A stretch of 64,000 nucleotides of DNA from assembly GCF_003335585.1 (NCBI RefSeq), contig NZ_QBFD01000015.1, positions 802,754 to 866,753 of the forward strand, given 5' to 3'. Source of the stretch: Sulfitobacter sp. DFL-14. Lineage in GTDB: Bacteria; Pseudomonadota; Alphaproteobacteria; Rhodobacterales; Rhodobacteraceae. Position numbers and translations under genes: made by a program. The notes under the pieces are model-generated. The model did no database searches, was not told where the DNA came from, and saw nothing but the letters and a program-made list of their open reading frames with translations. Positions 1 to 64,000 of the stretch are shown here, one piece after another. Position 1 is the first letter of the stretch, and the number at the start of each line of letters is the position of its first letter.

Positions 1-16
1 GTAGCCAAAGAGCACC

Positions 17-1366
17 CTATTGGCGTTTTCTGACGGGCGCGACCTTGGACCGGCGCAGAACAAGTTCGAGTTGCTGGAAGCTGTGCGCGCAACCGACAGC
101 GTCGGGCTTCGCCAGGAAATCATCCAGATCGGACCAGACGGCAATCGCCTGATCAACCTCCGCATCGGACCCTTGCACATAGAGCCCCGCGCGGATCATC
201 ATGGCGTTCTGTTCGTAAAGCCCCAGCATTTTCCGGACCTGTGCCAGGGTCGCATTTTCACTGTCACTTGCTGCCATGGGCAGGCTGCGGGACACGGAAC
301 GCAAAACGTCGATGGCTGGGTAACGTCCACGTTCGGCAATCGCCCGATCCATCACAATATGTCCGTCGAGCACCCCGCGCAGGATATCCGCAATCGGTTC
401 ATCCATGTCCGAACCGGCGACCAGAACGCTGAAGATCGCCGTGATGTCGCCCTGACCATCTGCACCGGGACCCGCCCTTTCGCACAAGGACATGATGAGA
501 TGGGAGGTCGACGGAGGATAACCCCGCAGCACGGGTGCCTCCCCCGCAGCGATGGCCACTTCCCGATGGGCTTCCGCAAATCGCGTGATGGAATCGATCA
601 ACAGGAGGACAGATTTTCCCTGATCGCGAAAATGTTCTGCCACGGCCATCGCGCTCCAGGCACATCGGCGGCGTTGCAGGGGCGATTGATCCGAGGTTGC
701 CGTTACAATGACTGAGCGTTTCAGCCCCAGGGCACCGAGGGTTTCTTCGATGAAATGGCGCAATTCCCTGCCCCGCTCGCCCACAAGACCGATGACCACG
801 ATGTCCGTTTCCATCTGCTGGGCCAGGTGTCCCAGCAAGCTGCTCTTGCCGACGCCGGATCCTGCAAAAATCCCCACACGTTGCCCTTTGACGATCGGGA
901 GCAGGGTATTTGTGACCGCCATGCCTGTTGCCAGCCTGCCCCCCATCGCCCGCCGTTCTGCCGCCCCCGGCGGGGCTGCACGCAGGCTGCGTGCCTGTGA
1001 CCCACGCAGGAGTGGACGACCGTCCAGGGGGTGCCCGGAGGGATCAATCACCCGGCCTATCCAGGAATCGGAAGGCGCGAGCGTGGGCGCAGGCTGCAGA
1101 ACGGCACGGTTATGCAGGGCAACACCATCCAACGCTGCTTCGGGAAGGGCGATCAACACGTCGCCGCGCAGCTGAACGACCTCGGCCAACAGCGGCGTAG
1201 TGTCCTGGTGGTGAATGGCGATCATGTCGCCAATCCGCGCGACGCCGGACAGGCCGGTGACATGCACCACGCCGCCTTCGACTCCGGCGACCCGCCCGAC
1301 AGGGCGGACCGGCGTCAGCGTTTGGATCAATGCGGTCAATCCTTCAAATTGTGCCGAAGTTTCCAT
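17..1366 (-). CDS. fliI: Flagellar export ATPase FliI
   Basis: ATPase of the flagellar type III export apparatus, acting at the cytoplasmic face of the basal body. The 449-residue protein (E. coli FliI is about 457) has a Walker A motif GSGVGKSS at residues 169-176 and a Walker B strand ending LLLID, in the F1-beta-like RecA fold. The frame stays open upstream to 1510, but that would overlap flgB. ATG 1366 starts the conserved METSAQF N-terminus and leaves an 81-bp divergent gap to flgB, so it is preferred. It is transcribed away from the flgB block, and the shared gap carries a CtrA-like box. Confidence 0.96.
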   Translation of the reverse strand: METSAQFEGLTALIQTLTPVRPVGRVAGVEGGVVHVTGLSGVARIGDMIAIHHQDTTPLLAEVVQLRGDVLIALPEAALDGVALHNRAVLQPAPTLAPSDSWIGRVIDPSGHPLDGRPLLRGSQARSLRAAPPGAAERRAMGGRLATGMAVTNTLLPIVKGQRVGIFAGSGVGKSSLLGHLAQQMETDIVVIGLVGERGRELRHFIEETLGALGLKRSVIVTATSDQSPLQRRRCAWSAMAVAEHFRDQGKSVLLLIDSITRFAEAHREVAIAAGEAPVLRGYPPSTSHLIMSLCERAGPGADGQGDITAIFSVLVAGSDMDEPIADILRGVLDGHIVMDRAIAERGRYPAIDVLRSVSRSLPMAASDSENATLAQVRKMLGLYEQNAMMIRAGLYVQGSDAEVDQAIAVWSDLDDFLAKPDAVGCAHSFQQLELVLRRSKVAPVRKRQ

Positions 1367-1409
1367 GGGAGTCCTCTGTGGCTGCTCACCCTTTCTAAAG
1401 GAATCGGGG

Positions 1410-1424
1410 TTAAGCCTTGATTTA
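1410..1424. promoter_or_regulatory. CtrA-like box between fliI and flgB
   Basis: TTAA-N7-TTTA, matching the CtrA consensus TTAA-N7-TTAA at 7 of 8 positions. It lies in the divergent promoter gap of fliI and flgB, so it could serve both operons. CtrA control of flagellar genes is established in Caulobacter and several Rhodobacterales. Binding here is inferred. Confidence 0.55.
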
Positions 1425-1447
1425 TATCTACCGAGGGAGAAGCCCCG

Positions 1448-1834
1448 ATGTTCGAGAACCTGAATGTCTTCAGGATGTCCGCCGCGTTGGCCAGATATGC
1501 GGGCCAACAACAGGCGCTTGTCGCTCAGAATGTTGCGAATGCGGATACGCCCGGCTACCGGGCGCGCGGTCTGCCAGATTTCAAATTCACCTATATGCCG
1601 ACAGGTGACGCCGGATCACAAAAGGCAACCAGGGTCAGCCACCTGAACGGTATCCAGCCGGGCATCGCAACGCCTGCACCCGTGGAAACCGGGGGAGAGG
1701 CGTCACCCAATGGCAATCAGGTCTCCCTGGAAACAGAAATGCTGAAATCGGCTGATGCAAAGCGGGCGCATGACCGCGCGCTTGCCATTTACAAAACCGC
1801 GCTGGGCATCCTGCGCAGCACCATCCGCACATGA
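1448..1834 (+). CDS. flgB: Flagellar proximal rod protein FlgB
   Basis: Rod subunit of the basal body, secreted by the flagellar export system. At 128 residues it is close to the family length. The N-terminal half carries the rod/hook signature (QNVANADTPGYRAR, around residues 28-41) typical of the Flg_bb_rod domain. It opens the flgB-flgC-fliE-fliQ-flgF-flgG-flgA-flgH-fliL block. ATG 1448 follows a purine-rich GAGGGAGA stretch. flgC starts 10 bp downstream. Confidence 0.96.
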   Translation: MFENLNVFRMSAALARYAGQQQALVAQNVANADTPGYRARGLPDFKFTYMPTGDAGSQKATRVSHLNGIQPGIATPAPVETGGEASPNGNQVSLETEMLKSADAKRAHDRALAIYKTALGILRSTIRT

Positions 1835-1844
1835 GGATTCCGGG

Positions 1845-2237
1845 ATGAGCGATTTTTCCAAGGCACTGACGGTCTCTTCCAGCGGCCTGCGGGCGCAGGC
1901 GACACGGTTGCGCCACCTGTCCGAGAATATCTCAAATGCGGATACGCCGGGGTATCGACGCAAGACAATTTCATTTGAAACAATGTTGAGCCCGCGCGAC
2001 GGCATTGCAGAAGTGGTGCCCGGGCGGGTTCGGCTGGATCGGGCCGAACTGGAAAAGATCCACGATCCCAGCCACCCCCTGGCCGATGAAACGGGTCACT
2101 ACGATGGCAGCAACGTCGATCTGCTGATTGAACTCGCCGACGCCCGCGAGGCGCAGCGCAGCTACGAGGCAAATCTGAAGATGTTTGAACAAACCCGGAA
2201 GATGTCATCGGGCTTGATGGAGTTGCTGCGGCGGTGA
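1845..2237 (+). CDS. flgC: Flagellar proximal rod protein FlgC
   Basis: Rod protein of 130 residues (E. coli about 134). The N-terminal rod motif SENISNADTPGYRRK and a C-terminal amphipathic helix (EAQRSYEANLKMFEQT) form the coiled-coil ends used in rod assembly. The open frame extends back into flgB, but ATG 1845 (MSDFSKAL) is preceded by GGATTCCGGG and matches the family start. It lies 10 bp after flgB and 39 bp before fliE. Confidence 0.96.
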   Translation: MSDFSKALTVSSSGLRAQATRLRHLSENISNADTPGYRRKTISFETMLSPRDGIAEVVPGRVRLDRAELEKIHDPSHPLADETGHYDGSNVDLLIELADAREAQRSYEANLKMFEQTRKMSSGLMELLRR

Positions 2238-2276
2238 ACGACCGAGATTTCGGAAAATTGAGAAAGGAGCTCCAGA

Positions 2277-2564
2277 ATGGACATTGCAGGGCTTTCAGCC
2301 ATCCAGAAATATGCTGCGGCAAAACCTGCGACCGAACCTGATGAGGGGGCCGGCGCGACCGGTACAGCACGCGCTGCCTTTCAGGATTTTGCCAGTACAT
2401 TGGCCCAGGCGGAACAAAGTGCCAAAGCAGCCATGGTCGGCGATGCGGACCCCCATGCGCTGGTCACGGCACTGGCGCAGACCGAACTGGTGGTCGAAAC
2501 CGCTGTCACCGTGCGCAACAAGGTTGTTGAGGCCTATCAGGAAATCCTGCGGATGCCGGTTTGA
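2277..2564 (+). CDS. fliE: Flagellar hook-basal body protein FliE
   Basis: FliE links the MS ring to the rod and is needed for rod export. The protein is 95 residues (family about 100) and ends in the conserved helix in which ALAQTELVVETAVTVRNKV is followed by VVEAYQEILRMPV. The ATG at 2277 has a strong AAAGGAGC Shine-Dalgarno. The stop codon shares bases with the start of fliQ (TGATG), indicating translational coupling. Confidence 0.94.
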   Translation: MDIAGLSAIQKYAAAKPATEPDEGAGATGTARAAFQDFASTLAQAEQSAKAAMVGDADPHALVTALAQTELVVETAVTVRNKVVEAYQEILRMPV

Positions 2565-2833
2565 TGGCCGATGAAATCGTTTTCTTCGACACCTTGCGAC
2601 AGGGGCTTTGGGTGGCGTTGATCATTTCCATCCCGATCCTGACCGTGGCCTTGCTGGCCGGCGTCGCCATCGGTCTGGTTCAGGCTTTGACGTCGATCCA
2701 GGAAATGACCCTGACCTTCGTTCCGAAGTTGGCAGCGATCGCTGCGGTTTTCTGGGTGTCGATGGGTTTCATGACGCAGACACTGGTGTCGTTTTTTCAT
2801 GACCGCATCATTCCGCTGATCATCGGAGGTTAA
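2564..2833 (+). CDS. fliQ: Flagellar export gate protein FliQ
   Basis: Small inner-membrane subunit of the export gate (FliPQR). The protein is 89 residues, the same as E. coli FliQ, with two hydrophobic segments separated by QALTSIQEMTLTFVPK, the signature FliQ loop. A TTG one codon upstream is possible, but the ATG that overlaps the fliE stop is preferred. fliP and fliR, its partners, lie in other blocks of this locus. flgF begins one base after the stop. Confidence 0.95.
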   Translation: MADEIVFFDTLRQGLWVALIISIPILTVALLAGVAIGLVQALTSIQEMTLTFVPKLAAIAAVFWVSMGFMTQTLVSFFHDRIIPLIIGG

Positions 2834-2834
2834 A

Positions 2835-3545
2835 ATGGAGAATGCTTCATACACCACGCTGACCCGTCAATCCGGCCTAGCGCGGGAAATGCAGATCATC
2901 GCGAACAACATTGCCAATGCGGCGACCACCGGCTTTCGGTCAGAGGGGCTGATTTTTTCCGAATACGTCAGGCCGGTCGAAAATGGCGCGTCCTATTCCA
3001 TGGGTCAGGGCAATATTTCAAGCACATCCTTTGCGCAGGGTGCGTTGACACAAACGGGCAACCCCTTTGATTTCGCGATTGAAGGTGATGGATTTTTTCT
3101 GGTCGAAACACCGCAAGGCGAACGGCTGACGCGCGGTGGGGCGTTTTCGCCTTCTGCCAACGGCGATCTGGTAACGGGCGACGGTTTGCGGGTGCTTGAT
3201 GCCGGGGGTGCGCCGATATTCGTACCACCCGGCGTTGACGTGGCGGTTTCTGCTGATGGGACCCTCAGCGCCGGTGGCGCGCCGCTGGGTCAGCTTGGTA
3301 TCGTCCGACCCATTGATCCGCAGAGAATGGTGCGTGAGGATGGTGTGATGTTTCGCGCCGATGCGGGTTTTGAACCCAGCGCGATAGCCCGGGTGTTGCA
3401 GGGGTTTGTGGAGAATTCCAACGTCAGCCCGATCACGCAATTGGCCCAGATGATTGAAGTGCAACGCGCCTACGAGCTGGGTCAGAGCTTTCTCGACGCC
3501 GAGGATGAGCGCGTGCGCTCTGCGCTCAAATCCCTGATGACATGA
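2835..3545 (+). CDS. flgF: Flagellar basal-body rod protein FlgF
   Basis: Proximal rod protein of 236 residues (E. coli 251). It has the N-terminal Flg_bb_rod motif (IANNIANAATTGFR, about residues 21-34), a central FlgE/F/G-type beta domain (FDFAIEGDGFFLV) and a C-terminal rod domain (ITQLAQMIEVQRAYELGQ). It follows fliQ by one base and precedes flgG by 21 bp, the usual flgF-flgG pairing. Confidence 0.94.
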   Translation: MENASYTTLTRQSGLAREMQIIANNIANAATTGFRSEGLIFSEYVRPVENGASYSMGQGNISSTSFAQGALTQTGNPFDFAIEGDGFFLVETPQGERLTRGGAFSPSANGDLVTGDGLRVLDAGGAPIFVPPGVDVAVSADGTLSAGGAPLGQLGIVRPIDPQRMVREDGVMFRADAGFEPSAIARVLQGFVENSNVSPITQLAQMIEVQRAYELGQSFLDAEDERVRSALKSLMT

Positions 3546-3566
3546 TACACAAGATGGAGACGGCCA

Positions 3567-4352
3567 ATGCGCGCCCTGAAAATCGCAGCGACAGGCATGT
3601 CGGCCCAGCAGATGCGGGTCGAGACGATTTCGAACAACCTCGCGAACATGTCGACCACGGGGTACAACGCCCGCCGCGCCGAGTTTGCCGATCTGCATTA
3701 TCAGCAAATGGCCCGCGCCGGGGCCGTGAGTGCCTCTGACGGGACGGTCCTGCCGACCGGTGTGCAACTGGGCCTTGGCGTGCGCCCTGCGGCTGTTTCC
3801 ATCCACCTCGCACAGGGGTCGCTTTCCGCAACGGGCGGCGATCTGGATGTCGCAATTGACGGCAGAGGATTCCTGGAGGTTACATTGCCCTCGGGGCAGG
3901 CCGCCTATACCCGCGACGGCGGGTTGAAACGGACAGGTGAGGGCGTGATCGTCACCTCCGACGGATATCCGGTCGCGCCGGAAATCGTGATACCGGCTGA
4001 CGCCCGGCACCTGTCGATCAACGGCGAAGGCGAGGTTTACGCCTATTTTGCGGACAACGCCGAGGGGCAGCTTCTGGGACAGTTCAGCTTGTCGGGGTTT
4101 ACCAATCCCAAGGGGCTCGAAGCGCTGGGCGGCAATCTGTTTTCTGCGACCGAAGCATCGGGTCCGGCCATCGTCTCGACCCCCGGTCAGGACGGATTGG
4201 GCAGCCTTCGACAGGGCTATCTTGAGGACAGCTCCGTCGATGCGGTGCGCGAAGTCACCGAATTGATCGAGGCCCAGCGCGGGTACGAAATGAACGCCAA
4301 GGTGATCTCGGCCGCCGATCAGATGATGGGCGCAACCACGCAGGTTCGCTGA
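3567..4352 (+). CDS. flgG: Flagellar distal rod protein FlgG
   Basis: Distal rod subunit that forms the drive shaft through the P and L rings. It has 261 residues against 260 in E. coli. The N-terminus MRALKIAATGMSAQQ and the motif ISNNLANMSTTGYNARR are diagnostic of FlgG, and the C-terminus (VTELIEAQRGYEMNAKVI) is the canonical FlgG ending. The stop overlaps the flgA start as TGATG. Confidence 0.97.
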   Translation: MRALKIAATGMSAQQMRVETISNNLANMSTTGYNARRAEFADLHYQQMARAGAVSASDGTVLPTGVQLGLGVRPAAVSIHLAQGSLSATGGDLDVAIDGRGFLEVTLPSGQAAYTRDGGLKRTGEGVIVTSDGYPVAPEIVIPADARHLSINGEGEVYAYFADNAEGQLLGQFSLSGFTNPKGLEALGGNLFSATEASGPAIVSTPGQDGLGSLRQGYLEDSSVDAVREVTELIEAQRGYEMNAKVISAADQMMGATTQVR

Positions 4353-4768
4353 TGAAACGCCTGCCTGCACTTCTTTTGCTGACGGCTTTCCCGGCCATGG
4401 CTGACACGGTTGTCCCGACCCGAACGATCCGCGCCCATTCGGTCATTACCCAGAGCGATGTCACGCTTTTGGCCGATCAGCAGCCCAACGGATACGCCCG
4501 TCTTGCCGATGTGGTGGGTCAGGAGGCCCGCGTAGTGCTCTACCCCGGTCGGACGATCCGCGTCGACGATATCGGCCCGCCCGCGATCGTCTCGCGCAAT
4601 CAGGTGGTTCAGCTCGAATTCAGCGGCAGGGGGCTTCGGATCAGCACCGAAGGACGCGCGTTGGAACGGGGTGCGGCAGGGGACCGGGTGCGCATCATGA
4701 ACCTGTCTTCCCGTGCCACACTTTTCGGGCAGGTCCAGCCAGACGGCACCATTCAGGTAACGCCATGA
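4352..4768 (+). CDS. flgA: P-ring assembly chaperone FlgA
   Basis: Periplasmic chaperone for assembly of the FlgI P ring. A Sec signal peptide is visible (MKRLPALLLLTAFPAMA, cleavage before DT), followed by a SAF-type domain with the sequence TRTIRAHSVITQSDV and a C-terminal half ending GTIQVTP. At 138 residues it is much shorter than E. coli FlgA (219) because the N-terminal domain is absent. This short form is common in alphaproteobacteria. It is coupled to flgG and precedes flgH by 10 bp. Confidence 0.92.
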   Translation: MKRLPALLLLTAFPAMADTVVPTRTIRAHSVITQSDVTLLADQQPNGYARLADVVGQEARVVLYPGRTIRVDDIGPPAIVSRNQVVQLEFSGRGLRISTEGRALERGAAGDRVRIMNLSSRATLFGQVQPDGTIQVTP

Positions 4769-4778
4769 GGAACAACCG

Positions 4779-5507
4779 ATGAAATCATCCATTCTGAGCC
4801 TGCTTGCGCTTGCCACAGTCGCGGCCTGCGGTCGTGGCGATCATATCGGCAAGGCCCCGTCATTTTCCGAACCGATGCAGTCGAAGGAGCATGCGGCGAT
4901 GATTTCTCCGGGATTGCCTCTGCGAATTGTCGAGGATCGTCCGGTTGACGCCGCTTCGCTGTGGTCCGGAACCCGTGCGTCGCTGTTGGGGGACAGGCGT
5001 GCGGTCCAGCGCGGTGACATCCTCACTGTCGTGATCGAGATCGACGAAAAGGCCGAAATTTCCAATGCGACGGATCGGTCAAGGTCCGGGGCAGAAACAC
5101 TGGGTATCCCTGGGTTTTTTGGCCTGCCGCAACGGCTGGATCAGAAGTTGCCGGAAGGGGCGTCCTCATCGGAGCTGGTCGGCATCAATTCGAATTCCTC
5201 TTCCTCCGGCGACGGGTCGGTCAAGCGCAAGGAAAAGCTGACACTCAGGGTCGCGGCGACGGTGGTCGATGTTCTCCCGAACGGGGTCTTGTCGATTTCG
5301 GGGTCACAGGAACTGAGGGTGAATTTCGAGCTGCGCGAACTGCTGGTGACCGGCTATGTCCGGCCTGCCGACATCTCGCGGCAGAACGAAATCACTTATG
5401 ACAAGATCGCTTCCGCCCGTGTTTCCTATGGTGGTCGCGGGCAAATTACGGACGTCCAGCAACCCAGGGTTGGCCAGCAGGTCCTTGATGCCGTGTTGCC
5501 ATTCTAG
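4779..5507 (+). CDS. flgH: Flagellar L-ring lipoprotein FlgH
   Basis: Outer-membrane lipoprotein forming the L ring around the rod. The signal peptide ends in a lipobox (TVAAC, Cys17). The 242-residue protein carries the FlgH core: LWSGTRASLLGDRRAVQRGDILTV is split by a Ser-rich insert (INSNSSSSGDGS), followed by the highly conserved VLPNGVLSISGSQELRVN and VRPADISRQNEI segments. It sits after flgA, as in most alphaproteobacterial clusters. Confidence 0.96.
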   Translation: MKSSILSLLALATVAACGRGDHIGKAPSFSEPMQSKEHAAMISPGLPLRIVEDRPVDAASLWSGTRASLLGDRRAVQRGDILTVVIEIDEKAEISNATDRSRSGAETLGIPGFFGLPQRLDQKLPEGASSSELVGINSNSSSSGDGSVKRKEKLTLRVAATVVDVLPNGVLSISGSQELRVNFELRELLVTGYVRPADISRQNEITYDKIASARVSYGGRGQITDVQQPRVGQQVLDAVLPF

Positions 5508-5516
5508 GAGGCTGAT

Positions 5517-6014
5517 ATGTTGAAAAAAATCTTGCCTGTTGTCCTGCTGTTGATCGGTTCAGGTGCCGGTGTCGGCGCAGGTATTTTTCTGCGCCCCGCC
5601 CCGGAACAGTCTGTTGTGACAGAACAGGAAGGACCCGAAGCCAAAGCGGCGGAGGATGAAGCACATGATCCCGACACCCCCCCGGCTGAAATGGAATATG
5701 TCAAACTCAACAACCAGTTTATTGTGCCCGTGGTCGAGAACAAGCAGGTGGTTGCGCTGGTTGTCATGTCGCTGAGCGTCGAGGTGCCGGAGGGTAAGAA
5801 GGACGCCGTTTTCCGCCGCGAGCCGAAACTTCGGGATTCGTTCCTGCAGGTGCTGTTCGACCATGCAAACATCGGCGGCTTCAACGGTGCCTTCACGGAC
5901 GGGAACAATCTGGCTGTCCTACGCAGCGCCCTGCGCGAGGTGGCGCAAAAGGCGGTGGGCAAGGAAATCGCCAAGGATGTCCTGATACTGGAAATTGCGC
6001 GGCAGGATTATTGA
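5517..6014 (+). CDS. FliL-like flagellar basal body protein (first copy)
   Basis: A 165-residue protein with one N-terminal membrane segment (LPVVLLLIGSGAGVGAGIFL), an acidic linker (residues 35-60) and a periplasmic domain (VKLNNQFIVPVV, then VLFDHANIGGF and LREVAQKAVGKEIAKDVLI). This is the FliL architecture. FliL proteins surround the stator at the basal body. A second, more canonical FliL lies at 14766-15251, so this may be a specialised paralogue. It closes the flgB block and ends 3 bp from the converging fliJ-like gene. Confidence 0.82.
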   Translation: MLKKILPVVLLLIGSGAGVGAGIFLRPAPEQSVVTEQEGPEAKAAEDEAHDPDTPPAEMEYVKLNNQFIVPVVENKQVVALVVMSLSVEVPEGKKDAVFRREPKLRDSFLQVLFDHANIGGFNGAFTDGNNLAVLRSALREVAQKAVGKEIAKDVLILEIARQDY

Positions 6015-6017
6015 GCG

Positions 6018-6413
6018 TCAGAAGAGCGAACCGTCAATCGCCTGATGCAGCGCATGTTTTACCTGCCGCTGCCTTCTTTCCTGCTGTGCTTTCGCCCGCA
6101 ATTCATCCGCAACCAGCACTTTTCCATAGGCCTTTCTGACAAGTTTCTGGTGATGCTCCTTCACGGCACGAAGGCGGGCAAGCTTCATGTTCAGAGCGGT
6201 TTTTGCCCGGCCAATCCAGGCCTGCCAGAGTACATCAGCACCAATTGCCTTATGGCGTTCGTCAATCTCCAGCCGGGCCCGGCTGTGCATCTCATCCAGG
6301 CGCAACAATTCCGCGCGCAATGTGGCTTCTTCGGCAAGGATCTTTTGCAGTTTGTATTGTTCGCGGTCGTAGCTGGCGCGGGTGATCTGCACCAGCATGT
6401 TCAAATCCTTCAT
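6018..6413 (-). CDS. FliJ-like flagellar export chaperone
   Basis: A 131-residue charged, almost wholly helical protein predicted to form a long antiparallel coiled coil (for example QKILAEEATLRAELLRLDE, and KALNMKLARLRAVKEHHQK-type heptads). Sequence similarity to FliJ is weak, but size, composition and the ATGA overlap with flhB fit the FliJ/YscO stalk protein that connects FliI to FlhA. The assignment is by context. It could be a lineage-specific coiled-coil chaperone. Confidence 0.6.
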   Translation of the reverse strand: MKDLNMLVQITRASYDREQYKLQKILAEEATLRAELLRLDEMHSRARLEIDERHKAIGADVLWQAWIGRAKTALNMKLARLRAVKEHHQKLVRKAYGKVLVADELRAKAQQERRQRQVKHALHQAIDGSLF

Positions 6414-7495
6414 ACGCGCCCCTTTGCCCGGTTGCGCATCGCCTCTGCAAAGCGGATGGCGGCGGCAACGGCGCGGTACAGGTCCGGTTCGATCTGCTCA
6501 CCGATCTTCGTTGTCGCATAAAGGCTGCGCGCGGTTGGTGGATCACTGTGAATCGGCACCGCATGTTCGGCCGCTTTCTCACGGATGGTGCGGGCAATCT
6601 CATCGACTCCCTTGGCCACACATACCGGCGCTTCCCCGGGCAATCTGCTCCACTTCAGGGCGACGGCGTAATGGGTCGGGTTCACGACAACCACATCCGC
6701 CCCCGGGACATCGGCCATCATCTGGCTTTGTGCGATGGAGAGGGCGCGTTGGCGGCGCTCTTGCTTCAGATGCGGATCACCTTCGGCATTTTTGGTCTCG
6801 TCCATGATCTCCTTGTGGGACATGCGGTTCTTTCGCAGGTGTTCAAAATGCTGCCAGATGGCATCAATGCCGCCGATGGTTCCGGAAATCAGAACCACGA
6901 TGAACAGGAAGGCGATGCAAAGCTCGGCCAGAAGCGATAGGACCAGCTGCGGCGTGGTTTGAACGGCGCCCAGCATCTCGGCCAGGCGGATCCGGATAAA
7001 AAGGGCAACACAGATCGAATAGACGCAGAGCTTGGTGAAGCTCTTGGCAAACTCGAAAAGCCCGTTTCGACCAAATTTGTTTTTTGCGTTCGAAATCAAC
7101 GAAATCCGGCTAAGTTTCGGGGCAAGTTTGCTGGGGGCAAAGGTCAATGCGCGCTGGGCCAGGATGGCCAGAATGACAGCCGCCGCAGGCAAGATAAAAA
7201 CCGGGCTCAATCCCAGGACCACGGACCAGAACAATCCGCCCATGAAAGGCGCAGGTGCCCCGCCAAAGACAAGTTGGGCAAGGTCGGCAGATTGGTCGAT
7301 CATGACCATCAGCGCGGTGCCGATACCCCGGATCGCACCAGGTCCGGCCAGCATCAGGGCCACCAACAACCCGGCGTAACCCGCCGCTGTCATCAGGTCG
7401 GTGGATTTGGCGATTTCACCTTTCTTGCGGGCATCCAGCAATTTCTGGGCCGTCGCCTCGAAGGATTTGTCGGTATCTTCCTCCTGCCCGCTCAT
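6410..7495 (-). CDS. flhB: Flagellar export switch protein FlhB
   Basis: Export-gate protein that switches substrate class from rod/hook to filament. It has 361 residues, with a basic N-terminus, four membrane segments and a cytoplasmic domain with the autocleavage motif NPTH at residues 272-275. The conserved cytoplasmic run DPHLKQERRQR is also present. ATG 7495 overlaps the fliR stop (ATGA), so the longer open frame reaching back into fliR is not used. The following gene (fliJ-like) starts within its stop. Confidence 0.96.
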   Translation of the reverse strand: MSGQEEDTDKSFEATAQKLLDARKKGEIAKSTDLMTAAGYAGLLVALMLAGPGAIRGIGTALMVMIDQSADLAQLVFGGAPAPFMGGLFWSVVLGLSPVFILPAAAVILAILAQRALTFAPSKLAPKLSRISLISNAKNKFGRNGLFEFAKSFTKLCVYSICVALFIRIRLAEMLGAVQTTPQLVLSLLAELCIAFLFIVVLISGTIGGIDAIWQHFEHLRKNRMSHKEIMDETKNAEGDPHLKQERRQRALSIAQSQMMADVPGADVVVVNPTHYAVALKWSRLPGEAPVCVAKGVDEIARTIREKAAEHAVPIHSDPPTARSLYATTKIGEQIEPDLYRAVAAAIRFAEAMRNRAKGRV

Positions 7496-8262
7496 GGCCG
7501 AACCCCGAAGGGAGCGGACAGGAACCCATCCAGCGCGGCGATCCACATTTCCAGCATCAAGGGTGAGGCGATGGCCAGCAGAAACAACCCCCCCGCCGTG
7601 ATGACCGGCGCGCCGACAAAGGCCACCATCAGCTGGGGCATCGCTTTGTTGATGGCGCCGAGGGCAATATTGTAGATCACCGAAAGAATGACAAAAGGCG
7701 CGGCCAGCGTGAAGGCAAGTGAAAATGCCTGACTGACCTGGCCCAGCCCCCATTCCGATACCACGGATCCGGCAGGAAAGCGTGCCATCGGCAGCATGTC
7801 ATAGGACAGGATAAGCAGCTGCGCGGCCTTGATATGCAAGCCGGTCAGCACGGCCAGGGCCAGCCCGGCGATTATCAGGATATACCCGATGGCCGGCAGC
7901 GGATCTGCCGCCGCGCCGCCCAGGATCTGTGAAAGAGATGTCGATTGCGCGGCGATGGAACCTGCGGTCTGCAAAGCCAGGACAAGCATCCTGATCCCGA
8001 TGCCCAGCAGCAGACCCGCCAGCGTTTCAGTGACGATCAATACTGTAAGCCTGTCAAAGGTAGCCGCAGAGACCGGCAGCGGGACGGCAGGCGCCACGAC
8101 AAGGACAAAGGCCAGAATGACCACCAGTTTCACCCGCATCGGGACCGAGCGTTCGCCAAACGCGGGCATCATCGCGACAAAGGCGCCAACCCGAAGGAAA
8201 ACAGCAAAACCATGCCAAAGCCAGACTTGCGCAGATTCCAGAAGTGTTGCGAATTCAGCCAT
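7492..8262 (-). CDS. fliR: Flagellar export gate protein FliR
   Basis: Inner-membrane subunit of the FliPQR export gate. The 256-residue protein (E. coli 261) is hydrophobic throughout, with about six membrane segments and the FliR motif LRVGAFVAMMPAFGERSVP near the N-terminus. ATG 8262 shares its base with the flhA stop (TGATG on the minus strand) and its stop overlaps the flhB start, so flhA-fliR-flhB-fliJ-like is a tightly coupled operon. Confidence 0.95.
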   Translation of the reverse strand: MAEFATLLESAQVWLWHGFAVFLRVGAFVAMMPAFGERSVPMRVKLVVILAFVLVVAPAVPLPVSAATFDRLTVLIVTETLAGLLLGIGIRMLVLALQTAGSIAAQSTSLSQILGGAAADPLPAIGYILIIAGLALAVLTGLHIKAAQLLILSYDMLPMARFPAGSVVSEWGLGQVSQAFSLAFTLAAPFVILSVIYNIALGAINKAMPQLMVAFVGAPVITAGGLFLLAIASPLMLEMWIAALDGFLSAPFGVRP

Positions 8263-10346
8263 CAGGCGGCGATGACGCCGACAAGCGAAGGCCGGGCATC
8301 CAGACCGATCTCCTCGAAAGACAGGACGGGGTTGGAAATGCCCCTGGCGCGCATGACAGTGCGCAGAAACCGGCGGCGGCGCGTGTTGGTCACCAATGCT
8401 GCGTGGATTCCGTTTGCACTGGCGTCGCTCAGTTTCTGCGAGGCCCGCTCTGCCAGTTGGTTGAACAGATCGGGAGGCAGGGCGATATCCAGCCCTCTCT
8501 CCCCATCGACTTGATAGGTTGCAAAGGTGTCTTCCCACTCCGGCGCAAGCTGGATCAGGGGCAGCGTACCGTCGGGGCGTCGCATTTCCGCAACCAGCTG
8601 GAATCCCAGGCGTTGGCGAACATGTTCTACGATGGCTTCGGGTTGGGCATTTTGCCCGCGTGCTTCGGCAGTCGCCTCAAGGATAAGCGGCAGATTCCGG
8701 ATCGAAACCTGCTCATCCAGCAAGAGGCGCAAAACAGAATGCAGGACATCCACCGGGACCCTGTCGGGGATAAGCTCATCCAAGAGTTTTCGGTTGGCTT
8801 CCGACCTTGCCGGATCGGAGATATTAACCATCTCCGACAAGGTGCGCCGCAGTGATTTCAGGGTCAGCAACCTGCTGAAGTTCAGCTTGATCACTTCCAG
8901 CAGATGCGTGGCCAGAATTTCGGTCGGGGTCACCAGTGTCACGCCCGCAATCGCGGCCTCTTCCTGATCCTTGGCATTGATCCAGCGTGCCGGCGCGCCA
9001 TAGACCGGTTCAACGGTGTCGGTGCCGGGCGGGAGAATGCTGCGATCTTCCGGTGCAAGGGCAAGGATCTGATCGGGATTCAATTCAGCGCGCGCCTGTT
9101 CGACGCCCTGGATGCGCATGATATAGGTACCCATGGGCAGCCCCGGGTGATCGGTGAGCCTGATTTCTGGCAGGATCAACCCGAACACGGAGGCCACATG
9201 GGTGCGCATCTTGGCGATACGCGCATCGAGTCCTGTGCCCGGGTCCAGCACCATGTTCACAAGGTCCGGCGCAAATTCCACATGAATGTCGTCCAGCTCC
9301 AGAATGTCGCCAAGCGATCTTTCACGCGGTGCAGCATCATCCGCTGTGACAGTCGGCTGCGCGTCGCGTTCCTGCCGGTGTTTCCGGTAAATGAAATAGG
9401 CGGCAGCCGCGAGCGCGACACCCCCCAACATGAAGGGGACAAAAGGCAGGCCGGGAAACAGGCCGAAAGCGAACATGAGCACCGCCACCGTCGCCAGCGC
9501 GGAGGGATGTTTGCCAAGCTGGCTGAAAACGGCAAGGTCCGTGGCCCCCTGGGTTCCGCCCCGCGCCAGCAGCAGAGCGGAGGCGATGGAGATCACCACA
9601 GCCGGTATCTGGCTAACCAGCCCGTCGCCGACGGTGAGGATCGCATATGTTTCAAAGGCGGCCCCCAACGGCATGCCGTGGACGACAATCCCCATGACCA
9701 ACCCGGCGACAAGGTTAAGCAGGGTAATGAGGAGCCCTGCGATGGCATCGCCCTTCACAAATTTGGAGGCGCCGTCGAGCGACCCGAAAAATGTTGTTTC
9801 CTGCTGTTCCCTTTCGCGGCGGTCGCGGGCTTCTTCATGGGTGATGGCCCCAGCCGACATGTCACTGTCGATGGCCATCTGTTTGCCTGGCATCCCGTCC
9901 AGCGCGAAACGCGCGCCGACCTCGGCCATCCGCGTGGCGCCCTTGTTGATCACCATGAAATTGACGATCAACAGCACGCTGAAGACAACCAGACCCAGAA
10001 AGACGGAGCCGCCCATCACGAACTGGGCAAAGCTTTCGATCACGTTACCGGCTGCATCGGTGCCGGTATGGCCTTGCCCGATGATCAGCTTGGTCGAAGA
10101 TACGTTGAGCGAAAGGCGCAGCATCAGCGAGGCAAGCAGGATGGTCGGAAAGGCCGAAAAATCCAGCGGCCTTTCGATGAAGAGGGTCACGGTGAAAATA
10201 AGGATCGCCAGGGCAAAAGAGGCAGCAAGTCCGGTATCCAGAACCCAGGAGGGCATCGGAAGGATCATCATCACGATCACCGCCATCAGGGCGATGGCAA
10301 GCAGGATCGTCGGGCTGAATGCGTTTTCCCAGGTCAGAGACTTCAT
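8262..10346 (-). CDS. flhA: Flagellar export gate protein FlhA
   Basis: Large export-gate protein that docks chaperone-substrate complexes. It is 694 residues (E. coli 692), with eight membrane segments in the N-terminal half, the FHIPEP-type loop (FVMGGSVFLGLVVFSVL, then GARFALDGMPGKQMAID) and a C-terminal cytoplasmic domain (about 330-690). An ATG at 10370 is in frame, but MKSLTWENAF from 10346 matches the family start and has an AAGG-like sequence about 13 nt upstream. It heads the flhA-fliR-flhB operon. Confidence 0.96.
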   Translation of the reverse strand: MKSLTWENAFSPTILLAIALMAVIVMMILPMPSWVLDTGLAASFALAILIFTVTLFIERPLDFSAFPTILLASLMLRLSLNVSSTKLIIGQGHTGTDAAGNVIESFAQFVMGGSVFLGLVVFSVLLIVNFMVINKGATRMAEVGARFALDGMPGKQMAIDSDMSAGAITHEEARDRREREQQETTFFGSLDGASKFVKGDAIAGLLITLLNLVAGLVMGIVVHGMPLGAAFETYAILTVGDGLVSQIPAVVISIASALLLARGGTQGATDLAVFSQLGKHPSALATVAVLMFAFGLFPGLPFVPFMLGGVALAAAAYFIYRKHRQERDAQPTVTADDAAPRERSLGDILELDDIHVEFAPDLVNMVLDPGTGLDARIAKMRTHVASVFGLILPEIRLTDHPGLPMGTYIMRIQGVEQARAELNPDQILALAPEDRSILPPGTDTVEPVYGAPARWINAKDQEEAAIAGVTLVTPTEILATHLLEVIKLNFSRLLTLKSLRRTLSEMVNISDPARSEANRKLLDELIPDRVPVDVLHSVLRLLLDEQVSIRNLPLILEATAEARGQNAQPEAIVEHVRQRLGFQLVAEMRRPDGTLPLIQLAPEWEDTFATYQVDGERGLDIALPPDLFNQLAERASQKLSDASANGIHAALVTNTRRRRFLRTVMRARGISNPVLSFEEIGLDARPSLVGVIAA

Positions 10347-10500
10347 CAACCGGGCACACCTTTGCGGCATGAAGCCGTGCGGCGATCGTCGGGCAGGGTG
10401 GCATGCAACATTCTGCGTCTCCTCTTGGTCTCTACTGAGACTGGGAACACGCTAGATCGGTCTGGTTTATTTTTCGTAACCTTCGCCGGACAGCGGCAGG

Positions 10501-12789
10501 CTATTCAGCCTGTTCCTGCAGGCCGATCTGCAATTCGGGGGCCTGCAGCATTTCCGACAGCACCCGGCGTGCATTGACACTTTCCTGCAGCGCATCGGAA
10601 CTGCGCGCCAGCATCCCTTCATTTTCCGGATCAGGCTCGGCCGGTTGGGCGGCCACCATGGCCACCGGACCGAATATTGGCGTCTCCTCCGGTGTGAGGG
10701 ATTGCCAGTCATTTGCAAGCCAAGCCGTTTTCACCGCCTCTTGTGGACGTTCGGCAAGCATGAACAGGTGGTGCGCTTCCTCCAAAGCGCCGGACATGCG
10801 CTGAGCCTGCGCCCGCAAAAGATCCTCTTGCGCGCCTTCAAGACCCAGCAAAGCAGCGCGTGCCATGGCAGGGCGTTCAAGGCTCAATGAGATCCGCGCG
10901 GCAAGGACTTGCCGGGTTCTGTTCCGTGGGCTTTCGGGGATCATCGCGACGACGCTCTGGGCAGCATGCCCAAACCCCAGCGCAAGGTATCGCTCCGCGA
11001 TCTTCAGCTTTGTTGTCAGGGGCACCAGTGCAATATGTTCCTCGGTTTGCCTGAACATATGGTCCAGAAACACGAGATCATCAGCCGTTTCGGCCGTCTC
11101 TTTCAGCAGCTGGGCGCGCAGGTTGCCGGATGCGGTATCCTGCTGATCGCCCCCCAATGCGCGGGTTGCGGCAAAGGCCCGGTCGAACTGGCCGGATTTG
11201 GCAAGCGCTAGCACGTGGGCGCGCCGCAACTCCGGCCCCAGTTCTGTTTCCCGAAGCTCCTGTGCATAGGCTTCTATCAGTCCGGCGGTGTCATGGCTGA
11301 TTGGTTGATTGTCGCGCAGTTGCGCGTTGACCAGCGCAATCAGGGCCCGGGGTGATTGTGCGGAATTGTCGTCGATCAGATCTTCCAACTGGGTTTTCGC
11401 CTGGTCGGTCTGCCCGGCGTCAAGACTGGCTTCGGCCTGGGCAAAGCGCCCTGCCGTGGACAGGGGTTCGGGCAGCCTTTCCACACTGCGCAGCGCCAGG
11501 GATGCGGCTGCCGAATCCCCGTATTCAAGCAGCCTCTTGCTCAGTTCCGGGGCGAGGAACCTGCGCAGATGCACGGGCAACCGGTTCAGCGCCAGCAATG
11601 CCGGCGCGGGATCAAGCGAACCGGCAAAATCGAGCCGCTCCTTCGCCAGGAACGACCAGAGTGCGATATCCGTCTCGCAGGCAAGCATGGAACGGAAATA
11701 TGCGGAGTCAGACGTGCGACCCTCTTCGAGGATCTCCGATATTCCGACCAGGATGCGGTTTTCCCGCGCCAGAGCCGAATTCAGCATGAGGATCTGGCGG
11801 GCCTCTGCCCCGAAGCCGTGATAAATGTAAGTCCGGGCAAGGCGCAAGGCGACCGCAGTATCCAGCCTGTCGAATTCTCCGAACAGCTGGGCGCGGGCGG
11901 TGCCGATTTGTGTGTTGAAATCTGTATCTTCGCTCCAGGTGCCGATGCCCACTTCATCCTCCTGAGGACATAATGCGCCCGTGGCGGACAGGCGGTTCCT
12001 GACTGTGTTTGCGGTGTCCGGGACATCCATGCTGTTGCTGATCCGCATGTTCCGGACCGCATCGGGCAGGTCCTCCGGCAGGATGGTTTGATTTTCCAGG
12101 TGATCATCCAGGCTGGATGTTTCCTTTTGCAGCGGCAGGGCTTTCCGAGGATGGAACGGTCCCGCGCCTTGGAGAATGCCTCGTGTTGCGGCGCTGCCGA
12201 TCTCTTGCGCCAGCTGTTTCTGGACCTCGCTCAGCAGTTCAAGCTCCTGATCTGACGGGGCTTTACGCGCAAGGGGGGCATGGGGCCGCTGTGTCGCGGG
12301 TACCAGATCCGGCAGGGCCCCGGAAGCATCTGGTTTCTTCCTTGGCTGCGACGCGTCCGCTGTCGCGACCTTAATTGTGTTTGCCTTCGTGTCATCCGAT
12401 TCGCGCAGCAAAGGCAGGGCCGTTTCGACATCCTTGTCCAGAATATCGATGGCAACGTATTGGGTGCCAACCGCAAAGGCAGCGACATTGCAATCGCAGC
12501 CAAGTGCCAGGGTCAGCGTATTTCCATCCTGCGAGAGACGGGCAATGCGGTCTCTGGTGATCCTGTTGTAAACGCCAGTGGTGTCAAACCCCTCATCTTG
12601 CCCATCCAGGGTGAGGATGACCTTGCCCCCGGTCTTTTCTGCCCGCCAGGTTACCCCTTCGGGGAAGCTGGCGACCAGGCGCGTGAACCTCCCGTGTTCC
12701 CCCGATTGCAGCCCGGAAGGCGCCGTAATTCCGACCTGGGGAAACAGCAGAAGACAAAGAGCAAGGCAAAACCCCCGCAGGAAGGTCAT
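10501..12789 (-). CDS. Exported helical-repeat protein of unknown function
   Basis: A 762-residue protein that I do not recognise as a named family. It begins with a clear Sec signal peptide (MTFLRGFCLALCLLLFPQVGITA). A beta-rich stretch (about residues 30-115, with FTRLVASFPEGVTWRAEKTG) resembles an AMIN-like or wall-binding domain. A low-complexity linker follows, then a long alpha-helical repeat region (about 310-700, Ala/Leu/Arg-rich, SEL1/TPR-like spacing). It starts 2 bp after motA and is probably co-transcribed, so a periplasmic motor or stator accessory role, as for rhizobial MotC, is plausible. That role is inferred from position only. Confidence 0.6.
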   Translation of the reverse strand: MTFLRGFCLALCLLLFPQVGITAPSGLQSGEHGRFTRLVASFPEGVTWRAEKTGGKVILTLDGQDEGFDTTGVYNRITRDRIARLSQDGNTLTLALGCDCNVAAFAVGTQYVAIDILDKDVETALPLLRESDDTKANTIKVATADASQPRKKPDASGALPDLVPATQRPHAPLARKAPSDQELELLSEVQKQLAQEIGSAATRGILQGAGPFHPRKALPLQKETSSLDDHLENQTILPEDLPDAVRNMRISNSMDVPDTANTVRNRLSATGALCPQEDEVGIGTWSEDTDFNTQIGTARAQLFGEFDRLDTAVALRLARTYIYHGFGAEARQILMLNSALARENRILVGISEILEEGRTSDSAYFRSMLACETDIALWSFLAKERLDFAGSLDPAPALLALNRLPVHLRRFLAPELSKRLLEYGDSAAASLALRSVERLPEPLSTAGRFAQAEASLDAGQTDQAKTQLEDLIDDNSAQSPRALIALVNAQLRDNQPISHDTAGLIEAYAQELRETELGPELRRAHVLALAKSGQFDRAFAATRALGGDQQDTASGNLRAQLLKETAETADDLVFLDHMFRQTEEHIALVPLTTKLKIAERYLALGFGHAAQSVVAMIPESPRNRTRQVLAARISLSLERPAMARAALLGLEGAQEDLLRAQAQRMSGALEEAHHLFMLAERPQEAVKTAWLANDWQSLTPEETPIFGPVAMVAAQPAEPDPENEGMLARSSDALQESVNARRVLSEMLQAPELQIGLQEQAE

Positions 12790-12791
12790 CG

Positions 12792-13661
12792 CTACGCGGC
12801 CTCCTGTTTCACGGCTTTCAATGCTTCTTCAAGGTCAGAGAAACTGGGCCGGCAATGCGACGGCGTATTCTGCCGTCCGACCTCAATACAGATGTTGGTG
12901 GCGTGATTGTGCAGATTTGCGACCAGCACCTCGCGGATCAGCTGATAGAAATGCTGCTCGTCTTCGACGACGTCCTTGACCTTCGCTGCAAATGGCCCAA
13001 CCAGGCCATAGGCCAGGAAAACACCCAGAAAGGTACCGACCAGCGCCCCGCCGATCAGTTTACCCAGGATTTCAGGCGGTTGGTCGATCGAGGCCATCGT
13101 CTTGATCACACCCAGGACCGCTGCGACGATACCAAGGGCCGGCAGGCCGTCGGCAATTGTCTGCAGGGCGTGACTCGAATGCAACGCGTGATGCGCATTC
13201 GCATCCATCCGCTTTTCCAGAACCTCCTCGACCTGATGCGGATCATCGTAATTCATCGAGGCGGAGCGCATCGTGTCACAGATCAGGGCAATCGCCTCCT
13301 TGTCCGTCAAAATGCGGGGATATTTCGAGAAAATCGACGAATCTGCCGGCGCTTCGATATGTTCCTCGATGGCGACCGGGTTTTGTCGGGCAAGTCTGAT
13401 CAGTTCAAACAGGAGGCACAGCAAGTCACGATAATCACTGTGTTTCCACTTCGGTCCCTTGAAGACCTTTCCGATGTCCTTGATCGTATGTTTGACGGCC
13501 GCGCCGTCATTGCTGATCAAAAAGGCACCCACGGCGGCTCCGCCGATCATCGTCATCTCGAAAGGCAGCGATTTCAAGATGATCCCCATCTTGCCTCCCG
13601 CGGCAAGATATCCGCCAAAGACCATGACAAAGATCGTGATAATGCCGATGATACCTATCAT
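12792..13661 (-). CDS. motA: Flagellar motor stator protein MotA
   Basis: Proton-channel stator subunit in the inner membrane, partner of MotB (24986-25837). It has 289 residues (E. coli 295), with four membrane segments, the N-terminal GGYLAAGG motif, a large cytoplasmic loop with charged residues for rotor contact (DYRDLLCLLFELIRLARQ) and the signature GIVAAVLGVIKTM followed by GTFLGVFLAYGLVGPFA. Unlike in enteric bacteria, motA and motB are not adjacent but 11 kb apart. Confidence 0.96.
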   Translation of the reverse strand: MIGIIGIITIFVMVFGGYLAAGGKMGIILKSLPFEMTMIGGAAVGAFLISNDGAAVKHTIKDIGKVFKGPKWKHSDYRDLLCLLFELIRLARQNPVAIEEHIEAPADSSIFSKYPRILTDKEAIALICDTMRSASMNYDDPHQVEEVLEKRMDANAHHALHSSHALQTIADGLPALGIVAAVLGVIKTMASIDQPPEILGKLIGGALVGTFLGVFLAYGLVGPFAAKVKDVVEDEQHFYQLIREVLVANLHNHATNICIEVGRQNTPSHCRPSFSDLEEALKAVKQEAA

Positions 13662-13765
13662 GACGCGTCCCCCGGAACAGATTTCTCGCTAAGCCGATTT
13701 TCCGCAGCATCCCAAAGAGGGGTTAAGAATCCCTCATCCAGCTCAGGATTTGGGCGCAGTTGCAT
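13658..13765 (-). CDS. Possible small ORF overlapping motE and motA
   Basis: A 35-codon frame starting at ATG 13765 inside the motE 3' end. It stops in an ATGA overlap with the motA start, so it could couple motE and motA translation. The product would be acidic and amphipathic (NPELDEGFLTPLWDAAENR). No family is recognised and it may be a chance frame, but the stop position exactly at the motA start is notable. Confidence 0.25.
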   Translation of the reverse strand: MQLRPNPELDEGFLTPLWDAAENRLSEKSVPGDAS

Positions 13766-14363
13766 TTCGCCCCGCCAGAATGACGCTGATTGAATAGGCG
13801 GCTTCCGGCGACAACCCGGCCAGAACCGACGCCGCTGCATCGGGGCGCATCCGCCCCAGGAAGCCTGCGGCGAAATCGGGCTCCATGGCTTCAAACAGGA
13901 CCGCGGCATCCTTGGGCTTCATGTTTTCGTAAACCGTTGTCAGCCGCGAGAGGTCTTTTTCGGCGGCCCCATCCGCAAGTGCCAGGGTACGGCGCAGGTT
14001 TTCTTCCATCTGTGCCAGGGCTGCCATCCGCTTTGCGATTTCCGAATCCGCGACAGAAAGCGCCTTGCTGCGCATGGCGATTTTTTCTTCCCGTTGGGCA
14101 ATGCGCGCTTCCCGTTCCCGCAGGGCGCTCAGCAAGCGGCCCATTTCCACGCGGTCCATCTGGCCCGGTTCGTCCACAGGGGGTTCCACCAGCACCTCCT
14201 CTTCCTCTGCATGGGCCGGGGCCGAGACTGCTTCGGCAACGGCCGATCCCGCCTCGGAACCCAGCCTGAGGATTGCAGAGGCGCTCAGGAGCGCGGCGAT
14301 GATCATCACGGTGCCGCGTCCGTTCCGCTTCAAGCCCGGTTTTGCCTTGCGTTTCAATTTCAT
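13743..14363 (-). CDS. motE: MotE-like motility chaperone with MgtE-N-like domain
   Basis: A 206-residue protein with a basic N-terminus, one membrane or signal segment (VMIIAALLSASAILRL), a periplasmic coiled coil (about 75-135, LREREARIAQREEKIAMR) and a C-terminal helical domain (MKPKDAAVLFEAMEPDFAAGFLGRM is split here as two helices). The last part is characteristic of MgtE-N/FliG-like repeats. This is the architecture of rhizobial MotE, a periplasmic chaperone of motility proteins. It starts within the stop of the upstream membrane protein (ATGA) and lies next to motA. Confidence 0.75.
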   Translation of the reverse strand: MKLKRKAKPGLKRNGRGTVMIIAALLSASAILRLGSEAGSAVAEAVSAPAHAEEEEVLVEPPVDEPGQMDRVEMGRLLSALREREARIAQREEKIAMRSKALSVADSEIAKRMAALAQMEENLRRTLALADGAAEKDLSRLTTVYENMKPKDAAVLFEAMEPDFAAGFLGRMRPDAAASVLAGLSPEAAYSISVILAGRNATAPKS

Positions 14364-14755
14364 GCCGACCCCCCAAGTCGATGCCGCGTGAACATGGGTT
14401 CAGAAGATTTCGGCGGCATTTCGGCCTGTTTCGGGGATGCCTCATGCGCTTCCGCCCGGGGCTTCGGCGCGTCCGGGATATCATGCAGGGAGGCCATCTG
14501 AAGCTCCAGTTTCTGCGCGCTTTTTTCCGCCCGGCCCGTCAGCTCCGTGAGGGTTGCAGCAGACTGGTTTGCCGCTGCCTGCGCTGCTGTCAGGGTCCTG
14601 GTCAAGTCATCCACCTGGGCAGACAGGACAGCCACCGCACCGCCGACACCTTTTTCAAGATCGTTGAAGCGGTTCAACCGGCGCCCCAGAATGAAACAGT
14701 AAAATCCCGCCGCCAAAGCGCCGGATGCCAAAAGAATGTCGGCAATTATATCCAT
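14360..14755 (-). CDS. Small membrane-anchored coiled-coil protein of flagellar locus
   Basis: A 131-residue protein with one N-terminal membrane segment (DIIADILLASGALAAGFYC), a coiled coil (about 30-90) and a Pro/Glu-rich tail. Proteins of this type (DUF6468-like) recur in alphaproteobacterial flagellar clusters between fliL and motE, but their role is unknown. The stop overlaps the motE start (ATGA) and fliL ends 10 bp upstream, so it belongs to the fliL-motE-motA operon. Confidence 0.6.
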   Translation of the reverse strand: MDIIADILLASGALAAGFYCFILGRRLNRFNDLEKGVGGAVAVLSAQVDDLTRTLTAAQAAANQSAATLTELTGRAEKSAQKLELQMASLHDIPDAPKPRAEAHEASPKQAEMPPKSSEPMFTRHRLGGSA

Positions 14756-14765
14756 CTCATCCTCC

Positions 14766-15251
14766 TCAATTCAGAACGAATTCCATGATCAACAGGTCGT
14801 TTACATGGCCTGCCCCCGTCACCACCTGCACCCGCCGCAGCATCTGCGCACGCAATCGGGTCAAGGCTGACGGATCTTCGATATCGGCCACTTCGAGTGC
14901 CCGCAGATAGGAGTTGAGCACATCCATGACGCGCGGCAGCAGCTTTTCCACCTCAGCCTGCGAATCGGGCGTGGTTTCAAGCTGGGCGCGAAATTTCAGG
15001 TGCTGATTCTGGCTGGGTGGCCGCAGGGAAATGACAAGTGGATCGATCGCAACGTAAGCGACATCTGCCGATGATGCCTTTGTCGTTGCCTCGGCTGGAT
15101 CGTGATGTGCGTCAGCGCCGAGAATCATGCCGGACCAGGTTGCGTAAAATCCGCCCCCCGCACCGGTCAGGGCCATCACCAGCCCCAGTATCAAAGGCAT
15201 CTTTGATGCCTTTTTCGGAGGTGTTTCGGTTTCTTCCTCGGTCTCGGACAT
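14766..15251 (-). CDS. fliL: Flagellar basal body-associated protein FliL
   Basis: Canonical FliL of 161 residues. It has an acidic cytoplasmic N-terminus (MSETEEETETPPKK), one membrane segment (PLILGLVMALTGAGGGFYA) and a periplasmic stomatin-like domain with YVAIDPLVISLRPPSQNQHL and a C-terminus (VVTGAGHVNDLLIMEFVLN) typical of the family. An in-frame GTG at 15278 is less likely than ATG 15251. It is divergent from fliF with a CtrA-like box between them. It heads the motA/motE operon, which fits a stator role. Confidence 0.92.
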   Translation of the reverse strand: MSETEEETETPPKKASKMPLILGLVMALTGAGGGFYATWSGMILGADAHHDPAEATTKASSADVAYVAIDPLVISLRPPSQNQHLKFRAQLETTPDSQAEVEKLLPRVMDVLNSYLRALEVADIEDPSALTRLRAQMLRRVQVVTGAGHVNDLLIMEFVLN

Positions 15252-15297
15252 GACGTTTCCAATTTCTGGGTCAGTCACGTCTATAGCCCCGTTTGCA

Positions 15298-15312
15298 CTA
15301 ACCGATTGTTAA
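15298..15312. promoter_or_regulatory. CtrA-like box between fliL and fliF
   Basis: CTAA-N7-TTAA, matching the CtrA consensus at 7 of 8 positions. It sits in the divergent gap, 47 bp from the fliL start and about 60 bp from the fliF start. It could control the stator operon and the fliF-fliH-fliN-fliP operon together. Confidence 0.55.
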
Positions 15313-15373
15313 GCCCAATCGTTCATTGCTGTTTCCAGTGTCGGGCAGAATGCGTGACGGGACGGAGGCGAAT

Positions 15374-17005
15374 GTGCAGCAAGTACTGAATGTCTGGACG
15401 GGGCTGAACCTGCGCCGTCAGATCATCGTGATCCTCGCGACGGTGGCGATGTTCTTTGCTGTATTGGCCATGTCACGCATGGCGTCGCAACCCAGCATGA
15501 CGCTACTTTATGCCGGGCTGGAAAGTGGTGCGGCGGGGGATGTCGTCCGGGCGTTGGAGCAGCGCGGCGTCGCATTCGACGTGCGCGGCGGGTCCATTTT
15601 TGTCGATTCGGACGAACGGGATCAATTGCGTCTGACCTTGGCGAGCGAAGGTCTGCCTGCCAATGGCAATCGCGGCTATGAACTGCTCGACAGTCTTACC
15701 GGGTTCGGGACCACCAGCCAGATGTTCGATGCCGCCTACTGGCGCGCGAAGGAGGGGGAATTGGCCCGCACCATCGTGGCTAACCCCCAGATCGCAATGG
15801 CACGGGTCCATATTGCGTCGACAGGCTCCAACCCGTTTCAGCGGGGCGTCACCCCGAAAGCGTCGGTGTCGTTGACCCCGAATGGCGGGCCAATCACTGC
15901 CGCACAAGCCAAGGCGGTGCGCTATCTCGTGTCCTCGGCAGTTGCCGGTCTTTCGCCGGACGATGTGGCGGTGATTGATGCGAATGGCGCCCTGCTGGGT
16001 CAGGCGGACGAGGTGGTTCCCGCCATTGGTGGCGATGACAAGGCGCAGGTCCTGCGGGACCGTGTCCAGCGCCTGCTTGAGGCGCGCGTCGGTTTCGGAA
16101 ACGCGGTTGTCGAGGTCAGCGTCGACACGGTGACGGAAAGTGAGGCGATCCGCGAACGGATCTTCGATCCGGAGAGCCGGGTCGCGATCAGCACCGACAC
16201 GGAAGAACGCAACAACAGTTCCTCTGATGCGGGCGGCGGCGATGTCACCGTCGCCAGCAACCTGCCGGATCAGGAAGGTGGTGGGGGGGAAAACTCAAGC
16301 TCACAAAACACCGAAACCCGCGAGCGGATCAATTACGAAGTTTCCGAGACCGAGCGTGAAGTTGTGCGGTCTCCGGGTGCGATCAAGCGGGTAACAGTGG
16401 CGGTTCTGGTCAATCATGCGACGGTCACAAATGAAGCCGGTGAACAACTCACCTCGCCCCGCGATGACACCGAAATTGAGGCGCTGCGCGAGCTGGTTTC
16501 CTCTGCCGTCGGCTATAACGAGGCGCGGGGCGACATCATCACCATCAAGTCCATGGCGCTCCAGTCTGTCCCGATCAATGGCACAACGGCAGAAAGCTCA
16601 TTCCTGAGCAAACTGGATATTGATCTGATGTCGGCGATCCAGATGGCGATACTGGCCGTTGTCACCTTGATCCTGGGATTGTTCGTGGTGCGTCCGGTGC
16701 TGTCCCGGTCACGGATCGATGCCGACGCGCCGGTTCCGGCCTTGCCCGCTGCCAACCGGCAGGACGCCTCCGATGGTGCGACGGCCCTGTCCGGCGAGGT
16801 GACAGGGGATGATTTCGAACTGCCCGACCTTGAGGTTGGAAACGGCTTTGGCGGCGATCTGGCGCCACTGCCGGACCTGCCGATGATGAGCGCCGAATCG
16901 TCGGACGACCCGGTCCAGCGCCTGCGACATATGATCGGGGAAAGGCAGGAGGAAACCGTCGAGATTCTGCGCAGCTGGCTTGAAGAGAAGGAGGAGCGCG
17001 CTTGA
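15374..17005 (+). CDS. fliF: Flagellar MS-ring protein FliF
   Basis: Forms the MS ring in the inner membrane, the base on which the rod and C ring assemble. The protein is 543 residues from GTG 15374. That start has a perfect GGAGG five bases upstream and gives MQQVLNVWTGLNLRRQ, while an in-frame ATG at 15350 lacks a Shine-Dalgarno. N-terminal and C-terminal membrane segments flank the YscJ/FliF periplasmic domains (PSMTLLYAGLE is the usual start of the first). The C-terminal acidic tail binds FliG, which is not encoded in the window. Confidence 0.95.
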   Translation: MQQVLNVWTGLNLRRQIIVILATVAMFFAVLAMSRMASQPSMTLLYAGLESGAAGDVVRALEQRGVAFDVRGGSIFVDSDERDQLRLTLASEGLPANGNRGYELLDSLTGFGTTSQMFDAAYWRAKEGELARTIVANPQIAMARVHIASTGSNPFQRGVTPKASVSLTPNGGPITAAQAKAVRYLVSSAVAGLSPDDVAVIDANGALLGQADEVVPAIGGDDKAQVLRDRVQRLLEARVGFGNAVVEVSVDTVTESEAIRERIFDPESRVAISTDTEERNNSSSDAGGGDVTVASNLPDQEGGGGENSSSQNTETRERINYEVSETEREVVRSPGAIKRVTVAVLVNHATVTNEAGEQLTSPRDDTEIEALRELVSSAVGYNEARGDIITIKSMALQSVPINGTTAESSFLSKLDIDLMSAIQMAILAVVTLILGLFVVRPVLSRSRIDADAPVPALPAANRQDASDGATALSGEVTGDDFELPDLEVGNGFGGDLAPLPDLPMMSAESSDDPVQRLRHMIGERQEETVEILRSWLEEKEERA

Positions 17006-17607
17006 TGTCGATCAACCATCTCTACAGTGATTTTGGCGCGTCGCGGAACGACCGCGAGCCGACGGATAGCGGGGCGCATGACGATCAGGAAGAAGAAGCC
17101 AATCTTGCCGCTTTCGAGAAAGGATATCAGGCGGGTTGGGATGATGCGACCAGGGCGCATGAGGACAGCCGGCAGGCGACGCTATCTGAACTGTCCCAGA
17201 CGTTCCAGGACATGTCCTTTACCTATCAAGAGGTCTTTTCCAAAGTTACCCTCGCCATGCGGCCCTTGTTGACCTCGATTGTTACCAAGCTGTTGCCGGA
17301 GGCCGCCCGGCAATCAATGGGTGCGCATATCCTTGCGGAAGTATCTGGCCTTCTGAAATCGCAAAGTGATGGTATTTGCGAAATTGTTGTGACGCCGGAT
17401 GCCCTTCCTGTTGTGGAAGATATCGCAAGTAGAGCGCCGCAACTGCCGTTCCAATTCTCCACCGATCCGGATCTGAGCGGTGGACGGGCGTTCATCCGGA
17501 ATGGCGATGCCGAAAGGGAAATCGATCTGGAGTCGGTCCAGCGGAGCATCGCAGAGGCCGTCGAGGCATTTTTTGAGCAAACCGAAAGAGACCTGCAACA
17601 TGGATGA
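17005..17607 (+). CDS. fliH: Flagellar assembly protein FliH-like
   Basis: A 200-residue protein with an acidic N-terminus, the FliH-type motif FEKGYQAGWDD (about residues 35-45), a helical middle and a C-terminal domain (TDPDLSGGRAFIRNGDAEREID) like the V-ATPase-E-like domain of FliH, the peripheral stalk that regulates FliI. It is coupled to fliF (TGATG) and overlaps fliN by 8 bp. Similarity to enteric FliH is low, as usual in alphaproteobacteria. Confidence 0.8.
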   Translation: MSINHLYSDFGASRNDREPTDSGAHDDQEEEANLAAFEKGYQAGWDDATRAHEDSRQATLSELSQTFQDMSFTYQEVFSKVTLAMRPLLTSIVTKLLPEAARQSMGAHILAEVSGLLKSQSDGICEIVVTPDALPVVEDIASRAPQLPFQFSTDPDLSGGRAFIRNGDAEREIDLESVQRSIAEAVEAFFEQTERDLQHG

Positions 17608-17887
17608 TGCAACCCCGAACCCGGCAGCCGATCCTGCAAACCCCTTCACCGCCGTGCCGATCGAGGTGACCGTCTGCGTTGGCAAGGCCCGGCCCCTGAT
17701 CCGCGATCTGGTCATGCTGGGCGAAAACGCGGTGCTCGCACTGGACAGCAAGGTTGACGACCCTGTCGAGCTTTACGTCGGCGACCGTCTGATCGCGCGC
17801 GCGCTGCTGGAAGAAAAGGAAGGCAGCGCAGACGGGCAGCTTGTCGTGCGTCTGACCGAAATTGTGGATCTGAAGGGCGGTCTGTGA
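17600..17887 (+). CDS. fliN: Flagellar C-ring switch protein FliN
   Basis: Switch-complex protein at the bottom of the C ring. At 95 residues it is shorter than E. coli FliN (137) and consists of little more than the SpoA domain (IEVTVCVGKARPLIRDLVML, then VDDPVELYVGDRLIARALL). The open frame extends upstream, but ATG 17600 (MDDATPN) is the sensible start inside the fliH end. The stop overlaps the GTG start of fliP. fliM and fliG are not in the window. Confidence 0.92.
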   Translation: MDDATPNPAADPANPFTAVPIEVTVCVGKARPLIRDLVMLGENAVLALDSKVDDPVELYVGDRLIARALLEEKEGSADGQLVVRLTEIVDLKGGL

Positions 17888-18621
17888 CTTGCAGGCTGCT
17901 GCCCTGCCTGCTGGCTCTGGCCATGCTCACAATGCTTCCGGCTGCGGCCTCTGCGCAGGAATTGTCGATCTCTCTGGGGGATGATGGTTCCCTGTCAGCC
18001 CGGACAATCCAGCTCTTTGCGCTGATCACGGTCCTCAGTCTCGCACCGGGCCTGGCCATCATGGTGACCTGCTTTCCATTCCTGGTGACCGTCCTGTCCA
18101 TCTTGCGACAGGCCATCGGGCTGCAGCAATCACCGCCAAATATGCTGATTGTCAGCCTTGCGCTGTTCCTGACCTATTTCGTGATGGAGCCTGTCTTTAC
18201 CGCTGCCTGGGAAAACGGCATCCGGCCCCTTGTCAACGAAGAGATCGACGCTGAGACGGCGTTCAGACTGACGCTGGAACCATTTCGAAGCTTTATGGCG
18301 GCCCGCCTGGACCCCGACACATTCTATGCCATGGCGGAATTGCGGCCCGACACAACCGCCGCGACACCGACGCCGGATGCGCCCTTGTCGGTTCTGGTGC
18401 CGAGCTTTCTGCTGTCCGAAATTTCCCGTGCCTTCCAGATCGGATTCCTTGTCTTCCTCCCATTCCTGATCATTGATCTGGTTGTCGCAGCAATCCTGAT
18501 GTCCATGGGCATGATGATGGTGCCCCCGGCGATCGTTTCTCTGCCGTTCAAACTCGCCTTCTTTGTTGTTGCAGATGGCTGGAGCCTGATCGCGGGCAGC
18601 CTGGTGCGCAGCTATTTTTGA
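17884..18621 (+). CDS. fliP: Flagellar export gate protein FliP
   Basis: Core subunit of the FliPQR export gate. It has 245 residues, equal to E. coli FliP, with a cleavable signal peptide (CRLLPCLLALAMLTMLPAAASA), four membrane segments and the conserved LRQAIGLQQSPPNMLIV and FLPFLIIDLVVAAILMSMGM regions. GTG 17884 overlaps the fliN stop (GTGA). It is the last recognised gene of the fliF operon. Confidence 0.96.
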   Translation: MTCRLLPCLLALAMLTMLPAAASAQELSISLGDDGSLSARTIQLFALITVLSLAPGLAIMVTCFPFLVTVLSILRQAIGLQQSPPNMLIVSLALFLTYFVMEPVFTAAWENGIRPLVNEEIDAETAFRLTLEPFRSFMAARLDPDTFYAMAELRPDTTAATPTPDAPLSVLVPSFLLSEISRAFQIGFLVFLPFLIIDLVVAAILMSMGMMMVPPAIVSLPFKLAFFVVADGWSLIAGSLVRSYF

Positions 18622-18782
18622 ACATTCTGTGAAAGCTTGACCCAAATCCTGCCCAGATCGTGCTGGCCGGATTAACGCCGTTGAAACTGGCGCTGGCCAA
18701 AATGCCGGGTGGGTGTTTCAGGTGCGAGGGTCATCGTCGTGTCAGGTTCTTCAATTGGCCGGTCAATCGGTCCGGGTGCGGG

Positions 18783-19967
18783 ATGATCCGTTTCATCCTG
18801 CAAGCGGCTGGTTGGGCATCGCTCTATGTCGTGCTCGCGCGACAGATGGAAACAGATACGCTGGGTCAGACATTGGGCGGGCTTTGCCTGGCGGAAGCGC
18901 TGGCCTTTATCATGGTCGCGGGGTTTTCACAGGCCGACGAAATCGCACCGTTCAATTGGCAGGACGCGCTCGAACAGATGTTGGTTCGCTGGGTATCGGC
19001 TTGCGTTCTCTTTCTCGGCGCGCTGATTGCCGGTCTGCTTCCACTGGTGGCCGCAGATCCCGCTCTTCTGATTGGTATCCTGAGTCTCGCGCTCTGTCTC
19101 GGCGCATTGAAACTGGTTTGCGCCTGTCGGTGGTCCGTTAAGGGCAAGACATCCAAGCTGGCCGAGCTTCGATGGGGCATTCTGGCATTCATTGTTTTTT
19201 GGTCAGCTGATCTGGCAAAGTCCGATGCGCAGCTGACGGTCTGGCTGTCCATTCTGATCGCATTGGTTACGACAGCACTGCAATGCCGGGGGCTGCGGCC
19301 AATGATTTCGCAGTCATATCATCGTCCTGTCCGGACCCTGGCAGAGACGATGCTGACCCTCGTCGCCGCAGTTGTTCGGGTGCCCGACATCCTGATTATG
19401 CCCATCCTGTTGCCACCTTCCGCGGTCGGCACCTATCTGGCCGCAAGGGGTGTCGCCATGGTGATCGAATGGCTTCTTGAACAGCTCTGCCGCAGATCAA
19501 GGCGGGAAATCACACTGGCATTGGTCAGGGACGGGGTTGCGGGCTTCACGAAGTTGGCGGCGCGGTTGAACCTTGGCATGCTGCTGATCGGTGGGGGTGC
19601 AGCTATGGGCGCAATCAGCGTATCCCCTTACCTGGCAGGGGTCATGGGGTGGTCGGCGCATGAATTCCACCAACTCCTGTTCTGGCTTGTCCTGGTTCAG
19701 GTTGCGCCAGCGATTTTTGGTGCGGCTGACCTTCTGTTGGAAATCGCAGGGCATCGTCGCGATGTTTTCCTGATTCGTCTGGTCGGCATTCTGGGTTTTG
19801 GCGCGGCGGCGGCATTGCTGCGCCCCGATGGCGCGGTCTTGCTGGCACAACAATCTGCCCTCTTGCATCTGGGGCTTGGCTTTACAATGGCGGGCCTTCT
19901 GGCTTGGCGAGCAGGAATATGGCCCGGACTGACAGGGCTATTCTTTGGGAAGATCAGGTTGCTCTAA
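18783..19967 (+). CDS. Polytopic membrane protein, MOP flippase-like
   Basis: A hydrophobic protein of 394 residues from ATG 18783 (an ATG-like start at 18660 would add 41 polar residues). About ten to twelve membrane segments are visible. The layout, with an early LARQMETDTLGQTLGGLCLA stretch and a central VRVPDILIMPILLPPSAVGT segment, resembles Wzx/MurJ-type exporters of the MOP superfamily (polysaccharide or lipid-linked sugar flippases). I do not recognise a specific subfamily. It lies between fliP and flgI, where no such gene is part of the flagellar machine, and its stop overlaps the end of flgI convergently. Confidence 0.6.
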   Translation: MIRFILQAAGWASLYVVLARQMETDTLGQTLGGLCLAEALAFIMVAGFSQADEIAPFNWQDALEQMLVRWVSACVLFLGALIAGLLPLVAADPALLIGILSLALCLGALKLVCACRWSVKGKTSKLAELRWGILAFIVFWSADLAKSDAQLTVWLSILIALVTTALQCRGLRPMISQSYHRPVRTLAETMLTLVAAVVRVPDILIMPILLPPSAVGTYLAARGVAMVIEWLLEQLCRRSRREITLALVRDGVAGFTKLAARLNLGMLLIGGGAAMGAISVSPYLAGVMGWSAHEFHQLLFWLVLVQVAPAIFGAADLLLEIAGHRRDVFLIRLVGILGFGAAAALLRPDGAVLLAQQSALLHLGLGFTMAGLLAWRAGIWPGLTGLFFGKIRLL

Positions 19968-21064
19968 CGAACGACAAATTCCGCATGGAGCGCCCCGGCG
20001 GCCTTGATGCTTTTCAGGATGTCGATCATGTCGCGCGGGGATACGCCAAGGGCGTTGAGCCCGGCGATCACTTCGGACAGGGATGCGCCCTCTTGCACCT
20101 CCGCCAATCCAACCCCGGGTTCTTCCTGAATGGCAGCGTTGGTCCGCGGGACAACAATTGTTTCGCCTTGTGAAAAGGGATTGGGTTGCACCACGATGGG
20201 TGTCTCCTGGATGCGCAGGGTCAGGTTGCCCTGGCTGACCGCCACGCGGCTGATGCGCACATCTTCTCCCATGACAATCGTGCCGGATCGCTGATCGACC
20301 ACGACCCGCGCCTTGCGTTCCGGTTCGACTTCGATGTTCTCGATCCTGCCAAGGGCGTGCGCCACGGACCGCATCCGGGTTGCCGGCACGTCCAGTTGAA
20401 CCGTCCCGCTGTCAAGCATGAGCGCGACGCGGCGCCCGAAATCACGGTTGATGGCTCGTTCGATTCGTCCCGCAGTCGTAAAATCAGCCTCCCGCAGCGC
20501 CAGCCGAAGGTCGGAAAGCGCATTCAGCTGAAATGTGATCTCCCGCTCAACCCGACCACCTGATGGGATGACGCCCGAGGTGGGCACGCCTTGCGTCACC
20601 CGTCCGGCGTCGCCCTCGGCGGTTGCTCCGCCTGCAATGATCGTGCCTTGCGCCACTGCATAAATCTGGCCGTCTGCCGCGTTCATCGGGGTCATGATCA
20701 GCGTGCCGCCCATCAGGCTCTTGGCGTCGCCGATCGCTGACACCGTGACATCGACCTGGCCGCCAGCCCGCGCAAAGGGCGGCAGGGTCGCTGTCACAAG
20801 AACCGCTGCCACATTTTTCGGCCGGAATTGCTCTCCCGTGACATTCACACCCAGTCTTTCGAGGATATTCGTCATGATGTCTTCGGTAAAAGGGGCGTTG
20901 CGCAATCCGTCGCCGCTGCCATCCAACCCGACCACCAGCCCATAGCCGACCAGGTCATTTCCCCTGACACCGTCGAAATCCACCAGATCCTTGATCCGGA
21001 CCGGTCCGGCCTGCGCGATGGAAACGCTCAGCAAACCGGCAAGCAGGAAAATCAGCAGCCGCAT
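19964..21064 (-). CDS. flgI: Flagellar P-ring protein FlgI
   Basis: Periplasmic P-ring subunit, assembled with FlgA. It has 366 residues (E. coli 365), a signal peptide (MRLLIFLLAGLLSVSIAQA) and the family signatures IKDLVDFDGVRGNDLVGYGL and GLDGSGDG. The C-terminal motif LNALGVSPRDMIDILKSIKA is also typical. ATG 21064 overlaps the flgL stop (TGATG). It is the last gene of the flgE-flgK-flgL-flgI operon. Confidence 0.97.
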   Translation of the reverse strand: MRLLIFLLAGLLSVSIAQAGPVRIKDLVDFDGVRGNDLVGYGLVVGLDGSGDGLRNAPFTEDIMTNILERLGVNVTGEQFRPKNVAAVLVTATLPPFARAGGQVDVTVSAIGDAKSLMGGTLIMTPMNAADGQIYAVAQGTIIAGGATAEGDAGRVTQGVPTSGVIPSGGRVEREITFQLNALSDLRLALREADFTTAGRIERAINRDFGRRVALMLDSGTVQLDVPATRMRSVAHALGRIENIEVEPERKARVVVDQRSGTIVMGEDVRISRVAVSQGNLTLRIQETPIVVQPNPFSQGETIVVPRTNAAIQEEPGVGLAEVQEGASLSEVIAGLNALGVSPRDMIDILKSIKAAGALHAEFVVR

Positions 21065-22068
21065 CACAGGAAATTCACGATACTGAGCTGCGACATTCGC
21101 ACTGTGACCGAATAGAGGCTTTGCAGTTGAAACTGCGCCTCTTCAAGCCGGGTTGCGGCATCGAAAGGATCCACCGCCAGCAATCCTGCTTTCGTATATT
21201 CGAGGCTTGTCAGCTCGGCGGCATTGCGGGCCGTGATCGCGTCGATGCGCCCTTCGACGAATCCGACGCGGGCCTGCAGGGAAACCAGGCCATCCTGGGC
21301 CAGCAACATTGCCTGGCCTGCTTTCCCGAACAGTTCCGTCTGCGCGGGCGCCGTCAACGCGAATGCCGGATCATCAGCGAGCGCGGCAATCGCAGCGAGG
21401 CGCAGTGCGGCGCGCAATTCCGGCGCGGTGGCACGGACATCCAGTGAAACCTTCTCCGTCCGTGACAGGTCGAACGGAGACAGACCATCGGACGAACCGG
21501 TATAAGCTGTGGCGGCGAAGCCAGCCGGATCGTCGAACCAGGCCTCCGCGGCGGCCAGCATGTCATCCGGTGTCGTTGCGCCTGCCATGGCGCTGCCAAG
21601 CGCTGCCAAAAGCGTATCGACATCGACAATCGGCGGGCGATCCGTGGCGGTGCCGGAAAACATGTGCCGCCCCGCGATCTGTGTATTGAGCCGCCCGATG
21701 ATGCCGCCAAGGGCATTTTTTGCTTCTGACGCGATCGCCGCGGCAGCGGGTCCAGTGGCATTGGTTCCTGAGGTAAATAGGCTGGCAGAGAGGCCCTGCG
21801 TGATTTCGCCGATCTGGTCCAGACTGGTCTGCATGGCACTTGCAAAATGCGCGGCCTCTGCTGTCGCGACGCCATAACCCGACAGAGCCGTCATCTTGCG
21901 TTCGATATCAGTCAGATAGCTGTAATTCCCGCCAAGGACCTGGCGGACATCCGACACCTGTCCGCTGGCAAGCTCTGCTGTCAGCCGGTTGATGTCCTGC
22001 TTTATGCCGACATTCCGCAGCCTCTGCGCGTAGTTGGAGGCCATGTCCCCGATCGAAGAATTCATCAT
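21064..22068 (-). CDS. flgL: Hook-filament junction protein FlgL (HAP3)
   Basis: Hook-associated protein 3, 334 residues from ATG 22068. A GTG at 22077 overlapping the flgK stop is also possible, but the GAGG ahead is only 2 nt from it. The N-terminal flagellin-like helix (QRLRNVGIKQDINRLTAELASGQ) and the C-terminal helix (TSLEYTKAGLLAVDPFDAATRLEEA in part) match the flagellin/FlgL fold. Adjacent flgK supports the call. Confidence 0.88.
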   Translation of the reverse strand: MMNSSIGDMASNYAQRLRNVGIKQDINRLTAELASGQVSDVRQVLGGNYSYLTDIERKMTALSGYGVATAEAAHFASAMQTSLDQIGEITQGLSASLFTSGTNATGPAAAAIASEAKNALGGIIGRLNTQIAGRHMFSGTATDRPPIVDVDTLLAALGSAMAGATTPDDMLAAAEAWFDDPAGFAATAYTGSSDGLSPFDLSRTEKVSLDVRATAPELRAALRLAAIAALADDPAFALTAPAQTELFGKAGQAMLLAQDGLVSLQARVGFVEGRIDAITARNAAELTSLEYTKAGLLAVDPFDAATRLEEAQFQLQSLYSVTVRMSQLSIVNFL

Positions 22069-22073
22069 TTGGT

Positions 22074-23528
22074 TCACATCCTCAGAAGGGTTTGCATCAT
22101 TTCATCGACGGTTTCGATGACACGGGCATTGGCTGCATATGCCTGTTCGATCAGCATCAGGCGCTGTATCTCCGCGTCTGAATCGACACCATCTGCCAAC
22201 TGCCGTTCCGTCAGTTCCGTCAATCTGGAGGTGGCAAAGCTGAGCACCTGCTCCGCGCTGGTCCGCTCCACCCCGATGTCGGAGGCGAGGGTCGCGGCAA
22301 GTGACATCGCGCCAAAGGCTTGCCCACCGAACCCGCCGCCTGCCACCGGGCGGGGATCGTTCAGCGCCTGAGAGAGGTTCTGCAAGAGCGTGGCATCCCC
22401 GACATTGCCCTGAGTAGCTGCATTGATCCCATCGCGCAGACGCCATGCTTCACCACCCTGTTGCGGATCGACCGCCGCGTTGAGCGACAATCGCGATGCA
22501 AGGCCAAGCTGGTCCAGCGGATCGAGGGCGGCACCGTTATCGGTAAACAATCCGGCGTCACCTGCGGTCAGCGTCGGATCCACTGCCGGGTCCTCGAATC
22601 GCTCGATCAGGTCGCGGGCCAATGTGTCCAGCTGTGCCTGTGCCGCCACGCCGTGTTCGTCGCGCACCGCGAACTGACCGCCCAGCGCGCCGCCGCGTAG
22701 GGCGCCGCGCGCGCCGTCCGTGCGCACCGACTGCCCGTTGATTGTCAGCCCAGACAGGGTGCCGTCGGCCAGAGACATGTAAGGGGTGACCAGGTTGACG
22801 GGTTCAAACCCGATAACCGCAGCGGTGCCGTCGATCAGCACGGCACCTCCCGTTGAATAGAGGGCAATCTGACCATTGTCGCGGGGCACTTCGCGGACCG
22901 GTACCAGGGCCGCGATGCGGTCCACGACCTGTTGCCGCTGATCCTGCAGGGATGCGATGCTGCCACCCTGCACCTGCAATGAGGTGATCTGTGCATTGAG
23001 CGTGGCGACCTGCTCCAGCGCGAGATTCAGCTCATCCACCATGCCCGCGATATTCTGGTCTGCCTGGCCCCGTGCAGCCTGCACACCTGCGGAGGCTTCC
23101 CGGATGCTGGCAGCAAGATCGCGCGCGGCGCCCACACTGGTTGTCAGGCGTTCGGGGGCGTCTGGTCTGCTGGCTGCGGAAATCAGGTTGCTTTCAAATC
23201 CGGCAAGGCGTGCTGACAAGGACGCCGGATCATCCGGCGTCCCGATCAGGTTTTCAAACCGGGTGTAGAACTGCGCGCGGCTGTTCGCATTGACCTGTTC
23301 GGCCTCGGCAATGCGCCGGTCAGATGCGAGACCGGCATCGACGATGCGCAGGATTCCGTTGATCTGGACCCCGCCCACACCGCCTGTCGATTGTGTGGAC
23401 AATGACAATATCCGGCGCGCATATCCGGGCGTCAGCGCGTTGGAGATGTTGCTGGAAACAACCTCTGCCCCGCGGCTTGCCGCGCGCAAGCCGGACATGG
23501 CATTGGACAAAGCCCCGGAAATGGTCAT
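22074..23528 (-). CDS. flgK: Hook-filament junction protein FlgK (HAP1)
   Basis: Hook-associated protein 1, 484 residues (E. coli 547). The N-terminal rod-type motif (SSNISNALTPGYARR, about 25-39) and the D0 C-terminal helix (LMLIEQAYAANARVIETVDE) are clear. It is exported through the flagellar system and caps the hook before filament assembly. It lies 43 bp after flgE and is followed by flgL. Confidence 0.95.
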   Translation of the reverse strand: MTISGALSNAMSGLRAASRGAEVVSSNISNALTPGYARRILSLSTQSTGGVGGVQINGILRIVDAGLASDRRIAEAEQVNANSRAQFYTRFENLIGTPDDPASLSARLAGFESNLISAASRPDAPERLTTSVGAARDLAASIREASAGVQAARGQADQNIAGMVDELNLALEQVATLNAQITSLQVQGGSIASLQDQRQQVVDRIAALVPVREVPRDNGQIALYSTGGAVLIDGTAAVIGFEPVNLVTPYMSLADGTLSGLTINGQSVRTDGARGALRGGALGGQFAVRDEHGVAAQAQLDTLARDLIERFEDPAVDPTLTAGDAGLFTDNGAALDPLDQLGLASRLSLNAAVDPQQGGEAWRLRDGINAATQGNVGDATLLQNLSQALNDPRPVAGGGFGGQAFGAMSLAATLASDIGVERTSAEQVLSFATSRLTELTERQLADGVDSDAEIQRLMLIEQAYAANARVIETVDEMMQTLLRM

Positions 23529-23571
23529 GAAATGGCTCCTTGGTGTTCTGAGGGATCAGGCCGGCCTGACA

Positions 23572-24879
23572 TCAGCGTTTGATGTTCGTGGTTTCCTGCA
23601 GCATTTCATCCACGGTCTGGATCACCTTGGCATTGGAGGAATAGGCCCGTTGCGTCTGGATCATCGCGGTCAGTTCGCCCGCCACATCGGTGGACGATTC
23701 CTCAAGCGCGAAGGCAAGAATGTCGCCGGTCGGCCCGTCGCTGGCATCCCACAGGAAGAAGGAGCCGCTGTCGACCGAAGGCTGGTAGGTCTGGCTGTCC
23801 AGGGCGACCATGCCATTGGGATTTGGCAGATCGACCAGCGGCACCTGGTAGATGGTCCGTGTTATGCCGGTATCGAAATAGGCATGGACATAGCCATTGG
23901 CGTCAACCTCGACGCTGGTCATGTTCCCGACGGGCGATCCGTCCTTGGAAATGGATACGGGTGCAAAAGCATCCGACAGCTGCGTTATGCCATCGCTTTC
24001 CCCGATCTGGCCAATGTCGATTTCGATCGGGCCGCCCGCAACATCGACGATCAGCTGCCCGGTTGCAGGGTCATAAGGGCCGCCGCTTACCGTCGTGACC
24101 GAAGCAAGGGTACCGCCTGCGGTCCTGTCATCGGCGAAGGTCAGGATGTATTCGCCGATCACCGTTCCTGCCGGATCGGTCGCGGAATCCGTCATGGTTA
24201 TGGTCCATTCGTTCGACGACCCTGTGGCGGGCACGGTCGGCGTGAACGTGACATTGATGTTTTCCGATGTGCCAAGGTTGTCGTAATATTCCACCGACAG
24301 GTTGTGCACCTCACCCGATGCCCCGGCATCGGTGTCGGTGGCGGGCAGGTTGACGCCCAGCGTCATGCTTGTCGTCGGTTCGCCCGAAAACTGGTTGACG
24401 TTGATCTGCACCGGCTCCAGGCCATCCGCCGTGTCGCGCGGAAAGCTGGGGATCGTGCCGTCGGGCAGCGCCGGCCAGCCCAGCAGGACGAGGCCCGAAT
24501 TGGACCGCAGGTATCCTTCTGAATCGGTCCTGAAGGATCCGGTGGTGGTCAGCATCATGTTGCTGGCGCCGTTGCCCACCTCAACCTCTGTTGCCTGGGT
24601 CACGGGAAGAAATCCCCGCCCGCGAACGGCAAGGTCCGTGGCGTTCGAGGTTGACACCAGCGGGCCGCGCTGATCGATCAGCCGCTGCGTGTTCGCGCGG
24701 ACACCTCCGGCGGAATAGGCCCCGCCGCGTGACGAGATCACCAGGGATTCGAATTCGGTGCTGACCCGTTTGTATCCATAGGTCGAAGAGTTCGCGATAT
24801 TGTCCGAGATGGAAGCAAGACGGGTCGCATTCGCCTGCAGCCCCGCCACCCCTGCGTTGAGCGAAGATGAAATTGTCAT
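23572..24879 (-). CDS. flgE: Flagellar hook protein FlgE
   Basis: Hook subunit of 435 residues (E. coli 402). ATG 24879 gives MTISSSLNAGVAGLQ, preceded by AAAGG. An upstream in-frame start at 24939 lacks support. The N-terminal motif SDNIANSSTYGYKR, the FlgE D1/D2 regions with many Thr/Gly/Ser-rich strands, and the C-terminal LTAMIQTQRAYSSNAKVIQT are typical. It heads the flgE-flgK-flgL-flgI operon and has a CtrA-like box about 60 bp upstream. The hook-cap gene flgD is not next to it. Confidence 0.95.
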   Translation of the reverse strand: MTISSSLNAGVAGLQANATRLASISDNIANSSTYGYKRVSTEFESLVISSRGGAYSAGGVRANTQRLIDQRGPLVSTSNATDLAVRGRGFLPVTQATEVEVGNGASNMMLTTTGSFRTDSEGYLRSNSGLVLLGWPALPDGTIPSFPRDTADGLEPVQINVNQFSGEPTTSMTLGVNLPATDTDAGASGEVHNLSVEYYDNLGTSENINVTFTPTVPATGSSNEWTITMTDSATDPAGTVIGEYILTFADDRTAGGTLASVTTVSGGPYDPATGQLIVDVAGGPIEIDIGQIGESDGITQLSDAFAPVSISKDGSPVGNMTSVEVDANGYVHAYFDTGITRTIYQVPLVDLPNPNGMVALDSQTYQPSVDSGSFFLWDASDGPTGDILAFALEESSTDVAGELTAMIQTQRAYSSNAKVIQTVDEMLQETTNIKR

Positions 24880-24940
24880 AGACACGCCTTTCTGCTGTAT
24901 CATTCCGTCAGAGTCAGGCTCACTTCTATGCAGGGTCATC

Positions 24941-24955
24941 TTAACGCCGCGCTAA
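24941..24955. promoter_or_regulatory. CtrA-like box upstream of flgE
   Basis: TTAA-N7-CTAA, 7 of 8 positions of the CtrA consensus, 61 bp upstream of the flgE start in the 106-bp flgE-motB gap. The spacing suits an activator site for the flgE operon. Confidence 0.5.
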
Positions 24956-24985
24956 CAGATAAAATCCGTCCTATTCCTCCTGTCC

Positions 24986-25837
24986 TCAGTTGCGCGGCAC
25001 GTTTCGCAGCAGGATAATCTCCAGCCGGTTGTTCCGCCGTGCCATCGGGTCGGTCACGACAGGTGCCCGGTCGGCATGTCCCGTGACCCGGCGGATGCGT
25101 TCGGCGGGCACGCCGCTGTGTTCCAGCAGTTTCCGCATTTCAGTGGCGCGCCGCGCTGACAGGTCCCAGACCGGGCTTTCTGCCAGGACGATGGGGTTGG
25201 CGCGGACATGCGCGCCGACCGCGATCTTGTTCGTGACCGCCGTGACGGTCCCGGCGATCATTGCCGAGAGGTCTTTCAGGATCTGTGTCGGGGCGGCCGT
25301 CTTTTCGTCAAACAACGGGGCATCCTCAAGATCAAACAACTCGATGATCAGTCCTTCGTCGGTGATCCGGGTCACGACGTGCCGCCTGGCATTTTCCATC
25401 ACCAGGCTTTCGCCCCCCATGCCCTGCAATTGCGCGTCTAGATCGCGAAAGCGCTGCTCTTCGCTCTCGGCGGCTTCGCCGTTATCGGCCTTGTCGCTGG
25501 CCCCGCTTGCCTTGTCATCGCGGGCGGCATGTTTCGCGGTTGATCCGGTGCCTTCCTTGGGCAGCGTCATCTCGGAAAAGATGCTTTCGCCGCCAAAGGC
25601 CCCGTTGCCGCCGCCGGACACGCGGTTGACAGGGATCGTCGGCGAAAAGTAATCCGCGATCCCCTTGCGTTGTTGTTCCGTTGTTGCATTCAGCAGCCAC
25701 ATCAACATGAAGAAGGCCATCATCGCGGTTACAAAATCCGCGTAGGCGACTTTCCAGGCCCCACCATGGTGCCCGCCGCCGTCGACGACCTTCTTGCGTT
25801 TGATGATGATTGGCCGCGCATTTGCCTGCGCACTCAT
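24986..25837 (-). CDS. motB: Flagellar motor stator protein MotB
   Basis: Stator subunit of 283 residues. The N-terminal membrane segment contains the proton-accepting Asp34 in YADFVTAMMAFFMLMWLLN. A plug and linker region follows, then a C-terminal OmpA-like peptidoglycan-binding domain (VWDLSARRATEMRKLLEHSG, and HADRAPVVTDPMARRNNRLEI). ATG 25837 has AGAGG eight bases upstream. It lies apart from motA, transcribed ahead of flgE with its own CtrA-like box. Confidence 0.96.
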   Translation of the reverse strand: MSAQANARPIIIKRKKVVDGGGHHGGAWKVAYADFVTAMMAFFMLMWLLNATTEQQRKGIADYFSPTIPVNRVSGGGNGAFGGESIFSEMTLPKEGTGSTAKHAARDDKASGASDKADNGEAAESEEQRFRDLDAQLQGMGGESLVMENARRHVVTRITDEGLIIELFDLEDAPLFDEKTAAPTQILKDLSAMIAGTVTAVTNKIAVGAHVRANPIVLAESPVWDLSARRATEMRKLLEHSGVPAERIRRVTGHADRAPVVTDPMARRNNRLEIILLRNVPRN

Positions 25838-25883
25838 CTCCACCACCTCTTTTTCACCCGGGATCAGGGATAAGCGATGAGGT

Positions 25884-25898
25884 TTACTGCACGCTTAA
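25884..25898. promoter_or_regulatory. CtrA-like box upstream of motB
   Basis: TTAC-N7-TTAA, 7 of 8 positions of the CtrA consensus, 46 bp upstream of the motB start and in the gap before trhO. It marks the right border of the flagellar locus. Confidence 0.5.
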
Positions 25899-25943
25899 CA
25901 GGTCAATTTGTCGGGAAATTCAGGGCCGCAACGGATAGGCGGA

Positions 25944-26834
25944 TCAGGGCAGACGCCGCCGTGCCGCCAGCCGCAGCTGTTTCTGCCGCTCGCGGAAACG
26001 CGCCTTGTCGTCCTCTGTCGTCCGGTCGAAACAATGATGACAGCTCACGCCTTCTTCGTATTCGGGGCGGCTGCGGTCCTCCGGCAGGATCGGTTGTCGG
26101 CAGCCGTGGCAGAGCATGTGCGGCCCTTTGCGCAGCCCGTGACCGACGCTGACCCGCGCATCGAAGACAAAGCAGTCACCCTGCCAGGTACTCTCTTGCG
26201 CAGGCACGTCTTCAAGGTATTTCAGGATTCCGCCCTTGAGGTGAAAGACCTCTTCGACGCCTTGCCCCAGCAGGTAGTTGGTCGATTTCTCGCACCGAAT
26301 GCCGCCGGTACAGAACATCGCGATCTTCTTGTTGTGGAAACGATCCTTGTTGGCTTCCCACCAGGCGGGAAACTCGCCAAAGCTGGCGGTTTTGGGGTCA
26401 ATTGCCCCGTCGAATGTGCCGATGGCGACCTCGTAATCGTTCCTTGTGTCGATCACGGCCACTTCCGGATCGCGGATCAGGTCGTTCCAGTCCTGGGGCT
26501 CGACATAATGTCCGACCCGCGCCTGCGGGTCCACATCAGGCTGACCCATGGTCACGATCTCGCGTTTGATCCGCACCTTCATGCGGGGGAAGGGCGGTGT
26601 TTCGGAATGCGCTTCCTTCCACTCCAGATCGCCGCAACCCGGCAGGGCGCGAAGATGGGCAATTACCACGTCGATGCCCTCGCGCGGCCCCGCGATGGTG
26701 CCATTCACACCCTCATGTGCCAGCAGCAGCGTCCCCTTGACACCCTGCGCGACACAAAGCTCCAGCAGCGCGGGTTTCAGCGCAGCGGGGTCATCGAACC
26801 GGGTAAAGTGGTAGAGAGCGGCGATCGTGTGCAT
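25944..26834 (-). CDS. trhO: tRNA uridine(34) hydroxylase TrhO
   Basis: Rhodanese-family enzyme (formerly UPF0176/YceA) that makes 5-hydroxyuridine at the tRNA wobble position with O2. It has 296 residues from ATG 26834, an N-terminal acylphosphatase-like domain ([19 protein letters not shown]) and a rhodanese domain with the catalytic loop [11 protein letters not shown] (Cys175, Cys181). A C-terminal Cys/His-rich zinc-like segment (CHGCRQPI, then CHHCF) is typical of the longer family members. Confidence 0.92.
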
Positions 26835-26920
26835 GGGGCGGAAATAGGCCCTTGGGGGGCTGTTGTGCAAGGGGGTGCTGGGGTAAAACCAGGTATCCAA
26901 TCAGAAACGGAGTGACCGCG

Positions 26921-27514
26921 ATGCATGCCCTGATCGTAATCGACGTACAGAAGGATTTTTGCCCGGGCGGCGCGCTTGCGGTGCCCGAAGGTGATCTGAT
27001 CGTGCCGGGCATTACCGATCTGATGGCAGAATTCGACGCGGTTGTTCTGACCCAGGATTGGCACCCGGCGGGGCATTCCTCCTTTGCCAGCGCGCACGAG
27101 GGGCGCGCGCCCTACGACATGATGGATATGCCCTATGGTCCGCAGGTCCTCTGGCCCGACCACTGCATTCAGGGCAGCCTGGGGGCGCAGTTCCACGAGG
27201 GGCTTGCCCAGGACCGCGCAGACCTGATCATCCGCAAGGGCTATAACCCGGTGATCGACAGCTATTCGGCGTTTTTCGAGAATGACCACACCACCCCCAC
27301 CGGGCTGGAAGGCTATCTGCGCACCCGCGGCATCGACAGGCTGACCATGGTGGGGCTGGCGCTGGATTTCTGCGTCAACTTTTCGGCTGTTGATGCGGCG
27401 AAACTGGGCTTTGCAGTGACGGTGCGGCAGGACCTGTGCCGCGCGATTGATCTGAACGGTTCGCTGGAGGCTGCCCGGGCCGGTATGGCCGCCAGCGGCG
27501 TGCAATTGGCCTGA
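26921..27514 (+). CDS. pncA: Nicotinamidase PncA
   Basis: Hydrolyses nicotinamide to nicotinate for NAD salvage. The 197-residue isochorismatase-fold protein has the catalytic triad Asp8, Lys106 and Cys151 (in VGLALDFCVNFS) and metal ligands in TQDWHPAGHSSF. An ATG at 26852 would add a poor N-terminus, so ATG 26921 is chosen. pncB, encoding the next enzyme of the pathway, is 1.5 kb downstream on the same strand but in a separate unit. Confidence 0.95.
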   Translation: MHALIVIDVQKDFCPGGALAVPEGDLIVPGITDLMAEFDAVVLTQDWHPAGHSSFASAHEGRAPYDMMDMPYGPQVLWPDHCIQGSLGAQFHEGLAQDRADLIIRKGYNPVIDSYSAFFENDHTTPTGLEGYLRTRGIDRLTMVGLALDFCVNFSAVDAAKLGFAVTVRQDLCRAIDLNGSLEAARAGMAASGVQLA

Positions 27515-27516
27515 AC

Positions 27517-28164
27517 CTAATTCAGCGGGCTTTCTGTCTGTGCCAGGTCAAGCAAGCCCAGTGCTTCCAGCCCGCCCAGTGTCGAATCGACTGCCACGGT
27601 GGCCAGGACAATGCCCATGACCCGGCTGATCACGCTTGACCCGGTAGTGCCGATCAGGCGGCCGATCCTGGAGGCCAGCAGCAAAAGCACCAGTGTCAGC
27701 AGCAGCACGAGCACCAGCAACCCGCCGGTGATCGCCTGATCAACCACGGGGTTGGTATGATTGTCGGTCAGGATCACGATCGCCAGCATGGCACCGGGCG
27801 AGGCGATCGAGGGCATCGCCAGAGGAAAGACTGCACCTGCCAGGTGATCGCGTTCGGCGCTTGCGACCTCCTTTTCGGGTTTGCTGTCGCCAAAGATCAT
27901 GGTCATTGCAAAGAGGAACAGGACCATCCCACCCGCGACCTGGAATGATCCCAGCCGCAGCCCCAGGGATTCCAGCAGGAACTGGCCGCCAATGAGAAAG
28001 GCCAGCAACACGGCCCCGGCCACAAGCACCGCCCGCAGGGCGAAACTGCGGTGCAACTGCTTGGGAACATGGGCAGTCGCATAGAGGAATATCGGAATGC
28101 TTCCGATGGGGTCGATGACCACCACCAGCGTAATGAATTCACGGATCAGGTTCTGCCAGTCCAT
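27517..28164 (-). CDS. MarC family integral membrane protein
   Basis: A 215-residue polytopic protein of the MarC/UPF0056 family with six membrane segments. It has the conserved N-terminal VVVIDPIGSIPIFL and the central LAMPSIASPGAMLAIVIL. Its function is not established; the family was once linked to multiple antibiotic resistance without good support. It converges on pncA with a 2-bp gap. Confidence 0.88.
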   Translation of the reverse strand: MDWQNLIREFITLVVVIDPIGSIPIFLYATAHVPKQLHRSFALRAVLVAGAVLLAFLIGGQFLLESLGLRLGSFQVAGGMVLFLFAMTMIFGDSKPEKEVASAERDHLAGAVFPLAMPSIASPGAMLAIVILTDNHTNPVVDQAITGGLLVLVLLLTLVLLLLASRIGRLIGTTGSSVISRVMGIVLATVAVDSTLGGLEALGLLDLAQTESPLN

Positions 28165-28256
28165 CGGGGCGGCTATCTTTCGGGGCTGAATGTCGGGCGT
28201 TGCCCTACATTATCTGGATTGAACGGCGGGTGAAACGCCAAAGCGATCCGTCAGGG

Positions 28257-28928
28257 CTAAAGGCCTTCGAAGATTGGCTTTCCCTTGGCAAAGATGCCCC
28301 GGACAAGGCGCAGTTTGCCTGCAATCTGCGCCCGGTCCCTGAACTGGTCGTTGGACACCACGGGCATGTTGTTTTCCCTGGCGTATTTCAGCAGGAAAGC
28401 ATCCGCTTCCGTCCCGGCGGGGCAGACCATCACCCGGTTCTGCGGCAGGCCCAGTGCCTTGGCAAAATCCTTTTCCGTCAGGCTCTTGTCCTTCAGGTGG
28501 TGGCGCGATGAGGCATCAAGAAAAACCACAGGTGCATATTTGCGTTTCAGCAGGGCGCTGACGACCAGCCGCAGGCTGGCCAGTTCCGCCACCTCACCAT
28601 CCCAGTAGAGGACATTGGTGCCGTCGATCACGATGTCCTTGCGGTCACTGGCGGCGACAGTTTCGCTGGGCGGGGCGACAGGCGCGGGCGGGCGGCCCAG
28701 CCGCGACAGGGCAACAGCGCCCAGCACCAGCACGGCGGCACCGCCCCAGCCCCATGCATTTGCCGCGATGAACGGATAGGACAGCGACAAAAGCGCCGCC
28801 AGCGCGGCTGTGCCCAGCAAGGTCCGCCAAAGCGCTGTGGCCAGGCAGCGGACATAACCAAAAGCGGCCAGCGCCAGGACAACGGGGGTCAGGATCTGCA
28901 ATGGTGTGAGGCTTGCAAGCACATCCAT
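28257..28928 (-). CDS. Membrane-tethered NYN-domain ribonuclease
   Basis: A 223-residue protein. Three hydrophobic segments (about 10-27, 35-55 and 60-75) are followed by a C-terminal NYN/PIN-like domain similar to the Zc3h12a RNase family: IVIDGTNVLYW (Asp102), VVFLDASSRHH (Asp138), GTEADAFLLKYA (Asp176) and VVSNDQFRDR (Asp194). These four acidic residues are the expected metal-binding set, so RNase activity near the membrane is likely. Its substrate is unknown. It is divergent from pncB. Confidence 0.75.
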   Translation of the reverse strand: MDVLASLTPLQILTPVVLALAAFGYVRCLATALWRTLLGTAALAALLSLSYPFIAANAWGWGGAAVLVLGAVALSRLGRPPAPVAPPSETVAASDRKDIVIDGTNVLYWDGEVAELASLRLVVSALLKRKYAPVVFLDASSRHHLKDKSLTEKDFAKALGLPQNRVMVCPAGTEADAFLLKYARENNMPVVSNDQFRDRAQIAGKLRLVRGIFAKGKPIFEGL

Positions 28929-29006
28929 GTTTCAATCCTTACCTTTAGCCTTGCCCCTGTCCTGCAGTCTTTGCCACAAGGGTGCGGAAGTTCTGAGGAA
29001 TAACTG

Positions 29007-30299
29007 ATGGTCGATATCGCAACCCGCGTCTGGAATCACAAGTGGAAGATCGACCCGATCGTCCGGTCCCTGATCGACATGGATTTCTACAAGCTGTTGA
29101 TGTGTCAGTCCATTTTCCGCAACAAACCGGATACCGAGGTCACGTTCTCGCTGATCAACCGGTCTGACCACGTGCCCCTGGCCAAGCTGATTGACGAGGG
29201 CGAGCTGCGCGAGCAGCTGGACCATATCCGCTCGCTCAGCCTCAGCCGGGGTGAAAGCACCTGGCTGCGGGGCAATACCTTTTACGGCAAGCGTCAGATG
29301 TTCCGGCCCGATTTCATGGAATGGTTCGAGGGGCTGCGCCTGCCACCCTACCACCTTGAGCGGCGAGGCGACCAATATGAGCTGACCTTCGAAGGCAAAT
29401 GGCACGAGGTCATGCTGTGGGAAATTCCCGCGCTGGCGGTGCTGATGGAACTGCGGGGCCGGGCGGTGCTGGACACGATGGGCCGGTTCGAACTGCAGGT
29501 GCTCTATGCCCGCGCGATGACCCGTGTCTGGGAAAAGATCGCTGTCCTGCGCGAGATCCCCGACCTCTCCGTGGCCGATTTCGGCACCCGCAGGCGGCAC
29601 AGCTACCTCTGGCAGGACTGGTGTGTTCAGGCGATGCAGGAAGGCCTGGGCAAGGCCTTTACCGGGACCTCGAACTGCAAGATCGCGATGAGCCGCGAGC
29701 TGGAGGCGATCGGGACAAATGCGCATGAGTTGCCAATGGTTTACGCCGCATTGGCCGAGGATGACGCCGCGCTGGCACAGGCCCCCTACGAGGTGTTGTC
29801 GGACTGGCACGAGGAGCATGACGGGAACCTGCGGATCATCCTGCCGGACACCTATGGCACCAAGGGTTTCCTCGACAATGCGCCGGACTGGCTTGCCGGC
29901 TGGACAGGCATTCGCGTGGACAGCGGCGACCCGGTCAAGGCCGCGCAGATTGCCATCGACTGGTGGAAGTCGCGGGGCGAGGATCCTACACAGAAACGGG
30001 TGATCTTCAGCGATGGTCTGGATGTGGACAAGATACGGGAACTGCACGGAAAATTCGCCGGGAAGGTGAATGTCTCCTTCGGTTGGGGCACATTGCTGAC
30101 CAATGATTTCAGGGGCCTGGTGAAAGATGATGCGCTGGCCCCTTTCTCGCTGGTGTGCAAGGCCGTGGCGGCCAATGGCAGGCCGACGGTGAAGCTGTCG
30201 GACAATCCCAACAAGGCGATGGGCCCGGCCGAGGAGATCGAGCGCTACAAGCGGGTGTTCGGGGTTGGCGCACAGGACCGCCAGGAGGTTGTGGTCTAG
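29007..30299 (+). CDS. pncB: Nicotinate phosphoribosyltransferase PncB
   Basis: Converts nicotinate plus PRPP (with ATP) to nicotinate mononucleotide in the Preiss-Handler pathway. It is 430 residues. Conserved segments include the N-terminal LIDMDFYKLLMCQ, the central FTGTSNCKIAMSRELEAIGTN-type loop (shown here in part) and the phosphoribosyl-binding VDSGDPVKAA and VIFSDGLDVDKI. It pairs functionally with pncA upstream. Confidence 0.96.
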   Translation: MVDIATRVWNHKWKIDPIVRSLIDMDFYKLLMCQSIFRNKPDTEVTFSLINRSDHVPLAKLIDEGELREQLDHIRSLSLSRGESTWLRGNTFYGKRQMFRPDFMEWFEGLRLPPYHLERRGDQYELTFEGKWHEVMLWEIPALAVLMELRGRAVLDTMGRFELQVLYARAMTRVWEKIAVLREIPDLSVADFGTRRRHSYLWQDWCVQAMQEGLGKAFTGTSNCKIAMSRELEAIGTNAHELPMVYAALAEDDAALAQAPYEVLSDWHEEHDGNLRIILPDTYGTKGFLDNAPDWLAGWTGIRVDSGDPVKAAQIAIDWWKSRGEDPTQKRVIFSDGLDVDKIRELHGKFAGKVNVSFGWGTLLTNDFRGLVKDDALAPFSLVCKAVAANGRPTVKLSDNPNKAMGPAEEIERYKRVFGVGAQDRQEVVV

Positions 30300-30511
30300 A
30301 GCGCGCGCAACGGCGCCGGCCGATGGTCGCAGTACATGGGCGAATCATTGGTTAATTGCCCTGTTTCAAGTGGTTTTGCCGGTATTATTCCCGTACACAA
30401 CCTGTGCACCGTTTTGCGGACCGGAGGCTGGTTTACGGGGCGAACGGCGGGAAGTGTTAACAGCCCGTGAACATTCTGGAGCGTCGCTGCGGCGGGTTGT
30501 CCCGGGCTCAC

Positions 30512-31417
30512 CTACTTCGGCGTGGTCACCTCGCGCCCTGCCGCGTTCATCTGCCGTTCCCGCCAGATGATCAGCAATCCGCCACCGGCCAGCAGCAGCG
30601 CGCCGGGGAACAGCTCGGACCAGGGCGCTTCGCCGTAGAACAGCCAGCCCAGGACAAAGGCCAGCGGGATTCCGAAATAGCTGAACGGGGCAAGATTGCT
30701 CTGTTCGGTCATGCGGTAGGCCGTCACCAGCACCAGCACGGCAAAACCGCCGAGCCCGCCCATCGCCACAATCCACAGCAGGTCCGTGCCGTCCTGCATT
30801 GGCGTGAAACCGCCCGTGGCCAGCGTCAGCACCAGCGCCCCAAGTGTCGCGACGCCGGTGGAATACAGGTTGATCAGGGCTGTTGGCGGGCCGTCGTCCA
30901 TCATCCGGGCGGTGACGGCGGTCAGCGCATAACAGAGCGCCGCGCCCAGCGGCAGCAGGGCCGCCAGCGAAAAGCTGTCCCGGCCCGGGCCCACGATCAT
31001 CACCACCCCGGCAAAGCCGACCAGCACCGCGGCCCAGCGCACCAGCCCGACCTTTTCGCCCAGCAGGGGCACGGCAAGTGCGGTGACAAAGACCGCGTTG
31101 GAATAGGAGATGGTGGAGGCGGTGGCAAAGGTCAGGATGCCCAGCGACAGGTAAAAGAAATACTGCGCGAAGGTCAGTATCAGCCCGCGCAGCAGGGCCA
31201 GTTTCCATTGCCGCATGTGCAGGCTGCGGCCTTTGGCGTGCCAGTCCCGGGAGGTCCACAGGACCAGAAGTGCCGGGATCAGCCCCACCAGGTTGCGGTA
31301 GGCCGAAAGTTCGGCGGCCCCGTAGCTGCCGGAGAGGTGTTTGATGATCAGCCCCATGCCATCGAACAACAGGAGCGCAAGCAGCGAATAGAGAATCGCA
31401 AGGGTGGTTCGGCTCAC
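30512..31417 (-). CDS. EamA family (DMT) transporter
   Basis: A 301-residue protein with ten membrane segments in two EamA repeats (DMT superfamily). Repeat 1 contains LAVPLLGEKVGLVRWAAVLVGFAGV and repeat 2 ends GWLFYGEAPWSELFPGALLLAGG, both shown only in part of the family pattern. These exporters usually handle metabolites or amino acids. The substrate cannot be told here. It is separated from pncB by 212 bp with no recognisable gene. Confidence 0.88.
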   Translation of the reverse strand: MSRTTLAILYSLLALLLFDGMGLIIKHLSGSYGAAELSAYRNLVGLIPALLVLWTSRDWHAKGRSLHMRQWKLALLRGLILTFAQYFFYLSLGILTFATASTISYSNAVFVTALAVPLLGEKVGLVRWAAVLVGFAGVVMIVGPGRDSFSLAALLPLGAALCYALTAVTARMMDDGPPTALINLYSTGVATLGALVLTLATGGFTPMQDGTDLLWIVAMGGLGGFAVLVLVTAYRMTEQSNLAPFSYFGIPLAFVLGWLFYGEAPWSELFPGALLLAGGGLLIIWRERQMNAAGREVTTPK

Positions 31418-31839
31418 TCGGCGAAGGCTCCTGTCAGAGGGGGAGGGTTGTCCGCCTGTTATGGGCCGCGGGGCAGAGCAGGGCCAGAGGAAATTGAATC
31501 GTCAAGGTCGGGCAAGGGCAGTGTCGCCCACCCCGGGCAGGCGCTGGCCCGGCTTGCACCTTATGTCACGCCGGGCCCGATCCCGCCGTTCGCTGCATTT
31601 TCACGAATGACCGCTGAGCTTCTGCCGCGTGCTACGGAGGTAGCGACGCGCACCGGGTCGGCAATATGACACAAAGTCGGGTTTGGCCGGGCATTTGACA
31701 GGCGGGCCTCCGCCCGAACCGGCGAACCGGGGCCGGCATTTCAGGTCAGCGCGGGACTCTGTTGCGGGCAAGCGCATTCGGCGCATGAGTTGTCGTGAAT
31801 GAGCCTTGCCTTGGCTGGGGCGAAGTGCAACATTGGGCT
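31418..31839. other. Intergenic stretch ahead of the cobalamin riboswitch
   Basis: About 420 bp between the EamA gene and the riboswitch. No convincing gene is present. A small GC hairpin (GGCGG-GCC-TCCGCC) lies near 31698. The promoter of the cobalamin operon must lie in the last part, but no clear -35/-10 pair could be chosen. Confidence 0.4.
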
Positions 31840-32035
31840 TGCTTGGTGTTCCCGCAAGCGCCCCTTTGGGTGTGGAACCGAACAGGGAATTCCGTAAGGG
31901 CCGCACAGCCTGAAACGGAAGCCGCCCCCGCGACTGTAAGCGGAGAGTCTGTGCCCAACGTGCCACTTGACCATTCGGTCGGGGAAGGCGGGCAAAGGCA
32001 TCGACCCGTGAGCCAGGAGACCTGCCAGGCGTGAG
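31840..32035 (+). promoter_or_regulatory. Cobalamin (AdoCbl) riboswitch
   Basis: The conserved core elements occur in order: GGTGTTCCCGCAAGCG at the 5' side, GGGAAT, GCCGCCCCCGCGACTGTAAG, AGTCTG, GCCAC (31962-31966), GGGAAGGCGGG, and the B12 box AGCCAGGAGACCTGCC (32011-32026). It ends about 44 nt before cbtB. In this class, cobalamin binding lowers expression, usually by sequestering the downstream ribosome-binding site. It should control cbtB, cbtA and the following genes by product feedback. Confidence 0.95.
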
Positions 32036-32078
32036 AAACTTGAAACAGGTCGTCGGGTGTGACGGCAAGGAGAAGACC

Positions 32079-32246
32079 ATGACTACAATGACTGCCAAGT
32101 CGCAGACCGCCAGCCGCTTTGTTCCCGCGATCTTTGCCGCCGTTCTGGGCCTTGCCCTGATCACGCTGACCGGGCACGTTCAGGCCGCCGCGTTGCATGA
32201 TGCCGCGCATGATGTGCGCCATGCCACAGGTTTCCCCTGCCACTGA
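32079..32246 (+). CDS. cbtB: CbtB cobalt transporter subunit
   Basis: A 55-residue protein with one membrane segment (FAAVLGLALITLTGHV) and the diagnostic His-rich C-terminus HDAAHDVRHATGFPCH, a likely cobalt-binding site. ATG 32079 has AAGGAG seven bases ahead. CbtB with CbtA is a predicted cobalt transporter that is nearly always under a B12 riboswitch, as here. Confidence 0.93.
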   Translation: MTTMTAKSQTASRFVPAIFAAVLGLALITLTGHVQAAALHDAAHDVRHATGFPCH

Positions 32247-32314
32247 CCCCTATGGGCCATCGGGATCAGGTCTGAGCCGCGTCAAAGCAGGCGGTGACCC
32301 CGTTCCCCTGGTAA

Positions 32315-32419
32315 ACAACGCAGCGCGTTCCGGTCAAAGACCTTTATCAGCTTGAGGCGCTGCCGATTTTCGGCGGCGTGTTTGTGTTGATTGGTGTCGG
32401 CGCCGGTGCGTTGCCATGA
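32315..32419 (+). other. Start-less coding-like frame between cbtB and cbtA
   Basis: An open frame of 34 codons, beginning just after an in-frame TAA and stopping at TGA 32417-32419. It encodes a membrane-like stretch (LYQLEALPIFGGVFVLIGVG) but has no ATG, GTG or TTG start near its 5' end. It may be a gene remnant or chance. The rest of the 191-bp cbtB-cbtA gap shows nothing clear. Confidence 0.2.
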
Positions 32420-32437
32420 AAGCAAGAGGATATCGTT

Positions 32438-33130
32438 ATGACTTCACGGTTTTTGGTTTCCGCCCTTTTTGCAGGGGCTTTGGCGGGTGTGATCATCGGC
32501 CTGCTGCAACTGGTATTTGTGCAGCCTGTGCTGCTGCATGCGGAGCTTTATGAAAGCGGGGAGCTGGTGCATTTCGGCGCAGAGGCGGTCAGCGCCCATC
32601 CCGCCTTGCCCGGTTTCGACCTGATGCGCGACGGGTTGAGCGTGATTTTCACCATGCTGACCTATACCGGTTATGCGCTGATCCTGGTTGCGGCGATGAG
32701 CTTTGGCGAGGATCGCGGTGCGCGGATCGACGGGCGCTGGGGTATCCTGTGGGGCGTGGCCGGTTTCGTCGCCTTTCATCTGGCCCCCGGATTTACGCTT
32801 GCCCCGGAAGTGCCTGGCGTGGCTGCAGCCGATGTGGCCCTGCGGCAGGTCTGGTGGTTTGCGACGGCGATTGCGGCCTGTGTGGCGCTCTGGCTGCTGG
32901 CCTTTGGCCAGAACTGGGCGGCCTGGGGGGCGGCGGCGCTGTTGCTGGCCGCACCGCATCTGATCGGCGCGCCGGAGCCCGAGACCTTTACCGGTCCTGT
33001 CCCGACCGAGATCGGCGCGCTGTTCGCGGCGCGTGCGCTGGGCGTCGGTCTGGCGGCCTGGGTGTTGCTCGGCTGCTTTGCGGGCTATTTCTGGCAGCGC
33101 GAAGGGGAGCATGCCGCCCAGGCGGCGTGA
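32438..33130 (+). CDS. cbtA: CbtA cobalt transporter subunit
   Basis: A 230-residue protein with about five to six membrane segments. The N-terminus (LVSALFAGALAGVIIGLLQ) and the central LILVAAMSFGEDRG are typical of the CbtA family, the main membrane subunit of the predicted cobalt uptake system. The ATG is preceded by AAGAGGA. It lies downstream of the riboswitch and cbtB, and upstream of the cobalt-handling gene cobW. Confidence 0.93.
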   Translation: MTSRFLVSALFAGALAGVIIGLLQLVFVQPVLLHAELYESGELVHFGAEAVSAHPALPGFDLMRDGLSVIFTMLTYTGYALILVAAMSFGEDRGARIDGRWGILWGVAGFVAFHLAPGFTLAPEVPGVAAADVALRQVWWFATAIAACVALWLLAFGQNWAAWGAAALLLAAPHLIGAPEPETFTGPVPTEIGALFAARALGVGLAAWVLLGCFAGYFWQREGEHAAQAA

Positions 33131-33137
33131 GGGTGTG

Positions 33138-33650
33138 ATGGGCAGAACGCTTGCGCTTTTCGTCATCGGCCTTGTCTTCGGAGGCGGTCTCGGCTTTGCC
33201 TTTGCGGCGGGCAACGGGATCACCTTTGACGGGCATGATCATGGGGATGCGGCCCAGCATGGCGGGATGGATCACGGGGGCATGACTGCCGGCGGGATGG
33301 ATCATGCCAAGATGCACGAGACGCCGATTGCGGTCCCGGCCGATGCCGCGCCCGAAATTCAGATCATGGTCAGCCCGGACCCGATGGCGGGCTATAACCT
33401 GCATGTCATGGTCGATAATTTCGAGTTTTCGCCGCAGAACGCCAGCCTGCCCCATCAACCGGGGCAGGGCCATGCGCATGTCTATGCGAACGGTGTCAAG
33501 CTGGCCCGGATCTATGGCCCCTGGATGCATCTGGATGGCCTGCCAAAGGGCCAGGTGGAGATCGAGGTGACCCTGAACAGCAACGATCATCATCCGCTTG
33601 AGGTGGAGGGCACGCCGGTAACGGCCCGGGCCGTGGTGGAGGTGGAATGA
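33138..33650 (+). CDS. Exported His/Met-rich cupredoxin-like protein, function unknown
   Basis: A 170-residue protein with a membrane or signal segment (LALFVIGLVFGGGLGFAFA), then a His/Met/Asp-rich run (about 32-60, with repeated GGMDHGGMTAGG-like blocks), then a beta-rich domain that keeps HAHVYANGVKLARIYGPWMH and ends NDHHPLEVEGTP. The composition suggests a periplasmic metal-binding domain, perhaps a cobalt or copper buffer. It follows cbtA by 7 bp and couples to the DUF1636 gene (ATGA). No named family is recognised. Confidence 0.6.
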   Translation: MGRTLALFVIGLVFGGGLGFAFAAGNGITFDGHDHGDAAQHGGMDHGGMTAGGMDHAKMHETPIAVPADAAPEIQIMVSPDPMAGYNLHVMVDNFEFSPQNASLPHQPGQGHAHVYANGVKLARIYGPWMHLDGLPKGQVEIEVTLNSNDHHPLEVEGTPVTARAVVEVE

Positions 33651-34021
33651 CCGCAACGCTTTATGTCTGCACCACCTGCCGCGCGGGTGAGGTGCTGGAA
33701 GAGGATGCGCCCCGGCCCGGCGCGCTGCTGCACAGCGCATTGACCGAAGCGGGGGCACCTGACGCGGTCGAGATCGTCGGGGTGGCCTGTCTGTCCGCCT
33801 GTTCGCAGGGGGCAGCGGTGGCGCTGTCGGAGCCGGGCAAATGGACCTATGTCTATGGCCGTCTGACCCCGGCGGATGCCCCCGATATCCTGGCCGGTGC
33901 CGCTGCCTATGCCGCAAGTGCCGACGGGCTGGTGCCCTGGCGCGAGCGCCCCGTGATTTTCCGCAAGCAGAGCCTTGCGCGTGTTCCCCCCTTTACCCTG
34001 CCTTTGGAGGCTGCCGAATGA
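33647..34021 (+). CDS. DUF1636 family [2Fe-2S]-type protein (first copy)
   Basis: A 124-residue thioredoxin-fold protein with the DUF1636 pattern: an N-terminal CTTC (about residues 8-11) and a CLSAC motif (about 46-50), four Cys as in [2Fe-2S] thioredoxin-like ferredoxins. The C-terminal arginine/proline tail VPWRERPVIFRKQSLARVPP is conserved in these proteins. They are found almost only in cobalamin loci, and their role is not known. It is translationally coupled to both neighbours. Confidence 0.85.
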   Translation: MTATLYVCTTCRAGEVLEEDAPRPGALLHSALTEAGAPDAVEIVGVACLSACSQGAAVALSEPGKWTYVYGRLTPADAPDILAGAAAYAASADGLVPWRERPVIFRKQSLARVPPFTLPLEAAE

Positions 34022-35052
34022 ATGACCTGAGCAAAATTCCCGTGACCGTGATCACCGGGTTTCTGGGCGCTGGCAAGACCACGCTGATCCGCCATCTGAT
34101 GACCAATTCGGGCGGGCGGCGGCTGGCTGTTCTGGTGAACGAGTTCGGGACCGTGGGGGTGGATGGCGACATCCTGAAATCCTGCGCGATCCCCGATTGC
34201 CCGGCAGAGAACATCGTGGAACTGGCCAATGGCTGCATCTGCTGCACGGTGGCGGATGATTTCATCCCCACCATCGAGGCGCTGATGGCGCTGCCCACGC
34301 GGCCCGATCACATCCTGATCGAAACCTCAGGTCTGGCGCTGCCGAAACCGCTGCTCAAGGCTTTCGACTGGCCCGCGATCCGTTCGAAGATCACGGTGGA
34401 CGGGGTGATTGCCCTGGCCGATGCCGAAGCTGTGGCGGCGGGTCGTTTCGCCCCTGACGAGGCGGCGGTGGATGCGCAGAGGCTGGCCGATGACAGCCTG
34501 GATCACGAGACCCCGCTGTCCGAAGTTTTCGAGGATCAGATTGCCTGTGCGGATATCATCCTGATGTCCAAGGCCGATCTGGCCGGTGAGGAAGGCCTCG
34601 CCACGGCGCGCCGGATCATCGAGGCGGAAAGCCCCCGCCCGATCCGCATCCTGCCGATGACCGAAGGGGTGATCGACCCCAAGGTGGTGCTGGGCCTGAA
34701 TGCCGCGGCCGAGGACGATCTGGCGGCCCGCCCGTCGCATCATGACGGGGCGGATGACCACGAGCATGATGATTTCGAGACCATTGTGGTGCCGATGCCC
34801 GAGGTCGAGGATGTGAACGCGCTGGTCGCGGCCATCGAAAGGCTGGCAACCGAACAGCACATCCTGCGGGTCAAGGGCTATGTCGCGGTGGCGGGCAAAC
34901 CGATGCGCCTGCTGGTTCAGGCCGTGGGTGCGCGGGTGCGGCAGCAGTTCGACCGCCCCTGGGGCGCGGATGCGCGGCAGGGCCACCTGGTGGTGATCGC
35001 GGAGCACGACCACATCGACACCGCTGCCATCCGGGGTGTTCTGGGGGCCTGA
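34018..35052 (+). CDS. cobW: CobW metal-trafficking GTPase
   Basis: COG0523 GTPase of 344 residues that supplies cobalt for the aerobic pathway. Walker A is GFLGAGKTT at the N-terminus. The metal-binding motif is CICC in LANGCICCTVADD, and the guanine-specificity motif is SKAD in ILMSKADL. A His/Asp-rich loop (HHDGADDHEHDD) lies near residue 240, and a CobW-C domain ends the protein. ATG 34018 overlaps the previous stop. It precedes cobN, whose complex inserts cobalt. Confidence 0.96.
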   Translation: MNDLSKIPVTVITGFLGAGKTTLIRHLMTNSGGRRLAVLVNEFGTVGVDGDILKSCAIPDCPAENIVELANGCICCTVADDFIPTIEALMALPTRPDHILIETSGLALPKPLLKAFDWPAIRSKITVDGVIALADAEAVAAGRFAPDEAAVDAQRLADDSLDHETPLSEVFEDQIACADIILMSKADLAGEEGLATARRIIEAESPRPIRILPMTEGVIDPKVVLGLNAAAEDDLAARPSHHDGADDHEHDDFETIVVPMPEVEDVNALVAAIERLATEQHILRVKGYVAVAGKPMRLLVQAVGARVRQQFDRPWGADARQGHLVVIAEHDHIDTAAIRGVLGA

Positions 35053-35056
35053 CACC

Positions 35057-38000
35057 ATGCACGTCGTCTTTCGCGAAAGCCACGGGCTGGAGGACAGCGA
35101 AACCCCGTTTGATCCGGGCCAGACGCCTGCGGATCTGGTGGTGCTTTCGTTCTCCGACAGTGATCTCGGCGCTTTCGCGGCGGGCTGGCACCGGGGTGGC
35201 GGGCCTGAAGGCAAGCTGCCCACGCTGCGGCTCTGCAACCTTGTGGCGCTGCGGCACCCGGCGTCGGTGGACAATTACGTCGAACAGACGCTGACCGGGG
35301 CGAGGGGCATCCTGATCCGGCTGATCGGGGGCGAGAACTACTGGCCCTATGGCATCATGCAGGTGCAAGATTTCGCCCGGCGCAACGACATCGCGCTGGC
35401 GGTGTTGCCCGCGGACGGGCGCGAGGACCCGGCGCTGGACAGCTATTCGACGCTGCCGGTGTCGACCCTGCGGCGGTTGTCGCATCTCTGTGACGCGGGG
35501 GGGGCCGTGGCGGCGCAGGCGGCGCTGGCGCAGCTCGCGCTGGCCGCCGGGTTCTACGCAGGCCCTGTGCCGGGCAGCAAGACGGTGCCGGACTGCGGGA
35601 TCTATGATCCGGAACAGGGCGTCATCCCCTTTGCCGATGTCACCGGCGACGTGGTCGCTGTCACCTTCTACCGCAGCTACCTGACTGCAGCCGATACCGC
35701 GCCGGTGGATGCGCTGATCATGGCGCTGCGCGACCGGGGGTTCACGGCTGTGGGTCTTTTTGTGCCCTCGCTAAAGGCCGAGGCCGGGCGCGCCTTTCTG
35801 GATCAGACGCTGGCGCGGCTGGGCCCATGTGCCATCGTCAACGCCACGGCTTTCTCCGGACGGGGGGAGGATGGCACAACGCCGCTGGATGGCCCCGGCT
35901 GCCCGGTGTTTCAGGTTGCGCTGTCGACGGCCCGTCAGAAGGAATGGGCCGAGGCCGAGCGGGGGCTGTCGCCTGCGGACCTTGCCATGCATGTGGTGCT
36001 GCCAGAGGTCGACGGGCGCATCTTTGTCGGCGTTGTCAGCTTCAAGGCGCCGGAAAAGAAGGACCCGCACCTGCAATTCTCGCGCTTTGCCCACCGGGCA
36101 AATGCCGAACGGATCCATGCGGTGGTGGACCGGGTGGCGGGCTGGCACCGGCTGGCGCGGAAACCGGCAAGGGACCGCAAGTTGGCGCTGGTCTTGTCCA
36201 CCTATCCGGGCCGTGAAGATCAGATCGCTCATGCGGTCGGGCTGGACGCCCTGGCCTCGACCGAGGATATGCTGCTGACCCTGGCCGATGCGGGCTATGG
36301 CGTGGAACCTGCCATCGGCTTTGGCAAGTCATTGAACCAGAACACGATTTCCTGGCCTGTCGATGGTGACATGTCATATTTGACATGTCTTCCCGACACT
36401 CTCTTGAAGGATCTGAACACCGCATGGGGGCCGGTGGAAGATGACCCGCTTTACCGGGACGGGGCGTTTCATTTTCCCGCGCAGCGCTGCGGAAACGCGC
36501 TGGTCGCGCTGCAGCCTGAGCGGGGCAACATTGCGGCCCGCGATACGGATTATCACGATCTCGCCCGCATCCCGCGCCACTCCTACGTGGCCTTCTACCT
36601 CTGGCTGCGCGCCCAGGGCATCGATGCGCTGGTGCATATCGGCGCCCATGGCACGCTGGAATGGCTGCCGGGCAAGGCAGTGGCCCTGTCGGGGGACTGC
36701 TGGCCGGAAGTCCTGACCGGACCGATGCCGGTGATCTACCCGTTCATTGTCAATGATCCCGGCGAGGCTGCGCAAGCCAAGCGGCGCATCGGGGCAGTGA
36801 CTCTCGGCCACCTGCCGCCGCCGATGAAAGAAAGCGAAACGCCGCAGGCGTTGTTGCAGCTTGAGCGTCTGCTGGATGAATATTCCACCGCCGATGGGCT
36901 GGACCCGGCGCGCCGCGACCGGCTGATCGACACCATCCGTTCAGAAGCGCGGGCCGCAGGGGTGGAGGATGATCTGGGCATGGACGATGCCACCAGCGCG
37001 GCGGAGGCCATCACCCGGATCGACCGCTTCGTCTGTGACATCAAGGAAAGCCAATATGGTGACGGGCTGCACATCTTTGGTGCCGGTGACGGCGAAAACG
37101 CAGGGCTGCTGGCCGCGCTTGACGGGCGGCGGGTCGCGGCCGGGCCCTCCGGTTCGCCCTATCGGGGGCGGTCCGATGTTTTGCCCACGGGGCGCAACCT
37201 CTACGCTGTGGACCCGCGCAGCGTGCCGACGCGCGCGGCCTACGCGCAAGGCGTCAAGCTGGCCGAAGAACTGATCCGCCGCCATCTGCAGGACCAGGGC
37301 GATTATCCGCGCGGTCTGGTTGTGGACCTCTGGGGCTCCGCCACCATGCGCACCGCCGGAGAAGAGCTTGCCATGGCGATGCATCTGGCCGGGCTGGCCC
37401 CGAAGTGGGACGAAGGGTCAGAGCGGGTATCGGGTTTCGAGGTGCTGCCGCTGACCCTGCTGAACCGACCCCGCATTGATGTGACCCTGCGCGTCTCGGG
37501 CCTGTTCCGGGATGTGTTTCCGGGCCTGTCGCAGCTGTTCGAGGCCGGCGCCGCCGCCCTGGCCGAGCGTGAAGAAGCGCCCGACATGAACCCCTATCTG
37601 ACCCGCACGCCGCGTGTCTTTGGCCCCAAGCCGGGGCTGTATGGCATGAACATGGAAGCCGCGATGCTGGATTATTCCGACGAGGGGCGCGCGGCTGCGG
37701 GGGAAGCCTGGCTGAAAGCCTCCGAATGGTCCATCGACGCAAAGGGCGTGTCGCATCAGGACCGGGCTGCGCTGGAGGCGCGGTTGCAGGGCGCCGACGG
37801 TTTCGCCCATGTGCAAGACCTCAACGAAAGCGATCTGCTGCTGGCGTCGGATTATGCCAGCCACGAGGGTGGATTTGCCGCCGCCATGGCGCATCTGGGG
37901 GCGGTGCAGCCTGCGATGTACCATGTTGACAGCACCGTCATCGGCGCTCCCCGCGCGCGCACCATGGCCGAGGAGATTGCCCGCGTGGTGCGTGCCCGTG

Positions 38001-38299
38001 CCGCGAATCCGGACTGGGCCAGCGGCATGATGCGCCATGGTTTCAGGGGCGCGGCAGAGGTCACCGCAACGCTGGACAATCTGGCCGCCTTCGCGCATCT
38101 CACGCGGGCCGTGCCTGCGCATCTTTTCGACCTATATTTCGATGCGACGATGGGCCGGGAGGATTTGATGGAGTTTATGGAACGCGAAAACCCCAAGGCA
38201 TTGGCAGAAATGCGCGCCCGTTTTGTGGCGCTGCGCGATGCGGGCCTGTGGGTCACACGGCGCAATTCGATTTCTGCCCAGATGGACGCAGCCGAATGA
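35057..38299 (+). CDS. cobN: Cobaltochelatase subunit CobN
   Basis: Large subunit of the aerobic cobaltochelatase (CobN-CobS-CobT) that inserts Co(II) into hydrogenobyrinate a,c-diamide. It is 1080 residues, about 190 fewer than Pseudomonas CobN. The Mg-chelatase-H-like motifs IHIGAHGTLEWLPGKAVALS (in part), DLWGSATMRTAGEEL and NESDLLLASDYASHEGGF are present. The ATG at 35057 lies 4 bp after cobW, and its stop overlaps cobG. CobS and CobT are not in the window. Confidence 0.95.
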   Translation: MHVVFRESHGLEDSETPFDPGQTPADLVVLSFSDSDLGAFAAGWHRGGGPEGKLPTLRLCNLVALRHPASVDNYVEQTLTGARGILIRLIGGENYWPYGIMQVQDFARRNDIALAVLPADGREDPALDSYSTLPVSTLRRLSHLCDAGGAVAAQAALAQLALAAGFYAGPVPGSKTVPDCGIYDPEQGVIPFADVTGDVVAVTFYRSYLTAADTAPVDALIMALRDRGFTAVGLFVPSLKAEAGRAFLDQTLARLGPCAIVNATAFSGRGEDGTTPLDGPGCPVFQVALSTARQKEWAEAERGLSPADLAMHVVLPEVDGRIFVGVVSFKAPEKKDPHLQFSRFAHRANAERIHAVVDRVAGWHRLARKPARDRKLALVLSTYPGREDQIAHAVGLDALASTEDMLLTLADAGYGVEPAIGFGKSLNQNTISWPVDGDMSYLTCLPDTLLKDLNTAWGPVEDDPLYRDGAFHFPAQRCGNALVALQPERGNIAARDTDYHDLARIPRHSYVAFYLWLRAQGIDALVHIGAHGTLEWLPGKAVALSGDCWPEVLTGPMPVIYPFIVNDPGEAAQAKRRIGAVTLGHLPPPMKESETPQALLQLERLLDEYSTADGLDPARRDRLIDTIRSEARAAGVEDDLGMDDATSAAEAITRIDRFVCDIKESQYGDGLHIFGAGDGENAGLLAALDGRRVAAGPSGSPYRGRSDVLPTGRNLYAVDPRSVPTRAAYAQGVKLAEELIRRHLQDQGDYPRGLVVDLWGSATMRTAGEELAMAMHLAGLAPKWDEGSERVSGFEVLPLTLLNRPRIDVTLRVSGLFRDVFPGLSQLFEAGAAALAEREEAPDMNPYLTRTPRVFGPKPGLYGMNMEAAMLDYSDEGRAAAGEAWLKASEWSIDAKGVSHQDRAALEARLQGADGFAHVQDLNESDLLLASDYASHEGGFAAAMAHLGAVQPAMYHVDSTVIGAPRARTMAEEIARVVRARAANPDWASGMMRHGFRGAAEVTATLDNLAAFAHLTRAVPAHLFDLYFDATMGREDLMEFMERENPKALAEMRARFVALRDAGLWVTRRNSISAQMDAAE

Positions 38300-39423
38300 C
38301 CGCGCCTGTGGTCAAGGGGTATTGCCCCGGTGCGCTGCGCCCGATGATGTCGGGCGACGGGCTGGTGGTGCGGGTGCGTCCTTTCAACGGACGTCTGCGC
38401 CGGGCACAGGCCGATGGCATCGCGACGCTGGCCGCCGCCCATGGCAACGGGCTGATCGACCTGTCGAGCCGGGGCAACCTGCAGATCAGGGGTGTGCGGG
38501 AGGACAGCCTTGCGGCGCTGATCGCCGGCCTGGCGGCGATGTCGCTGGTGGATGCGGATGCCGAGATCGAAAGCCGGCGCAATGTGCTGGTCACCCCTTT
38601 CTGGCAGACGGGTGAGGAAACAGAAGGCTTTGCCGCCGCGCTGACCGAGGCGCTGGCGCAGCCGGATGCGCCGCGGATTCCGGGCAAGTTCGGCTTTGCC
38701 GTGGATACGGGCCGCGCGCCGGTGTTGCAGACCGCTTCGGCAGATATCCGGCTGGAACGGGACGCGGGCGGTGGTCTGATCCTTGTTGCGGACGGGTTCG
38801 ACAAGGGCAAGCCCGTCGCTTCCGGGACGGTCGTGGCTGAGGCCATGGCGCTGGCGCGGTGGTTCGTCGAGATGCGGGACGAGCACAGCCGCATGGCTGC
38901 GCTGCTGGCCGCTGGTGTCGCGCTGCCCGGCGGGTTCATCGTGCCGCGTCAGCGTCAGGATTACCTGCCGCGGCCAGGCTATACTCCGCTGGGGGCGATG
39001 GTTGGCCTTGCCTTTGGCCAGCTGGAGGTCAAGACATTGGCAAGTCTTGCCAAGCAGGGGGGCCTGAGAATGACCCCCTGGCGGATGCTGCTGGTGGAAA
39101 GCGCGCGCAAGCTGCCAAAGGTGCGCGGTGTGATCACCGACCCCGATGATCCGCTGCTGCGTGTGGTCGCCTGCACCGGCGCGCCGCGTTGTGCGCAGGG
39201 GTTGGCAAAGACCCGCTCCGTCGCGCGCAGCCTTGCGCCCCATGTCCCCCCCGACAGCCTGCTGCATATGTCGGGCTGTGCCAAGGGGTGCGCCCACGCC
39301 CGGCCTGCGCCGCTGACGGTGACGGCCACCAGGGATGGTTTCGACCTGATCCGCCAGGGACGCGCCGGCGATGCGCCGGAGGCAACCTCCCTCACTCCCG
39401 AAGACATTATCAAGGCGATCTGA
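38296..39423 (+). CDS. cobG: Precorrin-3B synthase CobG
   Basis: Monooxygenase that makes precorrin-3B with O2, the step that marks the aerobic pathway. The 375-residue protein has the sulfite/nitrite-reductase-like fold with GLIDLSSRGNLQIRGV and the [4Fe-4S]/siroheme-type cysteine pattern CTGAPRCAQG and SGCAKGCAH. ATG 38296 overlaps the cobN stop. It is shorter than the Pseudomonas enzyme (459) but has the Cys motifs. Confidence 0.93.
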   Translation: MTAPVVKGYCPGALRPMMSGDGLVVRVRPFNGRLRRAQADGIATLAAAHGNGLIDLSSRGNLQIRGVREDSLAALIAGLAAMSLVDADAEIESRRNVLVTPFWQTGEETEGFAAALTEALAQPDAPRIPGKFGFAVDTGRAPVLQTASADIRLERDAGGGLILVADGFDKGKPVASGTVVAEAMALARWFVEMRDEHSRMAALLAAGVALPGGFIVPRQRQDYLPRPGYTPLGAMVGLAFGQLEVKTLASLAKQGGLRMTPWRMLLVESARKLPKVRGVITDPDDPLLRVVACTGAPRCAQGLAKTRSVARSLAPHVPPDSLLHMSGCAKGCAHARPAPLTVTATRDGFDLIRQGRAGDAPEATSLTPEDIIKAI

Positions 39424-40053
39424 ATGCCCCACAGCTACATCACCGATGGCGCGGAGATTTACCGCCAGTCCTTTGCCACGATCCGGTCGGAGGCGGCGCT
39501 GTCGCGTTTCACGCCCGAGGAAGAGATCGTCGCGGTGCGCATGATCCATGCCGCCGGGATGGTCGGGCTGGAAGAACATGTCCGCTTTTCCCCCGGTATG
39601 GCGATTGCCGCCCGCGCGGCGCTGGAGGATGGCGCGCCGATCCTCTGCGACGCCTATATGGTCAGCGAGGGGATCACCCGCAAACGTCTGCCGCGCGAGA
39701 ACGAGGTGATCTGCACCCTGCGCGATCCGCGTGTGCCGGAAATGGCCGCCGCGATGGCCAACACCCGCTCTGCCGCGGCGCTCGAACTCTGGCGGCCGCA
39801 TCTGGCCGGGGCGCTGGTGGCCATCGGCAATGCGCCCACGGCGCTGTTTCACCTGCTGAACATGCTTGAAGATCCCGCTTGCCCGCGGCCGGCTGCGATC
39901 ATCGGATGCCCTGTCGGCTTTATCGGTGCGGCGGAAAGCAAGGATGCCCTGATGGCCGACCTGCCGGTGCCGTCGATGATCGTACAGGGGCGGCTGGGCG
40001 GCTCGGCGATTACCGTCGCGGCGGTGAATGCGCTCGCCAGCAGGGTGGAATAG
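39424..40053 (+). CDS. cobH: Precorrin-8X methylmutase CobH
   Basis: Shifts the C11 methyl group to C12 to give hydrogenobyrinate. The length is 209 residues (210 in the reference). The substrate-binding His is in MIHAAGMVGL, and CDAYMVSEGITRKRLP and IGCPVGFIGAAESK are conserved family blocks. It follows cobG directly without a gap and precedes cobI by 2 bp. Confidence 0.96.
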   Translation: MPHSYITDGAEIYRQSFATIRSEAALSRFTPEEEIVAVRMIHAAGMVGLEEHVRFSPGMAIAARAALEDGAPILCDAYMVSEGITRKRLPRENEVICTLRDPRVPEMAAAMANTRSAAALELWRPHLAGALVAIGNAPTALFHLLNMLEDPACPRPAAIIGCPVGFIGAAESKDALMADLPVPSMIVQGRLGGSAITVAAVNALASRVE

Positions 40054-40055
40054 GC

Positions 40056-40793
40056 ATGGGCAGGATCATCTGCGCGGGCCTCGGCCCCGGCGACCCCGAA
40101 TTGATGAGCGTGAAGTCGGATCGGGTGATCCGGGGCGCCCACCATGTCGCCTATTTCCGCAAGAAGGGCCGCGCCGGACAGGCCCGGACCATCGTGCGCG
40201 AGATGCTGCGCGATGATGTGGTCGAATATCCGATGGAATATCCCGTCACCACCGAGCTGCGCTTTGACAGTGCGGAATATCGCGACCTGATGGTGGATTT
40301 CTACGCCGAATGGGCCGACCGACTGGCCGATCTGGCGCGCGATCACGAGGTGGTCGTGCTCTGTGAAGGCGATCCATTCTTCTACGGCTCCTTCATGCAT
40401 CTGCACACGCGGCTTCAGGGCCGGGCGGAGGTCGAGGTGCTGCCGGCGATCCCTGGCATGGTGGGCTGCTGGAACGCGCTGGACATGCCCTTTACCTGGG
40501 GTGACGACGTGATGTCCGTCCTGATGGGCACGCTGCCGGATGCCGACCTGACGGCGCATATGGAGCGCGCGGATGCGCTGGTGATCATGAAAACCGGGCG
40601 CAACATGCCGCGGGTGCGCGCGGCTCTTGTCGCCACCGGACGGCTTGAGGATGCCTGGCTGGTGGAAAAAGGGACCATGGCGGGTCAGCGCGTTGTACGG
40701 CTGGCTGATGTGGGTGACGATGATTGCCCCTATTTCGCGATTGTGCTGGTGCATGGGCAGGGCCGCAGGCCGGAAGCCGAGGTGCCGACATGA
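40056..40793 (+). CDS. cobI: Precorrin-2 C20-methyltransferase CobI
   Basis: SAM-dependent methylase acting on precorrin-2 to give precorrin-3A. It has 245 residues, the same as the reference, with the N-terminal GLGPGDPELMSVKS motif of the tetrapyrrole methylase family and a LCEGDPFFYGSFMHL region. The start ATG 40056 lies just after cobH, and its stop overlaps cobJ (ATGA). Confidence 0.95.
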   Translation: MGRIICAGLGPGDPELMSVKSDRVIRGAHHVAYFRKKGRAGQARTIVREMLRDDVVEYPMEYPVTTELRFDSAEYRDLMVDFYAEWADRLADLARDHEVVVLCEGDPFFYGSFMHLHTRLQGRAEVEVLPAIPGMVGCWNALDMPFTWGDDVMSVLMGTLPDADLTAHMERADALVIMKTGRNMPRVRAALVATGRLEDAWLVEKGTMAGQRVVRLADVGDDDCPYFAIVLVHGQGRRPEAEVPT

Positions 40794-41524
40794 CGGGATG
40801 GGTTGCCATCGCGGGCCTTGGGCCGGGCCGGGACGATCTGGTCACACCGGAAGTGACGGCGATGCTGGCCGAGGCAACAGATGTGATCGGTTATATACCT
40901 TACGTGAATCGCGTGGCGCCCCGTGACGGGTTGACCCTGCATCCAACCGACAACCGGGTCGAGATTGACCGCGCCACCCATGCCCTGACGCTTGCCGCCG
41001 AGGGCCACCGCGTGGCAGTGGTGTCGGGCGGTGATCCGGGGGTTTTTGCCATGGCCTCTGCCGTCTTCGAGGCGCTGGAAGGCAAGCCTCAGTTCGCGGA
41101 TGCCGACATTCGTGTGCTGCCCGGCATCACCGCGATGCTTGCCGCCGCTGCCCGCGCGGGTGCGCCCCTGGGGCATGACTTCTGTGCGATCAACCTCAGC
41201 GACAACCTCAAGCCCTGGTCGGTGATCGAACGCCGCCTTAGGCTGGCCGCGCAGGCCGATTTTGCCATGGCCTTCTACAATCCGCGTTCCAGGTCGCGAC
41301 CCCACCAGTTCGGCGATGCCCTGGCAATCCTGCGTGAGGAATGCGCACCGCAACGGCTGGTGACCTTTGCCCGCGCGATCAGCCGTCCGGACGAGGCGCT
41401 GAACACCGTTACCCTGGCCGAGGCGACGGCAGAGATGGCCGATATGCAGACCGTGGTGCTGCTGGGCAATTCGCAGACGCGGGTTGTCGGGCGCTATGTC
41501 TATACGCCGCGTTCGGCCACATGA
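40790..41524 (+). CDS. cobJ: Precorrin-3B C17-methyltransferase CobJ
   Basis: Ring-contracting methylase that converts precorrin-3B to precorrin-4. The protein is 244 residues. The sequence GLGPGRDDLVTPEVTAML, then DVIGYIPYVNRV and VSGGDPGVFAMASAVFEAL, identifies CobJ/CbiH. It is coupled to cobI. The last 25 bp overlap convergently with the 3' end of cobK. Confidence 0.95.
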   Translation: MTGWVAIAGLGPGRDDLVTPEVTAMLAEATDVIGYIPYVNRVAPRDGLTLHPTDNRVEIDRATHALTLAAEGHRVAVVSGGDPGVFAMASAVFEALEGKPQFADADIRVLPGITAMLAAAARAGAPLGHDFCAINLSDNLKPWSVIERRLRLAAQADFAMAFYNPRSRSRPHQFGDALAILREECAPQRLVTFARAISRPDEALNTVTLAEATAEMADMQTVVLLGNSQTRVVGRYVYTPRSAT

Positions 41525-42246
41525 GCCAGCCAGGACATCACCTGCGCCACGTCATGCGCGATGGTGTTGCCGGGCAGGGCGGGCCTCTGGGCCATGATCA
41601 CGGGCAGGCCCAGGGCGCGGGCCGCGTCAAGCTTGGCGCGCGCGCCGCTGCCGCCGGCATTCTTGCAGACCACATGGGTGATCGCGTGGTCGCGCAGCAG
41701 TGCGGTGTCTGTCGCCAGCGCAAAGGGGCCACGCGCCAGGATCACGGCGGTATCCGGCAGCGGCAGCGGGGCCTTGGGCGCGTCGACAAGGCGCAGCAGG
41801 TAATGGTGCTGCGGCCAGGCCGCAAAAAGGCCGATCTGCTGCTTGCCAATCGCCAGAAACACGCGGGACGGTCGGTGCGGCAGGGCGGCGGGCAGGTCTT
41901 CGACTGTCGCGACCTGCTGCCAGTCATCGCCCGGCCCGGCCTGCCAGGGCGGACGTTCCAGCCGGATCAGCGGTGTCTGCGTCGCGGTGCAGGCGGCATG
42001 GGCATTGCGGCTCATTCCCGCGGCAAAGGGATGGGTGGCGTCGATCACATGGGTGATGCCCTTGTCACGCAGGTATCGCGTCAGCCCCGGCACACCACCG
42101 AAACCGCCCGTGCGCTGCGGCAGCGGTTGCGCGGCCGGGGATTGCGTGCGTCCGGCATAGGAGAACGTGGCGTTCATCCCGGCCTCGGCCAGTTGTCTGG
42201 CCATCTGGCTGGCCTCGGTTGTGCCGCCCAGCAAAAGGATGTGCAT
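41500..42246 (-). CDS. cobK: Precorrin-6A reductase CobK
   Basis: NADPH-dependent reductase of precorrin-6A, 248 residues (reference 261). The N-terminus LLLGGTTEASQMARQLAEAG and the central DATHPFAAGMSRNA are diagnostic. The C-terminus has CKNAGGSGARAKLDAA. It is the only cob gene on the minus strand. Its start overlaps the cobL start region head to head and its end overlaps cobJ, an arrangement known from other Rhodobacterales and Pseudomonas cob clusters. Confidence 0.95.
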   Translation of the reverse strand: MHILLLGGTTEASQMARQLAEAGMNATFSYAGRTQSPAAQPLPQRTGGFGGVPGLTRYLRDKGITHVIDATHPFAAGMSRNAHAACTATQTPLIRLERPPWQAGPGDDWQQVATVEDLPAALPHRPSRVFLAIGKQQIGLFAAWPQHHYLLRLVDAPKAPLPLPDTAVILARGPFALATDTALLRDHAITHVVCKNAGGSGARAKLDAARALGLPVIMAQRPALPGNTIAHDVAQVMSWLAHVAERGV

Positions 42247-42247
42247 G

Positions 42248-43429
42248 ATGGGTGACCCGTGGCTCAGCATCGTTGGAATGCCGCACGATAGCGCAGCGCA
42301 GCTGCCACCCGCAAGTCGGGCTGCGATCGACGCCGCCGAGGTGATCTTTGGCGGGCCCCGGCACCTTGATCTGGTAAACGCAGGAGACAGGGGAGCGCCC
42401 TGGCCGGTGCCGTTTTCGGTCGAGCCGGTACTGGCGGCCAAGGGGCGGCGGGTTGTCGTGCTGGCCTCTGGCGATCCGTTCTGGTTCGGGGCGGGCGGCA
42501 GTCTGTCGGCGCATCTGGACCCCGGCGAATGGTGCGTGCTGCCCGCGCCCTCGACGTTTTCATGGGTAGCAGGCGCGCTGGGCTGGCGGTTGGAGGATGT
42601 GACCTGCCACGGCCTTCATGCCGCGCCGCTTGCGCAATTGCGTGCGGTGCTGGCACCCGAGGCGCGGTTCATCTGCCTGTTGCGTGACGGTACGGCTCCT
42701 GCCGAACTGGCGCAATGGCTGACCCATGAAGGCGCGGGACAGGCCCGGATCTATGTCTGTGAACGCATGGGCGGCGCCGATCAGCGGGTACGGGAAACCA
42801 CGGCGCAGGCCTATGACCTGGCCGATGTTGCGGCCCCTGTGGCTGTCGCAGTGGCGCTGCCTGCCGGGGTGGGCCTGCCCCGCAGTTCCGGCCTGCCGGA
42901 TGATCTTTTTGCCCATGACGGCCAGATCACCAAGCGGCCCGTGCGGGCCCTGACCCTGTCCGCACTGGCCCCGCGTCCGGGAGAGGTTCTGTGGGACATC
43001 GGCGCCGGGTCCGGCTCCATCTCGGTCGAATGGTGCCTGGCGGGGGGGCTGGCGGTTGCCTTCGAACAGCATGCGGCGCGGGCTGACAATATCATCCGCA
43101 ACGCCGGGCAGTTCGGGCTTTCCCATCGCCTGACGGTGCATCACGGGGATGCGCGCGCACTGATCGCGGACCGCCCGGCGCCGGATGCGGTGTTCGTAGG
43201 GGGCGGCGGCAGTGACGCATTGTTCGGGGCGCTGCTCGACACTTTGCCCAGGGGCACGCGACTGGTCGCAAATGGGGTCACGCTGGAGACCGAGGCGCGG
43301 CTCGCCCGTCTGCATGGCGAAAGGGGCGGCAGTCTGCTGCGGATCGAACTGGCGGAGGCGGCACCGCTGGGCCGTCTGCGCGGCTGGCAGGCCGCGCGCC
43401 CGGTGGTGCAATGGAGCGTGGTCCTGTGA
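42248..43429 (+). CDS. cobL: Precorrin-6Y C5,15-methyltransferase CobL
   Basis: Two-domain enzyme: an N-terminal CbiE-like methylase that methylates C5 (about 1-190, with VVVLASGDPFWFGAGG) and a C-terminal CbiT-like domain that methylates C15 and decarboxylates (about 210-390, with LWDIGAGSGSISVEWCLAGG). It is 393 residues. ATG 42248 and the adjacent ATG 42245 are equivalent; AAAAGG lies just upstream. The start region overlaps the divergent cobK start by a few bases. Confidence 0.94.
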   Translation: MGDPWLSIVGMPHDSAAQLPPASRAAIDAAEVIFGGPRHLDLVNAGDRGAPWPVPFSVEPVLAAKGRRVVVLASGDPFWFGAGGSLSAHLDPGEWCVLPAPSTFSWVAGALGWRLEDVTCHGLHAAPLAQLRAVLAPEARFICLLRDGTAPAELAQWLTHEGAGQARIYVCERMGGADQRVRETTAQAYDLADVAAPVAVAVALPAGVGLPRSSGLPDDLFAHDGQITKRPVRALTLSALAPRPGEVLWDIGAGSGSISVEWCLAGGLAVAFEQHAARADNIIRNAGQFGLSHRLTVHHGDARALIADRPAPDAVFVGGGGSDALFGALLDTLPRGTRLVANGVTLETEARLARLHGERGGSLLRIELAEAAPLGRLRGWQAARPVVQWSVVL

Positions 43430-43794
43430 GGGTTGTCGGCATAGGGTTTCGCGCGGCGGCCGATCTGGCCAGCCTTCAGGATGCGTTGCAGCAGGTTCTG
43501 GATGCGGCGGGGGGCGGCGGCATCGACGCGGTGGTGACCGAAGCCGCCAAGGCGCGGGAGAAAGTGTTTCGCGAGTTCGCGCAGGTGCTGGGCCTGCCCG
43601 GTCTGGGCATTACGGCGCAGGACCTGGGCCAGATGATCACCCCGACGCAATCGGAGCGGATTCAGGACCGGTTCGGCACCGGATCGCTGGCAGAGGCCGC
43701 GGCGCTGGCCGCAGCAGGGCCAGAGGCGCGGCTGGTTGCGCAACGGGTCGTGTCGGGCGATGGTATGGCCACGGCGGCCCTTGCTGAAAGTTGA
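43426..43794 (+). CDS. cobE: Cobalamin biosynthesis protein CobE
   Basis: A 122-residue protein equivalent to the C-terminal domain of CbiG (CobE family), with an N-terminal [19 protein letters not shown] and the middle [20 protein letters not shown]. It starts with GTG 43426 overlapping the cobL stop. CobE is required in the aerobic pathway around precorrin-4 or precorrin-5, but its reaction is not well defined. Confidence 0.85.
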
Positions 43795-43804
43795 GAAGGA
43801 AAAC

Positions 43805-44590
43805 ATGACAGTTCATTTCATCGGCGCAGGCCCTGGCGCGCCTGACCTGATCACATTGCGGGGGCGCGACCTGATCGCGGCCTGCCCCGTGTGCCTTTAT
43901 GCCGGGTCGCTGGTGCCCGAGGCCTTGCTGGCGCATTGCCCCGACGGGGCGAGGATCGTGAACACCGCACGGATGTCGCTGGACGAGATCGTCGCGGAAA
44001 TTGCCGCTGCCCATGCGGCGGGCCATGACGTCGCGCGGCTGCATTCCGGCGACCTGTCGGTCTGGTCCGCGATGGGCGAGCAGCTGCGCCGGTTGCGGGC
44101 GCTGGATATTCCCTATGACGTGACACCCGGCGTGCCGTCCTTTGCCGCCGCCGCTGCGGCGCTGAATGCGGAGCTGACCCTGCCGGGTGTCGTGCAATCG
44201 GTGGTGCTGACGCGCACTTCGGGCCGTGCGACCGCGATGCCGGAGGGCGAAACGCTGGAGAATTTTGCGCGCACCGGCGCGACGCTTGCAATCCACCTGT
44301 CGGTTCATGTGCTGGAAAAGGTGGTGGCTGACCTGACACCGCATTATGGCGCGGAATGTCCGGTGGCCGTGGTCTGGCGTGCAAGCTGGCCGGATCAGCG
44401 GGTGGTCAAGGCCACCCTTGCCACTTTGCAGACCGCCATCGGCGAAGAGATGGAGCGCACGGCGCTGATCCTCGTGGGCCATGCGATCGGGGCAGAGGAT
44501 TTCGGCGAGAGCAGGCTTTACGCCGGCGACTACGACCGCCGGTTCCGGCCTATTGGCACCGATCCGCGTTTTCCGGAGACGGCGGAATGA
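43805..44590 (+). CDS. cobM: Precorrin-4 C11-methyltransferase CobM
   Basis: SAM-dependent methylase converting precorrin-4 to precorrin-5. It is 261 residues, with the tetrapyrrole-methylase start [16 protein letters not shown] and the diagnostic [11 protein letters not shown] and [16 protein letters not shown] blocks. ATG 43805 has AGAAGGA ahead. The stop overlaps the cobB start. Confidence 0.96.
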
Positions 44591-45909
44591 TCCCGCCCGG
44601 GCTGATGATCTCTGCCCCCTCCTCGGGGACGGGCAAGACCACGCTGATGCTGGGTCTGCTGGCGGCATTCCGGGCGCAGGGGCTGAACGTGCAACCGTTC
44701 AAGAGCGGGCCGGACTACATTGATCCCGCATTCCATACGGCGGCGTCTGGTCTGGCCTCCTTCAACCTTGACAGTTGGTCGATGGAGCGCGCCGTCATCG
44801 ACGGGCTGGTGGGCAACGCCACCGGGGCGGACCTGATCCTGGCCGAAGGGTCGATGGGGCTGTTCGACGGCGTGGCCATTCCCGGGGCCTGCGGCAACGG
44901 GGCCAGCGCCGACATTGCGGCGCATATGGGCTGGCCCGTGGTGCTGGTCCTGGATGTCTCCGGGGCGGCGCAATCCGTCGCGGCCACTGCACGCGGGTTT
45001 CGCGACATGCGGCCGGATGTGACCCTGGCAGGCGTGGTACTGAACCGCGTCGCCTCGCCCCGGCATGATACGCTGGTGCGCGCGGGCATGGAGCAGGTGG
45101 GCATCCGGGTGCTGGGCTCCCTGCCCCGGCAGAACGGGGTCGAACTGCCCGAAAGGCACCTGGGGCTGGTACAGGCAGGCGAGCAGGAAAACCTGCCGCA
45201 GATTCTGGCCGATGCCGCTGCATTCATTTCCGAACATGTTGATCTGGCGGCCCTGCGCGCAGCGGCGGCAGGCACATTGTCGAAGGCGCCACCACCGGCA
45301 CAAATCGTCCCGCCGGGACAGAGAATTGCACTGGCGCAGGACAATGCATTCGCTTTTGTCTATCCGCATCTGCTGGCCGGTTGGCGCGCCGCCGGGGCCG
45401 AGGTGATACCCTTCTCGCCGCTGGCGGATGAGGCACCGGACAGCGGTGCCGATGTCTGCTGGTTGCCGGGCGGATATCCCGAATTGCACGCGGGCAAGCT
45501 GGCCGCGGCAGAGAGATTTCGCGCGGGCCTGATCGAGTTTGCGCAGACCAGGCCGGTCCATGGCGAATGCGGTGGCTATATGGCCATGGGGGCCGGGCTG
45601 GTGGACAAGGACGGCATTCGCCACCGTATGGTCGGGTTGCTGGGGCTGGAAACATCCTTTGCCAAGCGGAAGATGCACCTCGGCTACCGAAAGGCCGAGC
45701 TGAACGCGGCCATTCCCGGCCAGACCATACGGGGGCGTCTGCGTGGGCATGAGTTTCACTATGCCACCATCCTCGAAGAGCCCGACGCGCCATTGGCCCG
45801 GATCACCGACAGCAACGATCTGGAGGTGCCGGAAACCGGATCGGTGCGCCGGTTCGAGGGGGGCGGCGTTGCGACAGGTACGTTCTTTCACATGATCGGT
45901 GACGGCTGA
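44587..45909 (+). CDS. cobB: Hydrogenobyrinic acid a,c-diamide synthase CobB
   Basis: Amidates the a and c side chains using glutamine and ATP. It has 440 residues (reference 434). An N-terminal dethiobiotin-synthetase-like ATPase domain has the P-loop SSGTGKTTL and the substrate motif [16 protein letters not shown]-terminal glutamine amidotransferase domain has the nucleophile Cys in [10 protein letters not shown]. It is coupled to cobM and overlaps cobA (TGATG). Confidence 0.96.
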
Positions 45910-46634
45910 TGAGCGGTTTTGTTTCTTTTGTCTCTTCCGGCCCCGGTGATCCGGAACTGCTGACCGTCAAGGCGGTGGACCGGCTGCAAAAGGCCGAGGT
46001 GGTATTGTTCGACGACCTCAGTTCGGGGCCGATTCTGGAACATGCCAATGCTGATGCCGATCTGATCGGCGTGGGCAAACGCGCCGGACGGGCCTCGCCC
46101 AAGCAGGATCATGTCAGCCGGGTTCTGGTGGACCACGCTGCCGCAGGCATGCGTGTCGTGCGGCTCAAATCCGGCGACAGCGGCATGTTTGGCCGGCTGG
46201 AGGAGGAAATCACCGCCCTGCGTGCTGCCGACATCCCGTTCGAGATCATACCCGGTGTCACCTCGGCCTCTGCCGGGGCTGCGGTTGCGGGCATCCCGCT
46301 GACCCGGCGGCTGACGGCGCGGCGGGTGCAGTTCATCACCGGTGCGGATGTGACCGGCGAACTGCCGCCCGATGTGAACATGGCGGCCCTGGCCGATCCG
46401 CTGGCCACGACGGTGATCTACATGGGCAAGCGGACCTTTCCGGGTCTGGCGGCGCGCCTGCTGGAGCACGGGCTGTCCCCCGATACCCCCGCCCTGCTGG
46501 CCGAGGCGGTGTCGACGCCGGCGGAAAAGCTGCAGTGGTTCACCATCGCGACACTTGTGGCCTATCTGGAGACGACCACCAGCACCACGCCCGCGCTGAT
46601 CTATTACGGCGCGCTGGCGGAGCCGGGGTTGTGA
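45909..46634 (+). CDS. cobA: Uroporphyrinogen-III C-methyltransferase CobA
   Basis: First committed enzyme of the corrin branch, making precorrin-2. It has 241 residues with VSSGPGDPELLTVKAVDRL and the following DLIGVGKRAGRASPKQ, then RLKSGDSGMFGRLEEEI and TVIYMGKRTFPGLA. It lacks the CysG dehydrogenase/ferrochelatase domain, as expected for a dedicated CobA. It lies late in the operon although it acts first. Confidence 0.95.
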   Translation: MSGFVSFVSSGPGDPELLTVKAVDRLQKAEVVLFDDLSSGPILEHANADADLIGVGKRAGRASPKQDHVSRVLVDHAAAGMRVVRLKSGDSGMFGRLEEEITALRAADIPFEIIPGVTSASAGAAVAGIPLTRRLTARRVQFITGADVTGELPPDVNMAALADPLATTVIYMGKRTFPGLAARLLEHGLSPDTPALLAEAVSTPAEKLQWFTIATLVAYLETTTSTTPALIYYGALAEPGL

Positions 46635-46933
46635 CGGTGTTTGTCTGCGGTTCCTGTCCGGAAGGCACGGGTTTCGTCGAGATGATGCGCCGTGGCCTGC
46701 CGGAAGAGGAGGTGAAGCAGATCGACTGCATGTCCGGCTGTACCCGGCCGCAGACCGTTGCCTTTCGGGTGACGGGCAAGGTGGCCTATCTGTTTGGCGA
46801 CATCACGGCGGATGATCTGGGGGATCTGCAACGGTTTGCGGCACTATATGCGGCATCATCCGATGGCACCTTTGCCGATGCTCGGGTGCTGGGCGGGTTG
46901 CGGATGAAAGCCATCGCGCGGATTCCGGGATGA
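46631..46933 (+). CDS. DUF1636 family [2Fe-2S]-type protein (second copy)
   Basis: A 100-residue protein with a GTG start overlapping the cobA stop. The Cys pattern CGSC (about 6-9) and CMSGC (about 34-38) is that of DUF1636. It is related to the first copy at 33647-34021 but shorter. Two copies at opposite ends of the cob operon suggest separate redox or metal-handling roles. Its stop overlaps the cobF start (ATGA). Confidence 0.82.
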   Translation: MTVFVCGSCPEGTGFVEMMRRGLPEEEVKQIDCMSGCTRPQTVAFRVTGKVAYLFGDITADDLGDLQRFAALYAASSDGTFADARVLGGLRMKAIARIPG

Positions 46934-47688
46934 GCGGGTTGCACCTGACCCTGATCGGTATCGGCACCGGCAACCCCGAGCATCTGACGTTGCAGGCCAT
47001 CCGGGCGATCAACGCGCAGGACCTGATCCTGATCCCGCGCAAGGGGCCGGGCAAGGATGACCTTGCAGAGCTGCGCCGCGCCATCTGCGACGAGGTTTTG
47101 GAAAACGAGGCCACGCGCATCGTGGAATTCGACCTGCCGGTCCGCAACGCGGCAACAGCGGATTACCGGCGTCGGGTGGATGATTGGCATGACGCGATTG
47201 CCGAGGCCTGGCGCGGGGCGATGGCGGAGCAACCGGAGGCGGCGCGGGTGGCGCTGCTGGTCTGGGGCGATCCGTCGCTTTACGACAGCACCCTGCGTAT
47301 TGCTGCGCGGCTGGACCCGCCACCGCAGGTCGAGGTGATCCCCGGGATCACGTCACTGCAGGCGCTGACAGCGGCCCATGCCATTCCGGTCAACGAGATC
47401 GGGGCGCCTTTTGTCGTGACGACGGGACGGCGCTTGCGGGACGCGGGCTGGCCTGAAGGGATCGACACGCTGGTGGTAATGCTGGACGGAACCTGCGCTT
47501 TTGCCGATATCGACGCCGGAGGGGTGCATATCTGGTGGGGCGGATACGTCGGCATGCCGGAGCAGATCATTTGCGAAGGCCCGCTGGCCGAGGTCGCGGC
47601 GCGGATCGTTCAGATGCGGGCCGAGGCGCGGGCGCGGCATGGGTGGATCATGGATATCTACATCCTGCGCAGGGATCATAGCGTCTGA
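46930..47688 (+). CDS. cobF: Precorrin-6A synthase (deacetylating) CobF
   Basis: Converts precorrin-5 to precorrin-6A with loss of acetate, a step special to the aerobic pathway. It is 252 residues (reference 261), with the methylase start IGIGTGNPEHLTLQAI, the CobF-type LILIPRKGPGKDDLAELR and VWGDPSLYDSTLRI. It is the last gene of the cobalamin operon and ends inside a palindromic repeat. Confidence 0.94.
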   Translation: MSGLHLTLIGIGTGNPEHLTLQAIRAINAQDLILIPRKGPGKDDLAELRRAICDEVLENEATRIVEFDLPVRNAATADYRRRVDDWHDAIAEAWRGAMAEQPEAARVALLVWGDPSLYDSTLRIAARLDPPPQVEVIPGITSLQALTAAHAIPVNEIGAPFVVTTGRRLRDAGWPEGIDTLVVMLDGTCAFADIDAGGVHIWWGGYVGMPEQIICEGPLAEVAARIVQMRAEARARHGWIMDIYILRRDHSV

Positions 47689-47778
47689 CGAAATACCTGA
47701 AGCATCATGCATCACGTAACGCGTTGAAATCTCTGATTTCAGGCAGCGTTACGTGATTCAGGTTTTTCGCATGACGCT
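47680..47778. repeat. Palindromic repeat element A / bidirectional terminator candidate
   Basis: A nested inverted repeat of 99 bp: outer AGCGTC/GACGCT, then ACCTGA/TCAGGT, then a perfect 12-bp arm ATCACGTAACGC (47711-47722) with its complement at 47746-47757, and an inner 7-bp stem TGAAATC/GATTTCA with a 3-nt loop. It starts in the cobF end and reaches the arfB stop, so it could end both transcripts. It shares end motifs with the repeat at 53603-53700. Confidence 0.8.
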
Positions 47779-48201
47779 TTAGTCCGATGGGTCGACCTTG
47801 CCCCGCATGGCCTTGACCTCTCCCCGGACCTTTTTCGATTTCAGGCGGCGCTTCTTTGATCCCAGCGTCGGGCGTGTGGGGATGCGGCGCTTGGGCGGTG
47901 TCAGGGCCTTTTTGATCAGCTCGGCCAGACGGTCGCGGGCAATATCCCTGTTCCGGGCCTGACTGCGGGTTTCATCGCATTGCAGGATCAGCGCGCCCTC
48001 GTTCGTCCAGCGGCGCCCGGCAAGACGGCGCAGGCGCGCTTTCACGGGGCCGGTCAGGGAGGGCGAAGTTGCCGCCTCGAAACGCAGTTCGACGGCGGTT
48101 GCCACCTTGTTGACGTTTTGGCCGCCCGGGCCTGAGGCACGCACGAAATTCTCCGTGAGCTCCCAGTCCTGAATGGCGATGGTATCCGTGATCCTCAGCA
48201 T
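47779..48201 (-). CDS. arfB: Alternative ribosome-rescue factor ArfB
   Basis: Peptidyl-tRNA hydrolase (YaeJ/ICT1 family) that frees ribosomes stalled on mRNAs without a stop codon. It has 140 residues from ATG 48201. The GGQ motif at 26-28 is in SGPGGQNVNK, and a basic C-terminal tail (rich in Lys/Arg, including KKRRLKSKKVRGE) enters the mRNA channel. An intrinsic terminator and an unusual leader lie directly upstream, so its expression may depend on read-through. Confidence 0.95.
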   Translation of the reverse strand: MLRITDTIAIQDWELTENFVRASGPGGQNVNKVATAVELRFEAATSPSLTGPVKARLRRLAGRRWTNEGALILQCDETRSQARNRDIARDRLAELIKKALTPPKRRIPTRPTLGSKKRRLKSKKVRGEVKAMRGKVDPSD

Positions 48202-48240
48202 TTTCGTATCTTTGCATCTGGCGTGGGCGAATTGAACATG

Positions 48241-48268
48241 AAAAGGGCCGCCCCGGTCGGAGCGGCCC
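48241..48268 (-). terminator. Intrinsic terminator upstream of arfB
   Basis: On the minus strand: a 10-bp stem GGGCCGCTCC/GGGGCGGCCC (one G-U) with loop GACC, followed directly by TTTTC. This is a strong Rho-independent terminator for leftward transcripts, 40 bp before the arfB start. It ends the leader described at 48241-48427. Confidence 0.85.
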
Positions 48269-48351
48269 AATTGTCGGTTTGGCGAATGGTTTCAGGAGGT
48301 GGGTCGGTTAGACCATCTGTCCACTCGGGATTTCAGCTGCCAGGGGCTGCC

Positions 48352-48408
48352 CTAGCAGGAGGTCCTCCAAGCTGTTCCGACACCTCGCTCCAATACCTTT
48401 CTTGACAC
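48352..48408 (-). CDS. Possible 18-residue leader peptide
   Basis: GTG start at 48408, placed seven bases after the AGGAGG core of the exceptional Shine-Dalgarno. The product would be VSRKVLERGVGTAWRTSC. A 27-codon frame from GTG 48416 (VIQCQERYW...) overlaps it but has no room for a Shine-Dalgarno. A start-stop ATGTAA lies at 48422-48427. No family is recognised. Confidence 0.4.
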   Translation of the reverse strand: MSRKVLERGVGTAWRTSC

Positions 48409-48533
48409 TGGATCACCTCCTTTACATTTGTTGAACTCAACCTCAGGTTTGCACAGGTTTTTCAAAACGCAAAGAGATTTTTTGCAGCAGGCGTGATCCT
48501 GCGCTGCGGCTGCGCCGCGCGTGATTCATTTTT

Positions 48534-48562
48534 AGGCATGGGGGAGGTTATCCCCCATGCCT
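48534..48562 (-). terminator. Terminator after the VUT transporter gene
   Basis: A 12-bp stem AGGCATGGGGGA/TCCCCCATGCCT with a 5-nt loop, followed on the minus strand by AAAAATG and no T-run. It is a perfect inverted repeat 30 bp downstream of the VUT stop. On the plus strand a TTTTTA lies on the other side. It is a likely transcript end or processing structure, orientation uncertain. Confidence 0.55.
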
Positions 48563-48592
48563 GCTGAGTATTTCCGGAACTAAGAAGCCAGG

Positions 48593-49213
48593 TCAGGCCG
48601 ACCGCGTCAGCCGCGCGGTGATGATCCGGAACGGGATCAGCGCGATCAGCGCGATGGAGAGCTTTACCGACCAATCCGCAATCGCGAGCGAGACCCAGAG
48701 CGGGGCCATGGGACCAACGCCAAGAAGTGGCAGCGTTTCCGCCGCCCAGGAGACATCCGTGGCCGGGTGGATAAAGCTGAGGCTGCCTGCGAAGGCGATG
48801 GAAAAGAACAGCGCGGTGTCGATGCTGCTGCCGACCAGCGTGCTGACCAGCGGCGCGCGCCACCACTTGCCACCACGCAGGGCGGCGAAGACCGAGACGT
48901 CGATCAGCTGTGCCACAAGGAATGCGACGCCGGAGCCGGTGGCGATGCGCAGCGTGACCAGCGGGCCGAATTCACCCATGATCTGCGTGCCGATCAGCGA
49001 GCAGACAAGGCCCACCACGAAACCCACCATGACGATGCGGCGGGCGGCGGAAGCACCATAGACGCGGTTCATGATGTCGGTGACCAGGAAGGCCAGCGGA
49101 TAGGTGAAGGCGCCCCATGTCAGCCATTGGCCGAACAGGAACTGGACCAGGATATTGGAGGCCACGACGATGGCGGCCATGGCAAGGATGCCGGGGAGAA
49201 ATGTGCGTGTCAT
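48593..49213 (-). CDS. Queuosine-precursor transporter (VUT family, YhhQ-like)
   Basis: A 206-residue integral membrane protein of the VUT family (COG1738), which imports queuosine precursors such as preQ0/preQ1. Six membrane segments are visible, with the signature FTYPLAFLVTDIMNRVYGA and the central GSGVAFLVAQLIDVSVFA. ATG 49213 is preferred over upstream in-frame starts because those lie over a putative riboswitch and lack signal. No queuosine biosynthesis gene is in the window. Confidence 0.9.
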   Translation of the reverse strand: MTRTFLPGILAMAAIVVASNILVQFLFGQWLTWGAFTYPLAFLVTDIMNRVYGASAARRIVMVGFVVGLVCSLIGTQIMGEFGPLVTLRIATGSGVAFLVAQLIDVSVFAALRGGKWWRAPLVSTLVGSSIDTALFFSIAFAGSLSFIHPATDVSWAAETLPLLGVGPMAPLWVSLAIADWSVKLSIALIALIPFRIITARLTRSA

Positions 49214-49250
49214 GTTTGAACCGTTTTTTGCAAGGGTGCGGCGACTTGGC
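49214..49250 (-). promoter_or_regulatory. Candidate preQ1-I riboswitch upstream of VUT gene
   Basis: The 37 nt before the VUT start read GCCAAG, TCGCCG, CACCC, TTGC, then AAAAAACGGTTC and AAAC. P1 would be CAAG/CTTG, loop 1 TCGCCGCACC, the A-rich tail AAAAAA, and the pseudoknot GCCG with CGGT. The CACCC and AAAAAAC blocks align with the class I preQ1 aptamer, which is known to control queuosine genes. P1 is only 4 bp and the usual GGTTC after P1 is missing. Confidence 0.4.
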
Positions 49251-49305
49251 CCGTGGAGCATCCCCGGACAGGGCGGCTTTAGTGGCATAGCGGCGTGCTT
49301 GCAAG

Positions 49306-50187
49306 TTATTTGGTCAGAACGAATTCGACGATCTGGGTCCGCTGGATGCGCAGGAAGTTGTCGTCGGAGATCATCGTGATCCGTGTGTTTCCCGCCGGAT
49401 CGCGCCAGAGGCTCAGGGATTCCAGGTTGTCGAACCGTCCGGGCAGGGTGGTGAGCAGCGTGGTTTCACCCAGGCCGGGGGCTGCAAGGTCGAAGCGGCG
49501 GATACGGGTGCGGAAGCCCAGTGGCGTCACGGTGCGTTCGGCCAGATAGAGCAGTCCATCCGCATCGAAATCCGCGCCGACCGGCAGGAAGGGGCCGCGC
49601 CGGGGGATATGCCCGGTCACGCGCCAGCGCCTGCCGTCAAATCGGTAGATGGGGAAACCTTCGCGTTCTGAACCTCTGTTTTCCGGAATGGCGAAGAGGC
49701 TGCCATCGCGATGGACTGCCAGTGCTTCGAGCCCGTTGTTGCGGGGAAATCCTGCGAAATCCGGGTGATCGGGCAGACGGCCCGCCGCCCCGGTTTGCAG
49801 GTTCACGCGCCCGACCCGATGATCATGTTCAAAGGAGACATAGGCGGCGCCATCCGCCGAAATCGCCAGACCTTCGGAATCGGCGGCGTTGTTGCGGAGG
49901 GGCTTACCGCTGAGGTACGCCAGCGGTTTGCGGCTGAGGGTCTGGATGGCGGTAATCTGTCCCGCGCGGCGGATCAGCCTGACACGGACCAGGCTGGACC
50001 GGTCCGTCACCAGATAGGCAGTGTTGCCATCCGCGCCGATCTCCATCCCGGAAAAGCCGCCGAACCAGGGGTCCGGCAGGGACCAAAGGACATTGGACGT
50101 CAGGCGCAGCCCCTCGGCCTGTGCGAGGGATGCACAGGCCAAGGCCGCCGCGATGGACAGAATCAGTTTTCGAGGACGGATTTGCAT
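49306..50187 (-). CDS. Esterase-like activity of phytase family protein
   Basis: An exported beta-propeller protein of 293 residues with a signal peptide (KLILSIAAALACASLAQA) and the phytase-esterase-like domain: FGGFSGMEIGADGNTAYLVTD, then NNAADSEGLAISADG and GRFDNLESLSLWRDPAGN, each partly conserved. Its substrate is unknown. The start overlaps the mepA end by 25 bp, so it is the last gene of the MFS-mepA unit. Confidence 0.85.
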   Translation of the reverse strand: MQIRPRKLILSIAAALACASLAQAEGLRLTSNVLWSLPDPWFGGFSGMEIGADGNTAYLVTDRSSLVRVRLIRRAGQITAIQTLSRKPLAYLSGKPLRNNAADSEGLAISADGAAYVSFEHDHRVGRVNLQTGAAGRLPDHPDFAGFPRNNGLEALAVHRDGSLFAIPENRGSEREGFPIYRFDGRRWRVTGHIPRRGPFLPVGADFDADGLLYLAERTVTPLGFRTRIRRFDLAAPGLGETTLLTTLPGRFDNLESLSLWRDPAGNTRITMISDDNFLRIQRTQIVEFVLTK

Positions 50188-51101
50188 TGTGCCGGCAGGT
50201 CGGCCAGCACCAGTTCACGCCGTTTTTTCGGGGGCGGTGCGTCCGGGTCGGCCTTCTTGGGCGGTGGCGGGTTCAGGATGTTCTGCTGCCACTGCACCGC
50301 ATCGGCACAGCCGTCACCGGCTGGCGGTGGCGTCTGATTGACACAGCCGCGCGCGCCTTTGGGACAGGCGAGGCGGACGTGAAAATGATAGTGGTGTCCG
50401 TACCAGGGGCGGATCTTGCGCAGATAGCCCCGGTCGCCCTTTTCATCGGCGCACATCTGCACCTTGGCACCGGGGAAGACAAAGATCCGTTCGACGCGGG
50501 GGTCCTTGGCGGCGGCCTTGATGATATTGTGGTGGGCCTGTGTCCAGGAACCGTTCACATAGGCCCCTTCCGCACGTCGCAGGGAGACGGAGGAGATGCT
50601 TTCGCGCTGTTGGCGGCTGAGGCCCAGCGATTTGGGTGGCAGCATCCAGATGTCGGCATCCAGGCCGATCTGGTGGCTGCGGTGTCCGGTCAGCATCGGG
50701 CCGCCGCGTGGCTGGCTCATGTCACCGACATAGAGCCCGGCCCAGCCCGGCTGCGTCGCGGCATAGGCGGAGAGTTTCTTGACCATGTCGATGGTTTCGG
50801 GGTGCGCCCAGTTGCGGTTGCGCGACAGGCGCATGGCCTGCCAGGTCGGCCCGGTTTCGGGCAGTTCCACGCCGCCGGCCAGGCATCCCTTGGCATAGCT
50901 GCCGTAAGCAGCGGGCGATTGCGTGGAGGCAAAGCTCTTTGCGCCGAAAAGCCGTTTCGCCTCGACATTGGACAGGGCACCGCCGGAGGAACCGATGGTC
51001 GGCAGCGCTTCGCGGTTGCCGCTGATGTCGCGCGATCCGCCACCGCATGAGGCGAGGGCAAAGGCAATGGCGGCGGTTCCGAGGATGCGGGTCAGGATCA
51101 T
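50163..51101 (-). CDS. mepA: Penicillin-insensitive murein endopeptidase MepA (lipoprotein)
   Basis: Zinc metallopeptidase that cleaves D-Ala-mDAP cross-links. It has 312 residues from ATG 51101. A lipobox (FALASC) at the N-terminus implies a lipoprotein. The zinc motifs GHRSHQIGLDADIW and GHHYHFHVRLAC are those of MepA (peptidase M74). A Pro/Lys-rich stretch near the C-terminus (NPPPPKKADPDAPPPKKRR) is a low-complexity extension. Its start is coupled to the upstream MFS gene (ATGA). Confidence 0.93.
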   Translation of the reverse strand: MILTRILGTAAIAFALASCGGGSRDISGNREALPTIGSSGGALSNVEAKRLFGAKSFASTQSPAAYGSYAKGCLAGGVELPETGPTWQAMRLSRNRNWAHPETIDMVKKLSAYAATQPGWAGLYVGDMSQPRGGPMLTGHRSHQIGLDADIWMLPPKSLGLSRQQRESISSVSLRRAEGAYVNGSWTQAHHNIIKAAAKDPRVERIFVFPGAKVQMCADEKGDRGYLRKIRPWYGHHYHFHVRLACPKGARGCVNQTPPPAGDGCADAVQWQQNILNPPPPKKADPDAPPPKKRRELVLADLPAQCKSVLEN

Positions 51102-52471
51102 TTCGAGAAATCTCCGTTTGGCTTGACCCATGCTAACAGGATCAGCCCGATGATGAACAGCCCCACCACGGGCGTAATGCCCAGCCGCTGGCTGTCGGTC
51201 ACATCGCTCATCACCGCAATCAGCATTGGCGCAAGAAAGGAGGTGGCCTTGCCCGACAGCGCATAGAGGCCGAAGCTTTCGGTCATGCGGTCGGGGTTGC
51301 CCTGACGGGTCAGCATGTTGCGTGATGACGCCTGCAATGCACCGCCCGCCGCGCCGATCAGCGCACCGGCGAGATAGAAGGTGATGTCGGGCAGCGCGGA
51401 TCCGACGCCCACGTCGATGCCCATCACGGATGTCGGGGTGAGCGAGATGATCAGGATGGCGGTCAGGATCAGCGTCACACAGCAGAAGATGATGACAGGC
51501 ATCGGCCCGACGCGCCGGTCCACGCGTCCGCCGATCCAGCAGAATACCGCGCCCGAGATGGCGGCGAGAATGCCGAAGATGCCGATGTCGATAATGCTCC
51601 AGTTCAAGACCCCCAGCGCGTAGATGCCGCCGAAGGTGTACATGCCGTTCAGCGCATCGCGGTAGAACATGGAGGAACCGAGGTAGGCCATCAGCGACGG
51701 ATGGCGCGGCAGGTTGCGCAGGGTGCGCGCCAGGTCCGACAGCCCCTTGCCCAGTTCATAACGCACCGGGTTCGGTTTCGGGATGTCGCGCGTATAGAGG
51801 AAGAAGGGGATCATGAAGAGCACGTACCAGATGGCTGTCAGCGGTCCGACGATACGGGTATCGGCCTTTGTCGCGGTGTCGAGGCCAAAGAGCGGTGCCA
51901 TGCCCGCCATCGTCTTGCCGCTGTCGCCTGCCTGGAACAGGGCGATCATCAGCATCAGCGCCACTACCCCGCCGACATAGCCGAATGCCCAGCCGGAGCC
52001 GGAAATGCGCCCGCGCTCACCGGGGTCCGGGTCAAGCTCCGGCAGGTAGGAATTGGTGAAGATCGTGGCAAACTCCATCCCGATCAGGCCGATGCCGAAA
52101 AAGAACAGGGCCCAGAGGATCGAGAAATCCTGCGGTGCCGTCCACCACAGGCCGACCGAGCCAATCACGTAAAGTGCCGAAAAGAGCCAGATCCACGGCA
52201 TGCGCTTGCCCGAACTATCCGCTACCGCACCCAGGACCGGGGCCAGCAGGGCGATCAGGATGCCTGTCGCGGTCAGACCGTAGCCCCAATAGGCCTGGGC
52301 CTGCGCCTTTGCCACATCCAGCGCCATGCCGTCTGCAACAAGGGCGGCTGTCGCGGTCTGCGCGAAATAGGGGCCAAAGATGAAGGTCAGCATCAGCGTA
52401 TTGTAGGGTTGGCTGGCCCAGTCGAAGAAATACCAGCCCCAAATGCGTTTACGCGCTGTGATCGTCGCCAT
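51098..52471 (-). CDS. UMF1/Atg22-like MFS transporter
   Basis: A 457-residue polytopic protein of the major facilitator superfamily, UMF1 (vacuole effluxer Atg22-like) type. The family start WGWYFFDWASQPYNTLMLTF is clear (in part here), followed by twelve membrane segments. The substrate is not known; amino acid efflux is the eukaryotic precedent. It is the first gene of the MFS-mepA-phytase unit. Confidence 0.88.
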   Translation of the reverse strand: MATITARKRIWGWYFFDWASQPYNTLMLTFIFGPYFAQTATAALVADGMALDVAKAQAQAYWGYGLTATGILIALLAPVLGAVADSSGKRMPWIWLFSALYVIGSVGLWWTAPQDFSILWALFFFGIGLIGMEFATIFTNSYLPELDPDPGERGRISGSGWAFGYVGGVVALMLMIALFQAGDSGKTMAGMAPLFGLDTATKADTRIVGPLTAIWYVLFMIPFFLYTRDIPKPNPVRYELGKGLSDLARTLRNLPRHPSLMAYLGSSMFYRDALNGMYTFGGIYALGVLNWSIIDIGIFGILAAISGAVFCWIGGRVDRRVGPMPVIIFCCVTLILTAILIISLTPTSVMGIDVGVGSALPDITFYLAGALIGAAGGALQASSRNMLTRQGNPDRMTESFGLYALSGKATSFLAPMLIAVMSDVTDSQRLGITPVVGLFIIGLILLAWVKPNGDFSK

Positions 52472-52603
52472 GTAGCCCCCCGCTTCCGTTGCGGAAGGGT
52501 AGAGCAGGAAGGCGCATCTTTCGCAAGAATTGCTTTTGGCCGGGCCGGCTTTGCGGAGTTGCGGATTCGGTGTGCGGCTGATCAGCCGCGCCCGGAAAAC
52601 CGG

Positions 52604-53161
52604 CTATGGATGGGCTGGCATGACATCGGGCATCGGGGGCCAGGGGCGCAGTGCCTCGGTCTTGCACCATTCGCTGATCCAATAGGGCATTTCGGGCGAG
52701 ACGGCTTCCTGACCCATCGCCTCCAGCACCCGTTGCGGGGGGATGATGCTGTTCCTGTCCGTCACGGCAGCCCGGTACAGAACATGGCTTGCGCATTCGC
52801 CGTTGGTTTTCCACATGCTCTGTTCGAGGTAGATGAACTTGTCGTCCCAGCACAGGGCGCGGCTGCGCATTTCGAACTTTTCGAAGCCGTGGATGCGCCG
52901 CCGGAAACGGGTCGACGATCCGGCCATTGTCAGGCCCCAGCGCTCGCGCCGTAAAACGTCGATCAGCCCGCCCCGCTGCGCCATGGCAATGCGTCCGATG
53001 TCATAAAGCGACAGGGCGCGGCCGTTGTTCAGCTCCAGCCAGAAATCCAGATCGTGCGGCCAGCACATATGCTGGCTGATGTGGGCCTCCGTCAGGGTTG
53101 CGAGGGGCGGCTGGCGCCGCGCTTTCAACACATGCCAGATGACGCGGACAAATGGGAACAT
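52604..53161 (-). CDS. Thioesterase-like (4HBT) protein
   Basis: A 185-residue hot-dog fold protein like the acyl-CoA thioesterase/THEM6 family: SQHMCWPHDLDFWLELNNGR and ALSLYDIGRIAM, followed by WGLTMAGSSTRFRRRI and YLEQSMWK, which match the family's conserved blocks. The catalytic Asp is in LYDIGR. ATG 53161 is chosen over an in-frame start at 53227. The substrate is unknown. It is divergent from yggT. Confidence 0.8.
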   Translation of the reverse strand: MFPFVRVIWHVLKARRQPPLATLTEAHISQHMCWPHDLDFWLELNNGRALSLYDIGRIAMAQRGGLIDVLRRERWGLTMAGSSTRFRRRIHGFEKFEMRSRALCWDDKFIYLEQSMWKTNGECASHVLYRAAVTDRNSIIPPQRVLEAMGQEAVSPEMPYWISEWCKTEALRPWPPMPDVMPAHP

Positions 53162-53285
53162 GGGCAGACTCCTTTGCCCGACAGGTGCAACAATGCCGAC
53201 AAGGGTCAACCATGAACCTTGCGGCACTCTTGTGTATTTGTGCGTCTGTGCTTACCTCTGCGGCAATCGCAAGAAAGGGCCGCCC

Positions 53286-53573
53286 ATGACGTCGTTGTTC
53301 CAGATCCTGATGTTGCTGCTGAACATCGTCTATTTCATCGTCATCGCGCATGTGATCATGTCGTGGCTGATCAATTTCCAGGTGCTGAACCTGCGTCAGC
53401 CGCTGGTGGCGCAGATATGGGACGGCCTCAACCGGCTGCTGGAACCGGTCTATTCCCGTGTGCGGCAGATCATTCCCCCGATGGGCGGGCTCGACCTTGC
53501 GCCGCTGATCGTGCTGATCGCGGTTGCCGTGCTTCGCATCGTCCTGGTGAACAATGCGCCGATGTTCTACTGA
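53286..53573 (+). CDS. YggT family membrane protein
   Basis: A 95-residue protein with two membrane segments and the YggT motif (MSWLINFQVLNLRQPLV, then LNRLLEPVYSRVRQIIPPMG and LDLAPLIVLIAV). Proteins of this family are linked to cell division and osmotic-shock resistance (Ylm-G type), with unclear function. ATG 53286 has AAGGG ahead. The earlier part of the open frame is antisense to the thioesterase gene. Confidence 0.85.
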   Translation: MTSLFQILMLLLNIVYFIVIAHVIMSWLINFQVLNLRQPLVAQIWDGLNRLLEPVYSRVRQIIPPMGGLDLAPLIVLIAVAVLRIVLVNNAPMFY

Positions 53574-53602
53574 ACCGCATTTTAGCTGACTGCCGGGCCT
53601 AT

Positions 53603-53700
53603 AGCGCCCGACCTTAAGCCTGAGACACGAATACCCTGCCACGCCTGCGGCGCTCTCGGGACATTCGTGTCACGATGATTCAGATAAAAGGTCGGGCGCT
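53603..53700. repeat. Palindromic repeat element B
   Basis: A 98-bp inverted repeat in the 200-bp yggT-recQ gap. Perfect 13-bp ends AGCGCCCGACCTT (53603-53615) and its complement (53688-53700) enclose a second perfect pair GACACGAAT (53624-53632) with ATTCGTGTC (53663-53671), plus CTGA/TCAG between. No target-site duplication is seen. It is related to the element at 47680-47778, so a chromosomal MITE- or REP-like family is likely. Confidence 0.8.
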
Positions 53701-53773
53701 TTAAACGGGGTTGTTCCCCCCGGGCCGCTGTGGGATTCTGCGTGGCATAACAGTTTATCCGACAGGGTTTTTC

Positions 53774-55828
53774 ATGACCGCCACCGCATCGGGCGCGACC
53801 GCGCTGCTACGTGACGTATTCGGCTTTGATGCCTTTCGCCCCGGCCAGCAGGAGATCGTCGAGGCGGTAACAGCGGGTGAGAACGTGCTGGCGATCATGC
53901 CCACGGGTGGCGGGAAATCCCTGTGTTTCCAGATGCCTGCCCTGCTGCGCAACGGGGTGACGGTGGTCATCTCGCCCCTGATCGCGCTGATGCGCGATCA
54001 GGTCCGCGCCTTGCAGGAGGCGGGTGTGGGCGCAGGCGCCCTGACCAGCGGCAACACCCCTGACGAGACCGATGCCGTCTGGGAGGGGCTGGAGGCCGGA
54101 ACGCTGAGGCTGCTCTACATGGCGCCCGAGCGGTTGGCGGCCGGATCGGTGACCGGCATGCTGCGCCGGGTCGGCGTCAACCTGATTGCGGTGGATGAAG
54201 CGCATTGCGTCAGCCAATGGGGCCATGACTTTCGCCCCGACTACCTGCGCATCGGAGAGCTGCGCCGGGCGCTGGATGTGCCGCTGGCAGCCTTCACCGC
54301 CACGGCAGATGCCGAGACCCAGACAGAGATCGTGCAAAAGCTGTTTGACGGGCAGGCTCCGCGCGCCTTCCTGCGGGGGTTCGATCGCCCCAACATCCAC
54401 TTGACCTTTGCCGCCAAGAACAAGCCGCGTGACCAGATCCTGAACTTTGCCGCGGCCCGGCCGGGTCAATCCGGCATCGTCTATTGCGGCACGCGGGCCA
54501 AGACCGAAGGCATTGCAAGGGCGCTGCGCGAGGCGGGGCAGAAAGCGATCCATTATCATGGCGGGATGGAGGCCGAGGACCGGCGCATCGCAGAGCGACA
54601 GTTCCAGCAGGAAGACGGCTTGATCGTCTGTGCCACGGTGGCCTTTGGCATGGGCGTGGACAAGCCGGATATCCGCTGGGTGGCCCATGCCGACCTTCCC
54701 AAGTCGATCGAGGCCTATTACCAGGAAATCGGCCGTGCAGGCCGCGACGGCGCCCCGGCGGAAACGCTGACCCTGTTCGGCCCCGATGACATCCGACTGC
54801 GCCGCTCCCAGATCGACGAGGGGCTGGCCCCGCCCGAACGCCGCGCGGCGGACCATGCGCGGCTGAACGCCCTCCTGGGTCTGGCCGAGGCGCTGACCTG
54901 TCGGCGCAAGCAGTTGCTGGCCTATTTTGATGAACATGAGGTAACCTGCGGGCGCTGCGACCTTTGCGACACGCCTGCAGAGGTCTTTGACGGCACCACG
55001 GCGGTGCGCAAGGCGCTGTCTGCAATCCTGCGCACCGAAGAATGGTTCGGCGCGGGCCATCTGATCGACATCCTTCTGGGGGTCGAGACCGACAAGGTAA
55101 AGGCGCGCGGCCACGACGGCCTGCCGACATTCGGTGTGGGCGGGGAATATGACCGCCGCCAGTGGCAGGCCGTGTTCCGGCAGATGATGGGCCACGACTT
55201 GATCCGACCCGACCCGGAACGCCACGGTGCGTTGCGCATGACCGACGCTGCGCTGCCAATCCTGCGCGGCGAAGCGGAGATCAGCCTGCGCCGTGACACG
55301 ATCAAGGCTGCCGGTGGGTCACGCCGCCCGGCGGTCAAGGCGATGGTCAGCGAAGAGGATGCGCCGCTGCTCTCTGCGCTCAAGGCCAAGCGGCGCGCGC
55401 TGGCTGAAGCGGCCAAGGTGCCTGCCTATATCATCTTTACCGACCGTACCCTGATCGAAATGGCCGAGACGCGCCCCCGCGACCTGGACGGGATGGCGCG
55501 CATCGGCGGGGTCGGGGCCAAGAAGCTGGAGAACTACGGCGCGGATTTCCTGCGCGTCATCAACGGCGAGGCCGAAGCGATGCACCCCACCCGGCGCAAG
55601 CTGGCGGGCCGCTCGGCGGGATCGGTCTATGACCGGTTGCTGGAAGTGCAGGCGGATCTGGCGCGCGGCGAAGGGGGCACGGAAAAACCATTAAGCTGTT
55701 CGGCATCCCTGCTGGCCAAGGTGGCGCAGATGCACAACGCCGATGACGCAGCGCTGGAGCGTTTGCTGGGCGAACGCCGCGCCGAACGGTTCGGCGCGGC
55801 GTTCCTGGATATTCTTTCGGAACGATAG
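53774..55828 (+). CDS. recQ: ATP-dependent DNA helicase RecQ
   Basis: 3'-5' DNA helicase of recombination repair, 684 residues from ATG 53774. Walker A is PTGGGKS at 43-49 and the DEAH box at 141-144 (VDEAHCVSQWGHDFRP). A helicase-C domain (MGVDKPDIRWVAHAD, EIGRAGRDGAPAE), a RecQ zinc-binding region (four Cys around CRRKQLL and CGRCDLC), a winged helix and a C-terminal HRDC domain follow. The frame's upstream part is not preceded by a usable Shine-Dalgarno. Confidence 0.97.
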   Translation: MTATASGATALLRDVFGFDAFRPGQQEIVEAVTAGENVLAIMPTGGGKSLCFQMPALLRNGVTVVISPLIALMRDQVRALQEAGVGAGALTSGNTPDETDAVWEGLEAGTLRLLYMAPERLAAGSVTGMLRRVGVNLIAVDEAHCVSQWGHDFRPDYLRIGELRRALDVPLAAFTATADAETQTEIVQKLFDGQAPRAFLRGFDRPNIHLTFAAKNKPRDQILNFAAARPGQSGIVYCGTRAKTEGIARALREAGQKAIHYHGGMEAEDRRIAERQFQQEDGLIVCATVAFGMGVDKPDIRWVAHADLPKSIEAYYQEIGRAGRDGAPAETLTLFGPDDIRLRRSQIDEGLAPPERRAADHARLNALLGLAEALTCRRKQLLAYFDEHEVTCGRCDLCDTPAEVFDGTTAVRKALSAILRTEEWFGAGHLIDILLGVETDKVKARGHDGLPTFGVGGEYDRRQWQAVFRQMMGHDLIRPDPERHGALRMTDAALPILRGEAEISLRRDTIKAAGGSRRPAVKAMVSEEDAPLLSALKAKRRALAEAAKVPAYIIFTDRTLIEMAETRPRDLDGMARIGGVGAKKLENYGADFLRVINGEAEAMHPTRRKLAGRSAGSVYDRLLEVQADLARGEGGTEKPLSCSASLLAKVAQMHNADDAALERLLGERRAERFGAAFLDILSER

Positions 55829-55835
55829 CGTGGTT

Positions 55836-56453
55836 TCAGGCGGCCGGGGTTTCGGCTGCCAGCGCCTCTTCGTGCTTTTGCAGGGCCGCAGCTGATGGTC
55901 GTGCCTGACACCGCTCGATCCATTGCCGCACGGCAGGGATATCAGGGGCCATCTGCGGTGCAAAGGTGAAGGCCGAGACCATGATAAGATCGGCTGCGGT
56001 AAAGCGGTCGCCCAACAGGAAAGGTCGGTCCGCCAGCGCTTCTGCCAGCTGTTGACCCATCTCGGTCAGCCCCCGGAACGTTGCGAAGTAGGCGGGATGA
56101 TCGATTTCGGCGAACTTGCCCACCAGAACCGGTTCGACGACATTGCCGTAATAGGCCAGCCAGCTGAGGTATTCGCCGCGCCGGGGGTCGCCGATGGGAA
56201 TGCCCATCGGGCTGTCGAACAGATCAGTGAGATAGAGCATGATTGCATTGCTTTCACGGATCGCCGTGCCGTCGTGAACCAGAAGAGGAACCTTGCCCTC
56301 GGGATGCGGATTGGCCGGGTCCGGTTCGCCGATGTTGCCCTGGCGGATCAGCCCGACGACACGAACCTCGACCTGATCGATCACTTCCATTTCCATCAGC
56401 AGGCGGATGATGCGGGATGAGCGGGTATTGGGACCGTGGTAGAGGGTCAGCAT
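55836..56453 (-). CDS. Glutathione S-transferase family protein
   Basis: A 205-residue protein with an N-terminal thioredoxin-like domain (LTLYHGPNTRSSRI, GKVPLLVHDG, IRESNAIMLYL) and an all-helical C-terminal domain (LADRPFLLGDRFTAADLIMVSA), the GST pattern. Glutathione-binding Ser is in RESNAI. The substrate is unknown. It converges on recQ with 7 bp between stops and is divergent from yaaA. Confidence 0.9.
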   Translation of the reverse strand: MLTLYHGPNTRSSRIIRLLMEMEVIDQVEVRVVGLIRQGNIGEPDPANPHPEGKVPLLVHDGTAIRESNAIMLYLTDLFDSPMGIPIGDPRRGEYLSWLAYYGNVVEPVLVGKFAEIDHPAYFATFRGLTEMGQQLAEALADRPFLLGDRFTAADLIMVSAFTFAPQMAPDIPAVRQWIERCQARPSAAALQKHEEALAAETPAA

Positions 56454-56620
56454 GGATTTGTCCTTTCACATTGCGGGATGTGAACACCCTAGCCGAGGAT
56501 AGCGACAATTTCTGTCAGCAGGCGCGGGCCTGAGCGGGGTGCGGTCAAAAGTGCATCTGGCATTCTGGACCTTTCCGGGCCTGCGCGATAGGTCGGTGGC
56601 ACATCAAGGGGAGTGGACCG

Positions 56621-57400
56621 ATGCTGGTGGTGATTTCGCCTGCCAAGAGACTGGACTGGGACGCGCGCGAAGTGGCGATGACACAGCCCGATTTTCAGGA
56701 GGATGCCGTGCGGCTGGCCAGGACCGCGCGCAACCTGACGCTGGGCAAGCTGAAGGGCCTGATGGACCTGTCGGACGACCTCGCGCGGCTGAACCGGGAC
56801 CGGTTCCAGGCCTTCGAAGAGGCCCCGGCAGCGGATGTCACGCGCCCTGCGGCGCTGGCCTTTGCCGGCGATACCTATCAGGGGCTTGAGGCCGGCAGCC
56901 TTGATGCGGAGGAAATGACCTGGGCGCAGGACCATTTGCGCATCCTGTCCGGGCTTTACGGGGTCCTGCGCCCGCTGGATGCCATCCAGCCTTACCGTCT
57001 GGAAATGGGCAGCAGGCTGAAGACGCGGCGTGGGACCAACCTTTATGACTATTGGCGTGATACGCTTTCAAAGGCGTTGAACGCCCAGGCACAGGCCATC
57101 GGCAGCGAGGTGCTGATCAATTGCGCCAGCCAGGAATATTTTGGCGCGGTTGCGCCCAGGGCCCTGAAACTGCGGGTGATCACGCCGCAATTCATGGAAG
57201 ACAAGGGTGACGGCAAAGGGCCGAAGATCGTCAGCTTCTTCGCCAAGAAGGCGCGCGGGGCGATGGCCCGTTTCATTGTTCAGAACCGCCTGACCGACCC
57301 CGAGGCGATCCGCGAATTCGACACCGGCGGCTATGTCTGGCAGCGCGGCGCATCGACACCTGACAAGCCAGTATTCCTGCGGCCTTACCCGGCGGCCTGA
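56621..57400 (+). CDS. yaaA: Peroxide stress protein YaaA
   Basis: A 259-residue member of the UPF0246/YaaA family, which limits intracellular free iron during H2O2 stress in E. coli. Diagnostic segments are VVISPAKRLDW, AFAGDTYQGLEA, QDHLRILSGLYGVLRPLD and NCASQEYFGAV. The ATG has AAGGGGAG ahead. The last 16 bp overlap the converging histidine-kinase gene. Confidence 0.95.
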   Translation: MLVVISPAKRLDWDAREVAMTQPDFQEDAVRLARTARNLTLGKLKGLMDLSDDLARLNRDRFQAFEEAPAADVTRPAALAFAGDTYQGLEAGSLDAEEMTWAQDHLRILSGLYGVLRPLDAIQPYRLEMGSRLKTRRGTNLYDYWRDTLSKALNAQAQAIGSEVLINCASQEYFGAVAPRALKLRVITPQFMEDKGDGKGPKIVSFFAKKARGAMARFIVQNRLTDPEAIREFDTGGYVWQRGASTPDKPVFLRPYPAA

Positions 57401-59556
57401 TCGCTGTCTGCGGGCAGGGGCGGGATCATGCCCGGCCTATGCGCCGCCCTGATCCGGCCCAGGATGTCGGGTTTGCGCAGGGGTTTGGTCAGATAGTGAT
57501 CCAGCCCGGCGGCCAGAATCCCGTGGTCGTCGCCGTCCATTGCATGTGCGGTCAGGGCCACAATCGGCACATGCCCGCCCGTCTCCTTTTCCAATTTGCG
57601 GATCGCACGGGTGGCTTCTTTCCCGTCCATACCGGGCATGGAAATGTCCATGAAAATCAGGTCTGGCGCGGTCTCCTGGAACAGTTTCACCGCTTCCTCG
57701 CCGTTGTTGGCGAATGTCAGTTCGACCTCAAGCGTCTTGATCATCTTGCTGAAAACAAGCTGGTTGGTCTTGTTGTCCTCCGCCGCGAGAATGCGCATCG
57801 GGCGCAGTTCTGCAGGGCCGGGGCCCTCTGCCCCGCTGCCAAGTGCGGCCAGCCGGGCAAAGAGGGTCGCGCGTGGCACCGGTTTTTGCAGGACGCCCTG
57901 AATCAACATGTTTGCCGGATCCTGTTCCGCAAGGTCGGGATTGGAGCTGAGCAGGAGGATCGGCGAATCATGGCCGCCGTCACGCAGGGCGCGGGCCAGT
58001 TCCAAACCGTCCATGCCGGGCATGTTGTGATCGGTCAGGATCACGTCAATCTGAGGCGATATCGCCGCCAGCGCCTGAGGGCCGTCTGAACAGGCGGTGA
58101 CCGTGGCACCCAACTGCCTGAGTTGTCGTTCCAGAATGGTGCGATTGGTGCCGATGTCGTCCACGATCATCACATGGCCGATCCCGGCAGGCAGGGCTGC
58201 AAGGTCGGGCATAGCGACCGCCCCCGTTGCCATGGGCAGTTCAAAGCCGAAACAGGCACCATGCCCCTCTTCGGAGGTGACCCAGATGCTGCCGCCCATC
58301 AGCTCGACCAGACGCTGGCAGATGGCAAGGCCCAGACCGGTGCCGTCGAATTGCCGGTTGCGTTCGTTTTCGACCTGATTGAACTCCCCGAAGATATGCG
58401 CGAGCTGATCCCCCGGTATCCCGATGCCGGTATCCTCGACGGTGATGTGGACCCGGTTTTGCAGGCCCTCCGCGTCGGGGACGCCCGTGACCCGGATCAT
58501 CACATGCCCCCGGGCGGTGAATTTCACCGCATTTCCGATCAGGTTCGTCATCACCTGCCGGATGCGCCCGGGGTCACCGACCATCTGGGTCGGCATGAAG
58601 ATGTCATAATCCAGCATCAGGTTCAGACCCTTTTCGCGGGCCAGGGGCTGCAACAGCATCATGACCTCGTGAATGGCACGCTCCAGATCGAAGGGTTCGG
58701 GATGGATATCAAGCTTCATCGCCTCGATCTTGGAATAATCCAGCACGTCGTTGATGATCACCAGCAGCGCCTCGCCCGAATTCTTGATGGTCTGGACGTA
58801 TAGCCGCTGTTCCTCTGTCAGATCGGTCTCTGTCAGGACATCGGCCATGCCGACAACGCCGTTCATCGGTGTCCTGATCTCATGGCTCATGTTGGCGAGG
58901 AAAGAAGACTTGGTCCGGGTCGCGCTTTCGGCCCTGGCGCGGGCTTCTTCCAGCTGTTGTTCGTAATTCACGGTCGCCGTGATGTTGAGACCAAGGGTCA
59001 CCATGTCACCGCCGGAGCCGCGTTGATCGACCAGCTTGATGTATTGATCGTTCCACAGCCGGATGACCTTGGGCTCCGGTGCCGGATCCTGCAGCCGCAG
59101 GGTCATCATCTGACGCCATTCCTTTGGCGAGAGCCCTTCGGTGTTCACAATCCCTTCGTCCGTGAGCAATTGCAGGATCGTGACATAGTTGATCCCCGGC
59201 GCCACGACCTCCAGCCCGTCGAAGATCGACAGATAGGCCTGGTTCGCCATGATCATCTGGTTATCGGCATCGAACAGCGCGAAGCCGTCGCTGATCGTTT
59301 CGATGGACTGCCAGAGCCGCCGTTCCGTCAGCGCGATTTTCCGGTTCGCGGCGGAAAGGTCCGATTTGACGCGCAGGTTCTCGCCGCGAATTGTCTCGAC
59401 CTCTGCCCGCGTCTCGACGATTTCTTCGGACAATTGTTGCGCGTGCAGGCCAAGTTTGCGGTTGGCGGCAAAAAGCTCCGCCTGTTTGAGTTCCAGCATC
59501 CGTTCCGCCGCAAGGCGGTTTCGCCGTTCCTCCGTCAGTTTGCTGGCAAAGTCCAT
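57385..59556 (-). CDS. Hybrid sensor histidine kinase with two receiver domains
   Basis: A 723-residue cytoplasmic kinase. The layout is: an N-terminal coiled coil (about 1-80), a PAS domain (about 82-195), a HisKA domain with phospho-His225 in MSHEIRTPMNG, an HATPase domain (about 335-450, with DTGIGIP and DGTGLGLAICQRL), a first receiver (about 460-580, Asp in LTDHNMPGMDG) and a second receiver (about 595-710, Asp in FMDISMPGMDG). No membrane segment is visible. No response regulator gene lies next to it, so phosphotransfer to an external Hpt is likely. The signal is unknown. Confidence 0.92.
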   Translation of the reverse strand: MDFASKLTEERRNRLAAERMLELKQAELFAANRKLGLHAQQLSEEIVETRAEVETIRGENLRVKSDLSAANRKIALTERRLWQSIETISDGFALFDADNQMIMANQAYLSIFDGLEVVAPGINYVTILQLLTDEGIVNTEGLSPKEWRQMMTLRLQDPAPEPKVIRLWNDQYIKLVDQRGSGGDMVTLGLNITATVNYEQQLEEARARAESATRTKSSFLANMSHEIRTPMNGVVGMADVLTETDLTEEQRLYVQTIKNSGEALLVIINDVLDYSKIEAMKLDIHPEPFDLERAIHEVMMLLQPLAREKGLNLMLDYDIFMPTQMVGDPGRIRQVMTNLIGNAVKFTARGHVMIRVTGVPDAEGLQNRVHITVEDTGIGIPGDQLAHIFGEFNQVENERNRQFDGTGLGLAICQRLVELMGGSIWVTSEEGHGACFGFELPMATGAVAMPDLAALPAGIGHVMIVDDIGTNRTILERQLRQLGATVTACSDGPQALAAISPQIDVILTDHNMPGMDGLELARALRDGGHDSPILLLSSNPDLAEQDPANMLIQGVLQKPVPRATLFARLAALGSGAEGPGPAELRPMRILAAEDNKTNQLVFSKMIKTLEVELTFANNGEEAVKLFQETAPDLIFMDISMPGMDGKEATRAIRKLEKETGGHVPIVALTAHAMDGDDHGILAAGLDHYLTKPLRKPDILGRIRAAHRPGMIPPLPADSDQAAG

Positions 59557-59692
59557 CCACGCTCCGAAAGGCTTCTGCCCGGGTTTCCCGCACTTTCGCC
59601 GGACATGGTGAACATCTTGCTAATAGAAGGCGAAGCCTTGCCGGGAATCGGATGCCATGCGACCATGGCCGCATTTAGAACCGGAGTTTGTC

Positions 59693-62600
59693 ATGTCGAT
59701 TTTCCGCATCCTGCGCCTGCCTCTTTTGCTGCTATTCCTGCTGACCGGGCCGCTCTGGGCGCAAACTGCGGTGCCCGAGCATCGTTTCCTGTTTTCACGC
59801 GACGTGGATTTTTACGGCGCGGACCTGACCAACCTCTTTGATACCACGCAGGACGCCTGCCAGCGTGCCTGTTCCGCGCAGGATGCCTGCGTCGCCTTTA
59901 CCTTCAACGCGCGGTCGAATGCCTGTTTCCCGAAATCCGGCATTTCCGACCGGCAGCCCTACGAGGGGGCCATGTCGGCGCGCAAGGTGGCGACTGATCC
60001 GGCAGTTCTGGCCATTGCATCAGCGCGTGCGGCAGACCTGTCGTTCCTGGACAGCAGAGACCTGGTAAATGCACGGGCGCTGGTCGCAAGCAATGCGCGG
60101 CGGTATTCCTTTGGGCCGGAAACGGCGGATGACCTGATTGCGGCAATGACCAGCGCGCAACAGGCAGGCAATACGGAAAATGCGCTGGCATGGGCGGGCA
60201 AGGCGGTTGCGGCGACCGACCGGGCCGACCTTTGGGCGCGCATGGCGCGGCTGTCGTTGGTGCGGGCGCAGCAGCTGCGCAACAGCGAACGGGCAGAGCG
60301 CAACCGCGTCGCGCTGCGGGCGGCGACCAACGCCTATCTGCGCGCGGATAATGTGGCGGTTCAGGTCGATGCCCTGTCGGCGATGGCACTGGCGCTTGAG
60401 GAGAACCGGCGCGGGCGCGACATGATCCCGGCGCTGCGGCTGGCGCTGTCGCTGTCGCCACGGGAGGAACTGGAAACCGCGCTGGACGAGGCGATCGGAA
60501 AATACGGTTTTCGCATCACGGAGCACCGGGTGGACAACAATGCCGCCGCCCCGCGCATCTGTGCCGAATTCTCGGAAAAGCTGGTGCAGGTGGGCCAGGA
60601 TTATGAACCCTTCGTCCAGGTCGAGCAGCGCGGTCTGGTTGTGCAGGCTGACGAAAGCCAGCTGTGCATCGACGGTGTGGAACACGGAACGCGCTATGAC
60701 GTGACCTTTCGCAAGGGTCTGCCGGCGCAAAGCGGTGAGACTTTGCACAAGGATGTGCGCCTCCGGCTTTACATACGTGACCGCGATCCGCAGGTGCGGT
60801 TTCCGGGCCGTGCTTATGTGCTGCCACGCGCGGCGGATGCCGCCTTGCCGGTCGAGACGGTCAATGTCACCGATCTGGATCTCGTGCTGCTGCGAGTCAG
60901 TGACCGCAATCTGGTCCGCACGATCCGGGAAAGCTATTTTGGCCGCCCGCTCAGCTATTATGAGGCGGAGCAGTTTTCCAGCGACCTCGCCCAGGAGGTC
61001 TGGCGCGGCAAGGGCGAGACCCGGAACGAGCTGAATATGGACATGACAACGCGGCTGCCGATGGGCGATGTGCTGGCTGACCAGCCTGCGGGTATCTATG
61101 CGCTCAGCGCCGCGGTGCCCGGGCAGGACCCCTATGACCATCCGGCGGCAACCCAGTGGTTCGTGCTGTCCGATCTGGGGCTGTCGACCTGGTCCGGTGT
61201 CGACGGGCTGCATGTGGCTGTGCGGCGTCTGGCCGATGCCACGCCGCGCGCGGGCATCCGGCTGAGCCTGATTTCCCGCGCCAACGCGGTGCTGGGGGAG
61301 GTAACCACCGATGCGGAGGGTTTTGCGAGCTTTGCCGCCGGTCTGACGCGCGGGTCCGGTGCCGCAGCACCGGCGCTGCTGGTGGCAGAGGATGGTACGG
61401 CGGGTATCGCCTTTCTGCCGCTGACCGATCCGGCCTTCGATCTGTCCGACCGTGGGGTGGAGGGCAATCCGCCCGCGCCGCCCATCGACACGTTCCTGAC
61501 GACGGACCGGGGCGCTTATCGCGTGGGCGAGACGATCTATGCCACCGCCCTGACCCGTGACGGGCAGGCCGCTGCGCTGACGGACCTGCCGGTGACAGCG
61601 ATCCTCAGGCGGCCCGACGGCGTCGAATATTCCCGCCACCTCAGCCAGAATGCCAAGGCCGGCGGCCATGTCTTTGCCCTGCCGCTGGGCGGGGATGTGC
61701 CGCGCGGTGCCTGGCGCATCGATGTGCTGTCGGATGTGGATGCCCCGCCACTGGCCAGCCAGACCGTGCTGGTGGAGGATTTCCTGCCAGAGCGCCTCGA
61801 TTTCGAGATGACCCTGCCCGACGCCCCCCTGACGCTGGCCAGCCGCCCGCCCCTGCGGGTGGATGTGCGCTATCTGTTCGGTGCGCCGGGGGCCGACCTG
61901 CCAGTACGTGGCGACCTGCGCTTGCGGGCAACGCGGTCCCTGCCGGGATGGGAGCGTTACAGTTTTGGTCCGCATGACGCCGCCTTTGGCACCCGCACTT
62001 CGGCGCTGGACGACACGGTGACCGATGCGGCAGGCACCGCAACGCTGGCGTTGAAATTCCCCACCCTTGATGAGGACCCCGGGTTGCCGCTGGAGGCCGA
62101 GATCATCCTTCAGGTCTCCGAAGGGTCCGGCCGCCCGGTCGAACGCCGCCTGACCCAACCGGTCACGCCGCAGGCCACGATGATCGGGATCAAACCGGCC
62201 TTCGATGGGACCCTGCCAGAGGGTGGCGATGCCGGATTTGACCTGATCGCGGTGACACCCCAGGGGGACACGGCCCCGATGCAGGTCCGCTGGACCCTGA
62301 ACAAGGTCGAGACGCGCTATCAATGGTATCAGCAATACGGCAACTGGGAATGGGAGCCGACCGTGCGCCGCATCCGTGCCGCGACCGGCGAGGCAACGCT
62401 GGGGGCCGAACCCGCGCGGATCAGCGCCCCGACGCAATGGGGCGAATATGAGCTGCTCGTGGAACGCATTGGCACGCCCTATGCCGTGTCCTCGGTGCAG
62501 TTCTATTCGGGCTGGTACGGGGGCGATGGCGAAACCGACACGCCGGACCGGCTGGAAATGTCGCTCAATGCCGATGTCTTTGCGGTGGGCGATCCGGTGC

Positions 62601-64000
62601 AGGTGCGGCTGATGGCCGATGGCGATGGTGTCGCGATCCTGACGGTGCTGTCCAACCGGGTGATCGAGCGCAAGGTTGTTGCCGTGACCAGGGGCGAGAA
62701 TGTGCTGCCCCTGACCGTGACAGAGGATTGGGGCAGCGGGGCATATGTGACCGCTTCGGTGCTGCGGGGCATGGATGTGGGTGCGGGTCTGAACCCCGCG
62801 CGCAGCCTTGGGCTGGTTCATGCTGCGGTGGAGCCGGGGCAAAAGCAGCTGCAGGTCAGCTTTGATGCGCCCGCGGTGGTGGACGGTCAGGCAGGCACCA
62901 TGCGGGCCGCCGTTTTGGTCGAGGGCGTGCAACCGGGAGAGACGGCTTATGTCACCCTTGCGGCTGTGGATCAGGGCATTCTGAACCTCACCCGGTTCGA
63001 AGCACCGGACGTGAACGGCCATTACTTTGGCCAGCGGCGGCTGGGCGTCGAGATGCGCGATGTCTATGGCCGTCTCATCGACGGGATGAACGGCGCGCTG
63101 GGGGCGGTCCGCTCAGGCGGGGATGCATCCGGCGGGTCGCAGGTGCAATCGCCGCCACCAACCGAGGAACTGATGGCTTTCTTCGCCGGTCCGGTGGCCG
63201 TGGGCCCCGATGGCCGGGCCGAGGTCGAGATCATCAAGCCCTCCTTCAACGGCACGATCAAGCTGATGGCGGTTGCCTGGTCCGGCAGCGCCGTGGGGGA
63301 TGCCGACACGGATGTGATCGCGCGCGATCCGGTTGTGGTCACCGCCTCCCTGCCTCGGTTCCTGGCCCCGGGTGACGACAGCCGCCTGCTGCTGGAATTC
63401 GTCCATGCCGAAGGACCCGCAGGTGACATGCCGCTGAGTGTGGTGGCCGATGCCGCCGTGGCCCTGGGCGAAGTGCCGCAGCGGGTCAGTCTGGACCGGG
63501 ACGGCACCCTGCGCCTGGAGATCCCGGTGACCGGCCGCGAGATTGGCGACCCGTTGATTACCGTCAGTCTGCAGACCCCCGATGGCACCACCTTGCGCAA
63601 GGTGCTGACCATGCCGGTGCGTGACAACGATCCCGAAACCGCCATCACCCGCAAATTCGCACTGGGTGTGGGCGAGACCTTTACCTTCGACAACAATGTC
63701 TTTGCCGACATGCGCCCCGGCACGGGTGAGGCGACCCTGACGGCCGGACCGCTGGCGCGTTTCGACGTGCCGGGGCTGCTGCGGCAGCTGGATCGCTATC
63801 CCTACGGCTGTACCGAACAGGTGACATCGGCGGCGATGCCGCTGCTGTACCTGTCGTCCATGGCCGAAGCCGCCGGACTGGGCGAGCCGGAGCGCATTCG
63901 CGCCAAGATAGAGGCTGCAATTGCGCGCGTGCTGACCCGGCAATCAAGCAACGGGGCCTTCGGTCTCTGGAATGCCTCCTCGGGGGAATTCTGGCTGGAC
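59693..64000 (+). CDS. Alpha-2-macroglobulin family protein (partial, runs off window)
   Basis: The frame is open from ATG 59693 to the window end (1436 codons, no stop), so the gene is cut. A signal peptide (SIFRILRLPLLLLFLLTGPLWA) is followed by a PAN/apple-like Cys-rich domain (about 55-90: ACQRACSAQDACVAFTF, CFPKSG), macroglobulin domains with many beta strands and the thioester motif YGCTEQ (Cys1373). In E. coli and others this protein traps proteases in the periplasm and is coupled to PBP1C. That partner would lie beyond 64000. The Ala/Arg-rich helical stretch at about 110-260 is unusual. Confidence 0.9.
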   Translation, partial: MSIFRILRLPLLLLFLLTGPLWAQTAVPEHRFLFSRDVDFYGADLTNLFDTTQDACQRACSAQDACVAFTFNARSNACFPKSGISDRQPYEGAMSARKVATDPAVLAIASARAADLSFLDSRDLVNARALVASNARRYSFGPETADDLIAAMTSAQQAGNTENALAWAGKAVAATDRADLWARMARLSLVRAQQLRNSERAERNRVALRAATNAYLRADNVAVQVDALSAMALALEENRRGRDMIPALRLALSLSPREELETALDEAIGKYGFRITEHRVDNNAAAPRICAEFSEKLVQVGQDYEPFVQVEQRGLVVQADESQLCIDGVEHGTRYDVTFRKGLPAQSGETLHKDVRLRLYIRDRDPQVRFPGRAYVLPRAADAALPVETVNVTDLDLVLLRVSDRNLVRTIRESYFGRPLSYYEAEQFSSDLAQEVWRGKGETRNELNMDMTTRLPMGDVLADQPAGIYALSAAVPGQDPYDHPAATQWFVLSDLGLSTWSGVDGLHVAVRRLADATPRAGIRLSLISRANAVLGEVTTDAEGFASFAAGLTRGSGAAAPALLVAEDGTAGIAFLPLTDPAFDLSDRGVEGNPPAPPIDTFLTTDRGAYRVGETIYATALTRDGQAAALTDLPVTAILRRPDGVEYSRHLSQNAKAGGHVFALPLGGDVPRGAWRIDVLSDVDAPPLASQTVLVEDFLPERLDFEMTLPDAPLTLASRPPLRVDVRYLFGAPGADLPVRGDLRLRATRSLPGWERYSFGPHDAAFGTRTSALDDTVTDAAGTATLALKFPTLDEDPGLPLEAEIILQVSEGSGRPVERRLTQPVTPQATMIGIKPAFDGTLPEGGDAGFDLIAVTPQGDTAPMQVRWTLNKVETRYQWYQQYGNWEWEPTVRRIRAATGEATLGAEPARISAPTQWGEYELLVERIGTPYAVSSVQFYSGWYGGDGETDTPDRLEMSLNADVFAVGDPVQVRLMADGDGVAILTVLSNRVIERKVVAVTRGENVLPLTVTEDWGSGAYVTASVLRGMDVGAGLNPARSLGLVHAAVEPGQKQLQVSFDAPAVVDGQAGTMRAAVLVEGVQPGETAYVTLAAVDQGILNLTRFEAPDVNGHYFGQRRLGVEMRDVYGRLIDGMNGALGAVRSGGDASGGSQVQSPPPTEELMAFFAGPVAVGPDGRAEVEIIKPSFNGTIKLMAVAWSGSAVGDADTDVIARDPVVVTASLPRFLAPGDDSRLLLEFVHAEGPAGDMPLSVVADAAVALGEVPQRVSLDRDGTLRLEIPVTGREIGDPLITVSLQTPDGTTLRKVLTMPVRDNDPETAITRKFALGVGETFTFDNNVFADMRPGTGEATLTAGPLARFDVPGLLRQLDRYPYGCTEQVTSAAMPLLYLSSMAEAAGLGEPERIRAKIEAAIARVLTRQSSNGAFGLWNASSGEFWLD

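Follow-up and report, generated by a model that had tools for sequence, protein, structure and literature searches.

Upstream of arfB, the gene for an alternative ribosome rescue hydrolase, the minus strand of the 64-kb stretch of DNA analysed here (the window) carries an RNA element that we read as a translation-gated riboregulator. A tiny open reading frame (ORF) follows an unusually long Shine-Dalgarno sequence (SD), the 3' end of the RNA would lock the RNA's own ribosome-binding site, and at this locus arfB would be fed by read-through. We favour this reading with somewhat better than even confidence. The element looks like a divergent relative of CC2171, a small RNA (sRNA) family already in Rfam, and what appears to be new is an ORF, a selected stop codon and a self-lock in a known but unexplained sRNA family.

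The element and its parts

The element occupies 48435-48241 on the minus strand and reads TTCAACAAATGT-AAAGGAGGTGATCCA-GTG..., continuing as an 18-codon frame that ends in TAG. A hairpin encloses this TAG, and CCACCTCCT and then a terminator ending in TTTT come after it. Comparison with related sequences points to an independently terminated, structured RNA of ~190 nt with the predicted layout of an mRNA. The parts referred to below are as follows.

48445..48473, minus strand: tentative promoter with a -35-like TTTGCG (48473-48468) and a -10-like AAACCT (48450-48445), called by eye; the upstream block is kept in 30 genus sequences
48428..48435, minus strand: 5' leader motif TTCAACAA, nearly invariant in the genus alignment
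48408..48423, minus strand: super-SD AAAGGAGGTGATCCAG, consisting of the core AAAGGAGGTG (nt 1-10) and an extension (nt 11-16), called from the sequence and family conservation
48352..48408, minus strand: small ORF of 18 codons, VSRKVLERGVGTAWRTSC, with a GTG start at 48408 and TAG at 48354-48352
48389..48412, minus strand: start-codon hairpin P2, 48412-48404 with 48397-48389, called from pairing conservation and two-sided changes
48414..48420, minus strand: SD side of the SD:anti-SD helix, with 98.2% of cells paired
48295..48301, minus strand: internal anti-SD copy CACCTCC, partner of the SD by family pairing
48398..48402, minus strand: 5' strand of the long-range helix P1 (codons 3-5, in the P2 loop), covarying with the pre-terminator strand
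48284..48289, minus strand: 3' strand of P1, CCATTC, called from the sequence and family covariation
48337..48358, minus strand: hairpin P3 around the stop codon (CTGCTAGGG / CCCTGGCAG), helices 3 and 4 of the family structure
48241..48268, minus strand: intrinsic terminator, 48268-48259 with 48254-48245 and then TTTT, called from pairing and from two-sided changes at all 10 pairs
47779..48201, minus strand: arfB (alternative ribosome rescue hydrolase; NF006718, PF00472), starting 43 nt past the terminator arm

The segments named in a preliminary description of this DNA are all present, namely the 16-nt SD, CCTCCT (48362-48357, minus strand), CACCTCC, a second GGAGG, TTGGAGCG and the terminator hairpin, with the second GGAGG and TTGGAGCG both inside the element on the minus strand. 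The RNA folded better than shuffled versions of it (z -2.69, 3/200). The gene upstream of the element encodes a queuosine-precursor-type transporter (TIGR00697). A hairpin on the 3' side of that gene, GGCATGGGGG-ATAA-CCTCCCCCATGCC at 48535-48565 (minus strand), is by eye its likely terminator.

Distribution of the element

Genus, family, class and phylum in the following counts are those of the source organism, the class being Alphaproteobacteria. Of 36 genus genomes, 35, the source genome among them, match a 241-base stretch at E below 1e-31, and the only miss (G017) is a fragmented assembly. The preliminary description had proposed a covariance search for the element among its relatives. A covariance model built on 30 genus sequences and used to search 149 family genomes matched 129 of them at E <=0.001 (122 at E <=1.1e-9 and seven weak); the other 20 gave no match. 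We read 110 of the 129 matched genomes (30 loci from this search and 80 fetched afterwards) and removed L148, which left a family set of 109. The 19 matched genomes left out were the seven weak ones and 12 strong ones (E <=1.1e-9; G405, G301, G419, G386, G390, G292, G333, G294, G277, G288, G402 and G361).

A 20-nt start-region pattern with one mismatch allowed was found in 71 of 398 phylum genomes, all of them within the 135 Alphaproteobacteria and none among the 263 genomes outside that class, and the reversed control pattern was found in 1 of 398. Slightly more than half of the Alphaproteobacteria sampled (71/135) thus have the start-region motif. It is single copy in 70 of the 71; the sole two-copy genome, G047, carries it at C1:805113 and C1:2922049. 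A longer start-region pattern with CAACAA matched 8 of 240 class genomes, including the source genome and one congener, with no match for its reversed control. No plasmid record matched the element (blastn, E <=1e-5). The class set was assembled from 71 loci, from which five were removed by hand (L035 and L036 from the source family, the truncated L056, and L052 and L053 from Azospirillum) and six as duplicates, leaving 60. Figures for SD conservation in the class are biased upward because 33 loci were found via an exact SD pattern. The leader motif TTCAACAA also occurs in many class-wide relatives, whose search patterns partly required it.

Relation to CC2171

The preliminary description suggested that the element might be undescribed, which the match to Rfam RF01867 (CC2171) contradicts: the element looks like a divergent, sub-threshold relative of this family. 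RF01867 aligned full-length to the window's element with 33.1 bits (E 1.8e-5 and 9.9e-6), below the gathering cut-off of 75 bits at which formal membership begins. Over the 5' block that contains the extended SD and the RTGTC start, identity to the model covers 27 of its first 29 letters, and the other two scored as similar. The model's long-range helix, CAUUGUC:GACAAUG, has a family counterpart that lies in the same place, uses other letters and covaries; in the window's own RF01867 match the long-range helix is not aligned as a helix. The 3' intrinsic terminator of RF01867 corresponds to helix 5 of the family structure.

Across the class, RF01867 matched 85 of 385 genomes at E <=0.001, of which 13 passed the cut-off, and among 14 control genomes only Caulobacter was matched. 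Five same-family genomes among the matches listed had sub-cut-off hits (E 1.5e-6 to 6.4e-5), and three of these five places coincide with elements already found. When 18 class loci were scanned, five passed the RF01867 cut-off, Methylobacterium and Pseudolabrys among them. The class relatives have AAAGGAGGTGATCCA or something close to it, followed by an equally spaced start codon, and they too end in a terminator. A bridging sequence from the source family (L210, genome G274) reads ATGTCTCATGGG and then a LES.IGT frame, so that a start of ATG TCT CAT, as in the CC2171 class, is followed by a family-like frame.

CC2171 and the element are alike in the 5' CAACAA..AAAGGAGGTGATCCAGTGTC, a helix from codons 3-5 to pre-terminator bases and the terminator. 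The element differs in its P1 sequence, a short P2 loop and its linkage to arfB, and it adds the SD:anti-SD helix and the stop-codon hairpin. CC2171, reportedly first described by Landt et al. in 2008, is typed by Rfam as an sRNA gene with no ORF mentioned there. The literature covered, which included few subscription journals and was partly available in excerpt, yielded no study of what CC2171 does, nor did it mention an ORF or SD within this RNA; where the family is named, it is in tables only. The accessible parts of the Caulobacter sRNA literature were of no help in placing the element.

The extended Shine-Dalgarno sequence

As the preliminary description stated, AAAGGAGGTGATCCAG at 48423-48408 (minus strand) is an exact 16-nt complement of the 16S rRNA end. 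The match is to the tail in three same-genus genomes, taken as the SSU model end on CTGGATCACCTCCTTT, and a 16-mer would be expected by chance ~0.003 times in 5.7 Mb, both strands counted. In the source genome itself (G000) AAAGGAGGTGATC occurs once, which implies an assembly without a 16S 3' end of that sequence, and the draft apparently lacks rRNA operons.

The same description treated the 16 nt as a single unit directed at 16S rRNA, and here the family set calls for a narrower claim. In 108 of 109 members nt 2-10 of the SD complement the 16S tail without a mismatch, all 16 nt do so in 63, and a 15-nt pairing with G-U allowed is retained in 95. Nucleotides 11-15 lose full 16S pairing in nine of 105 members, and in those nine they keep 4.8 of 5 pairs with nt 32-36 in the start-codon hairpin; in L100 both sides of this pairing are replaced. 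Because P2 is kept where the 16S pairing is lost, the SD extension appears to answer to P2 and not to 16S rRNA. On this comparison, the firm 16S match is the first 10 nt only.

In Staphylococcus aureus, initiation in general is reported to use extended SD pairing (PMC13009471). The element resembles this in pairing beyond the usual core, but is one self-closing RNA.

A short ORF with a fixed start and a selected stop

The tiny ORF noted after the SD in the preliminary description was borne out by the family set, in which both of its ends are fixed. It starts at SD+15 in 105 of the 109 members, and these 105 were used for the ORF and stop counts, the other four having other spacing. Exactly 18 codons are found in 99 of the 105, with codon 19 as the stop. 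Among these 99 the stop was TGA in 50, TAG in 39 and TAA in 10. TGG did not occur, although 19.7 cases would be expected from the A and G frequencies if RNA pairing alone mattered. Because TRR is kept and TGG never appears, against about 20 expected, the stop codon itself appears to be selected.

The reading frame is also preserved more widely. Frame 0 is open for 17-30 codons in 107 of 109 family members, compared with 26 and 28 for the other two frames, and in all 60 sequences of the class set, compared with 6 and 13. By these counts the ORF is either translated or, at the least, kept translatable by selection.

Predicted folding of the RNA over its own start site

We scored a proposed structure on the 109 family sequences and found 90.2% of cells paired, with two-sided changes in 22 of 35 pairs. 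None of 500 shuffles reached it on any of five measures, and slid controls fell far below. In helix 1, formed by the SD and the internal anti-SD copy, 98.2% of cells are paired; its 3' side changes almost only from C to T or from A to G, with pairing kept, and two-sided changes are lacking because the SD side is invariant. The anti-SD copy reads CCTCC in 73 of 109 members and CCATCTCC in many others. P2 (helix 2), which holds the start codon, has 93.3% of cells paired and two-sided changes in 4 of 9 pairs. The corresponding figures for the stop-codon hairpin P3 are 70.3% and 82.8% (helices 3 and 4), with two-sided changes in 8 of 9 pairs, and the terminator (helix 5) reaches 95.0%, with such changes in every one of its 10 pairs. 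Energy-based duplex permutation tests of P1, SD:CCTCC and GGAGG2:CCTCC gave no signal, because they left the register open and the SD does not vary.

The preliminary description envisaged two anti-SD copies and mutually exclusive pairings, and part of this is upheld. CACCTCC pairs with the SD, and this distal pairing is the conserved one, whereas only the species itself and its nearest relative, out of 30 genus sequences, carry the first CCTCCT, and the pairing of TTGGAGCG with CGCTCC is not conserved. The second GGAGG, which lies in the ORF, is loosely retained as a partner of CCTCC, with no covariation. The anti-SD sRNAs SisA-D of Caulobacter likewise carry a CCUCC-type anti-SD motif, according to the part of the report available (PMC12559287); in the element this motif pairs instead with the RNA's own SD.

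In nested folding, the SD core had an unpaired probability of 0.05 in the full-length family RNA and of 0.44 when the 3' part was left off. The analysis shows that the predicted SD:anti-SD helix can be completed only after the 3' end is made.

The long-range helix P1 joins codons 3-5 (GAAAG, GAGAA, GAATG...) to bases just before the terminator (CTTTC, TTCTC, CATTC...). Scored in a fixed register, 82.6% of P1 was paired in the family compared with 72.7% after permutation (0/5000), and with one sequence per combination (33) the values were 71.5% and 63.8% (2/5000); these permutation counts somewhat favour P1, whose register had been picked by eye from those very sequences. P1 was scored in 106 of the 109 members, the window's own copy being among the three missed. 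At the locus P1 has 5 of 6 pairs by eye, and an insertion after its 3' strand is absent from most relatives. In the class, CATTGTC:GACAATG lies at the same place and covaries (58 sequences, 0/1000; one per distinct 5' strand, n=17, 0/2000). The probability of P1 in the nested-fold model was 0.04 in the family, a low value because P1 crosses the SD:anti-SD helix. The helix that P1 crosses is helix 1 in family sequences and P2 in class sequences, so P1 would be part of a pseudoknot, or of an alternative state or switch.

P2 in the class pairs the SD extension with a downstream CTGGATC, scoring 5.70 compared with 5.50 after permutation (0/1000, 60 sequences), and its paired changes include GATCCCG:CGGGATC and GATCCTG:CAGGATC. 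A score below 6 of 7 was obtained for 28 of the 60 sequences, and not all class members form P1 or P2. The class set is nearly without an anti-SD copy (CCTCC in 3 of 60), so the lock would be built differently there. The set of features shown by these comparisons comprises a nearly invariant 10-nt SD, a fixed start spacing and the predicted P2, P1 and terminator.

Proposed mechanism

We propose that the SD is free during transcription, when a 30S subunit could be captured. Once the polymerase reaches the terminator, the 3' end would fold over the SD and start codon and translation would be shut, and a ribosome that had loaded in time would hold the RNA open up to the fixed stop. A very strong SD would make sense in such a scheme because the ribosome must win a short race. 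The RNA would record whether ribosomes load, acting mainly via being translated and not via its peptide. In the source family, arfB may be expressed largely by read-through that is tuned by the element; alternative outputs of the open or closed state could be RNA stability, or pairing in trans by the freed anti-SD copy.

The sensing of ribosome availability that the preliminary description proposed is plausible for such an RNA. A broader version is one we put forward only tentatively, as a possibility that we would not yet bet on: that this is an ancient, mostly single-copy alphaproteobacterial RNA serving as a ribosome-availability sensor, in which a 30S subunit is captured only during transcription, the SD and start codon are otherwise locked by a 3'-end pseudoknot joined to the terminator, and the device has become linked in cis to a ribosome-rescue gene in one family. 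A selected start, length and stop, together with a 3'-end lock, would make of a so far anonymous sRNA a translation-gated device that can be tested.

Linkage to arfB

The position directly ahead of arfB was confirmed, the downstream product being ArfB by NF006718 (185.5 bits, cut-off 100), with PF00472 matching as well. In the genus, arfB lies within 1.5 kb in 29 of 30 loci, the miss being L027. In the family set it was found within the 1-1.5 kb read in 93 of 109 members, on the same strand in all 93; its start is 15-130 nt past the terminator arm in 86 of these and at most 60 nt past it in 52. A separate promoter would hardly fit into such short gaps, and arfB is thus likely expressed by read-through or from a promoter inside the element. 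The literature that we covered showed nothing on the regulation of arfB in the source family. If ribosome loading sets the read-through into arfB, this would answer how the backup rescue factor is regulated there.

The specificity for arfB that the preliminary description implied does not extend to all relatives. In 16 of the 109 family members arfB was absent from the flanks read, which span 1-1.5 kb to either side. We searched 15 of these 16 genomes and all have arfB elsewhere, 1.4-3.2 kb further on and on the same strand in six (G308, G338, G404, G335, G387 and G330) and farther away or on another contig in the other nine. In the class, 30 of 67 next genes, duplicate loci included, were on the opposite strand; these genes were picked mechanically, and L032 and L071, which are the same stretch, gave different picks. 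Pfam supported 5 of 10 opposite-strand picks (HI0933-like, enoyl-CoA hydratase, EAL, dehydratase and lysozyme) and 6 of 10 co-directional ones (M13 peptidase, DUF488, tRNA synthetase, CitMHS, glycosyltransferase and IF-1). Because the RNA occurs without a nearby arfB and its class neighbours vary, it seems to have a role of its own, with arfB as a family-specific neighbour.

These observations bear on the arfB-specific transcription attenuator of the preliminary description, in which the ORF and an SD/anti-SD switch choose between the terminator and an antiterminator (TTGGAGCG), so that arfB goes up when ribosomes are scarce or stalled. A same-strand arfB downstream in 93 of 109 members, often with little promoter room, and a strong terminator are what such an attenuator would have. 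However, the proposed antiterminator fails on conservation: TTGGAGCG and the terminator arm pair no better within than between species (z +1.4). Codon 8 is AGA in place of CGA in 5 of 30 genus sequences. In four of these the CGCTCC arm is unchanged; CGCTCT takes its place in the fifth (L029) and also in three sequences with CGA. Given also that some family members carry the element at a distance from arfB, and that its neighbours in the class are varied and in part convergent, we consider an arfB attenuator unlikely. Leader-peptide attenuators of the trp type, such as peTrpL of S. meliloti, also combine a short ORF, a terminator and a downstream gene. The element departs from them in having no run of regulatory codons by eye, no conservation of the proposed antiterminator and a downstream gene that varies across the class.

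Role of the encoded peptide

Rather than a riboregulator, the element could be a plain small-protein or type-I-toxin-like mRNA, with a functional peptide of 18-30 aa and a 5'-3' lock that merely delays translation, as in hok or AapA. The fixed ORF and its selected stop would suit this, as would a tiny-ORF mRNA closed over a long range. Furthermore, 28 of the 32 class P2 partners with a score of at least 6 (of 60) lie at offsets equal modulo 3, related sequences being counted apart, so that indels tend to respect the frame. Azospirillum has versions that look secreted: in L052 and L053 the same SD and an MSH start lead into a 59-codon signal-peptide-like ORF (MSHGA.PV.AA.FG...LLTAG.A.ADC).

The peptide sequence itself argues the other way. 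The dN/dS ratio was 0.77 in the ORF frame compared with 0.73 and 0.69 in the shifted frames, a comparison that RNA constraint confounds; being no lower in frame, it shows no coding-specific protection of the peptide sequence, and we dropped dN/dS as proof of coding. By eye the peptide has no membrane-like stretch. Class relatives have ORFs of 17-30 codons that often begin (V/M)SHCH..., and their recurrent W and 'TWI' coincide with CUGGAUC, the RNA partner of the SD extension. The element is also mostly single copy (70 of 71 genomes). A peptide-encoding mRNA of this kind is in our judgement quite improbable, and translation itself seems to matter more than the peptide product. The type I toxin mRNAs hok and AapA1 likewise have a tiny ORF, a strong SD and a 3' end that closes the full-length RNA. 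The element shares these three features and differs in a peptide that is not toxin-like by eye and in being mostly single copy.

Ribosome decoy or chance match

A further alternative is a ribosome decoy, a ribosomal counterpart of 6S RNA, in which an exposed SD of 10-16 nt and a hidden start codon would tie up 30S subunits. A nearly invariant SD far longer than needed, the 15-nt pairing with G-U allowed in 95 of 109 members and the locking of the start codon by P2 and P1 are compatible with a decoy. Yet the SD itself is paired in the source family (unpaired probability 0.05), nt 11-15 follow P2 and not 16S rRNA, and a selected stop codon would serve no purpose, which makes a decoy very unlikely. 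That the 16 nt, being the reverse complement of the 16S end, are a chance match or an antisense 16S remnant has next to no probability and was ruled out by conservation (129 of 149 family genomes, and the 20-nt pattern in 71 of 135 Alphaproteobacteria compared with 0 of 263 others and 1 of 398 for the reversed control), and Rfam gives no rRNA match at the locus.

Neighbouring features of the window

On the other side of arfB, an imperfect palindrome (ATCACGTAACGC...GCGTTACGTGAT) lies at 47700-47760, between arfB and a convergent tetrapyrrole methylase gene, and by eye it looks like a shared terminator or a binding site. The methylase is an open frame at 46930-47688 (plus strand) that matches PF00590. 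At the gathering threshold, Rfam matched only a cobalamin riboswitch in the 64-kb window, at 31827-32043 on the plus strand (118.9 bits), and the open frames at ~43.7-47.7 kb, also on the plus strand, resemble cobalamin genes by eye.
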